A DNA stretch of 40,075 nt from Lentisphaeria bacterium. Lineage in GTDB: Bacteria > Verrucomicrobiota > Lentisphaeria > Victivallales > Victivallaceae. Below, piece after piece: positions 1 through 40,075 of this stretch (its first letter is position 1; each line of letters starts with the position of its first letter). Location of the stretch: the NCBI GenBank assembly GCA_017450705.1, contig JAFSTC010000108.1, positions 1-40,075 on the forward strand. The letters run 5' to 3'. Position numbers and translations under genes: made by a program. The notes under the pieces were generated by a model that worked only from the letters and a program-made list of their open reading frames with translations, had not been told where the DNA came from and did no database searches.

Positions 1-2001
1 AACGACAGCCTGACCATTACGGAAAATTCCGCGGTTTCCGGTATTTCTTACCTCAATGAAGGCGACGATCAGGTGACCGTATCCGGCAACTCTCAGCTTT
101 TCGGCAATGTGTACCTCGGCAGCGGCAACGATAAGCTGACCATCACAGACAACTCCCAAGTGCAGGGCGATGTACATATCAACGAAGGCAGCGACACTGT
201 GTCCGTCACCCAAAGATCCCGACTTTGCGGTTCCATCTATGGTCTTGAGCCCTGCGCCATAACCATCGACAGCTCCAGTACGATTGAGGGAATGCTTCAT
301 GCGCGATCCGATTTCCGTTTCGTACTCAACTCCGCGGCCGAGAAACATGCTCTTTCCCGAATCGACAAAAATGTTTTCAATATCGCCTCTGTCAGTGTCG
401 ATATAGCCGATGCCAGTGTCGGCTCTTATGTGCTTTTCGCCGCGGGAGAAGAGGTTACCGATGCTGGTCTTCTCGATCAGATCAAAGTTGCCATCTCCGG
501 AGGTGGACGAGACGATTACACTCTGTGCGTAAATGACACAGCGGTCAGTGATCTGGCCGATTTGTCCGTTGAAGATCGAATGCTGAAGTTGTATGTGAAA
601 ATTGCCATGCCCAAGGTCATTTCTGTCACAGCGGACATCACCGACGTGACGTATCAAGATGTGACTGTCGAAGCAACCTTCAGCGAAAATGCAACGATCA
701 CTCAGTATTCCCGCGATGGAAATTTGTGGCAAAACTACTCCTCGGAGGGAGTGCGGATGACCGAGAACGGCACGGTGTATTTCCGAGGCATCGACGCGGA
801 CGGAAACATTTCCAAAGTAACGAGTTACGATGTTAGCAACATCGACAAAGTCGCTCCGGGCAAGCCCACCGCGACCGCGAACACCACCGCGCCGACCAAC
901 GGCAATGTCACCGTGACTGCGACCTTCAGCGGAGACTCGGCGCAGAAACAGTACAGCTTCGACGGCACGACGTGGAGCACCTACACGACCGGGGTGGTGA
1001 TGACCGCCAACGGCACCGTCTATTTCCGCGGCATCGACGCTGCGGGCAATGTTTCCGAGGTCACGACTTACGAGGTCTCCAACATCACTGCTGCACCGGA
1101 GAAATCGGTTGCCGCCGACCTCAATGGCGACGGACGGGCGGACATCGTCATGACCATCACCCAGCCGGGACACGGCGCCGAGGGCGCCACGGGGGCGTGG
1201 CTGATCCAAAGCGATCAGACTGCCGCGTGGGGCGACCTCTCGACGCTCAATCCGGGCTGGGAGATCTTCGGCATGGGCGTCACGACCGCCGGGAAGAGTA
1301 CAAATGACGTTTATATCCGCAATACCGACAACATCATCGGCGCGTGGGCCACGGGCGATTCGGGAGAGGTCACGAACTGGGTGACCGTTGGCCAGTTCGA
1401 TGCCGATACGCAGATCCTCGGCCTCGGCGATTTCAACGGCAACGGGCAGACCGATCTTCTTCTGCGCAACGTCAACGGCGCGGTGGGTTGTTTCTTCACC
1501 GGCGGCGAAACGACCGGCTGGAACTACTTTCAGAGCCTCGGCGACGAGTGGAAGATCTGTGCCGTGGGCGACCTCAACGGCGACGGAAGAGACGACCTGG
1601 TGCTCAAGCACGACGCCGGCTTTGCGGGAAGCTGGCTCACCCAAAGTAACGGCACCATGGCGTGGGCCGATCTCGATACCTTGCCCGACGGTTTTTCCAT
1701 CGTCGGCGCGGGGGATTTTGACGGCGACGGTACCGACGACGTGCTTCTCAAAACCGGCAATTACTACGGTGCGTGGCTTGTCGGGGACGGCAGCGCCAAG
1801 GCGTGGTTCGGTCTCGGCGATCTGGGGGACGTCACCGTGGAACAGGTTTCCGACTTCGACGGCGACGGCGTGGACGACTTGCGCGTCCGCACTTCCGCGG
1901 GCGATCTTGGTTCTCTCCTCGTCCGCGGCGAAGGCGACCTCGAGTGGCACTATTACGGTTCCGTCGGCACCGAATGGAACACCCGCCTCGCGGCGATATA
2001 A
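1..2001 (+). CDS. Large surface protein, 3' part (beta-repeat, Ig-like and FG-GAP/VCBS repeats)
   Basis: The reading frame is open from base 1, so the gene starts outside the window; the GTG at 73 is an internal valine. The visible 666 residues fall into three parts. Bases 1-300 encode imperfect units of roughly 27 residues (GNDxLTITDNSxVxG pattern), as in repetitive adhesins. Bases about 600-1090 encode two similar Ig-like modules, each with an NGTVYFRGIDAxGN core. Bases about 1110-2001 encode FG-GAP/VCBS-like repeats with five calcium-loop motifs (DLNGDGRAD, DFNGNGQTD, DLNGDGRDD, DFDGDGTDD, DFDGDGVDD). It ends in TAA with no obvious sorting motif or membrane helix. The likely role is an extracellular or cell-surface scaffold or adhesin; the binding target cannot be read from the sequence. 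The first 800 bases are visibly less GC-rich than the rest, which suggests a mosaic gene. Confidence 0.85.
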   Translation, partial: NDSLTITENSAVSGISYLNEGDDQVTVSGNSQLFGNVYLGSGNDKLTITDNSQVQGDVHINEGSDTVSVTQRSRLCGSIYGLEPCAITIDSSSTIEGMLHARSDFRFVLNSAAEKHALSRIDKNVFNIASVSVDIADASVGSYVLFAAGEEVTDAGLLDQIKVAISGGGRDDYTLCVNDTAVSDLADLSVEDRMLKLYVKIAMPKVISVTADITDVTYQDVTVEATFSENATITQYSRDGNLWQNYSSEGVRMTENGTVYFRGIDADGNISKVTSYDVSNIDKVAPGKPTATANTTAPTNGNVTVTATFSGDSAQKQYSFDGTTWSTYTTGVVMTANGTVYFRGIDAAGNVSEVTTYEVSNITAAPEKSVAADLNGDGRADIVMTITQPGHGAEGATGAWLIQSDQTAAWGDLSTLNPGWEIFGMGVTTAGKSTNDVYIRNTDNIIGAWATGDSGEVTNWVTVGQFDADTQILGLGDFNGNGQTDLLLRNVNGAVGCFFTGGETTGWNYFQSLGDEWKICAVGDLNGDGRDDLVLKHDAGFAGSWLTQSNGTMAWADLDTLPDGFSIVGAGDFDGDGTDDVLLKTGNYYGAWLVGDGSAKAWFGLGDLGDVTVEQVSDFDGDGVDDLRVRTSAGDLGSLLVRGEGDLEWHYYGSVGTEWNTRLAAI

Positions 2002-2012
2002 GCCTCCCCCGA

Positions 2013-2038
2013 CTTGTCACGCCGTCTTGTCACGCCGT
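2013..2038. repeat. Perfect 13-bp tandem repeat and related degenerate copies
   Basis: CTTGTCACGCCGT occurs twice head to tail directly after the surface-protein stop codon. Related, degenerate copies lie on the other side of the small ORF: TGTCAGACTTGACGCA at 2272-2287 and TGTCAGACCGAACGCA at 2299-2314. The small ORF at 2071-2268 is therefore bracketed by similar short repeats. No function is known to me; it could be a trace of slippage or of cassette-like insertion. Confidence 0.6.
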
Positions 2039-2070
2039 AACGCCAGTGAAGGCGGACGGACAAGGAGCTT

Positions 2071-2268
2071 TTGAGCGAGACGCTGGATCCCCTGATCGCC
2101 GAACGGCTCTCCAATCTGGCGGTGAAGGAGAGCGGCTTCTACACCGTCGACATCAAACTGGGGGAGGAGAAGAAGTCCTCCGCGCGCCTCTCCTTCAGTT
2201 TCGAGGGCTTCTCCGTCGGCGGTCCCGACGATCAGATCGTGCGCTTCCTCGACTGGATGATGTACTGA
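2071..2268 (+). CDS. Small hypothetical protein, possibly a gene remnant
   Basis: A 65-codon ORF starts with TTG at 2071. AAGGAG at 2062-2067 lies only 3 nt before it, which is too close for a convincing ribosome site, and the same frame is closed by TAA at 2038 and TGA at 2047. The product is acidic and soluble-looking, with no signal peptide or membrane segment, and ends in IVRFLDWMMY. A near copy of that tail, IVRFLDGMMY, is encoded at 11038-11067 without a matching upstream ORF, so this may be a decayed or mobile C-terminal module rather than a whole gene. The family is not recognised. Confidence 0.35.
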   Translation: MSETLDPLIAERLSNLAVKESGFYTVDIKLGEEKKSSARLSFSFEGFSVGGPDDQIVRFLDWMMY

Positions 2269-2380
2269 CCCTGTCAGACTTGACGCATCCACCCTCCTTG
2301 TCAGACCGAACGCACGGTCTTTCTTCCATTTCCTTTTTCAACCGGCAATTCTGAAAAAAATACGGGATAAACGCCAAAAA

Positions 2381-2423
2381 AACTGATAGTATCAGTTGAA
2401 AACGGTAAAATCTGTACTATATT
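2381..2423 (+). promoter_or_regulatory. Promoter with 17-bp palindromic operator (copy 1)
   Basis: The perfect palindrome AACTGATAGTATCAGTT (2381-2397) overlaps a -35 box TTGAAA (2396-2401). A 16-nt spacer leads to the -10 box TATATT (2418-2423). The TIM-barrel gene starts at 2459. Nearly the same block of about 46 bp is found at 4750-4792 before the GntR regulator. Palindromes with this layout are typical GntR-family operators, and binding here would block RNA polymerase. That the regulator at 4891 binds both copies is inferred from the sharing. Confidence 0.8.
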
Positions 2424-2458
2424 CTCCTCTTGAAAGGCAGATGACAGAGGAAAATATC

Positions 2459-4507
2459 ATGGAACAAAAATTTGAGTACCATCTGTGGACGGAACTGCTG
2501 GCATTCGAGAAAAACGATCCGGACCGGGGCGCGGCACGTTATCTGGACTCGCTGCCGAGGAAGCCGGATTCGATCTTCCTGTTTGTTGCCGCAGCCGATT
2601 TCCCGTTCAGCCACAAGGGGATGGAGAGAGAATACGAACTCTCTCCGGCCGTATGTTCACGCAATGCGCATCCGCGGAACGAACAGCGGGAGCGCCAGAA
2701 ATGGACGAATTTTCAGTTGCGCGAACTGATCGGGAACCTGAAGAAACGCGGGGTGCCGACTTATCTCTCGATGTTCACCTGCTATTACCGGGGCGCATTC
2801 GGTCCGGAATGGTTGTGTGACCATGAGGAAATGATCGAAGATTTCGGTTACTGCTGCCGGCTGAATCCTATCTCCGCAAAGGACGACGGGACGCTGTGTG
2901 AAGAGATCTTCGGCCCGAAGGTGGCGGAACTGTGCCGGGATTATGGTTTCGCCGGATTCCACGGGGCCGACCGGTTCAATTCGACAGGACTGCTGTACCG
3001 GAAGGTGATGGACGACACGATGACGAAGCTTTTCCTGCAGCGGACCGGTCTGAAGGCGCCGGATTACGTAACGGATCCCTGCAACGGCCATCCGGCGAAG
3101 CAGAAAAAACGGATGAGCTGGCTCTGGGGCGAACACCGACGGGAGGTCACGAAATTCATCCGGACCCGCTGGAACGAGTTCTGGAAGGAAGTCGCGTCGC
3201 AGGTCCATGCCGTCGGCGGGCAATGCCTGATGAACTCCTCCTTCACCCGCGGCTGTCAGTCTGCGGCCGCCTGGCTCGGGATCGACTACAAAGCCGTGGT
3301 CGAGGCCGGAGTCGACGCGCTGGTGTGCGAGACGGTGCCGTTGTCGATGTCCAACCAGGCCGATATCTGCGCCTGGAAGACTTTTCCCGATCTGCACCGT
3401 CATTACCATAACTGGTGCATCACCGCGATGCAGGAGATCCGCGCGTATCTGCCGGACACCCGGATCATGTTCCTCCACGGCTGCAAGGACGTGGTGGAGG
3501 ACTGGGACAACGTCCGTCAGTCCCCGGCCGGGTATGAACGCGAACTTTTCGCGCTCTCTTCGCTCTGCCATTACCGAAAGGGGAAACTTTATCGCGCGGC
3601 GGACGGTCTGACTGCGTGTCTGGCGGACGGCTTTTCCGCTTTGGATTGGGATTTTATCTCGGCGAGATGGAAGTCGGCGATCCGCCCGGATGAGCTCGTT
3701 CGAGCGGGGGAAATGGTATTCGTCTGGGACGACAAGATGGTTTCCGACGGGGTGGAAGATTATTTCTTCGATTACTTCCCGACCGCGTATGACACGATCT
3801 ACAGATTCAAATATGAAGGTTTTGCCATTCAATCGACCGCCCGGTCGGACGAACTGACCGGCGTTCACGAACCGCTGATCGTTCCGACGGCGCATCTGCT
3901 GGGACGCGATGCTGTGACGAAGCTGATCGATCGGCCCGAACCAGTGGTTCTGGTCGGTCGGCAGGAGTTTCTTGAGGAGTTCGCGCCGAAAGGCCTGTCA
4001 TTCAAGGACTCCCGGATCATGGTGCTGATCCTCGATCCCGGAGTCGAACCGGCGGAAAAGACCTATATGCCGCAGGCTGCCCGTCCGGCGGTCAACGAAG
4101 GCGGGTCCAATTTCCTTGAGGTCAATTCCTTTACGACGGTCCCGCCGCAGATGGGATTTGATCCGCAGCTGTGGCAGGATGTGTTTGCCGCGGTGCGGAG
4201 CGTGCTGACCTCCTGGAAGAAAGGCGCCGGCCGCTTCGTGCCGGAAGTGGTCGAGCCGACCGGAGAATGCCAGCTGCTGACGCGCGAGTACACAGGCGGC
4301 CGGCTGGAGACGATCGTGGAAAACCTTGGGATCCGCAACCTGCCGGTGACCCTGCGGTATTCAAAACCCTTCAGGAACGGTCGGATCACCGGTTCGTATC
4401 CGTTCTATCCGCGGAACCTGACGGAAAACTCAATGACGGTGCGTACTACTGCCAACCGCGGCATGTGCGCTGTGGAAGTCACGCCGAAGGAGAATGACGC
4501 GAAATGA
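2459..4507 (+). CDS. TIM-barrel glycoside-hydrolase-like protein, family unassigned
   Basis: A protein of 682 residues without a signal peptide, hence probably cytoplasmic. The start at ATG 2459 is chosen because AGAGG (2446-2450) sits 8 nt upstream and the promoter ends at 2423; the in-frame ATG at 2441 has a poorly spaced site. The middle of the protein resembles enzymes with a (beta/alpha)8 fold, with segments such as AGVDALVCETVPLS, RIMFLHGCKDVVEDW and ALDWDFISARWK. The C-terminal 200 residues look like a separate amidotransferase-like or beta-sandwich part. I cannot assign a known GH family or the catalytic acids. It lies behind the same operator as the neighbouring regulator, so it is probably induced by that regulator's ligand and acts on an imported sugar. 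Confidence 0.7.
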   Translation: MEQKFEYHLWTELLAFEKNDPDRGAARYLDSLPRKPDSIFLFVAAADFPFSHKGMEREYELSPAVCSRNAHPRNEQRERQKWTNFQLRELIGNLKKRGVPTYLSMFTCYYRGAFGPEWLCDHEEMIEDFGYCCRLNPISAKDDGTLCEEIFGPKVAELCRDYGFAGFHGADRFNSTGLLYRKVMDDTMTKLFLQRTGLKAPDYVTDPCNGHPAKQKKRMSWLWGEHRREVTKFIRTRWNEFWKEVASQVHAVGGQCLMNSSFTRGCQSAAAWLGIDYKAVVEAGVDALVCETVPLSMSNQADICAWKTFPDLHRHYHNWCITAMQEIRAYLPDTRIMFLHGCKDVVEDWDNVRQSPAGYERELFALSSLCHYRKGKLYRAADGLTACLADGFSALDWDFISARWKSAIRPDELVRAGEMVFVWDDKMVSDGVEDYFFDYFPTAYDTIYRFKYEGFAIQSTARSDELTGVHEPLIVPTAHLLGRDAVTKLIDRPEPVVLVGRQEFLEEFAPKGLSFKDSRIMVLILDPGVEPAEKTYMPQAARPAVNEGGSNFLEVNSFTTVPPQMGFDPQLWQDVFAAVRSVLTSWKKGAGRFVPEVVEPTGECQLLTREYTGGRLETIVENLGIRNLPVTLRYSKPFRNGRITGSYPFYPRNLTENSMTVRTTANRGMCAVEVTPKENDAK

Positions 4508-4749
4508 AATCGGATCGGACGGTGATGACCGTATGCGGTCCGGTATCTGCGGGGCGGTACGGGATGATCCCGTCCCGTGAGCGCCTGTAATATCGATCCG
4601 CGGGATCGGGCGGCATCGGAACGACCATGGGACCCGGAGGACGGCACTGCCAAAATTCCGCCGATGCTTTGCTCGCCCCGAAAACGGTCTTGCCCGGAGC
4701 GCCCTCCGGCATTGACGCTGAGGAGGAAAACGTTTGAAAAAATGCAAAA
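4508..4749. other. Intergenic stretch without a recognisable gene
   Basis: Together with the promoter that follows, this is the longest gene-free stretch of the window (4508-4890). I see no convincing ORF. One short inverted repeat, ACGGGA-TGA-TCCCGT around 4558-4572, could form a small hairpin but is not followed by a T-run, so I do not call it a terminator. Confidence 0.5.
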
Positions 4750-4792
4750 AACTGATAGTATCAGTTGAAAAGAGGAAAATCTGTGCTATATT
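4750..4792 (+). promoter_or_regulatory. Promoter with 17-bp palindromic operator (copy 2)
   Basis: AACTGATAGTATCAGTT (4750-4766) overlaps the -35 box TTGAAA (4765-4770); a 16-nt spacer leads to TATATT (4787-4792). Sequence and geometry match the copy at 2381-2423 almost base for base, including the spacer. It precedes the regulator gene at 4891, so the regulator probably controls its own expression as well as that of the 2459 gene. Confidence 0.8.
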
Positions 4793-4890
4793 CTCTCCAA
4801 AGGGTTTCTGTTGGCTTCTTTTGATATCTGATAATATTGGTTTGCGGCGTTCGGGACCGCCGCGGATCGTCGGAGGAGCGGAAGACGGCG

Positions 4891-6195
4891 ATGTATCAGA
4901 AAATTTACAACTACATACTTGATCTTATCGAGAATGAATTTGAAGCGGGAGACAGGCTCCCCGGCGCGCGGCAGATAGCGAAGTTGTTTTCCTGCGCGCT
5001 GCCCAAGGTCCAGGCTGTTCTGAACTCTCTCGAGCAAAGCGGTGTCGTGGAATGCCGGGAGCGCAGCGGTACTTATGTTCGGGAGGGGTTCGGTCAACGC
5101 CTGCTTCCGTGTAACATCGCCTGTTACCGCATGGTGAGTTCTCTCTCTGAAGAACAGCTGAAAACGCTTCAGAGGGAGTTTCCTTCAATGCATGTTTCCT
5201 CCAAATTTTCCCAGGGAGGTGTGGAAATCGCTCCTTCGCTCGATATCCAGATCAGGCAGCAGAATTTTCTGGACGTGAATTCCGTTTTCGAAGAATGCTT
5301 CCCGGACTACAGGGAAAAATTTTACATGCAGTCCCTTGAGCCCTTCAAGAGAAATGGCAGACTCTATGCAGTCCCCCTTGTTTTCTCCCCTCAGCTGCTG
5401 TGGTACAATCCGGTCTTTTTTAAAAAGTACAACGTTCCTCTGCCACGGATGGATTGGGGGAAAAAGGAATTTTTTGAGGCGCTGAGGAGTTTCAAGGGAC
5501 ACCTCCCCGGTCGAAATATCGTCAATTACTCTCCTTCGTTCTATCAATGGATGGGATTTCTCCACAGTGCGGGAGGGCGCATATTCGGTCTGCCCGGCCA
5601 GGAACCGGTCCAAGTAGACTCGCCTGCAACGATTTCCATCAGCCGAACTTATGTCGAGCTGCTGAAAGAATTCGGACTTGACCGGAAATTCAATTCCAAT
5701 GCCATCGCCGCGTTTGCCCAGGGGAAAATGCCGATGTTCGTCGGCTTCAAGGACAATGCCAAACTGTTCAAAAAGCATGATCCCGATTTCGTCCGGGCGG
5801 CGGTCTATATGCCGCGGCTGGGAGGCGCGGTGAATTATCAGGGGGTCATGCTCATTGCCTTCAGGAAGTTCAACAGCAGGGACACCGTAAAACGGATGCT
5901 CAAATTCTGGCTGTCCGAAGAGGTGCAGGAATCGCTCGGCCGCGATGACTGCGGGATCCCCATTCTCCGTTCCGCCGCGCAGAAGAGTCTGGATCCGGGG
6001 AAGTCACCCGATTCTCTGTTTTTGAAGCAGCTGCCGAATCTCTGTTCCGATTACAACATCGACTCCGAGGAAACAGGTTCTGTCGTGATGCGGGCGAGCA
6101 AGCTCCTTAACACAGGAAAGCCGGAGGATGTGGAAAAGGTGCTCCGTGACATGGCGACGACATTGCGTTTTTTGATGCGGTTGCGCGAAAAATGA
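4891..6195 (+). CDS. GntR-type regulator with solute-binding-protein-like sensor domain
   Basis: The ATG at 4891 begins the GntR fold. GGAGGAG at 4872-4878 is 12 nt upstream and a nearer GGAAG is at 4880-4884; an in-frame TTG at 4837 would add 18 unrelated residues. Residues about 1-70 form a winged helix (RLPGARQIAKLF, then KVQAVLNSLEQSGVV and RSGTYV). Residues about 95-420 resemble a family-1 extracellular sugar-binding protein (RLYAVPLVFSPQLLWYNPVFFKKYNVP, later AFAQGKMPMFVGF), but there is no signal peptide, so it should act as a cytoplasmic ligand sensor. Most sugar-sensing GntR relatives carry UTRA, FCD or LacI-like sensors instead. The matched operators at 2381 and 4750 are its likely targets. 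The ligand is probably an oligosaccharide (inference). Confidence 0.85.
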   Translation: MYQKIYNYILDLIENEFEAGDRLPGARQIAKLFSCALPKVQAVLNSLEQSGVVECRERSGTYVREGFGQRLLPCNIACYRMVSSLSEEQLKTLQREFPSMHVSSKFSQGGVEIAPSLDIQIRQQNFLDVNSVFEECFPDYREKFYMQSLEPFKRNGRLYAVPLVFSPQLLWYNPVFFKKYNVPLPRMDWGKKEFFEALRSFKGHLPGRNIVNYSPSFYQWMGFLHSAGGRIFGLPGQEPVQVDSPATISISRTYVELLKEFGLDRKFNSNAIAAFAQGKMPMFVGFKDNAKLFKKHDPDFVRAAVYMPRLGGAVNYQGVMLIAFRKFNSRDTVKRMLKFWLSEEVQESLGRDDCGIPILRSAAQKSLDPGKSPDSLFLKQLPNLCSDYNIDSEETGSVVMRASKLLNTGKPEDVEKVLRDMATTLRFLMRLREK

Positions 6196-6206
6196 GGCAA
6201 TATCAC

Positions 6207-6399
6207 ATGAGAAAGAACACTGTACGGGCCAGAATGATATCTGTTTTGACGGCGTGCGCGGGTGTCTGCACCGCGGAGGACCCATATTTCGGACGATTTC
6301 GGATATATCAGAATGGAACGGCGACAGCCATCCGGGGGACTTTCGATGTCATCCGCCGAACCTGGCTGTCTGCCACAACTTTAAAGGAGGAGATCCGCA
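6207..6399 (+). other. Gap region with a possible remnant of a secreted-protein gene
   Basis: Between the regulator and the prepilin gene an ATG at 6207 (another in-frame one at 6192 overlaps the regulator stop as ATGA) opens a frame with a signal-peptide-like start (MISVLTACAGVCTA). The frame runs on into the prepilin gene in a different phase up to 6638, where it is clearly not the coding frame. It could be the truncated 5' end of a lost gene or a chance ORF in the leader of the prepilin gene. I see no promoter or terminator in this stretch. Confidence 0.2.
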
Positions 6400-6996
6400 A
6401 TGAAGAAGTTTTTCAATCCAGCAAACAGCCGGAAGATTCGATCGGGCCGGGAGAAGTTTGCCGTGTCCCGGGGCGCCCAATTCACGCTTATCGAACTTCT
6501 TGTTGTTATCGCCATCATCGCGATTCTGGCGGCCATGCTGATGCCTGCGCTGCAGCAGGCCCGCGAGAGAGGACGATCGATTTCCTGTCTCGGCAATACG
6601 CGGGAGATCGGCACCGCGAATTTGAGTTATCTTCATGACAACAGTGATTTCCTGATCCCGCGCGTCCTGCCGCTTGCGGGGCTCGCGAACAACAGGGACT
6701 GGACCTTTTCATTCTGGCATTTGAATTACCTGAGATCGGGTGTCTGGGATCCGGCGAACAACAATAATTCCTATCCCGCGGGGATGTTCAAATGCCCCAC
6801 GGAAGGGCAGGAAACTCTCCCGGGGGTGACACGCTGGAAAAGCTGGCGCGGTTCCCACTACGGACAGACGGAATACATAGGGGGATATTTCAGTTCTTCC
6901 GACGATAAGAAAAACCGTTTTTTCCAGAAGCTGACGCAAATCAGAAAGCCGAACAAAACCTGTTTCGCCGGTGACAAGGCTCCCGGAGACGTTTAG
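6400..6996 (+). CDS. Prepilin-type protein, cut short by in-frame TAG
   Basis: A strong Shine-Dalgarno AAAGGAGGAG (6383-6392) precedes ATG 6400 by 7 nt. Residues 1-27 form a long basic leader, followed by the type II/IV prepilin helix [19 protein letters not shown]. The residue before the phenylalanine is Gln (RGAQ/F), not the usual Gly. The frame stops at TAG 6994-6996 after 198 residues. The same frame then continues for 64 codons that supply the H-X9-DG domain expected in such proteins (see 6997-7191), so the intact gene was 263 codons long. The family is exported through the inner membrane and is pseudopilin-like; its role here is unknown. The gene directly precedes a secreted beta-helix protein, a pairing repeated twice on the reverse strand. 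Confidence 0.85.
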
Positions 6997-7191
6997 TATT
7001 TCTCGGCCGGCGCGGACGAACTTCTGCGTTCCCAGCGGCACAACGCTTCGGGAAATTATTCTTTCCTTGACGGTCATGCCGAAAACCGTCTGTTCAATCA
7101 GATCCCGAACAAACTCTCCCATCCCAACTCGGACTGGGCGAAATACCGTTTCTGGGGCCATGCCCACGTCGATCTTTACAATCTCGACTGA
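6997..7191 (+). pseudogene. Detached C-terminal part of the prepilin-type gene (H-X9-DG domain)
   Basis: Directly after the TAG at 6994-6996 the same frame stays open for 64 codons and ends in TGA 7189-7191, 18 nt before the next gene. It encodes H-NASGNYSFL-DG, an exact H-X9-DG motif as found near the C-terminus of many PVC prepilin-type proteins, and ends FWGHAHVDLYNLD. There is no start codon with a ribosome site for separate translation. The simplest reading is a TGG-to-TAG nonsense mutation or a base-call error; translational readthrough is the alternative. Confidence 0.75.
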
Positions 7192-7209
7192 TCCGGAAGG
7201 GGACAAAAG

Positions 7210-9651
7210 ATGATGAAAACCGTGCTCGGGGGTGTGCTTGCCGCATCGGCGCTTGTTTCGACCATGCCCGCTGTCGGTGGCATATCCGAGATCGAATTCG
7301 AACCGGGCGTGACCGATTGCCGACTGGCGTACCGGCGACCGATGTCGAAGTTGGAGATCCGTCCCGCGGGTGGCGTCTGGCAGGAGATCCCGCTGTGTGA
7401 AAAGTCGCCGGTGGAATCCCGTTTCTGGCGGGGAACCATCCTCGGTCTGAAAGCGGGGCAAAGGTACGAATTGCGGGCGAAACCCTCGCAGGGACGTGTG
7501 ATCGTCTGCGGGTTCTCCACGCAGCCGGAGATACCTCGGAGGATTTTGCGGCTCAAGCCGACTTTCGAAAACTGTTCCTTCGAACTGCCCGATCACGAGG
7601 GTAAAGCGTGCATGGCGGAATACCGCGCAGTCGGCGGATCATGGCGTCAGGCCCCGCCTCCCGTCTGGTTTCCCGACGAAAGGTGCTGGCGCGGCGCGTT
7701 TCTCCAGCTTCGGGAAAATACGAAGTATGAAGTTAGACTGAAACTTCCGGATCAGGAAATTGCGGGATCTTTCCGCACATGGGATCCCGATCTTCCCGTC
7801 GCCAGAACCATTGTCATTCCCCGATTGCCTTTTCGGGTCACCGAATCGGGAAAACCGGGCGCCTATGTCCGGTATGTCGCGGAAAAACCGCTGAAGGGAC
7901 ATCTCAAACTGGAGGGGCTCCGGTATGTCATTCTCGACGGACTGAAACTGGACTGCGACCGCAGTTTTGTGGGACTCCATCTGAACAAGTGCAGTCATGT
8001 GGCGGTTCGGAACTGCGACATATCGAATTTCGGTTCCCCCGCATTCCGGAGCTGGGATCCGGCGGCTTTCGGCAGAGTCATGCCGAAGCCGCCCGTAAAG
8101 TCGTTGTACGGCGGCGGAGGACTGCGGATCTCGGAGTGTGAAAACGTGTTGATCGAGCGCTGTTTCTTCCACCATCCGTCCACGGGGGCGAATTCCTGGT
8201 ATTACAGCCATCCGACCGGGTCGGAGGCGATCGTGATGGACTGCGCAAAAGGCGGCGTTGTCATCCGTTACAATGATTTTGCCGCTTCCGATCTCCTCCG
8301 CTGGGATGATCCCGTCACCGGCATAGGCAACGGCTGCAATAACGGCGGGTTCGGTGAAAACGGAGATGTGTACGGCAACTATTTCGCTTTTTCCAATGAC
8401 GATGCCTGTGAACTGGAAGGGGCCGGCAGAAATCTGCGTTTTTACCGCAACCGCATAGAGCAGACCTATGCCGGCGTCAGTACCGGGCGCTGTTCTTTCG
8501 GCCCCGTCTACATCTTCCGGAATCTGCTGGTCAACGCGGGAGATCAGCACGGCCACTTCGGCCCCATGCTGAAAAACGGGATGCAGATCCAGGGCAAGGG
8601 GACGGTGTTTTTCCTCTACAACACGATCGCGGCCGCACACGGCGGACCCAGCTGGATTTTTCACAGTTTTCATTCCGCCCGGCCGATCATTCCTCTCCCG
8701 AAATACAAGGGCGTTTCCCGGGGCAACGTTTTCTGCGGACGGCAGAATGTCTTTCCCGACAATTTTTTTCTGTGGCCCGGCGATTACGACAGGGATGTTT
8801 TTTCTTTCGGTTCGCAGGATTTCCGGGATTTCCTGAACCGGAACGGACAGGAAAAAAATGCTCTCTGGGGAAATGTGCGCTTTGTCGACCCGGCCAAGGG
8901 GATTTATACCCTGGCCGAAGGGTCCTGCGGACGGAATTTCGCCGAAAAGGGGTTTCTCGAAGGCGTCCGGCATGCCGGCGCCTGCCAGGAAAAGGATGTT
9001 CACGCTCTGCTGGGCAGAAAACTTTTCTTCACCGCCGATGCGGCATATTCGAGCACGCCGGGGAAAGAGCTTTCCTTTACCGTGCGTGCGGTTGCGGATA
9101 CGCCTTTCCGCGTCGTGACCAATGATGATTTCTTTACGGTCCATCCCATGTCCGGGACTTTGAAGGCCGGAGTCTCTCAAACGTTCACGGTGCGTGCCGA
9201 TGCGGAAAAAACGCCGCTGCGCCGGATCTATCGGGGCGTTTTCTTCATCCGCCGGGACGACGGATTTTCACTGCCGCTGGGTTTTGCCTTCGATCGGAGA
9301 AACAATCCCGTCTCGGGAATGGAAATATCCAACGGCGGCACCGTCTCGCTTCCGGCTGCGGATGCCTGGTTCATATTTCTCAAAGGCACCTCGTGGAATG
9401 GTCAGGGCGTGCTGGAAGTCGGTCGGCGAAAGTTCGAAGTTCGTCTCCAGCCGTACCTGCGGGACGGCGTCGAGATCATCCGTCTCTGCGACAGGAGGAC
9501 GGGAAGGCTTCTGCGCCTGCAGTTGGAGCCCGGCAGCTGCCGGATCAGGGTGGAGGGGGACCGGAAGTCGCGTCTGAAAGTGCGGTCCGTCATCATCACA
9601 CGGGAACCTGATCTGATCTTCAACGGCCGGCTTCAGGAGGAGCGTATATGA
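7210..9651 (+). CDS. Secreted right-handed beta-helix protein (polysaccharide-lyase-like)
   Basis: An 813-residue protein with a signal peptide (MMKTVLGGVLAASALVSTMPAVGG). AAGGGG at 7197-7202 is well placed for ATG 7210; the adjacent ATG at 7213 is also possible. Residues about 30-200 contain two fibronectin-like segments with similar spacing (GQRYELRAK and NTKYEVRLK). Residues about 230-560 show the short repeating strands of a parallel beta-helix (LRYVILDGLKLD, CSHVAVRNCDIS, CENVLIERCFF, GVVIRYNDF, NLRFYRNRIEQ). The C-terminus adds beta-sandwich domains. The fold is used by pectate-lyase-like and other glycan-acting enzymes; the exact reaction is not clear and no catalytic residues can be named. 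It overlaps the next gene by 4 nt (ATGA), so the two are translationally coupled. Confidence 0.8.
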   Translation: MMKTVLGGVLAASALVSTMPAVGGISEIEFEPGVTDCRLAYRRPMSKLEIRPAGGVWQEIPLCEKSPVESRFWRGTILGLKAGQRYELRAKPSQGRVIVCGFSTQPEIPRRILRLKPTFENCSFELPDHEGKACMAEYRAVGGSWRQAPPPVWFPDERCWRGAFLQLRENTKYEVRLKLPDQEIAGSFRTWDPDLPVARTIVIPRLPFRVTESGKPGAYVRYVAEKPLKGHLKLEGLRYVILDGLKLDCDRSFVGLHLNKCSHVAVRNCDISNFGSPAFRSWDPAAFGRVMPKPPVKSLYGGGGLRISECENVLIERCFFHHPSTGANSWYYSHPTGSEAIVMDCAKGGVVIRYNDFAASDLLRWDDPVTGIGNGCNNGGFGENGDVYGNYFAFSNDDACELEGAGRNLRFYRNRIEQTYAGVSTGRCSFGPVYIFRNLLVNAGDQHGHFGPMLKNGMQIQGKGTVFFLYNTIAAAHGGPSWIFHSFHSARPIIPLPKYKGVSRGNVFCGRQNVFPDNFFLWPGDYDRDVFSFGSQDFRDFLNRNGQEKNALWGNVRFVDPAKGIYTLAEGSCGRNFAEKGFLEGVRHAGACQEKDVHALLGRKLFFTADAAYSSTPGKELSFTVRAVADTPFRVVTNDDFFTVHPMSGTLKAGVSQTFTVRADAEKTPLRRIYRGVFFIRRDDGFSLPLGFAFDRRNNPVSGMEISNGGTVSLPAADAWFIFLKGTSWNGQGVLEVGRRKFEVRLQPYLRDGVEIIRLCDRRTGRLLRLQLEPGSCRIRVEGDRKSRLKVRSVIITREPDLIFNGRLQEERI

Positions 9652-11003
9652 GCGGACTGCCCTTCCGGTTTTTCTGGACCTGGGATCACTCGACCAACTG
9701 GTGTCTGAATGTGCGGGGGGCTCAGAACACCGGCGTTGCGAACTGCTACACGAAAGATCCGAAGTTCTTCGTCCGGGATTACAAGCGGGCGATCGACTGG
9801 TGTGCCGCCCACAAGATGAGTGCCATGGGGGCCGCGGGATTGCTGCGGGACATCCACGGGGGCGTCGATTCGGTCCGCGAGATCTGCGCCTATGCCCGCG
9901 AACGGGGTGTCAGGATGTACATGATCGCCGGATTGTTTTCCTACGGAGGCATCTATTACGAGGGGGCCTCACGGTGGTCCCTGGACCGTTTTCTCACGGA
10001 TCATCCGGAATGCATGGGGCGCGGCGAAGACGGTTCTCCTCTGTGCCGGCACATGGTCGGCTACGGCGGCAACAGGCCGATCCTCACCGGCTGCCCCTCC
10101 AGTCCTGAACTGAACAGGTACGTTTTGGATTCTCTCGATTGGCTGTTCGGCGCGATCCCGGAACTGGGAGGCATCCAGATGGAGTCGGGCGACGTCGGCA
10201 TCTGCCAATGTGATCGATGCCGGTCCCGGCGGGAGGCCGGTTCCGGCGAAGCGCCGGCGGAAATGTCCTTCAATGATATGGCGCGCATCTACGCAAAATG
10301 CGCGAAGACGGTTTGGAACAGAAATCCGGACGCCTGGGTCATTTGTGAGACCTACCGCCATTTTCTGGATAAGGAATGCCGCTTTTTCTCATCCGACACG
10401 CCGTCTCCCGAACTTCGGGAACTGCTTGATCTGCCGGAGAAAACCTTCTGGCAGTGGAAATGCGACCGGCGGTTGAAGTCCGGTGACTGGGCGGGTGAAC
10501 CCGTACCGGAGTCCCTGCGGAAATTCCGCCACATCATGCGGGCGCATTCCGGCACGCAGTGGTGGGGCGGACGGCACACGCTGGCCGTGGACGAGATACG
10601 GCGCCAGTGTCTGCTGAGCAGCCGGTCCGGTCTTCAGGGCGTGTCGATTTTCGGCGAGGGATCCGTTTTTCACACGAATGTCGAGATGAACTACCTGGCT
10701 CTGGCGTATTTTTCCGATCATCCCGAAAATTCGATCGGAGATTTTGCCGGGGACGTCATGGCCCCCTTGCTGGGGGGCAAACTTCAGGCGGAAAAATATC
10801 TGGAATTCGGCGTGCTGCACAGAGATCCCGTCCGTATTCCGGCGGCGGTCGCGGAGATCGCGCGCATCCTGCGGGGCGTCGCCGACTACGATGTCATGCG
10901 GCGCTGGGAATACCTGGCGTCCTTCCTGAATGCCTTTTACTGGGAATTTCGTCATCCCGACTACGAGGAGCGCGTGGAGACCAACAATCGGAATATGTTG
11001 TGA
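9648..11003 (+). CDS. TIM-barrel glycan enzyme-like protein with CxCxxC motif
   Basis: A 451-residue protein without a signal peptide. Its ATG overlaps the stop of the beta-helix gene (ATGA). The sequence has the look of a (beta/alpha)8 glycosidase: CAYARERGVRMYMIAGLF, then ELGGIQMESGDVGICQCDRCRSR, WVICETYRHF and SGLQGVSIFGEGS. The CQCDRCRSR segment resembles the cysteine cluster of DUF4838/alpha-glucuronidase-like barrels, so that superfamily is the best guess, but the family is not firmly assigned. As the last gene of the 2459-11003 locus it probably works on products released by the secreted enzyme encoded just upstream. Confidence 0.65.
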   Translation: MSGLPFRFFWTWDHSTNWCLNVRGAQNTGVANCYTKDPKFFVRDYKRAIDWCAAHKMSAMGAAGLLRDIHGGVDSVREICAYARERGVRMYMIAGLFSYGGIYYEGASRWSLDRFLTDHPECMGRGEDGSPLCRHMVGYGGNRPILTGCPSSPELNRYVLDSLDWLFGAIPELGGIQMESGDVGICQCDRCRSRREAGSGEAPAEMSFNDMARIYAKCAKTVWNRNPDAWVICETYRHFLDKECRFFSSDTPSPELRELLDLPEKTFWQWKCDRRLKSGDWAGEPVPESLRKFRHIMRAHSGTQWWGGRHTLAVDEIRRQCLLSSRSGLQGVSIFGEGSVFHTNVEMNYLALAYFSDHPENSIGDFAGDVMAPLLGGKLQAEKYLEFGVLHRDPVRIPAAVAEIARILRGVADYDVMRRWEYLASFLNAFYWEFRHPDYEERVETNNRNML

Positions 11004-11016
11004 ACAGCCCCCGTCC

Positions 11017-11067
11017 TGCTTTCTCGGCGGCAATATCGTCCGCTTCCTCGACGGGATGATGTATTGA
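11017..11067 (+). pseudogene. Remnant with the same C-terminal tail as the 2071 ORF
   Basis: In the gap after the 9648 gene, one frame reads CFLGGNIVRFLDGMMY and then TGA (11065-11067). The small ORF at 2071-2268 ends GGPDDQIVRFLDWMMY. The match covers the last 10 residues with one change and is also visible at DNA level, while nothing upstream here matches. It is best read as the leftover 3' end of a second copy of that gene. Confidence 0.5.
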
Positions 11068-11112
11068 CTGCAGTAATTGCCCCTTTTTTTGCGAAAAACG
11101 CTGTGCCGAGTA

Positions 11113-11141
11113 TTGCCCCGGGGCAGAAGACGGGTTATATT
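11113..11141 (+). promoter_or_regulatory. Promoter with 12-bp palindrome on the -35 box
   Basis: TTGCCC (11113-11118), a 17-nt spacer and TATATT (11136-11141) form a good sigma-70-type promoter before the metallophosphoesterase gene at 11178. The perfect palindrome TGCCCCGGGGCA (11114-11125) lies on the -35 box and could be a repressor site. A ribosome site GGAAGGGA follows at 11161-11168. Confidence 0.6.
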
Positions 11142-11177
11142 AAATCCGGGTAAAAACACAGGAAGGGAGTTCGCAAT

Positions 11178-12302
11178 ATGATAAACGGAAGATTTCTTTT
11201 CATTTCGGTCGTTCTTTTCTGCGCCGCGTTCGCTTTTGCGGAACCCGCCGCCGCACCCAAGGCTCCGGAAGCGGCCGCGGCAAAAACTTTTCAGGCGCCG
11301 CAGCTCAGCCACCCCGATTCGTGGACCCTGGTCGTCGTTCCCGACGTGCAGGCCTATGTGGAGCGGCCGCGCAACCACGGGATCGTCGATATCATGAACA
11401 CCTGGATCCTCGACCATCAGGACCCCCTCAAAATCCAGCAGGTGCTCTTCACGGGCGACCTCGTTTACCGCAATGATCAAAAATCGCCTACGCCAGGCCG
11501 CAATTCCCTGATGGCCAAGGAGCAGTGGAAGGCCTTCTCCCGCCTGATGGAGCGTCTTGACGGAAGGATCTCCTACATCCTCTGCACCGGCAATCATGAC
11601 TACGGCCACTATTCGGCGGAGAGCCGTGCGACGTGGTTCAACGAGTTTTTTCCCACCGACCGCAATCCGCAGACCCGCAAACATCTGGTGGCGTGCAACT
11701 GCAATGCTTTCGACGTCGTAAGTCTCGAAGCCTCCGCCTACGAGTTCACGGCGCCTCATCCGGACAACCGGAAATTTCTGGTGATCACGCTTCCCTTCGC
11801 CCCCTCTGACGCCGACCTCGCGTGGGCGAAGAAACTGGCGGATACGCCCCAGTATGCTGATCATATCGGGATCGTCCTCACCCACTCCTACCTCGCCTGG
11901 ACCGGCCAGCGGTTCCAGAGCGAAAAGTATAAACTGAACAAAAAGGGCGGCAACGCAGGGGAGGGCATTTTCACGAAGCTCGTCCAGCCCGCGAAAAATA
12001 TCCGGCTGGTGATCTGCGGTCATATCGCCGCGCCCGACAAGTGGGAGCGGGGCATCGCCTTTTCGATGGATAAAAACGCTTCGGGCAAGTCCGTCGCCCA
12101 GATGGCCTTCAACACCCAGGCCATCGGCGGCGGTTTCCACGGCAACGGCGGCGACGGCTGGCTGCGGCTGCTGGAATTCATGCCCGACCGCAAGACGGTC
12201 AAGGCCACGACGTTCTCGCCGCTCTTCTGGATCTCGCCCTCCACGCGCCATCTCGCCTGGAAGCACGACGAGCGCAGTGAATTCACTTTCCAACTGGATT
12301 GA
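11178..12302 (+). CDS. Secreted calcineurin-like metallophosphoesterase
   Basis: A 374-residue protein with a clear signal peptide (MINGRFLFISVVLFCAAFAFA, then an Ala/Pro-rich linker). The metal-binding blocks of the calcineurin-like fold appear in order: VVPDVQAY (the usual DxH is DxQ), FTGDLVYRND, CTGNHDYGH, LTHSYLAW and VICGHIAAPDKW. Length and block order fit extracellular phosphoesterases. The substrate is not evident; phosphorylated sugars, nucleotides or phosphodiesters are all possible. It is the first gene of a four-gene forward operon (next gene after 17 nt) behind the promoter at 11113-11141. Confidence 0.85.
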   Translation: MINGRFLFISVVLFCAAFAFAEPAAAPKAPEAAAAKTFQAPQLSHPDSWTLVVVPDVQAYVERPRNHGIVDIMNTWILDHQDPLKIQQVLFTGDLVYRNDQKSPTPGRNSLMAKEQWKAFSRLMERLDGRISYILCTGNHDYGHYSAESRATWFNEFFPTDRNPQTRKHLVACNCNAFDVVSLEASAYEFTAPHPDNRKFLVITLPFAPSDADLAWAKKLADTPQYADHIGIVLTHSYLAWTGQRFQSEKYKLNKKGGNAGEGIFTKLVQPAKNIRLVICGHIAAPDKWERGIAFSMDKNASGKSVAQMAFNTQAIGGGFHGNGGDGWLRLLEFMPDRKTVKATTFSPLFWISPSTRHLAWKHDERSEFTFQLD

Positions 12303-12319
12303 TATTTGAAAGGCATGAC

Positions 12320-13090
12320 ATGAAAATCTACATTTTCGCCGATCTGGAAGGCATCAGCGGCGTGAGCAACTCCTCTTTCGTCACCGCGGACGGTGCCAAA
12401 TATGCGCTGGGGTGTCGGTACATCACCCGCGACGTCAACATCTGCGCGCAGGCCTGTTTCGATGCCGGAGCCGACGCCGTCACCATCCGGGACGGCCACG
12501 GGGCTGGCACGAGCATCCAGTGGCACGATCTCATCCCCGGCGTCGAATTGATGCAGGGGACCGCCGCGGGAGTCCGTTTCCCCGGCATCGAGGGTGCCGA
12601 CGCCGTGATCCTGCTGGGCTATCACGCCATGGCGGGGACCACCCGGGCTCTGCTGGAACACTCGTATTCCTCGAAGAGCATCCAGAACATGTGGCTCAAC
12701 GGCAAGCTCATCGGCGAATTCGGCATCGACACGCTCATCGCGGGCGAAAAGGGCCTGCCCGTCATCATGACCAGCGGCTGCGACAAACTCTGCAAAGAGG
12801 CCCGGGAGTTCTCCCCCGAGGTCGTCACCTGTCAGGTGAAGACCTCCACGCACCAGCAGGGCTGCATTTTGCTGTCCCCCGCCGACGCCGAGAAGCGCCT
12901 GCGGGAAAAGACCTTCGAGGCGATCCAGAAATTCAAGGAGGGCCGGATCAAGCCGCTGACCGTGTCTCCCGCCGTCATCCGCCGGGAGTATGTGGAGCGC
13001 GCCGAACCCGCCGAGGGTCTGGTCGCGCCCCGGACGACCGAGTTCAGCGCAAAGACCGTCGAGGATGCCTATTTCGGTCGGCAGCGTTGA
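12320..13090 (+). CDS. dppA: M55-family D-aminopeptidase (DppA-like)
   Basis: The start ATG 12320 has GAAAGG 6 nt upstream; an in-frame earlier start at 12299 would overlap the previous gene. The 256-residue protein matches zinc-dependent D-aminopeptidases: D8-L-E10-G near the N-terminus, DGH at H60, YH at H102, LLEHSYSS at H114 and GE133FG. These correspond to the metal and active-site residues of Bacillus subtilis DppA. The family removes D-amino acids from the N-terminus of short peptides such as D-Ala-D-Ala. It is cytoplasmic (no signal peptide). In this operon it may serve cell-wall peptide recycling, but no transporter for such peptides lies nearby. Confidence 0.9.
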   Translation: MKIYIFADLEGISGVSNSSFVTADGAKYALGCRYITRDVNICAQACFDAGADAVTIRDGHGAGTSIQWHDLIPGVELMQGTAAGVRFPGIEGADAVILLGYHAMAGTTRALLEHSYSSKSIQNMWLNGKLIGEFGIDTLIAGEKGLPVIMTSGCDKLCKEAREFSPEVVTCQVKTSTHQQGCILLSPADAEKRLREKTFEAIQKFKEGRIKPLTVSPAVIRREYVERAEPAEGLVAPRTTEFSAKTVEDAYFGRQR

Positions 13091-13111
13091 GGCGGGATCC
13101 CTTTCGGTAAA

Positions 13112-14341
13112 ATGGAAAAAACGCCGAGATCCCTGCGTCTGCACATCGCCCTCTTCGGCAGGACGAATGTGGGCAAGTCCACGTTTCTCAACATGCTTTC
13201 CGGTCAGGACGTGGCCATCACCTCTCCTCTGCCCGGCACCACCACCGACGCCGTGGAGAAGACCATGGAGCTCCGCCCCGTGGGGCCCGTGGTCCTCATC
13301 GACACGGCGGGACTGGACGACTGTTCCGCGCTGGGCACGGAGCGCATCCGGCGCAGCTGGAAGGTCTTCGACAGGACCGACGTCGCCGTCGTCCTCTGCG
13401 AAGCCGGCGTGTGGGGAGAGACCGAAGAGGACCTGCTCTCCGAAGCCCGCAGACGCGGGATCCCCGTCATCGCCGCCGTCACGAAAAGCGACGCCGCGCC
13501 CCCCGACGGTGCTTTCCTTGAGAATTTGAAGGCGCGGGGCGCGTCGGCCGTCGCCGCCGTTTCCGGGACCGACCGGGACCGGCGCGAAAAGTATCTGGCC
13601 GACTTCAAAAAAGCCCTGATCGGGGTCCTGCCCGAGGATCACATCTCCCCGCCGCCCCTGCTGGGCGGCGTGCTTCCCCCGGGAGGTCTGGCCGTCCTCG
13701 TCGTGCCCATCGACATCGAAGCGCCCAAGGGGCGGCTCATCATGCCACAGGTGCAGACGCTCCGGGATGCCCTCGACCGGGATTCGATCGTCCTGACCGT
13801 CAAGGAAAACGCTTATGCGGAATCCCTCCGGCTCCTGCGCCGGGAGCCGAATCTCGTCGTCTGCGACTCCCAGGCGGTCGACCTCGTCGTGCGCGAGACG
13901 CCGCAGGAAGTGCCCTGCACCACTTTTTCCATTCTCTTCGCCCGGCTCAAGGGGGACATGCGGCTTCTCGCCGCCGGGACGAAGGCCATCGGAAAGCTCG
14001 AGGACGGCGACAGGATCCTCATCGCGGAAGCCTGTACCCATCACGCGTCCGATGACGACATCGGCCGGGTGAAGATCCCCCGGTGGCTCCGGGAATGTAC
14101 CGGGGCGCGTCTCGATTTCGACGTGTCTTCCGGCCGGGATTTTCCGGAGGATCTTTCCCGGTACAAACTCATCGTCCAATGCGGCGGATGCATGCTCAAC
14201 CGCCGGGAGATGCTCACCCGTCTGCAGGCGGCCGCGGGGGCCGGGGTCCCCGTGACCAATTACGGCATGTGCATTTCGTATGCGAAAGGCGTGTTCGACC
14301 GGGTGATGTCCCCCTTCCGGAAGGAACTGGAAAACATCTGA
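13112..14341 (+). CDS. hydF: [FeFe]-hydrogenase maturation GTPase HydF
   Basis: A 409-residue protein with a G domain (P-loop GRTNVGKS at residues 16-23, PGTTTD, DTAG, TKSD), a dimerisation region, and a C-terminal iron-sulfur domain with CTH (C308, H310) and CGGC (C357, C360). HydF is the scaffold that receives the 2Fe subcluster made by HydE and HydG and hands it to the hydrogenase. The position before the last cysteine pair, His in the CxHx(46-53)HCxxC signature described for clostridial HydF, is Gln356 here. No hydE, hydG or hydrogenase gene lies in the window. The ribosome site is weak. The gene sits 21 nt after dppA and 19 nt before the next gene. Confidence 0.92.
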   Translation: MEKTPRSLRLHIALFGRTNVGKSTFLNMLSGQDVAITSPLPGTTTDAVEKTMELRPVGPVVLIDTAGLDDCSALGTERIRRSWKVFDRTDVAVVLCEAGVWGETEEDLLSEARRRGIPVIAAVTKSDAAPPDGAFLENLKARGASAVAAVSGTDRDRREKYLADFKKALIGVLPEDHISPPPLLGGVLPPGGLAVLVVPIDIEAPKGRLIMPQVQTLRDALDRDSIVLTVKENAYAESLRLLRREPNLVVCDSQAVDLVVRETPQEVPCTTFSILFARLKGDMRLLAAGTKAIGKLEDGDRILIAEACTHHASDDDIGRVKIPRWLRECTGARLDFDVSSGRDFPEDLSRYKLIVQCGGCMLNRREMLTRLQAAAGAGVPVTNYGMCISYAKGVFDRVMSPFRKELENI

Positions 14342-14360
14342 TTTTTTTGAAAGGTGGCGT

Positions 14361-16319
14361 ATGGCTTTTTCCCTGCGCGCCGTCAACGGCGGAACGGCGC
14401 TTGACCTCACTCTCGACGACCGGGGCCGGGTGACCCGGCTTGCGGCCGGAAAACTCGCTTTCGACGCTTTTCCTCTGGACTTCGAAGTTCAGGACGATCT
14501 CCGGCACAGGATTTATGTTGCGCAAGAGGCCGCCGCGGAGCGCCGCGGGGAGGGGGCTTTCGTCTACCGCTGGCCGGACTGCGATTTCACTGTTTTCGAA
14601 ACCTTCTCCGCTGAAGGAAAAAAGATCGTGCGCCGCCTGCGGGCCGAACCCGCGCCGGGAGCCGCCGTGCGCGCCGTGACATTCCGCATCCCCGTCTCCT
14701 ACCCGGAAAACGTGTATCCGCTGAAAGTCTGGTCGGCTCATCGGGCTTTTCCCCGGGATCTGCCGGATCTCGGCGGGCTCAAGCTCTTTTACGAGGACGT
14801 CTGCTACGGAACGGTCATCCCCGCTGTGGCCCTTTACGCGCCGAAGGAGGATTCCGGACTGGTTTTCGGCGCGCCTCTGGGCGGTCCCCGGGGCGGCCGT
14901 CTGGCCTTTGTCTTCCGCGACTACCACGGCGAGGGCGTCGACGTGGAGTTCTCCTGCCTGCTGCTGGGGGAGGGACGTCCCGCCTCCTGCGAGCTGTGGT
15001 ACGCCGCGACGGCGGGCTGTTTCCGCCCGGCGCTGGCCTTCTGGAAGGAGGAATTCCCCGCGTTTTTCGCCGCGCCGAACCCGGAGCTTCCCCGGGGCGT
15101 CGGACCGTTTCTCATCACCAATCCCCAGATGGAGACGGGATACCTCGACGAGGTCCGGAAAAAATACGCTCCCCTGTGGGCCGAGGTGCACAATCACTTT
15201 CCCCGCTACGGCGAGTACGCGCCCGAAGCGCCCGCGTGGGAGTCCGTCATCCGCCACGACTATCCCGAGGTCCCCTGTCCGGAGAAGTTCACGCCGGAGC
15301 GGGTCAACGCGCACATCGCCGAACTCCGCAAGCGGAATATCCGCGCGCTGGTCTATTTTCAGGCCTACGGGGACTGCTTCATCCCCGATGCGGAAAAATG
15401 CTTCCCCGACGCCGTCGTCCGGGACGCCGCGGGGCACATCGTTCCGACGTGGAAAAACTGCTGTTTCGTCACGCCCGGTGCGGGGATCTCTTTCCACGAG
15501 CACCTCATGGCGCAGATCGACCGGTTCTTCGCCCTGTATCCCGACCTTGACGGCGTGTTTCTCGATCAGCTCTGCTACCACATGATGGACTATGCCCACG
15601 CGGACGGCAGGAGCGCCGTCGGCACACGGGAGGTTTCCCGCTACGGCGACGCCTGTCTGGAGCCCCTGGAGCGCATCGCGGAGATCCTCCATGCGTCAGG
15701 GAAGTCGCTGTGGGCCAACGGACCCTTCAGCATCGAAGTTGCCGGATGCGTGGACGGCATGATGTCCGAGGGAACGGGTGATCTTGCCCGGACTTATCAG
15801 TACATGACCTGCGGGAGCAAGGGGCTGCTCATCCACTCCTACGCGTCCGGCCCCGCCGACGTGGAGTCCATGTTCCGTCTCTGCCTCGTCTGCGGCGGCA
15901 GCTGGTCCGTAAGCGGCGACGTGGCCCGTCCCGTTCCCGAGCCGTACCCCGAAAACGTCGAAACGCTTTTCCATCTCTGCGGGCCTCTCGCCGATCTTCT
16001 GGCCGGGTGCGTCTGGGTCCTCGATCCGGAGCCCTTTTCTCTGCCGGAGGAATACGAGGGCAATCTTTACGAACTGCCTGACGGACGCCTCGCGCTTGCG
16101 GTCACCAGTCGTCACGACACGCTGCTGCGACCCGCCCGGGGCCCCGACGCGCCCTTCCGGGCCGCGGTGAAATGTCCCGCCGCGCGGAGTGTTTTCCGCG
16201 CGGTGAACCACTCTGTGGACGGAACGGCGGAAGCCGGATTTTCCAAAGAGAACGACACGGTGACGCTGACGATCGCCAACCACCGCGTGTTCAGCGTGGT
16301 GATCCTCGAACGGCGCTGA
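14361..16319 (+). CDS. Large TIM-barrel glycoside-hydrolase-like protein
   Basis: A 652-residue protein without a signal peptide; GAAAGG 7-8 nt before ATG 14361. The N-terminal 250 residues look like a beta-sandwich of the galactose-mutarotase type that often precedes GH barrels. The middle carries barrel strands: IRALVYFQAYGDCF, DLDGVFLDQLCYHMMDY, GKSLWANGPFS, VDGMMSEGTGD. Asp in VFLDQL and Glu in MSEG are candidate catalytic acids. The C-terminal 120 residues form another beta-sandwich. The layout resembles DUF6259-type or GH36/GH31-like proteins, but the family is not certain. It ends 4 nt from the stop of the convergent Gfo/Idh gene; both TGA stops lie in the palindrome CTGACCGGTCAG (16316-16327). 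Confidence 0.7.
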   Translation: MAFSLRAVNGGTALDLTLDDRGRVTRLAAGKLAFDAFPLDFEVQDDLRHRIYVAQEAAAERRGEGAFVYRWPDCDFTVFETFSAEGKKIVRRLRAEPAPGAAVRAVTFRIPVSYPENVYPLKVWSAHRAFPRDLPDLGGLKLFYEDVCYGTVIPAVALYAPKEDSGLVFGAPLGGPRGGRLAFVFRDYHGEGVDVEFSCLLLGEGRPASCELWYAATAGCFRPALAFWKEEFPAFFAAPNPELPRGVGPFLITNPQMETGYLDEVRKKYAPLWAEVHNHFPRYGEYAPEAPAWESVIRHDYPEVPCPEKFTPERVNAHIAELRKRNIRALVYFQAYGDCFIPDAEKCFPDAVVRDAAGHIVPTWKNCCFVTPGAGISFHEHLMAQIDRFFALYPDLDGVFLDQLCYHMMDYAHADGRSAVGTREVSRYGDACLEPLERIAEILHASGKSLWANGPFSIEVAGCVDGMMSEGTGDLARTYQYMTCGSKGLLIHSYASGPADVESMFRLCLVCGGSWSVSGDVARPVPEPYPENVETLFHLCGPLADLLAGCVWVLDPEPFSLPEEYEGNLYELPDGRLALAVTSRHDTLLRPARGPDAPFRAAVKCPAARSVFRAVNHSVDGTAEAGFSKENDTVTLTIANHRVFSVVILERR

Positions 16320-16323
16320 CCGG

Positions 16324-17529
16324 TCAGTCTTCCGTCTGAACGCGGACCGTGCGCTTCTCCCGGATGCTCCGGACGAGGGCGTCGCCGGTGAGCACCGCCT
16401 GGATCCCGTCCTCGATGGAGGGCAGGGAAGGGGCGGGGGGAACGGCGAAAAGCTCCGAAAATATCTTCGCATCCGCGCCGCCGTGGGCGCCTTCGCCCCG
16501 GACGATGGGCATCTCTTCGGGCTCTTTTGCGCCGAAGCGGAAAAGTTTGATGCTCTCCACGGGCACGGAGGTCATGTTGTGCACGTCGTCGACGTTCGAT
16601 TTGTAGGTGAGCTGCCGGGCCTCCAGACGGCCCGTTGTGCCTTGGATATTGATGATCTCCCCCTCGTAATCGGCGTAGGCGCAGAGGCTGTAGGAGGCCC
16701 GCACGCCGTTCTCGAAGAGGATCGAGGCCGAGAAGGTGTCCTCGATATCGATCTCCGGCGACCAGATGCACATGTCGGGCGTGTACATGTCGGAGTCGAA
16801 GAGTTTTTTCTCGTAGGCGAAAAAGTCCGGGCACACGTCCTTGTGCGGACAGTTGTGGCAGTGGATCCCTTCGTACTTGTGGGGCGCTTTCGCCCCGTAG
16901 GCCAGAAGCCCGCCCGCGGCGGAGACCTCCACGGCCCGGGAGTTGAGCAGAAAATTCATCTTGTCGAAGTGGTGGGAACTTTTGTGCAGTTCCAGCCCGT
17001 TGGAGTATTTCCTCCGGGAGTTCCAGCGCCGGAAATAACTTTTCCCGTGGACCCGATCGAGCATCTCGTGATATTCGAGGGAGAGCACTTTTCCCACGGT
17101 CCCCGCGTCGAGGAGCTTTTTCAGCGTCTGCGCCACGGGGCGGTAGCGGGAGTTGTGGCTGGTGACGGCGAAGACCTCGGGATTGCGCCGGCAGGCTTCC
17201 CGGATCTCGAGGCACTGCTCCCGGTTGACGCAGAGGGGCTTTTCCGAGATGACGCCGATCTTCTTGTCCAGCGCCCGGCGGATGTACTCGGCGTGAAACA
17301 CGTCCACCGTGCCGATGATGACAAGATCGGGAGCGATCTCTTCACACATCCTGTCGAAATCGGTGTACAATGGCACGTCAAGCTCCATCCACCGGGCGAA
17401 CCCGCGCATTTTCCCCGGATCGATATCCATGAGCGCCGCGAGATGGTGCGTTCGACTGTAGGTGTTTTTCAGCGCTTTCGCAAAGGCCAGAAGCCTCAGA
17501 CCGCAGCCGACGATGACGACCTTTTTCAT
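16324..17529 (-). CDS. Gfo/Idh/MocA-family oxidoreductase
   Basis: A 401-residue cytoplasmic protein. The N-terminus (VVIVGCGLRLLAFAKAL) is a Rossmann start lacking the third Gly of GxGxxG. The family signature EKP is at residues 96-98 (ISEKPLC). The C-terminal domain includes HKSSHHFDKMNFLL, the usual His-rich substrate region, and a C-x2-C-x5-C cluster (CHNCPHKDVC) that recurs in a subgroup of these enzymes and probably binds metal. Members reduce or oxidise sugars or inositols with NAD(P), or act as NAD-dependent glycosidases. It is the last gene of the nine-gene reverse operon, 30 nt after the SGNH gene, so it probably handles a monosaccharide freed by the upstream enzymes. Confidence 0.88.
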   Translation of the reverse strand: MKKVVIVGCGLRLLAFAKALKNTYSRTHHLAALMDIDPGKMRGFARWMELDVPLYTDFDRMCEEIAPDLVIIGTVDVFHAEYIRRALDKKIGVISEKPLCVNREQCLEIREACRRNPEVFAVTSHNSRYRPVAQTLKKLLDAGTVGKVLSLEYHEMLDRVHGKSYFRRWNSRRKYSNGLELHKSSHHFDKMNFLLNSRAVEVSAAGGLLAYGAKAPHKYEGIHCHNCPHKDVCPDFFAYEKKLFDSDMYTPDMCIWSPEIDIEDTFSASILFENGVRASYSLCAYADYEGEIINIQGTTGRLEARQLTYKSNVDDVHNMTSVPVESIKLFRFGAKEPEEMPIVRGEGAHGGADAKIFSELFAVPPAPSLPSIEDGIQAVLTGDALVRSIREKRTVRVQTED

Positions 17530-17559
17530 AGATGACGTTCTCCGGGGAAAAGAGGGGGC

Positions 17560-18900
17560 TTATTTGTTGGTTGTCGAGAGATATTTCAGCGTTTCCAGCG
17601 CGACGAAGTCATGGCCCTCGGGGCTCAGGTGGACGCCGTCGGTGGCCTTGAGCAGTTTCGCCTTGTCCGGCCGGGCCTTCATGGGCGTGTAGAGGTCCAT
17701 GTACTCGAGACCGTGCTTTTTGGCCAGTTCTTTCAACACTTCGTTGAAGGCCTCCTGATGGACGGGGTCGCCGAAGCGGTTGTGGACCCTCTTCAACTTG
17801 TCGGAGTTGGCCTTGCAGACTTCGAAATTGGAGGAGCTGGAGCTCATGAGGATGATGCGCTTGATGCCCTTGGCCTGAAGCTTTTTGATCAGCTCTTCAT
17901 AGAGGACGCGCTGTTTCTCCGGCGGAATGACCGCAATTTTGTAATTGTCCTTGCTGCTGGCCTTGGTGTCGTTGTGGCCGAGGAAGACGATGGCCCAGTC
18001 GTAGGTGTGGTTCCAGATGTCGTCGTAGCGGAATCCCCAGCGGCCGGATTTCTTGCCGTTGAGCCGCTCCACGATCCGCTGGATCTCGTCGCCGCCGCAG
18101 GCGTAGTTCCAGACCTTCGCTTTGCCGGGATTGAACTTGTTGAGGAAATAGCCCACCTTGTCCACGTGGTTGTGGCCGATGTCGAAATGGGTCAGGGAGT
18201 CGCCGATGTAGAGGATGCTGACCGGTTTTTCGAGTTTGATCTTCTGCGCCACGGCGTCGAAGGGCGCGGGATCGCCCTTTTCCACATAGGCCCGGACGGT
18301 CGCGCCGGATTCGGGATAAGCTGCTTCCAGGCCGTCCGTTTTGATCTCCGCTCCGGGGACCTCCTTCTCGTTGCGGAAGAGTTTGAAGGTCACTTTCTCG
18401 GGCTCGCCCTTCACCAGCTGGTAGGCGGGATAGGCTTCGAGATGGCAGGTGTTGTCGACAAGACGCACGAATTTGGCGTCCTTGTACTGCCCCTTGCCCT
18501 CCAGCACCAGTTCGATGCGCCGCGCGCCCCGGGGCAGGATAACTTCGTAACGGCCCTTACCCTGCTGGGGTTCGCTGTAGAGGAAGGAGTCCTTCTGATC
18601 GTTCCCCCGCAGCAGGATGCCCATCTTGTAGCTGCCCGGGTCGGTCTTTTCGATGGTGAAGAGAAACTTGCCGCCGAAGGGCTGTTCGCCCCGGATGATC
18701 GTGGCGTTGGTGATGTAGCGCTTATCCTCCTTGAGGACCAGGGCGTTGTTTTCGAGGTCGGCGTAATTTCTCGTGTTGATCATCCGCCAGGCCTTGCTTT
18801 TTCCGGGAGCTTTGCGTTTGAAGGTGTCGTTGTAGAGCGTGATATCCGCCGAGACCGCGAAAGCGGCGGCGAGACACAGCAAAGAACAGATCGTTTTCAT
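17560..18900 (-). CDS. Secreted SGNH/GDSL-type esterase with N-terminal beta domain
   Basis: A 446-residue protein with a signal peptide (MKTICSLLCLAAAFAVSA). Residues about 20-220 form a beta-rich, probably carbohydrate-binding domain. Residues about 228-446 form the SGNH fold: GDSLT with Ser235, Gly in YACGG, Asn in LGHND, and the Asp421/His424 pair in DGVHLSPEGH. The enzyme probably removes acetyl or other acyl groups from a polysaccharide outside the cytoplasm. It lies 24 nt after the LamG-containing enzyme gene and 30 nt before the oxidoreductase, within the reverse operon. Confidence 0.88.
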   Translation of the reverse strand: MKTICSLLCLAAAFAVSADITLYNDTFKRKAPGKSKAWRMINTRNYADLENNALVLKEDKRYITNATIIRGEQPFGGKFLFTIEKTDPGSYKMGILLRGNDQKDSFLYSEPQQGKGRYEVILPRGARRIELVLEGKGQYKDAKFVRLVDNTCHLEAYPAYQLVKGEPEKVTFKLFRNEKEVPGAEIKTDGLEAAYPESGATVRAYVEKGDPAPFDAVAQKIKLEKPVSILYIGDSLTHFDIGHNHVDKVGYFLNKFNPGKAKVWNYACGGDEIQRIVERLNGKKSGRWGFRYDDIWNHTYDWAIVFLGHNDTKASSKDNYKIAVIPPEKQRVLYEELIKKLQAKGIKRIILMSSSSSNFEVCKANSDKLKRVHNRFGDPVHQEAFNEVLKELAKKHGLEYMDLYTPMKARPDKAKLLKATDGVHLSPEGHDFVALETLKYLSTTNK

Positions 18901-18924
18901 GAAGACTTTTTCCTTTCCGAAATT

Positions 18925-21924
18925 TTATTTCCTGTAATCGGGAGCCGATCTCTCGTACAGCTCGCGGATCTCCTCGGGGGTGAGCGCTTTGGCGTAGAGC
19001 TTCACGGCGCTGATCTTGCCGCCGAAGGTGCGGCGGCCCCGGTGGAGCGTGGCGATGTCGAATTTGCCGTCCCAGATGGGCAGATAGGTTTTGAGCGGGA
19101 CACCGTTGTCGGTGTACTCCCTGCCGTTGACGAAGAAGCGGCTCTCGGAACCGTCCCAGGTGAAGACGATGTGATCCCAGCGGCCGTCCTCGGCGGCGGG
19201 GCCGGGCATGGTGACGGCGTCGTAGAGCGTGTAGTTCCACCTCTGTCTGTAAAACTGGATCCGGAAAAAGCGCGCGGCCAGCGGATAACCGCCCCGGTCG
19301 CTGAGTTTCGCGCTGAAATCCGGCGCGGCCCAGAACTCGAAACTGCCCTTGTTGAGTTCGAAGCCCGGCATGTAATTCACGATGACGGCGGTCTTGGGAT
19401 TGGAGGCGTCGTAGACCTTCCTTCCCGAGGGCAGGGCGGCGTACTTCATGTCATACTCCGCGTCCTTCATCCGTCCCGTATAGGCCTTGCCTTTCGAGCC
19501 GTCGAGGGGCCACTCCGCCAGCAGGGGCAGGCTGGACTTTTCGCTCATTTTCAGGTTTTTGATCTCGAGGACCGTCACCTCTCCCGGCGGGAGGGAAAAG
19601 CGCACTTCCCCGCCCGAACGGGAAAGTTCTTTTTTCCGGTAGACGGAGCTGACTTCAGCGCTTTCCGGGAGCTTGAGGGTGACCTCTGACGTGTACTTTT
19701 CATCGTACCGCTCCTTGCGTTCCCAGGGCTCCTTGAGCACGCCCTTGTTGTTGATGACGGCGACCTTCCAGTGATCGTCGGCCAGACGGCTCACGATGAA
19801 CTGACAGTCGCCGGAAACGCTGAAGGGCAGCACTTCGCTCTGAAGTTTTTCCAGCAGCCGGGTGATGCAGACATTGGGCTGTTCCTTATCCTCGCCGATG
19901 AGATACTCCGGCAGCGTCATGATGACATGCCCGAGGCCGTACTTCTGCTGAACGGCGAAGATCGTGCCTTTTTCGGTACGCAGGGCGGGCTTGGCGCGGA
20001 CCAGCCTCACCTTGGGGATGACAAGCCCGGAGTCCGTCACGGTCTGGGGCAGGATCTTGGCCGACATCATCTTCTCCGGCAGGCTTTTCTGATGGATGCT
20101 GTTGATGACCAGCGTACCGCCCGAGGAGACGTAGGACTCGAGCTTGAGTCTCAGCATGCCGTCGACGGCGATGCCGTCCGGCAGAACGACCACGGCGTAG
20201 TCCTCGAAACGGGGATATTTCCCCGAGGGGGGATTGCCGATGGCGGTGTCGAAGATGTCGCCGAGGGGGGAGTTGTGCATGTTGTGGCTGTAGGGCGGCT
20301 TGTTCCACGCTTCCCGCTGTCCGTCCCAGGGATCGATGGCGCGGTTGAAGTGTTTCCCCATCAGGTCGCCCTTGGTCTGCGGGACTTTGACGCCGCTCCA
20401 GGTCCAGACGTCGCCGTCGCGGGTCATGCCGTGGAGATAGTCGACGGCCAGCAGGATCGGGGTGTACCACGTGCCGCGCTTCCCCTCGGGAGAGCGGGTG
20501 AATTCGTAAAACTCCTTGAGAACTTTTCCGTTGGCGTTGAGCACGACCTTGCCGCCGGACTTCTCCGCCTGTCCCCAGGGCTGGGCTTCGAAGCTCTGGT
20601 AGTTGGCGCCCATGAAGTAGGCCGAGAGGAATATCCTCCTCGAATAGGAGGGGGAGATGCCCGCATCCGGTCCGCTGACCCAGGTCTTCGCGTTTTTCGG
20701 CGCCATGACGCTGGTGGAGTTGGGCGAAAACTTGCCCAGATAGTAGGCCAGATACAGCATCCACGGGCGGCCGTACTGCCGTCCCGCGCCTGCGGTGTAG
20801 CGCAGAAGTGTCCGGTGGGGAATGGTGGAGGTGTGGTTGGTGAGCTCCATGGCCGCGATCTTGCCGCCCCACTCCATGCCGTAGTGAACGGTGCCGAAGG
20901 CGCCGCTCATGCCGAAGATGTCGTCGAAGAAAATGGCCTTGTGCCAGTTCCAGAAGCGTTTCATGTAGTCGGCGAACCCCCCCCTGTCGTCGGGTTTCTT
21001 CCCGAACTGGGTCACCGTTTCGACGAAGAGACGGTTGTTTTCGTTCAGGGACTGGAAGAAGGCCTGAGAGTCCCATTCGGCGAAGCAGATGCCCTTGTGG
21101 GTCTTTTTGTACTTGCTCAGAAGCTGCGCGGCGGCGGCCTTGTCGAAATTGCCGGGCTCGAGGCCGAAGGGGACGGGCCGCATGAGGTGGCTCACGAAGG
21201 GATATTTGAGCAGACGCGCCTGCTGGTCGGCGGGAAAGTCCTGCAGAACGATCCGCGGAACGGCGGACCCGCAGAGAAGGGTGAGCTCCCGCGACCGGGG
21301 CGCGTTGCGGAAAACGGCGGTCAGAAGGCCGTTCTCTTTCCGGAGCGACGCGGGGCGCAGTTCCTTCCCGGCGCACACGAAGCGGACACGTCCGATCTCC
21401 TTGCTCCGGCCCGCCCCGTAGGCGAGGGTGAGCTTCGAGACGGCAACGGGCTCGGGAAAGGCGAGGGCGATCTCTGCCTCCACCGGCAGGTAGCGGTTTT
21501 TCGACGAGGCGACGCTGCCGCTCACTGCGCAGACGGTCTTTTCGTCCCCGTCGGCGAGATGCGCCGTGTTGTAGATTTTGGTGTCGTCCTCCCGGGGCGT
21601 TATCTTGAGGTCGAAGTTCTGCACCGAACCGTTCCCTGTCACCTTGAGGCTCCGGAGGAACAGCGTCCGCGGCGGGTTGTTGTTCTCCCACTTGACGCCC
21701 CATTTGACGCTCAAAGCCCCCGATTCGCGGACGAAGGGCTCGTTTTTGAGGTCGTCGATGGTGTACCAGGTGTCTTTCAGGAGATACCAGTAGTCGCGGC
21801 CGTTGATGTCGAACTGCTTTCGCTCCACGGCGGCCGAGCGCGCGGGCGTGGCGACCAGTTTCGGTTCCGCCGCCGCGAGGGCGATCCCGGAGAGCGCGAG
21901 GAGAATTGCGATTTTGCTTTTCAT
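18925..21924 (-). CDS. Secreted glycoside-hydrolase-like protein with C-terminal LamG domain
   Basis: Start ATG 21924 has GAGGA 7 nt upstream and a clear signal peptide (MKSKIAILLALSGIALAAA); the frame stays open upstream only as a shadow of the prepilin gene. Of 999 residues, about 30-240 look like a galactose-binding-type beta domain (LPVEAEIALAFPEPVAVSKLTL). About 250-560 look like a TIM-barrel region (ICFAEWDSQAF, AIFFDDIFGMSG). About 590-700 form an amidotransferase-like domain as in GH42-type beta-galactosidases (YAVVVLPDGIAVDGMLRLKLESYV, SGGTLVI). About 800-990 are a LamG/concanavalin fold (SFEFWAAPDFS, WDHIVFTWDGSESRFFVNG). It is preceded by a prepilin-type gene (29 nt). The substrate is unknown; the exact GH family was not identified. 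Confidence 0.8.
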   Translation of the reverse strand: MKSKIAILLALSGIALAAAEPKLVATPARSAAVERKQFDINGRDYWYLLKDTWYTIDDLKNEPFVRESGALSVKWGVKWENNNPPRTLFLRSLKVTGNGSVQNFDLKITPREDDTKIYNTAHLADGDEKTVCAVSGSVASSKNRYLPVEAEIALAFPEPVAVSKLTLAYGAGRSKEIGRVRFVCAGKELRPASLRKENGLLTAVFRNAPRSRELTLLCGSAVPRIVLQDFPADQQARLLKYPFVSHLMRPVPFGLEPGNFDKAAAAQLLSKYKKTHKGICFAEWDSQAFFQSLNENNRLFVETVTQFGKKPDDRGGFADYMKRFWNWHKAIFFDDIFGMSGAFGTVHYGMEWGGKIAAMELTNHTSTIPHRTLLRYTAGAGRQYGRPWMLYLAYYLGKFSPNSTSVMAPKNAKTWVSGPDAGISPSYSRRIFLSAYFMGANYQSFEAQPWGQAEKSGGKVVLNANGKVLKEFYEFTRSPEGKRGTWYTPILLAVDYLHGMTRDGDVWTWSGVKVPQTKGDLMGKHFNRAIDPWDGQREAWNKPPYSHNMHNSPLGDIFDTAIGNPPSGKYPRFEDYAVVVLPDGIAVDGMLRLKLESYVSSGGTLVINSIHQKSLPEKMMSAKILPQTVTDSGLVIPKVRLVRAKPALRTEKGTIFAVQQKYGLGHVIMTLPEYLIGEDKEQPNVCITRLLEKLQSEVLPFSVSGDCQFIVSRLADDHWKVAVINNKGVLKEPWERKERYDEKYTSEVTLKLPESAEVSSVYRKKELSRSGGEVRFSLPPGEVTVLEIKNLKMSEKSSLPLLAEWPLDGSKGKAYTGRMKDAEYDMKYAALPSGRKVYDASNPKTAVIVNYMPGFELNKGSFEFWAAPDFSAKLSDRGGYPLAARFFRIQFYRQRWNYTLYDAVTMPGPAAEDGRWDHIVFTWDGSESRFFVNGREYTDNGVPLKTYLPIWDGKFDIATLHRGRRTFGGKISAVKLYAKALTPEEIRELYERSAPDYRK

Positions 21925-21953
21925 GCCGTTATCCTCAAGTGTTGGGGGCGGGA

Positions 21954-22715
21954 TCAATTGTAGAACCAGGGTTTCCTTCCGCGGCTGGCGCTGGTCCAGA
22001 TCCCCGGCATGATCGAGAGCGGCATCGTTTCCGCGTGGGCGTCGGTGAAGACCATGTTGATGACTTCCCCGTGGCGGACGAAGTCGCTTCCCGTGGGGCC
22101 GATGCCGTTGCTGTTCGTGCCGGAGGGATCGATCTGGAACGCGGTGCAGTCGCCCGCGAGCGCGATCCGGGAGGGAGCCTTGATGGTCGTGCTCTTGAAG
22201 AACAGCAGTGTCGCGTCGAGCTTCCAGACGCCTTTGTTCTTGTAGCTGGAGTTCTTCGCCTGGATGCCGAGTCCCCGGTTGATGCCGAAGTGGGTGTACC
22301 TGTTGGAGTTTCCGGGGACGGAGGGGCAGTTGAGGATCCCGCCCTTGTTGGCCCACTGCTTCGGGATCAGTTTGGCCCCCATGAGCAGACTGGTCCAGGA
22401 CCAGCCGTAGCCGGTGTCCTTGGTTGGGAACGCCGGGTTCCGGTAGGCTTCGCTCTGCCAGTCGCTGGGGAACAGGGCGTCGTTCTGATCGGTGTACATG
22501 ACGAACACGCTGCCCAGATTTTTGATGTTGCTCATGCACGACGCCTTCTGTCCGGACATCCGGGCCTTCTGCAGCGCGGGCATCAGCATGGCCGCAAGGA
22601 TCGCGATGATGGCGATCACGACCAGCAGCTCGATCAACGTGAAGCCCGAACGCGTCCTCCGAGTTTCGCCGATGGTAAGATGTCCCTTCTGCCCCGTCAT
22701 TCTGTCTTTTCTCAT
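21954..22715 (-). CDS. Prepilin-type protein (pseudopilin-like)
   Basis: A 253-residue protein whose ATG overlaps the stop of the upstream GH123-like gene (ATGA), with AGGAGG just before. Leader residues 1-24 end in Gly, followed by [19 protein letters not shown], the canonical prepilin-peptidase context. The C-terminal region has RHGEVINMVFTDAHAE, a form of the H-X9-DG motif with DA for DG. Such proteins resemble GspG/PulG pseudopilins of type II secretion but are far more numerous in PVC genomes than one secretion machine needs. It sits between two secreted glycan-enzyme genes and is co-transcribed with both. Its function is not established. Confidence 0.9.
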   Translation of the reverse strand: MRKDRMTGQKGHLTIGETRRTRSGFTLIELLVVIAIIAILAAMLMPALQKARMSGQKASCMSNIKNLGSVFVMYTDQNDALFPSDWQSEAYRNPAFPTKDTGYGWSWTSLLMGAKLIPKQWANKGGILNCPSVPGNSNRYTHFGINRGLGIQAKNSSYKNKGVWKLDATLLFFKSTTIKAPSRIALAGDCTAFQIDPSGTNSNGIGPTGSDFVRHGEVINMVFTDAHAETMPLSIMPGIWTSASRGRKPWFYN

Positions 22716-25700
22716 TTCGTACCTCCTGTGTTATGGGTGAGTTGGATCAGACGGAAATCATAGCCTTGTATGTTGATCTCTTTTTCCAAATCGACCGGCC
22801 GTCCGGTCTCGAGGTCGGCGGCGGCCGGTTTGTTTTTCAGACCGGGCGCGCCGCGGTCGATGTCCAGCTTGACGCTTCTTGCCTTGCTGTCGAAGTAATT
22901 CGAGAGGATGACGAGCGTTTTGCCCGGCCGTCTGTAACTGCTGACCAGGACGCCCCCGGCCTTCAGATCGTTTTTCTTTTCCCAGTAGGGGACGAAGGTG
23001 CAGTCCTCCTCGCAGATGCCGAAATCGACCAGCTTGCGGTAAAGCATCAGGATCTCATCGGTCTGGCTGTTGGCGTGACGGATGCCGTGGGGCAGCATCA
23101 CGCCCCAGAGATTGCGGAGCAGGGCGTTTTCCTTTTTCTTCCACTGGTCGATGGGGGTCTTTTTCCGGAGGATCCCCCGGAGCATCAGGGATTCGGCCCC
23201 GATCTTGGTTCCCAGTCCGACGGTGCGGATGTATTCCGGCGTGAAACGCTCCTGATGGGGATTTTCGCCGTATTTGAGCTCGAAACCCGTCTGAACCGTC
23301 ACTTTGGCGAAACAGGGCACCAGCAGCGCGTCCGTCATGTGGACGTTGAGCACCATGGGATATTTGTTTTTTTCATGGAGCACGACCGCCAGCCGGTTGA
23401 GAAGTTCGCGAAGAGCGAGGATCCCCGCCGAAGCGTGGATCTCTCCCTCGTCGTCGATGCGGCCGACGGTATGCACGTTCGTGTCCGGCATCAGATAGGC
23501 GTCGTCGAGGTTGATCCCGTGCAGTCCCGCCTCAACGGCTTTCGAGAGATAATAGACCAGATAGTCCACATTCGAGGGCGTCATGGTGGTCCGCAAGGCC
23601 GCGAAATAACTGTGTCCGGCGGGGTTCCACCACTCGCTTTTGTAGTACTCCGGCTCGGGATCGCCCAGAAATTCCAGCCGGTGGTCGAAGTAGGCGAAGG
23701 GGAGGGTCTTTCCCCGGTATCGGCTTGCCGTGTAAAGTTTGAGGAACGCCGTGATCTGTTTCTGCTGACGCGGGGCGTACTCCCGGCCGCCCGGAAATTT
23801 TTTCAGCAGTTTTTCGATCTCCGGCGCGGACGCCGTGAGACCCTGTCTGTAGGAGGGCGGCAGTTGCTCCCCGTTTTTGAGGATGTCCGTAAAGGCGGTC
23901 AGATGCGAATAATCCTTGTTGAGGGGATATTTGCTCCACCGCGAGGGGAAATTGACCGTGCAGTCGGGCAGGATGAACTGCGCCCGGTAAGCACCCGGAA
24001 TGGATTTCCCCTCGCAATCGTAAAAAACTTTCCGGAGATCGCCCGTGACGGGTTTGACCGGCGTCGGATGGAAACCGAATTCGATCGTCCGCTTTTTGCC
24101 GTCCAGGACGACGGGACGGTTGACAAGATCGATCTCGACGGAGACGACGCCGTTTCTCCGCAGGATCCTGACGGCATCCTTCGTGCGGTCGAGTTTGCAT
24201 CCGAAGGTGGAATCCATGAACCACGAGAGCCCCCGGCTTTCCGCGCCCAGCCACAGATAGGGGACCATCTGCGGGTGCAGGAGTTCCTCGCCGAAGTGTT
24301 TTTTCCGCGGCAGTTTGCTCCCGCCCCAGAGCAGACCCTCTCCCCGCGGCAGCGCGCCCGCGGGATTCGTGCGCAGTTCGTTGGCGACGGCGTGGAAAAA
24401 CGGCACCTCCGCATCCTTCAGGGGGAGTGTGATCGTCAGGCGGTCGACCGTGCATTTCCGGGGGGCTTCGAGATCGACGGCGAGCCAGTGGAAGCCGTCG
24501 TATTCGAAATGTCCCCGCGTCGTCAGCGAAACGTCGGAATCCGTCTTCGAGACGCAGACGGATGTCGCCGCGTACCCCGTGGCATCCCTGTCGAGGCGGC
24601 TGTTTCCAGCCCGCAGAACTTCCGGCTTCCCGTCGACGGTGAGGGAGAACGTCATCGGTCCGGCCAGCATTTCGCGGCCTTCCGTCACGAGCGAACTGTA
24701 GAGTCCCTGCGGAGAGATCTTGCGCAGGGAGGTGAGATTTTTGACCGTATCCTGCGTGGTTTCCAGCGGCGTGAAGGGCGGCAGGATGATTCTGGCTTTG
24801 CCGATATCGTTTTTCTCCCATCCGAACCGGCGGATCGTGACAGAACTTGCGCCTTTTTCCACGCGGACTTCTGCGCCGCCGGTCGAAAAGGTCATGTCAA
24901 GCGGATACGTTCCCGGTTTTTCCGGGATCGGCAGCCGGGCGGTCCAAAGGCCCCGGACGGAGGTGAACGGTACAGTGCGGCTCCCCCTGATGTTTCCGGC
25001 AACGCCTTTCAGTCCCTTGCCGGCGGCGGGGCGGAACTCGACTGCGAGTTTGCCGTACCCGGGGAGCAGATACATCTGGCCGGAACCGAGACCGGGAACG
25101 GAAAATGTTCCCGTGACCGGGCGGCGGCCCAGGGCGGCTCCCTTCTGGACCATGACCCGGCGCGCATGGAAGATCCTGCCGGAGTCTTTTCCCCGGAGCA
25201 GGAGCGTCAGCATGCGGATATTGCCGCTTTTGACTTCGGCGTCGAAGGAGACCTTGCCCTGTCCTCCGGACGGGATGACCGCCGAGGACTCTCCGTCCGT
25301 CACGACGCCCTTCTTTTCGTTATGATGCAGAAGCACCGAAAAAACGAGGGGCTCCTCTGCGGGATCGTCCGTCTGCGCGGCAAAACTCCAGCGGCCGTTT
25401 TCCGGTTCTCCCCAGGCAAGCTCCCTGACGGCGGGGGACTTGCCTGTCAGTTTCGCCGTGAACATGTATTTTTCGTTCAGATAGCGGGGGGTGTAATTGA
25501 GGGAACTTGCGCCGAGGCCGCTCCAGTTGCGCATGACGTTCATTTTGATCTCTTCCGGACTGCCGATCTCCCGGAGGGGGATGGCCAGTTCCAACGTCCA
25601 CCAGCCGAATTCGACCTGGCTCGCGATCCTGACGTCCTTGAAATCCCATGCGGCGTTTTTGTTTTTCCCATCATCCTCGTATTTTGCATCGTATACGGCG

Positions 25701-26122
25701 TTCGCCGCGTTCGCGATCAGGATGTGACCGGTTTTTCCGTTTTTGAGGTAGATCTCGACGGAGTCGTCGCCGTAGACAGCGCTGTCCCGCCCGCGGGCCG
25801 AAGTCAAAAGACTCCCCCCCGGATCGTTGGAGGGCGTGGACGTGATGACCGCAAGGTAAAGGTGTTTGTCGTCGCGGCACAGCCGGACCTTGCCCTGCCG
25901 TCCCGCAAGCAGCAGGCGTTTCCCCCCCGAGAAGCCGCGGAGTTCCGTGAAAACGCGCCAGTCCGAACCGCAGGTCCCGTCGATGACAGGCGGCGTTTCC
26001 GCGGCGGGAACGCTCAGCACGCCGCCGGTGAAGCCCGTCTTCAGCAGCAGCTGCCTGTCCGCCGATGCCGGCGACGCGGAGACGGCGGCCGTCAGCAGCA
26101 ATGGGAGAAACGCCCTTTTCAT
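22712..26122 (-). CDS. Secreted CBM9-like / GH123-like (DUF6067-type) enzyme
   Basis: An 1136-residue protein with a signal peptide (MKRAFLPLLLTAAVSASPASA). Residues about 40-230 match a family-9-like carbohydrate-binding domain (PPVIDGTCGSDW, LCRDDKHLYLAV, AVYGDDSVEIYL). Residues about 440-1000 have the hallmark of DUF6067/GH123-like enzymes, IGKARIILPPFTPLE, followed by YDGFHWLAVDLEAP, the barrel segments AGLHGINLDDAYLMPDTN and YPMVLNVHMTDALL, and a C-terminal beta-sandwich. GH123 members are retaining beta-N-acetylgalactosaminidases; applying that activity here is an inference, supported mildly by the NagA-like gene in the same operon. It follows the prepilin gene at 26132 by 9 nt and overlaps the next prepilin gene by 4 nt. 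Confidence 0.82.
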   Translation of the reverse strand: MKRAFLPLLLTAAVSASPASADRQLLLKTGFTGGVLSVPAAETPPVIDGTCGSDWRVFTELRGFSGGKRLLLAGRQGKVRLCRDDKHLYLAVITSTPSNDPGGSLLTSARGRDSAVYGDDSVEIYLKNGKTGHILIANAANAVYDAKYEDDGKNKNAAWDFKDVRIASQVEFGWWTLELAIPLREIGSPEEIKMNVMRNWSGLGASSLNYTPRYLNEKYMFTAKLTGKSPAVRELAWGEPENGRWSFAAQTDDPAEEPLVFSVLLHHNEKKGVVTDGESSAVIPSGGQGKVSFDAEVKSGNIRMLTLLLRGKDSGRIFHARRVMVQKGAALGRRPVTGTFSVPGLGSGQMYLLPGYGKLAVEFRPAAGKGLKGVAGNIRGSRTVPFTSVRGLWTARLPIPEKPGTYPLDMTFSTGGAEVRVEKGASSVTIRRFGWEKNDIGKARIILPPFTPLETTQDTVKNLTSLRKISPQGLYSSLVTEGREMLAGPMTFSLTVDGKPEVLRAGNSRLDRDATGYAATSVCVSKTDSDVSLTTRGHFEYDGFHWLAVDLEAPRKCTVDRLTITLPLKDAEVPFFHAVANELRTNPAGALPRGEGLLWGGSKLPRKKHFGEELLHPQMVPYLWLGAESRGLSWFMDSTFGCKLDRTKDAVRILRRNGVVSVEIDLVNRPVVLDGKKRTIEFGFHPTPVKPVTGDLRKVFYDCEGKSIPGAYRAQFILPDCTVNFPSRWSKYPLNKDYSHLTAFTDILKNGEQLPPSYRQGLTASAPEIEKLLKKFPGGREYAPRQQKQITAFLKLYTASRYRGKTLPFAYFDHRLEFLGDPEPEYYKSEWWNPAGHSYFAALRTTMTPSNVDYLVYYLSKAVEAGLHGINLDDAYLMPDTNVHTVGRIDDEGEIHASAGILALRELLNRLAVVLHEKNKYPMVLNVHMTDALLVPCFAKVTVQTGFELKYGENPHQERFTPEYIRTVGLGTKIGAESLMLRGILRKKTPIDQWKKKENALLRNLWGVMLPHGIRHANSQTDEILMLYRKLVDFGICEEDCTFVPYWEKKNDLKAGGVLVSSYRRPGKTLVILSNYFDSKARSVKLDIDRGAPGLKNKPAAADLETGRPVDLEKEINIQGYDFRLIQLTHNTGGTK

Positions 26123-26131
26123 ACGCGGATC

Positions 26132-26860
26132 CTACAGCCTCTGGATATTCTCCGCACCGTAGAAATACGACGACAGATTCGCCAGGGTGTCGACGCCCCA
26201 CTCGAGCTTCGACTCGGCGAGTCCCCTGTTGACGACCAGAATGTTCCCCGCGGGGCAGACGACGTTGGCGATGCCCCCGTGCCGGGTGTGGATGTAACGG
26301 TTGGAACTGTTGGCCTGATCGTATCCGGCCCAGGAGATGTAGAAGGTCTGCCTGAATTGGGTGGCGGTCTTGAGACAGGTGTCGGTCAGCATGATGAACT
26401 TCGACGGAGAAAGTATCTTCGTGCTCAGCCGGTACCGCGGCCGGTCGATCTTGTAGATCTTGGCGCTGTCGAAGGAACCGCCGAAGTTGTCCGGCATGCC
26501 GTAGGTCTCCTGAGTGGCCGATGAGTCGGCCTTGGAGGCAACCACGAGGGGACACCGCAGGTATTTGTTGTTGACGGAACTGATATATCCGGTTTTCTGC
26601 ATGAGCAGCGACCAGGGCACCGTCGAGGTTCCGTCCTTGTAGTAGGTGGGCAGGACCATGCCCCCGAAGTCGTTGGCGTAGCCGGCAAAATATTTCCCCA
26701 GCTGATTGAGGTTGGCCGCGCATGTGGCGGTTTTGGCACGGTCCCGGGCCTTCTGGAGCGCGGGCAGCAGCATGGCCGCGAGGATCGCAATGATGGCGAT
26801 CACGACCAGGAGCTCGATCAGCGTGAACGCTTTGGCACCGCAGTTGCATTGTCCTTTCAT
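26132..26860 (-). CDS. Prepilin-type protein (pseudopilin-like), TAG stop
   Basis: A 242-residue protein; GGGAGGA lies a few bases before ATG 26860. The short leader [11 protein letters not shown] precedes [19 protein letters not shown]; the residue before Phe is Ala, which prepilin peptidases tolerate less well than Gly. Near the C-terminus, [13 protein letters not shown] corresponds to a degenerate H-X9-DG motif. The stop is TAG, the only TAG gene end in the window. Three codons after it comes, in the same frame, the ATG of the GH123-like enzyme. It is co-transcribed with that enzyme, as in the other two prepilin/enzyme pairs here. Confidence 0.9.
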
Positions 26861-26920
26861 TTCATTCCTCCCGTGTGGATGATTTTGATCGGTATTTCCA
26901 TGACTTGCGCTTGTTTTTTT

Positions 26921-28156
26921 TCACTTTTTCCCGGCGGCCGCCTTTTTCGGAGCGGGCGCGTCGGACAGGATCTTTTCCAGAAAGATATTGCGTATGGCGG
27001 CGATGTCCGCCTGAGAAACGCCGCAGTCCAGCAGGAAAAGTTCGGCTTTCCGCCGGAGCGGATCCCCCTTGCTGCCGTACTTGGCAAGTTCATCCAGCGT
27101 GCATTTGAAGACCCAGCCCTTCCGGGAGCGTTTGCCGTAGACGCTGAAGGAGGTCAGCTCGAACTCGGTGAGCATTTCCTCGTCCTCCAGGCCCAGGACG
27201 CCGAGGAGCAGGAATATGGCCGAGCCCGTGCGGTCGGCTCCTCCGGCGCAGTGGATGTAGGCCGGGAAGGTCTCGTTTTTCGCGAGCTCGTGGAAGAGCT
27301 CGGCGACGACGCGTCTTCCGGCGGGCTGACCGAGTTTGACGGAGGAGTAGGGCAGAAGCACCTGCCGGACACCCTCCTTCTCGAAGAGATATTCGGGGGC
27401 GGCCGGTTCGAGGCCCGCGTGAGACCGCAGGTCGAGGTCCGTCCTTATCCGGAGGATCTTGAGGAAAATCTGCCGGCCTTCCGGTGTGAGACGGGTCCTC
27501 CGGTCGAACTCACCGCCCCGGTAGAGCAGTCCCTGCCGGACGCGGTATTTCCCGTCGGCGGTCTTCCAGCCGCCGACGTCGCGGACGTTGGAGGCGCCGG
27601 GCAGACGGATCCATCTGGGAAGCGCATCCGCCGTCGTGAGAACCGTCATCTGCCGGAGCGTCTTGCCCGATTTGAGCATGAACTCCGCGGAACAGGAATA
27701 ACGGATCCCCGCTTTGAGGTTGTCGACGGTGATGCTGTCTTTCCCCGTGATGTCGAAACGGAAGATCTCCCGGTCGCCGGAAACGACGAAGACGCCGCGG
27801 ACCGCGTCGGGAGGCGTGGTCCACTTGAAGACCGCCTGACAGGGAAGCGAGTCCTCGTGTCCGAGCCGGCCCGGCGCCGTTATGTCCTCGGGGGACTGGT
27901 CCTTGAGTTCCCGGCGTTTTTCGATATTATTGATGAACGCGGTGTGGCGCTCGTTGGGAACGGTCAGCGTTTTGGGGCCGGTCAGTTTGATGATCGCCGC
28001 CGCCGCGGCCGCCTCTTTCCTTTCCCGGGCCCGGATCTTTTCCATCGGGCTCGCGGCAAAGACGGAAAGTACGGAAAAGACGGCGGCAGCGGTCAGCACT
28101 GCCCGGAGCGGGGAGGGCATGCGGAACGTTTTTCCCTGAAACTGTCGGATCTTCAC
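26921..28156 (-). CDS. Secreted tyrosine/dual-specificity-type protein phosphatase
   Basis: The frame is open far upstream, but the gene starts at GTG 28156: AAAGGGG lies 5 nt before it and the previous stop (TAA, 28161-28159) is 2 nt away. The 411-residue product has a signal peptide (LRAVLTAAAVFSVLSVFA) and an N-terminal fibronectin-like segment, then a Y-phosphatase-3-type domain. That domain has NVRDVGGW, RIRTDLDLRS and the active-site loop HCAGGADRTG (C303, R309). The C-terminus is Lys/Ala-rich. The family hydrolyses phosphotyrosine, phosphoinositides or other phosphoesters. In a glycan locus an extracytoplasmic member might remove phosphate from glycans or glycopeptides (inference). Confidence 0.85.
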   Translation of the reverse strand: MKIRQFQGKTFRMPSPLRAVLTAAAVFSVLSVFAASPMEKIRARERKEAAAAAAIIKLTGPKTLTVPNERHTAFINNIEKRRELKDQSPEDITAPGRLGHEDSLPCQAVFKWTTPPDAVRGVFVVSGDREIFRFDITGKDSITVDNLKAGIRYSCSAEFMLKSGKTLRQMTVLTTADALPRWIRLPGASNVRDVGGWKTADGKYRVRQGLLYRGGEFDRRTRLTPEGRQIFLKILRIRTDLDLRSHAGLEPAAPEYLFEKEGVRQVLLPYSSVKLGQPAGRRVVAELFHELAKNETFPAYIHCAGGADRTGSAIFLLLGVLGLEDEEMLTEFELTSFSVYGKRSRKGWVFKCTLDELAKYGSKGDPLRRKAELFLLDCGVSQADIAAIRNIFLEKILSDAPAPKKAAAGKK

Positions 28157-28158
28157 TT

Positions 28159-30051
28159 TTACCCCTTTCGTTTGAATTTCGACTTGAGTGAAGCCGTTTT
28201 TTCTTTCGGCGCGGCGGCGGGCGACCCGTCGGCGTGCCGGGGCGAGATCCAGACGACCTCGGCCTGACTGAGCGCGGCGGCCAGCGGCACGTCGCCCCAC
28301 TTGAGGAGGCCCGGGATGAAGAACGCCATCCCGTAAAAATCGCTTTGTTTCGTGAAGGCAAAGGAGACAGGAGCCTCCTCCGGAACGACCTTGGCGATCC
28401 TGTCGGAGAAAACGGAGGAAAAGAGCGCGGCGGCGGCCGCCTCGCGATAACCGTGAAGGACGATCTTTTTTCCGGGGAACTTTCCGGTGAGGAAATCCGT
28501 CACGGCGCAGAGTTCCGATGTCCATTCTCCGATGAGGGTGCGTCCCAGCCACATGAGGCTGCGCGCCGTCTGGTGGTAGGGCATGACCCGCTCGGGCTCC
28601 GTCACGTTTTCGCTCTGATGTGAAAGGTCGATGAGCGCTGCGGCACCTCCCGCCCGGACGGCCTTTTCGACGGCCTCCGCCGGGATGCCCGCCGTGCCGG
28701 AGACGTGGGTGAGGAGCGTTATTTCCCCTTCGCCGTCGAACACGAGAAGAGGCAGCATCCTCCCGTCCGTGAACGAGAGCTGGAACCGCCGCCACCCTTT
28801 TTCGGGCGCAAGTTCCACGGCGGAGGAGATCTTCAGCGAACCGTCGAGTTTCAGGACCTCCGCGAGTTTTTTCCGTTCCGCGGCCGGCAGAAATGTTTTG
28901 CGTGCTTCGAGAGCGTCGAGAAGCTCTTCCCCACGCTTCTGCAGATAGCGGACGAGCGAACACACCTTTTCGGGACGCTTCCCCGGAGAAAACGCCATGA
29001 GTTTGTCTTCGCCGATCGTCGTGAAGGCGGGCTCCTCCTTGGGCATGCCGTGACCGAGACCTTTGAGGTGGAATTCGAAAAATCCCAGCATCGCCTCCCG
29101 CGCCGCGGGGGAGTAGGCGTGACCCTGATTGAAGATCCGGTAGGTGAAATTTTCGGCCGCGCCCAACTTTTTGAAGACCGGCATGGCGGCGTCGAAACTG
29201 CGCAGCATCTCCTGCGGAGAGAAAGTCTTGACGTCGTACAACCCCGTGCAGATGAGCATGGCCCGGGGCGCGGTCAGGGCGAGGATCCCCGCCATTTCCG
29301 TCACCAGCAGGCCGCCGGGAAGTGTCTCGCAGACGCAGTTGGCCTGCCCGAGATAGCTGTCGAAGGAGCCCACGCTGCATACGGGGACGGCGGCCTTGAT
29401 CCGCTCGTCCATGGCGGCAAGATACATGGTCTGATTGCCGCCGCCGGAGGCTCCCGTGGCGCCGAGGCGGGAAGCGTCGACTTCAGGCAGGGAGGCGAGC
29501 AAGTCCACGCCCCGCATGTTGTCGACGAGCTGACAGCCCATGAGGGTCTCGCCCAGATCGAAAACGTGTCCGCCCAGCGTCCGGCCGTGGTACTCGAATT
29601 TCCCGTGGACCGTGCAGCGCTCCCCCTGGCCGAAGGTGTCCGGAGACAGGACGACGTACCCCGATTTCGCCAGCATGATCCCTCTTGACTGGACCCGGGC
29701 GGCCAGACGGCCCTGCTGCCAGTGACCGTGCATGTTGATGACCCCGGGGAAGGGCCCCTTGCCCTTCGGCAGATAAAGCGTCGCCGTCGTGTAAAGGCCC
29801 GGGCGGGTCTGATAGATCACGTTGCGGACGGTGATCCCCTCGTGGGTGAAACTGTTGATGACGCGGCTGTCCAGAGGCAGGGCGGGGTCGTAGGTCACGC
29901 CCATGAGTTCCCGCAATTTCGCCCGCAGGACCGGGGCGTATCCGGCCCAGTCGTCGGGGAAGGTCGTAAGTTCGGTGAAGCGTCCCGCGTCGCGCCGGTC
30001 GCGCCAGACCGCGGGCAGCGGATGGTGTTTCATGCTGAAGTTCCGTTTCAT
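28159..30051 (-). CDS. Acetyl-xylan-esterase-like alpha/beta hydrolase with second, degenerate hydrolase domain
   Basis: Start ATG 30051 follows AAAGGGGA by 7 nt. There is no signal peptide in the 630 residues. Residues about 30-370 are an AXE1/dienelactone-hydrolase-type domain: nucleophile elbow GATGASGGGNQT, Asp in CTGLYDVKTF and His in FNQGHAYS. Residues about 420-610 look like a second alpha/beta hydrolase half in which the elbow reads LHGYREAAAAAL, so the expected Ser is Arg and the domain should be inactive. The first domain likely deacetylates oligosaccharides. It is the second gene of the operon, 13 nt after the NagA-like gene and 2 nt before the phosphatase. Confidence 0.83.
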   Translation of the reverse strand: MKRNFSMKHHPLPAVWRDRRDAGRFTELTTFPDDWAGYAPVLRAKLRELMGVTYDPALPLDSRVINSFTHEGITVRNVIYQTRPGLYTTATLYLPKGKGPFPGVINMHGHWQQGRLAARVQSRGIMLAKSGYVVLSPDTFGQGERCTVHGKFEYHGRTLGGHVFDLGETLMGCQLVDNMRGVDLLASLPEVDASRLGATGASGGGNQTMYLAAMDERIKAAVPVCSVGSFDSYLGQANCVCETLPGGLLVTEMAGILALTAPRAMLICTGLYDVKTFSPQEMLRSFDAAMPVFKKLGAAENFTYRIFNQGHAYSPAAREAMLGFFEFHLKGLGHGMPKEEPAFTTIGEDKLMAFSPGKRPEKVCSLVRYLQKRGEELLDALEARKTFLPAAERKKLAEVLKLDGSLKISSAVELAPEKGWRRFQLSFTDGRMLPLLVFDGEGEITLLTHVSGTAGIPAEAVEKAVRAGGAAALIDLSHQSENVTEPERVMPYHQTARSLMWLGRTLIGEWTSELCAVTDFLTGKFPGKKIVLHGYREAAAAALFSSVFSDRIAKVVPEEAPVSFAFTKQSDFYGMAFFIPGLLKWGDVPLAAALSQAEVVWISPRHADGSPAAAPKEKTASLKSKFKRKG

Positions 30052-30064
30052 TTCATTATCCCCT

Positions 30065-31189
30065 TTACAGATTCCCCCTGAAAACAAGTTTCGGCTCTCC
30101 GGCTTCGGGGTAAACGACGAAGGTCGCCTCGTCGCCTTCCCGGAGCAGGGGCAGATCGATCCCGGCGACTTTCGCCGGATTGATGGAGCACATCTTCCAC
30201 GCGGTGTCGAAGTCGACGCCGCACCTCTCCGTGAGGAATTTCACGCTGCGGTTCTGCTGGAACCAGGCGCCTGCGAGGATCTCCTGACCCGCCACATGGA
30301 TGAAGCCGTTCTCTTCTATGACGCAGTCCAGGCCGCCGATCCGGTGGTACAGTCCCGGTCCGCAGCCGGAGTAGATGTTGGCGTCTGAGACCATGAAGCA
30401 TTTTTCGGGCGTCTTGCATTTCAGCGCGACGTGAACGACCTCGGGGGGCAGATGGAAGCCGTCGCCCACCAGACCGAGGGCCAGCTCCTCCGTGTCGAGG
30501 AAGCCCCAGAAGGGATTCCTGAACCGGTGGATCTCCGGCGCCGCGCCGTTGGCGAAATGGGTGACCGCCGTCGCGCCCAGCGCCGCCGCCCGGCGGATGA
30601 TCTCCGTTCCCGGGTGGCAGTGTCCGAGGGCGACTTTGATCCCGGAAGAGACGGCCCGGGCGATGAAATCCATGGCGCCGTCGACCTCGGGGGCGACGTT
30701 GACCATTTTGACCCGTCCGCCCGAAAGCGCGTTGAGGCGCTCGAAATTTTCCCAGTCGGGCCTGAGGATGAAGGCCGGATCGTGTCCCCCGCGCCAGCCC
30801 GCGTCGGGAGAGATGAACACGCCTTCGTGGAATATCCCCGGAAAGAGCGCGTTTGCATCGCGGTCCTCGTCGAGCAGTTTCTTCAAAGCCCCCGCCGCCC
30901 GGCAGAGCCGCGGGTAGTCGGCGGTGGTGAAGGTGGCAAGGACTCTCCCGACGCAGTTTTTGCGCAGATGCGAGGCGATCTTCCGGAGTTCTTCCTCCGA
31001 GTCTTCCGTCAGGTTGTTGTAGGCGCAGGTGAGGGCTCCGTTGTGCTGCACATCGACCAAGGCGGGCAGCAGCCGGGGCAGTCCGGGGACCTTTTCCGTC
31101 CCGCGGACCGAAGAAACGACGCTCCCCGAAACGGTCAGTTCCACGGCGTCCCCGCCGAGGGTGACGCCTCTGTAAATATCGCGGCTCAT
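30065..31189 (-). CDS. N-acetylglucosamine-6-phosphate deacetylase-like amidohydrolase
   Basis: A 374-residue cytoplasmic protein read from ATG 31189; the frame is open further upstream but crosses the promoter. The NagA pattern is visible: LVDVQHNG (E. coli has IDVQLNG), Glu122 in FHEGVFISP, His190 in ALGHCHPG, His211 in THFANG, and the catalytic-type Asp269 in VSDA. NagA removes the acetyl group of GlcNAc-6-P before deamination by NagB; no nagB or sugar kinase is present here. The substrate could therefore be another N-acetyl sugar. It is the first gene of the nine-gene operon and faces the GntR/LacI-type regulator gene. Confidence 0.85.
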   Translation of the reverse strand: MSRDIYRGVTLGGDAVELTVSGSVVSSVRGTEKVPGLPRLLPALVDVQHNGALTCAYNNLTEDSEEELRKIASHLRKNCVGRVLATFTTADYPRLCRAAGALKKLLDEDRDANALFPGIFHEGVFISPDAGWRGGHDPAFILRPDWENFERLNALSGGRVKMVNVAPEVDGAMDFIARAVSSGIKVALGHCHPGTEIIRRAAALGATAVTHFANGAAPEIHRFRNPFWGFLDTEELALGLVGDGFHLPPEVVHVALKCKTPEKCFMVSDANIYSGCGPGLYHRIGGLDCVIEENGFIHVAGQEILAGAWFQQNRSVKFLTERCGVDFDTAWKMCSINPAKVAGIDLPLLREGDEATFVVYPEAGEPKLVFRGNL

Positions 31190-31213
31190 ATCGTCCGATC
31201 CCCGACTCTTCCC

Positions 31214-31239
31214 CAAAAAGCGCCGTGCCCTTCGGGCAC
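31214..31239 (-). terminator. Possible attenuator hairpin in the leader of the NagA-like gene
   Basis: In the direction of the reverse operon the leader contains GTGCCC-GAA-GGGCAC (31239-31225), then five bases, then a TTTTT run (31219-31215). It lies between the mapped promoter (-10 at 31276-31281) and the start codon at 31189, so partial termination of the operon transcript is possible. The stem is short and the gap before the T-run weakens the call. Confidence 0.35.
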
Positions 31240-31247
31240 TCCGCTGT

Positions 31248-31267
31248 TTGTTTCCATTTGTTTCCAT
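31248..31267 (-). repeat. Tandem 10-bp repeat at the reverse transcription start
   Basis: TTGTTTCCAT occurs twice back to back (31248-31257, 31258-31267); in the operon's direction it reads ATGGAAACAA twice. It lies just downstream of the reverse -10 box, near the expected transcription start, and is a candidate operator for the divergently encoded regulator. Confidence 0.5.
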
Positions 31268-31275
31268 ATCTTTAT

Positions 31276-31304
31276 ATTTTAGCACATCCGGCGGGAAAAA
31301 GCAA
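31276..31304 (-). promoter_or_regulatory. Promoter of the nine-gene reverse operon
   Basis: On the reverse strand TTGCTT (31304-31299), a 17-nt spacer and TAAAAT (31281-31276) form a good promoter about 90 nt before the NagA-like start codon. Its -35 box is only 7 nt from the forward -35 box at 31312, so the two promoters are back to back and could be controlled together. Confidence 0.65.
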
Positions 31305-31311
31305 GAGCGGT

Positions 31312-31340
31312 TTGAAAAAAAAGCGTATTTACGATATATT
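31312..31340 (+). promoter_or_regulatory. Promoter of the GntR/LacI-type regulator gene
   Basis: TTGAAA (31312-31317), a 17-nt spacer and TATATT (31335-31340) lie 31 nt before the TTG start of the regulator. The surrounding A/T-rich stretch and the adjoining reverse promoter make this a compact divergent control region. Confidence 0.7.
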
Positions 31341-31370
31341 AAAGGAACATTTTCAGAGCGGGAGGTCGTT

Positions 31371-32462
31371 TTGGAACGCAAAAAGGATCAGGTCTACGGC
31401 CAGCTCAAGCGGGCGATCATGGACGAGACCCTGCCGCCCGGCAGCCGTCTGCCGACGGAGATCCGTCTGGCCAGAAGTCTCGCCGTCGGTCAGGTGACGC
31501 TGCGCAGCGCCCTGGCCCGTCTGGAGGCGGAGGGGCTCGTCGAGCGCATCCGCAGCCGCGGCACCTTTGTCACGGGGCGCAGCCGCAGGCGGACCTTCCT
31601 TCTGATCCAGCCGGACGGGACCGAGACCCTCGAGACCCCCAGCCGCTACATTGCCGCCGGGCTCGAAGAGGAGGCTGAGAAGCGGGCGGTGACCATCGAG
31701 GTCTGTCCCGAGAGCCTCTTCGTCTCCTTCTCCGAAGAAGAGCGGCGGGCGATCATCCGCTCCCGGAGCATCAGCGGCGTGATCCTCGAAACGGGGCACC
31801 GGCACATTCCCGAAAAACTCGCCTGCGAGGTGAAAAAACTGGGTCTGCCGGTAGTCGTCCCCCACGGGTTGAGCGGCGACGGCACCTTCGGTTTTTTCCT
31901 GCTCCGCACCGATGAAAAACGGGCTTTCGGCGACGCCTATCTCTATTTGGCGAAGCACGGGCACCGGCACATCGCCTCCCTCTTCCTGCGGATGCCGGAG
32001 GAAAATCCCGGCGAACTGCGCGGTTTCACTCCCGATACTCTCCGCGCTTTTCTAAAGGAAAACGGACTGGCCTCCTCCCTCGATTCGGTCGCCCTCGTGC
32101 CCAACACGCAGGAGGATATCCGGCGTCAGCTCGAGATCTGGTTCCGCTCCCCCGCGCCTCCCACAGCCATTTTGTGTCACTCCGACCGGGTCGCCATGCG
32201 GGTATACGCCGTGCTGCGTTCCCTGAAGCTCCGTGTGCCCGAAGACGTTTCCGTCATGGGGTACTCCAACTACCCCGGGGGACAGCTGCTCACGCCTCCG
32301 CTCACGACCATCGACACCCGGCTCAAGGAGTGCGCCCGGCTGGCGCTGGAGAGATTGTTCGACTCCGGAAGCTGGTTCGGTTTCCCGGTGGCGAAACGCG
32401 AGGCCTTCACCCCCTACGCCCTTATCGAACGCGAAAGCGTTGCCGATTGCCGGAACCGGTAA
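31371..32462 (+). CDS. Transcriptional regulator, GntR winged helix plus LacI-type sugar-binding domain
   Basis: The start is TTG 31371, supported by GGGAGG (31360-31365) 5 nt upstream and by the promoter ending at 31340; the frame is open earlier but would begin before the promoter. Residues about 1-70 are a GntR winged helix (RLPTEIRLARSLAVGQVTLRSALARLEAEGLVERIRSRGTFV). Residues about 78-360 are a Peripla_BP_3/LacI-like sensor (TAILCHSDRVAMRVYAVLRSL, PEDVSVMGYSNY, LLTPPLTTIDTRLKECARLAL), as in AraR-type regulators. It is encoded divergently from the nine-gene glycan operon and is its likely regulator; the effector is probably a sugar released by that operon (inference). Confidence 0.9.
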   Translation: MERKKDQVYGQLKRAIMDETLPPGSRLPTEIRLARSLAVGQVTLRSALARLEAEGLVERIRSRGTFVTGRSRRRTFLLIQPDGTETLETPSRYIAAGLEEEAEKRAVTIEVCPESLFVSFSEEERRAIIRSRSISGVILETGHRHIPEKLACEVKKLGLPVVVPHGLSGDGTFGFFLLRTDEKRAFGDAYLYLAKHGHRHIASLFLRMPEENPGELRGFTPDTLRAFLKENGLASSLDSVALVPNTQEDIRRQLEIWFRSPAPPTAILCHSDRVAMRVYAVLRSLKLRVPEDVSVMGYSNYPGGQLLTPPLTTIDTRLKECARLALERLFDSGSWFGFPVAKREAFTPYALIERESVADCRNR

Positions 32463-32479
32463 AAAAAAACGTTTTTTTT
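32462..32479. repeat. A8-CG-T8 perfect palindrome after the regulator stop
   Basis: AAAAAAAACGTTTTTTTT starts within the TAA stop codon of the regulator gene. It lacks a GC stem, so it is not a classical terminator. The T-run could help release the transcript, or the A-tracts could bend the DNA upstream of the next promoter. Confidence 0.5.
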
Positions 32480-32487
32480 GCTTGAAA

Positions 32488-32519
32488 GATTTGCCAAATC
32501 GCCTTTGTGACGTTATATT
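32488..32519 (+). promoter_or_regulatory. Promoter of the EIIA/transporter/fucosidase operon with palindromic site
   Basis: TTGCCA (32491-32496), a 17-nt spacer and TATATT (32514-32519) form a good promoter 48 nt before the ATG of the EIIA-CBS gene. The 13-bp palindrome GATTTGCCAAATC (32488-32500) covers the -35 box and is a candidate repressor site. Which protein binds it is unknown. Confidence 0.65.
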
Positions 32520-32566
32520 ATGCGGAAAACTTTTTGAGGGACCGGAAAATCGAAAGGGAGGGCATG

Positions 32567-33484
32567 ATGAAAGACGTGCGCCGCAGTTTCTGCGACTTCC
32601 TTCAACTCAACAATATCCTGTGCGGCATCGACGAGCCGGACGGCAAGGTTGTTCTTGCCGGGCTCATGGAACTGCTCAAGAAGCACTTCCCCGATCTGGA
32701 CGTAGAAGGAGCCAAACGCGAGGTGGAGAGCCGCGAAGCGCTGTTTCCCACCATGGTCGCGCCGGGACTGGCCGTCCCCCACGCCCGCATCAGCGGACTG
32801 GCCGAGCCTCTGACGGCCGTCGCCTGCATCCCCTCTGGATGCGATTTCGGCGGCAGTTCCCCCGCCAAGGTCATGGTGCTGCTTTTGACGCCGGTGGACG
32901 ACCCCAATCTCCATCTCCAGCTGCTCTCGGCGCTGGCCAAGGCCTTCGAGGAGGATTCGGTCACCGAGAAACTCTCTCGGGCCGCCACGCCCAACGAATT
33001 CCTGTCGTTCTTTTCCGACGGTTCCTCCGACATCCCCGATTTCCTGACGGCAAAGGATCTGATGGAGCCCTTTCCCGCGCTCCTGCAGGAGACCGATTCG
33101 CTCCTCGATGCGATCGGCAAGTTCGCCACGACCCGGAGCGAGGAGCTTCCGGTGATCGACAACACGGGGGATCTGCGCGGCGTGCTCTCGCTGACGGATC
33201 TGCTCGAATACAGTCTGCCGGCCCATCTCCTGTGGCTGGAGGACCTGTCGCCGATGTACAGGCTCCAGCCCTTCTCGGACATGCTCAAGACGGCGGGGGA
33301 GACGAAGGTGGCGGACGTCATGCGCGAGGAGTTCATCCGGGCGGAGACCGGGGATCCCGCGGTGAAACTGGCCAAGGTTTTTCTGATGGAAAAAGTCCCG
33401 CGTCTGCTGATCGTCGACGAGTCCGGCAAGCCCGCCGGCGTGGTCACGCTGGAGCATTTTTCCGCCAAACTTTTCTGGGATTGA
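32567..33484 (+). CDS. PTS EIIA-type domain fused to a CBS pair
   Basis: Start ATG 32567 is preferred over the adjacent ATG 32564 because GGGAGG (32556-32561) is then 5 nt away. Of 305 residues, about 1-150 form a fructose/nitrogen-type EIIA domain with the phosphorylatable His72 in PGLAVPHARISG. About 160-305 form two CBS motifs (LPVIDNTGDLRGVLSLTDLLEYS and RLLIVDESGKPAGVVTLEHF). No EIIB, EIIC, HPr or EI gene lies nearby, so the role is more likely regulatory than sugar transport. The next gene, an ion transporter, starts 6 nt downstream, so the protein may sense phosphorylation state or adenine nucleotides and control that transporter (inference). Confidence 0.88.
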   Translation: MKDVRRSFCDFLQLNNILCGIDEPDGKVVLAGLMELLKKHFPDLDVEGAKREVESREALFPTMVAPGLAVPHARISGLAEPLTAVACIPSGCDFGGSSPAKVMVLLLTPVDDPNLHLQLLSALAKAFEEDSVTEKLSRAATPNEFLSFFSDGSSDIPDFLTAKDLMEPFPALLQETDSLLDAIGKFATTRSEELPVIDNTGDLRGVLSLTDLLEYSLPAHLLWLEDLSPMYRLQPFSDMLKTAGETKVADVMREEFIRAETGDPAVKLAKVFLMEKVPRLLIVDESGKPAGVVTLEHFSAKLFWD

Positions 33485-33490
33485 GGTATC

Positions 33491-35185
33491 ATGAATGAAT
33501 CTTCCGATGCCGGCAGGATGCCGGTGAGAGATATGGTCGTGCGCTTCGCCGTCATGCTGGCGGCCGCGGCGCTGGTCGGTTTCGGCGGCGTCGTTTCGGG
33601 AGCCATGACAGGGACGCAGTCCGCCGCCTGCGCGGTGTTCATTTCCATCATCTTCGGGACCCTCTTTTTCTGGGGGTTCCGGCTGGCCATCGCCTTCCTC
33701 GGCCTGGCCGTTCTGATCTTCAGCAAGTCCCTGGACATCCCCACTTTCGTGGCGTCGTCGTCGCTGGAAGTGATCCTCTTCCTCGTCGGTATGATGGTCA
33801 TCGTCGGTGCCTTGCGTGACCTGGGGTTCTTCACCTGGATCGTCCAGCTCATCGTTTCCATGCCGCATCTGAGCGGGAAAAAGTTCATTTTCGTGACCGC
33901 CGCCGCCAGCGCGCTCCTGGCCTGCGCCGTGGATGAGGTGACGTCGATCATCTTCATCGCCACGCTGATCTTTCAGGTCTGCGACCGGCTGAAGCTCAAC
34001 CCCACCCCCTACATCCTCATCTGCGTGCTGGCGACCAACATCGGCAGCTCCGGGACGATGATGGGCAACCCCGTGGGGATCTTCATCGGCACCAAGGGAC
34101 AGCTGACTTTCGGCGACTTCATGGTTTGGGCCTTCCCCCTGATGCTCGTTTCCCTCTTCTGTACCATCGGACTTCTGCTTTTCGTTTTCCGCCGGGATCT
34201 GGCGAAATTCGACGAAAACCTCGCCGCGCGCCTGGCCCGCGGGCTCTCCATCGCCCCCGTGGTCAAGGTCCCCTATATGCGCGGACTCATCCTGATCGCC
34301 CTGACGGTGATCGCCATCGCCTCCCATCACCAGACCGAGGAGCTGCTGGGGCTCGAGAAGAACAGCGTGCTTCTGGTCATGCCCCTCATCTGCGCGGGGA
34401 TCGTGATGATCCTCAAGCCCGACAGGGCCCGGCACTACATCGAGAAGGAGGTGGACTGGTGGACTCTCGTCTTCTTCATGCTCCTCTTCGCCGTGGCCGG
34501 AACCCTTGAGCACACCCATGTCGACCGGGTGCTGGCCGACGGATTTTCGCGGATCGCCGGCAAATCCACCGAGACGCTTGTCCCCTTCATCTTCACCGTG
34601 TCCGCCTTCGGATCAGCCTTCGTGGACAACGTGATCTTCGTCGCGGCGTTCAGCCCCGTGATCGAACAGCTGTCCGTCACGCTGAAAGATTGTCCCCTGT
34701 GGTGGGCCCTGCTCTTCGGCGCGTGCTTCGGCGGCAACATCACCATGATCGGCAGTACGGCCAACATCGTCGCCCTCGGCATGGTCGAAAAGCACTGCGG
34801 CGCCCGGATCACCTTTCTCCAGTGGTTCAGGATCGGTCTGTTCTGCACGGCGGTCTCCGGGGTCATCGCCGTCGGCGCTCTGCTCTTTTTCGCCCCGTAC
34901 ATGCCGGACCACAAGATCACGTTTGCCAAACTCGCCGCGGGCTCGGGATACGTTCCCCGGGCGAAGGCGTTCGAGGGGGAACTCACCGGGGATCTTGTCC
35001 GGGAGAAGGATGAGGTCTTTCTCGCCGGTCCCAAGGGCGCGCGGATCCGCCTCGATCTCCCGGAGAAGACGGAAAATGTGTCCGGGCGGGTCTGCGTCAC
35101 GGGTCTTTTGAGCAAAGATCCCGTCAACATTTCCCATCCCTACAAGATGCGGGTCACCCGGCTTCGGGCGATCGGAAACGACTGA
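33491..35185 (+). CDS. CitM/ArsB/NhaD-superfamily ion or dicarboxylate transporter with soluble C-terminal tail
   Basis: A 564-residue integral membrane protein with roughly 11-13 helices. Signature segments of the ion-transporter superfamily appear twice: DEVTSIIFIATLIF with TNIGSSGTMMGNPVGI, and VDNVIFVAAFSPVI with GGNITMIGSTANIV. The substrate may be Na+/H+, arsenite, citrate or another dicarboxylate; the sequence alone does not decide it. The last 85 residues after the final helix form a charged beta-rich cytoplasmic tail (EVFLAGPKGARIRLDLPE), unlike the standard ArsB length. GAGG overlapping the previous stop supplies the ribosome site, so translation is tightly coupled to the EIIA-CBS gene. 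Confidence 0.85.
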   Translation: MNESSDAGRMPVRDMVVRFAVMLAAAALVGFGGVVSGAMTGTQSAACAVFISIIFGTLFFWGFRLAIAFLGLAVLIFSKSLDIPTFVASSSLEVILFLVGMMVIVGALRDLGFFTWIVQLIVSMPHLSGKKFIFVTAAASALLACAVDEVTSIIFIATLIFQVCDRLKLNPTPYILICVLATNIGSSGTMMGNPVGIFIGTKGQLTFGDFMVWAFPLMLVSLFCTIGLLLFVFRRDLAKFDENLAARLARGLSIAPVVKVPYMRGLILIALTVIAIASHHQTEELLGLEKNSVLLVMPLICAGIVMILKPDRARHYIEKEVDWWTLVFFMLLFAVAGTLEHTHVDRVLADGFSRIAGKSTETLVPFIFTVSAFGSAFVDNVIFVAAFSPVIEQLSVTLKDCPLWWALLFGACFGGNITMIGSTANIVALGMVEKHCGARITFLQWFRIGLFCTAVSGVIAVGALLFFAPYMPDHKITFAKLAAGSGYVPRAKAFEGELTGDLVREKDEVFLAGPKGARIRLDLPEKTENVSGRVCVTGLLSKDPVNISHPYKMRVTRLRAIGND

Positions 35186-35221
35186 GCGGATCTTTCCGTT
35201 CCCGGAGGGGAGGGCACTTTC

Positions 35222-36484
35222 ATGACGGCGCTCGAGTTTTCGGAACTGCGTTACGGTCTCTTCGTCCATTTCGGGCTGTACAGCCTTCTTGCCCGCGGCG
35301 AGTGGGTCATGAACCGGGAGCAGATCCCTCCTGAGGAAATGCGCAAACTGGCTCCCCGTTTCACGGCGCGGGTCTTCGACGCCGACGCCGTCTGCCGGCT
35401 GGCCGTCGAAGGCGGCATGAAATACATCGTCTTCACCACCATGCACCATGAGGGCTTCCGCCTCTACGACACGGCCCTCTCGGACTTCAACGCCGTCAGA
35501 ACGTGCGGCCGCGATCTCGTTGCCGAGATCGTCGCCTCGGCGCGGAAGCACGGGCTCAAAACAGGACTCTATCACAGCCTCAACAACTGGTTCGACAGCC
35601 CCGACGCCGTTGCCGCGCTGGAGGATCCCCGGGATTACGCGAAATTCATCGCCAACACCTTTGCCCGTCTTGCGGAACTGGTGAAAAAATTCGATCCCGT
35701 GGATATCCTCTGGTACGACGGCTGGTGGCCCTTCAACAGCGAGCAGTGGCAGGCCCTTCGGATGAACGAAGAGATGCGGCAAATCCAGCCTCATCTGCTG
35801 TTCAACGGGCGGAACGGTCTGCCGGGAGATTTCGGCACGCCGGAGCAGCATCTTTCCGCGCCCGTCCCGTGGCGTCCCTGGGAGGCCTGCGTGACGCTCA
35901 ACGACCACTGGGGATTCCACGCCGGAGACGATAACTGGAAATCTCCCCTCGAGATCGTGAAAATGCTTTTGACCGTGGGGGCGAACCGGGGAAATCTTCT
36001 GCTCAATATCGGTCCCCGGGGCGACGGGTCGATCCCCGAAGAGTCAGTCCGCATCATCCGCCGGGTGGGGCAGTGGCTGCGGGAGGGTGGCCGGGAGGCC
36101 GTCGAAAGCTGCGATCCCATGCCCATGAGTCCCGGACTGCCCGGTCCGGGGGAGCGGGGCGACTGGGATCCCCAGGCCCGCTTCACCGCTTCCGGGAACG
36201 TGCTTTACATCTCTTTGCTCTACCGCCCGGGAGAGGTTTACACGCTGACCGGACTTCAGAACAAAGTCCTTGCCGTCACGTCGGGGGAGACGGGCGCTCT
36301 GCCCTTCACCCAGACCGGGGGAAAAGTCGTCATCTCCCTGCCGGAAGGTCTCCGGGAGCGTTTCGTGCCGGTGCTCCGGGTGGTCTGCGACGCCCCGCCG
36401 GCCGTTCTGCGCACGGGCGGCATGCGCACGCCCGCGGTCCCGCATCCGCGCTACGACCCCGTTGCGCCCGACATCATCTACTGA
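35222..36484 (+). CDS. GH29 alpha-L-fucosidase
   Basis: A 420-residue protein; a GGAGGGGAGG stretch about 8 nt before ATG 35222 is its ribosome site. The N-terminus RYGLFVHFGLYSLLARGEWVM, then MKYIVFTTMHHEGFRLYDTALSDFN and DILWYDGWWPF are classic GH29 blocks; Asp166 in WYDG is the likely nucleophile. The last 110 residues form the usual beta-sandwich. There is no signal peptide, so it probably hydrolyses fucosylated oligosaccharides (or other alpha-L-fucosides) inside the cell after import, perhaps through the MFS protein encoded 10 nt downstream. Fucose use suggests mucin, milk, plant or algal glycans as the source. Confidence 0.93.
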   Translation: MTALEFSELRYGLFVHFGLYSLLARGEWVMNREQIPPEEMRKLAPRFTARVFDADAVCRLAVEGGMKYIVFTTMHHEGFRLYDTALSDFNAVRTCGRDLVAEIVASARKHGLKTGLYHSLNNWFDSPDAVAALEDPRDYAKFIANTFARLAELVKKFDPVDILWYDGWWPFNSEQWQALRMNEEMRQIQPHLLFNGRNGLPGDFGTPEQHLSAPVPWRPWEACVTLNDHWGFHAGDDNWKSPLEIVKMLLTVGANRGNLLLNIGPRGDGSIPEESVRIIRRVGQWLREGGREAVESCDPMPMSPGLPGPGERGDWDPQARFTASGNVLYISLLYRPGEVYTLTGLQNKVLAVTSGETGALPFTQTGGKVVISLPEGLRERFVPVLRVVCDAPPAVLRTGGMRTPAVPHPRYDPVAPDIIY

Positions 36485-36494
36485 GGAGGAGCTT

Positions 36495-37790
36495 ATGCCG
36501 GAACTGCTCAAAAAGTACCGCATCCCGCTGCTGTTCATTTTCGGAACGGTTCTTTATTTCTGCGCCAACGTCCAGCGGGTGGCCATTCCCGGAGCGGTGT
36601 TCGACGAACTGCAGATGAAGTGGCATCTCTCCGCTTCGCAGGTGACGTCGTTCGGCGCCTGCTTCATGTACATTTACGCTGTTTTTCAGCTTTTCGTCGG
36701 CCTTTTCAGCGACCGCTACGGCGGCGCGCGGGTCATGGCCGCGGGCGGACTGGTTTTCGTCTTCGGCGGTTTTCTCTTCGCGTTCTCTGACAATTATTAT
36801 CTGCTCTGCCTCGGCCGTCTGCTGACCGGGCTGGGCGCCAGCGCGTTCTACTTGGGACTCGTGGCCGAATCCATCCGGTTCTTCAAAAAGAATTACGCCA
36901 TCATCATCTCGATCATCGTCATGACGGGATATGCGGGCGGCATCGTCGCCAACGCGCCGTTCTCCTTTGCCGTCAGGATGTCGAACCTGCGCACGGTGCT
37001 GGCCGGCGTCGCCGTGTTCACGCTGGCCGCGTATCTGCTCTATCTGGCCGCGTTCCGCGAAGTGCGCAAGCCGCCGATCCGCCGGGATGTGTCCTTTTCT
37101 CCCCAAAAGTTTCTGGAAATCATGAAAAGCCGCAGCAACTGGCATGTTTTCTGCTTTTCGGGCTTCAACTGGGGACTGTACTACTCGGTCCAGACCGTGA
37201 TCGGCAAAAAGTTTCTCGAGGATTACTGCCGCATTTCGACGGAGACGGCGGCGGTAGTCCTTTCGGTGACCAGCGTCATATCCTCCGTCGCCGGTTTCGT
37301 GTACGCCGTCGGCAGCAGAAAAATGGGCGACCGCCGCCGTCCCTTCTGCCTCCTCACGGGGGCCATGACGTTTTCCGTCTTTCTGATCCTGGTTCTGCTG
37401 ACGGCGCTGGATATCCGCAGCGCTCTTCCGGTGCTGCTGCTTTTCGGGCTGGCCTCGACGGCAAGTCTGTCGAGCATCGTCATTCCGATCATCAAAGAGA
37501 CCAATGACAGTCAGAACACGGGAAGCGCCGTTGCCTTCTCGAACTTCATGGCCTACATCCTCGTCGCCATTTTCGGCAATCTCATCGGCGGCGTGCTGAA
37601 CCTTTTCGCGCCCGAGCACGCCGGGAACAAACTGGTGTATTCGCGCGAGGCTTATCTTGCCGTGTTCGGCGTCATGCTTTTCTTTGCCGCGGGCGTGCTC
37701 TGGTGGGCGCTGCACATCAGGGAGACGGGCGGGAAGGGGAAGACCGTCAGTTCTCCTGCGGCAGACGGGAGCGCTCGAAAAGAGCGATGA
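36495..37790 (+). CDS. MFS transporter
   Basis: A 431-residue protein; AGGAGGAG directly after the fucosidase stop serves ATG 36495, although the frame is open further upstream. About 12 membrane helices are visible, with the MFS loop SDRYGGARVMAAGG between helices 2 and 3 and a second, similar loop SRKMGDRRRPFCLLTG in the C-terminal half. The substrate is unknown; its place after a fucosidase suggests a fucoside or fucose-containing sugar. The last 44 bases overlap, tail to tail, the 3' end of the symporter gene on the other strand. Confidence 0.9.
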   Translation: MPELLKKYRIPLLFIFGTVLYFCANVQRVAIPGAVFDELQMKWHLSASQVTSFGACFMYIYAVFQLFVGLFSDRYGGARVMAAGGLVFVFGGFLFAFSDNYYLLCLGRLLTGLGASAFYLGLVAESIRFFKKNYAIIISIIVMTGYAGGIVANAPFSFAVRMSNLRTVLAGVAVFTLAAYLLYLAAFREVRKPPIRRDVSFSPQKFLEIMKSRSNWHVFCFSGFNWGLYYSVQTVIGKKFLEDYCRISTETAAVVLSVTSVISSVAGFVYAVGSRKMGDRRRPFCLLTGAMTFSVFLILVLLTALDIRSALPVLLLFGLASTASLSSIVIPIIKETNDSQNTGSAVAFSNFMAYILVAIFGNLIGGVLNLFAPEHAGNKLVYSREAYLAVFGVMLFFAAGVLWWALHIRETGGKGKTVSSPAADGSARKER

Positions 37791-39276
37791 CGTCCCGCCC
37801 CGGCTTCGGCGTGAGCAGAGAAACGACGACGGCGGCGGCGAGGCCCGCGAGAAATCCCGGAACGATCTCGTAGATCATCGTCTTCTGGAGAAAATTGTAC
37901 CACAGCACGTCGGCGGCGAATCCCGCGACGATCCCGGCCGCGGTCCCGGCGTAGGTCAGGCGTTTCCAGAAGAGCGCGAGGATCACGGCGGGGCCGAAGG
38001 CCGAACCGAAAGCCCCCCACGCGCACGAAACCAGACTCATCAGTCCCTTGCAGTGGGGATTTCCTGCGATAAAATAGGCCGCCGCGGCGATGCCGACGAC
38101 GACGAGACGGCCCGCCCACAGCATTTCCCTGTCGGAGGCGCGGGGACGGAGAAGCGGCTTGTAGAGGTCCGACGCGAAAGCCGACGCGGAGGCCAGAAGC
38201 TGGGAGTCCGCCGTGCTCATGGCGGCGGCGAGGATGGCCGAAAGCAGGATCCCGGCGCAGAACACCGAGACCGTCACAAGTCCCGTTCCCGACCCGATCC
38301 AGCCGAAGACCGCGCGGACCATGTCGATGAAGACGAGGGTGTTGCCGTCCTGCGATCCCGTGAGGGCGTCGCCGAGGAATCTCCGTCCGACCAGTCCCAC
38401 CGCCGACGCGGCGGCGAGGATGAGCAGGATCCAGATGCACCCGATGACCTGGGATCTGCGCATCTCCTTCTCGCTTTTGACGGAGAAATACCGGATGAGG
38501 ATGTGGGGCATGCCGAAGTAGCCCAGGCCCCAGCCGAGACCGGAGACGATGTCGGCAAAGCTTTTCCAGCCTGTCCCGCCGGAGAGGAGATCGTAGTAGT
38601 TTTCGGGCAGTTTCACCGGTTTGGGGACCCAGGAGGCGCTCTCCATCATGACGACGGCGAGGAGGGGAACGAACAGCAGCGCCCCCAGCATGAGCAGTCC
38701 CTGAAAGAAGTCCGTCCAGCAGACGGCGTTGAAGCCGCCGAGGAAGGTGTAGACGACGATGACGATGCTTGCGATGAGCATGGCCGTATGGGGATCCATG
38801 CCCAGCACGGTGTTGAAGAGCGTCCCGCAGGCATACAAACTTGCGGCGGTGTAGATGCAGTAGGTGACGACGAAGACGACGGCGGAGATCACCATGATCT
38901 CCCGCCGCTTCGTGCAGAATCGCCGGGTCAGGAACTGGGGGATGGTGATGGCGTCACCGGCGGCGATGGAGCTTCTGCGCAGCACCGGGGCGACGGTCAG
39001 CCACGCGGCGACGGTCCCCAGCAGGAGCCCGATGGCGATCCAGACCTGTCCCATGCCCAGAAGGTAGATGGAGCCGGGCAGTCCCATGAGCACCCAGGCG
39101 CTCATGTCGGATGCGCCGGCCGAGAGGGCCGTGACCCAGCCGTTCATCTGCCGTCCGCCGAGAAAATAATCCTTTTCCCCCGCGGATTTTTTCCTGTCCT
39201 TGAGAAAAAAGTACAGCCCGATGCCGAGCACGAACACAAAATAAAGCAGCAGCGCCGCAAGTTCCGGTATTTTCAT
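37747..39276 (-). CDS. Sodium:solute symporter (PutP-like, SSS family)
   Basis: Start ATG 39276 has AGGGGAA about 7 nt upstream and begins with the first helix; an upstream extension of the frame crosses the promoter. The 509-residue protein shows the SSS pattern: DYFLGGRQMNGWVTALSAGASDMSAWVLMG, VYTFLGGFNAVCWTDFFQG and AAAMSTADSQLLASASAFASDLY. It closely resembles PutP sodium/proline symporters, but glycan-locus members of SSS often carry sugars or acids, so the substrate is open. Its promoter is overlapped by a LacI-type operator. The 3' end overlaps the MFS gene by 44 bp. Confidence 0.9.
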   Translation of the reverse strand: MKIPELAALLLYFVFVLGIGLYFFLKDRKKSAGEKDYFLGGRQMNGWVTALSAGASDMSAWVLMGLPGSIYLLGMGQVWIAIGLLLGTVAAWLTVAPVLRRSSIAAGDAITIPQFLTRRFCTKRREIMVISAVVFVVTYCIYTAASLYACGTLFNTVLGMDPHTAMLIASIVIVVYTFLGGFNAVCWTDFFQGLLMLGALLFVPLLAVVMMESASWVPKPVKLPENYYDLLSGGTGWKSFADIVSGLGWGLGYFGMPHILIRYFSVKSEKEMRRSQVIGCIWILLILAAASAVGLVGRRFLGDALTGSQDGNTLVFIDMVRAVFGWIGSGTGLVTVSVFCAGILLSAILAAAMSTADSQLLASASAFASDLYKPLLRPRASDREMLWAGRLVVVGIAAAAYFIAGNPHCKGLMSLVSCAWGAFGSAFGPAVILALFWKRLTYAGTAAGIVAGFAADVLWYNFLQKTMIYEIVPGFLAGLAAAVVVSLLTPKPGRDVIALFERSRLPQEN

Positions 39277-39293
39277 GACGAATTTCCCCTGGA

Positions 39294-39344
39294 TATCTTT
39301 TGAAACGGTTTTCAAAAGATACCACGTCGCCGCGGGTTTTGCAA
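39294..39344 (-). promoter_or_regulatory. Symporter promoter with LacI-type operator on the -10 box
   Basis: On the reverse strand TTGCAA (39344-39339), a 17-nt spacer and TATCTT (39321-39316) form the promoter. An inverted repeat with 12-bp arms (39294-39305 and 39310-39321, loop CGGT) covers the -10 box and start site. Its core TGAAACGGTTTTCA fits the TGNAANCGNTTNCA form of LacI/GalR-family operators. No LacI-type regulator with a helix-turn-helix of that family is encoded in the window, so it must be encoded elsewhere. Confidence 0.75.
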
Positions 39345-39447
39345 GTCCGGATCCCGCAATACCGAAAATTGACGGAGGAAGAAGCGGTGTCCCGTTTGGC
39401 TGCTTGCGGAACGGCCGCCTCTCCTCCGTCAAAGTTGATCCGGACGG

Positions 39448-40075
39448 TCACCGGAGTTTCGCGTGTTTCCGGCTGCCGATGATGAGGACGGCCAGCACGC
39501 ATCCCGCGATGAGGATGATGATCTTCACCGCCGTGCCGTGGTCCCCTTTCGGGGCGGGATCCGCAGTCTCCTTTTTGAGCGTCTGTCCCGAGACCTCCTC
39601 CGCCTTTTTCCGTTCTTCGGCGCGGCGTTTTGCGAAGTCGGCGGCTTTTTTCACCTGACGGCGGTAGGCGGCTTCAAGTTCGGGGTCGGAGAGGTTCTTT
39701 TCGATCATCTCCCGGAGTTTTTCGTTGCGCACGGGAGGCAGATCGAATTTTATCATCAGTTCCGCGTGGGTCCGCGCGATCTGCCGGACCGCATCGTGAT
39801 CGGCCTTCCAGAAATCCTTGCGGACGGCTTCCAGCATGATCCCCGTCATCTCGTGGAGCGCGGCGGGATTGTTCTTTTCGAAGAAATCCCTGACGTTGAG
39901 TTCGAGCTTGTCGTCGACGTAGACCTCCTTGTAAGCCTGCCACAGGTGATCCTCAAGCATGTCGGGTTTCATGACCTCCCAGCCGAGCGTATTGCGGAAA
40001 ACCTCCGTGAAAGCGCCGGTCGCGGGAGCTCCCTCCTTCATCATCTCTTTGATGTACTTCGGATTGAGCACGGTG
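39448..40075 (-). CDS. CobN/magnesium-chelatase-H-like protein, C-terminal part
   Basis: The frame is open to the right edge, so the gene begins outside the window; the GTG at 40071 is internal. The visible 208 residues begin NPKYIKEMMKEGAPATGAF, the ending typical of CobN-type cobaltochelatase large subunits, with GWEVMKPDMLEDHLWQAY following. After the chelatase fold comes a charged, helical stretch (AKRRAEERKKAEE) and one membrane helix (AVKIIILIAGCVLAVLIIG) with a basic tail, so the protein is membrane-anchored at its C-terminus. CobN inserts cobalt into the corrin ring; membrane-anchored homologues may have another metal-handling role. It is not obviously co-transcribed with the symporter. 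Confidence 0.8.
   Translation of the reverse strand, partial: TVLNPKYIKEMMKEGAPATGAFTEVFRNTLGWEVMKPDMLEDHLWQAYKEVYVDDKLELNVRDFFEKNNPAALHEMTGIMLEAVRKDFWKADHDAVRQIARTHAELMIKFDLPPVRNEKLREMIEKNLSDPELEAAYRRQVKKAADFAKRRAEERKKAEEVSGQTLKKETADPAPKGDHGTAVKIIILIAGCVLAVLIIGSRKHAKLR

Follow-up and report, generated by a model that had tools for sequence, protein, structure and literature searches.

Organisation of the locus

The window, by which we mean the whole 40,075-nucleotide stretch of the Lentisphaeria bacterium contig that was analysed, contains two genes preceded by nearly the same promoter sequence. We refer to these genes, and to the proteins that they encode, by their start positions, 2459 and 4891; the features are collected in Table 1.

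Table 1. Positions of the promoters, operators and genes in the window
Feature	Position	Strand	Basis
First promoter/operator block, before the 2459 gene	2377..2426	+	46/50 identical to 4746-4795
Operator O1 of the 2459 promoter, AACTGATAGTATCAGTT; final two bases common to the -35 box	2381..2397	+	exact match; orthologue-only matrix 26.5 bits
Promoter of the 2459 gene, TTGAAA-16-TATATT	2396..2423	+	10/12 consensus bases
Target protein, 682 aa	2459..4507	+	sequence searches
Second promoter/operator block, before the regulator	4746..4795	+	46/50 identical to 2377-2426
Operator O1 of the regulator promoter	4750..4766	+	exact match; equivalent position in 5/5 close orthologues
Regulator promoter, TTGAAA-16-TATATT	4765..4792	+	10/12 consensus bases
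Third operator, ATCTGATAATATTGGTT, in the regulator 5' leader	4826..4842	+	18.8 bits, matrix from orthologue sites only
GntR-SBP regulator, 434 aa	4891..6195	+	PF00392 aa 2-63, PF13416 aa 145-364, PF01547 aa 149-347, each exceeding its Pfam cut-off
Prepilin-like gene, downstream of the regulator	6400..6996	+	N_methyl / prepilin models

The 4891 protein had been described in the first-pass annotation as a GntR regulator. The N-terminal GntR winged helix is confirmed (PF00392, 42.1 bits against a cut-off of 27), while the description has to be corrected to that of a GntR-SBP fusion, with an ABC-type solute-binding domain, SBP_bac_1/SBP_bac_8, after the winged helix (41.8 and 39 bits against cut-offs of 27 and 26). 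The Pfam scan at E 0.01 gives only GntR, SBP_bac_8, SBP_bac_1 and a sub-threshold HTH_41, and thus none of the sensors of the named GntR classes, namely FadR/FCD, HutC/UTRA, MocR/aminotransferase and AraR/LacI-like; NCBIfam gives matches in the winged helix only, far under the cut-offs. The regulator structure predicted from 6 sequences (pLDDT 53.2) is too poor for a fold search. A profile of 16 regulator relatives matches GntR domains and also ABC-transporter sugar-binding proteins in the PDB, the latter (7c0v, 7x0o, 6dtq) over about aa 84-427 of the regulator. Differing from these transport proteins, the sensor of the 4891 protein is joined to an N-terminal DNA-binding domain and is therefore presumably cytosolic.

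It is noted that the AraR-type GntR regulators are of similar make-up, with the GntR helix joined to a LacI-like (periplasmic-binding-protein-like) sugar sensor, but that sensor is of the LacI/Peripla_BP fold family whereas SBP_bac_1/8 is a different binding-protein group. A second GntR gene of the window, at 31248-32462, has the LacI-like sensor (Peripla_BP_3) and hence the AraR-type make-up, so that two kinds of GntR sugar regulator are present in one window. The sensors of the FadR type are FCD domains, and to our knowledge the known GntR subclasses all use sensors other than SBP_bac_1/8. At the level of literature listings, no GntR-SBP regulator of this group was recognised. The GntR-superfamily autorepressors NanR and DgoR (PMC8012715, PMC12288454) resemble the 4891 protein in the winged helix, in palindromic or repeated operators in the region of their own promoter and in small catabolic regulons, but they are named there as FadR-type or GntR-type, in contrast to the SBP_bac_1/8 sensor of the 4891 protein.

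Two promoter/operator blocks

The presence of two near-identical promoter/operator blocks, as proposed in the first-pass annotation, is borne out by their 46/50 identity, making them the longest direct repeat in 2000-6300, and by the 17-bp palindrome AACTGATAGTATCAGTT, here called O1, which is exact in both. Shuffles of the window contain on average 0.02 matches to the palindrome, even with up to 3 mismatches, and the 3.97-Mb genome to which the window belongs has only the two exact copies in the window, the next best places having 3 mismatches. The two TTGAAA-16 nt-TATATT promoters that go with O1 are the best two of nine promoter-like matches in 2200-7300, and the 20-mer AAAATCTGTRCTATATTCTC, which covers the end of the spacer, the -10 box and the bases beyond it, is found genome-wide at both these promoters only, plus one place with 3 mismatches. 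Compared in the register of the repeat, the similarity of the two blocks stops outside the block edges. The centre of O1 lies at about -41 from the assumed start.

In addition, a third, weaker operator, not noted in the first-pass annotation, is present in the leader of the regulator gene, centred 76 bp after O1 and thus at about +35 from the assumed start. The next place in the window after it scores 10.5 bits, and its 18.8 bits are attained by none of 2000 shuffled versions of 4508-4890.

Several simpler identities of the blocks were considered and ruled out. A terminator-like site is absent at the blocks; Rfam gives no match to a known RNA in 1-12000; and the sole tandem repeat in 1-8000 is a 13-bp one at 2009-2038, which rules out a tandem array. 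A chance palindrome is ruled out by the shuffles, by its rarity in the genome, by its co-occurrence with one clade of regulators and by the scores of the matrix made from orthologues, the last two being described below.

Conservation of the operator in close orthologues

Regulator matches at E 1e-20 or better occur in 27 of the 387 genomes of a phylum sample. Among 40 genomes searched, four regulator orthologues were found with an identity of 46-51%, the match after these being at 36% or lower. When named genomes were scanned, five orthologue loci emerged, the yak locus being additional to the four, together with one distant Brachyspira match. The five loci belong to Lentisphaeria/Lentisphaerae MAGs, four of them titled as from ruminant hindgut, namely sheep colon (two), yak cecum and roe deer cecum, and the fifth being SIG84, which has no stated source. 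The window protein and the five orthologues group in a single clade, with support of 100/100, in a tree built from 51 regulators.

In all the five orthologues (G016, G002, G013, G014 and the yak locus) the palindrome is located directly 5' of a TTGACA -35 box in the regulator's own promoter, with the G014 site lying close to a contig end, where this contig and the one with the regulator have an exact overlap of 84 bases. Moreover, all five have a second, hybrid site, TGACA(A/T)TATCA, on the -35 box itself, 13 bp further on, which neither promoter copy of the window has.

The exact core CTGATANTATCAG occurs twice in the genome of the window (G000), three times each in G016 and G002, twice in G013, once in G014 and not at all in G011 and G005, that is, in 1-3 copies in 5/5 genomes having the regulator clade and in 0 copies in the 2/2 without it, while the reversed core, taken as a control, is absent from all 7 genomes. 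Five of the 11 core sites are at regulator promoters, one is at the 2459 promoter, four form pairs before a putative serC gene in G016 and G002, and one is inside a giant open frame in G013. With a matrix trained on just the five sites of the orthologues and run over 663 kb of regions, 8 sites scored at least 18 bits: 4 regulator promoters, on which the matrix had been trained, and the 4 serC sites, which had played no part in the training.

It follows that the palindrome is not scattered at random through the genome; such scattering was what the first-pass annotation had named as speaking against its proposal. There are two exact copies, tied to the regulator clade. The term regulon used there holds for two promoters by exact sites, and weaker sites may exist elsewhere, since with 2 mismatches allowed the genome contains the 13-mer core at 44 places and the reversed control at 22. 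The two further cores with a single mismatch (on C53 and C93) fall within long open reading frames and appear to be due to chance. A search of five genomes with the operator plus -35 box, at 3 mismatches, was rejected, its matches being mixed with chance ones.

The serC pairs consist of two near-perfect operators 32 bp apart (L083:8419-8467 and L084:11716-11764, in G016 and G002). Measured in both genomes from the end of the likely -10 box, the site centres are 103 and 135 bp upstream, and the operators are conserved while the surrounding sequence has diverged. The gene 3' of them we take, from reading by eye, to be serC (the names serC, gap and pgk were all given by eye). The pairs possibly link the regulator to central metabolism.

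Operators upstream of homologous regulators

A set of 52 GntR-SBP genes, with the window and yak genes included and one fragment among them, was used to look for the pattern TGAYNNNRTCA. It is present within 250 bp upstream of 30/52 genes, as compared with a mean of 1.06 and a maximum of 5 in 200 runs of dinucleotide shuffles and with 0/52 in a 250-bp gene-body control; one of the 30, the G011 site TGATCCTGTCA, is inside an upstream coding frame and may be due to chance. Within 300 bp the count is 31/52, and about 21/52 homologous regulators have no site there, an operon-head site explaining only some of these. In 23/52 the site is on a near-consensus -35 box that is followed at 16-18 nt by a near-consensus -10 box. 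The window is not among these 23, its O1 being just upstream of the -35 box. The conservation of O1 in the orthologues and the occurrence of the pattern upstream of homologous regulators together argue that the operator is real.

With a relaxed operator-on-promoter pattern, 578 kb of regions gave 23 regulator promoters and five other matches, three of which (G011, G014b, G002b) are at the head of the apparent operon of the regulator itself, about 3 kb upstream; the remaining ones are just before a regulator on the opposite strand (G242b) and before a LacI-like gene (G050a). The operon head of G016b also has a site, TTGACATAGTCAG. The strict pattern, TTGACNNNGTCA plus TATAAT, gave 10 matches in 15 chosen genomes, several of which were picked as known carriers: 8 are at listed regulator promoters, one precedes a gene at the end of a contig, which has a winged helix of this kind and no visible sensor part, and one is elsewhere. 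In G315, a TTGACNNNGTCA promoter near 1672 of L163 (G315:C77:20171), which is not before a GntR-SBP gene, may be a second target.

Many homologous regulators have a pair of upstream operators, separated by 35-117 bp (G036, G033b, G029b, G219, G315a, G368a, G041a, G297, G048a, G048b, G315b and G038a), with an obvious common helical phase not apparent. The residues of the recognition helix were inspected by eye as a predictor of the fourth operator base (C or T), and a clear rule was not found.

Proposed regulation by the 4891 protein

Based on the above results we propose a model, which we consider probable, of an autoregulated repressor regulon with two promoters, released by a sugar, in which the second promoter was copied in this lineage. 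In the model, a dimer of the 4891 protein is predicted to bind TGATANTATCA at O1 before its own gene and before the 2459 gene, where O1 abuts the -35 box and has two bases in common with it, and the protein would probably also occupy the weaker leader site. The bound protein would block RNA polymerase at both promoters. A sugar or oligosaccharide bound in the intracellular SBP domain would then release the protein from the DNA, so that the regulator and the 2459 protein would rise together. The sequence itself shows the sites, how conserved and how rare they are, the spacer common to the two promoters and the domains of the regulator. Autoregulation by the 4891 protein is the best reading of these, while the binding itself, the sign of the control, the class of the ligand and the direction of the copying are what we infer.

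Repression is favoured by the sites being on or against the -35 box, by the consensus -35 box in the orthologues and by the site in the leader. The points against the model are that O1 at about -41 would suit an activator too, that steric repression leaves the serC pairs unexplained, that the 2459 target gene is not conserved beside the orthologues, where an unrelated gene adjoins the regulator, that about 21/52 homologous regulators lack a site within 300 bp, and that weaker sites may exist elsewhere. An alternative is thus that the regulator activates, or does both, helping RNA polymerase at a weak -35 box from its position near -41 and acting on serC in the relatives through the upstream pairs. 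This alternative, which we regard as unlikely, would account for the non-consensus TTGAAA in both window copies, and also for the serC pairs, whose sites have equal spacing in two genomes and stand at distances, about 103 and 135 bp from the likely -10 box on its upstream side, for which steric repression is no explanation. It would, however, be at odds with the consensus TTGACA with a second site on top of it in 5/5 orthologues, with the 23/52 homologues where the site is on a near-consensus -35 box and the -10 box then follows, and with the third site in the leader.

Gut Lentisphaeria have many secreted-protein cassettes. If the model is true, an operator that can be read from the promoter, together with a sugar-type sensor beside the cassette, would allow the prediction of genes that switch together and ligand tests for each regulator.

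Origin of the second promoter

The spacers of the two window promoters, taken outside the operator and promoter boxes, are identical at 12/16 positions (binomial P 6e-5 to 1.1e-4). By contrast, the window spacers share only 2-7/16 with the orthologue spacers, which among themselves share 4-11/16, partly via the second site. Since the window promoters thus have in common a spacer not shared by the relatives, the promoter duplication that the first-pass annotation had called likely is supported. As to the direction, no operator with 2 or fewer mismatches was found at 8 homologous 2459 loci in 5 genomes, with flanks of about 1.5 kb, or as far as the contig reached, being covered. Because all the orthologous regulators have the operator while the 2459 homologues do not, the simpler direction would be that the regulator's promoter was copied in front of the 2459 gene, in this lineage, and the 2459 gene was probably recruited to the control of the regulator. 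The window pair would then be a compact example of regulon growth by promoter copying.

Without duplication, the second promoter would have gained its operator independently, with the shared spacer being selected or due to chance. The stopping of the similarity at the block edges, by which the flanks give copying no support, fits such an origin, and the regulator may contact bases of the spacer; we nevertheless find it quite unlikely, given how much closer the two spacers are to each other than to those of the orthologues, the non-consensus -35 box and the lack of the second site in both window copies, and the occurrence of the 20-mer at just one other place in the genome, with 3 mismatches.

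A further alternative, in which some other protein binds the palindrome or the palindrome is a repeat element, so that its position before the regulator is incidental, is very improbable: the two sites upstream of serC in G016 and G002 and the one inside the giant open frame in G013 would fit this, but the site goes with the regulator clade (5/5 genomes with it, 0/2 without), has too few copies for a mobile repeat, appears as palindrome variants at the equivalent position of homologous regulators and, in the strict pattern, is before such regulators in 9/10 matches in the 15 chosen genomes, one of them without a visible sensor part.

Returning to the copied-promoter repressor model, a wider claim can be put forward, for which we see about an even chance, that the homologues make up a repressor family widespread in the phylum, with an intracellular ABC-type sugar-binding sensor and an operator that merges with the -35 box or abuts it (TTGACNNNGTCA, with the variant TGATANTATCA), the window regulon having gained a gene by copying of the regulator promoter. 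While each of the parts is ordinary in kind, the interest is in the architecture of the sensor and in the family-wide operator rule. If this reading is true, the sequence would suffice to match regulator, class of ligand and target operon with one another at dozens of loci for secreted enzymes.

The 2459 protein and the neighbouring genes

The 2459 protein, which had been labelled a TIM barrel in the first-pass annotation, has no match in Pfam, NCBIfam or the PDB; among nine homologues, one weakly matches GHL6 (E 0.073). Its structure predicted from the single sequence has a pLDDT of 35.6 and is unusable for a fold search. Homologues are present in 5 other genomes among the 40 searched (6 when G000 is included).

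In the orthologues the gene next to the regulator encodes a protein with a length of about 574-594 aa (complete at four loci, partly read at the yak locus). One of these proteins (L035:10386-12134) has 583 aa and is without a match in Pfam or NCBIfam, as is the protein beside the G016 regulator. G016 and G002 contain additional copies that are more distant, while no copy is present in the genome of the window. Homology of the 2459 protein to this gene was rejected, the best E in BLASTP against four of the proteins being 0.79, which is not significant.

Downstream of the window regulator are a prepilin-like gene and a beta-helix protein. Such a prepilin-like gene is a usual neighbour in this family: a pilin motif is found just downstream in 23 of the 46 homologous regulators with enough sequence, and the 8 homologous 2459 loci have pilin-like genes within a few kb. 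Note also that the prepilin-like frame of the window is cut by a TAG at 6994-6996, with the same frame continuing to 7191 and having the pilin-like end NYSFLDGHAE, so that the gene may be broken, the assembly may be wrong here, or the cause may be a stranger one.
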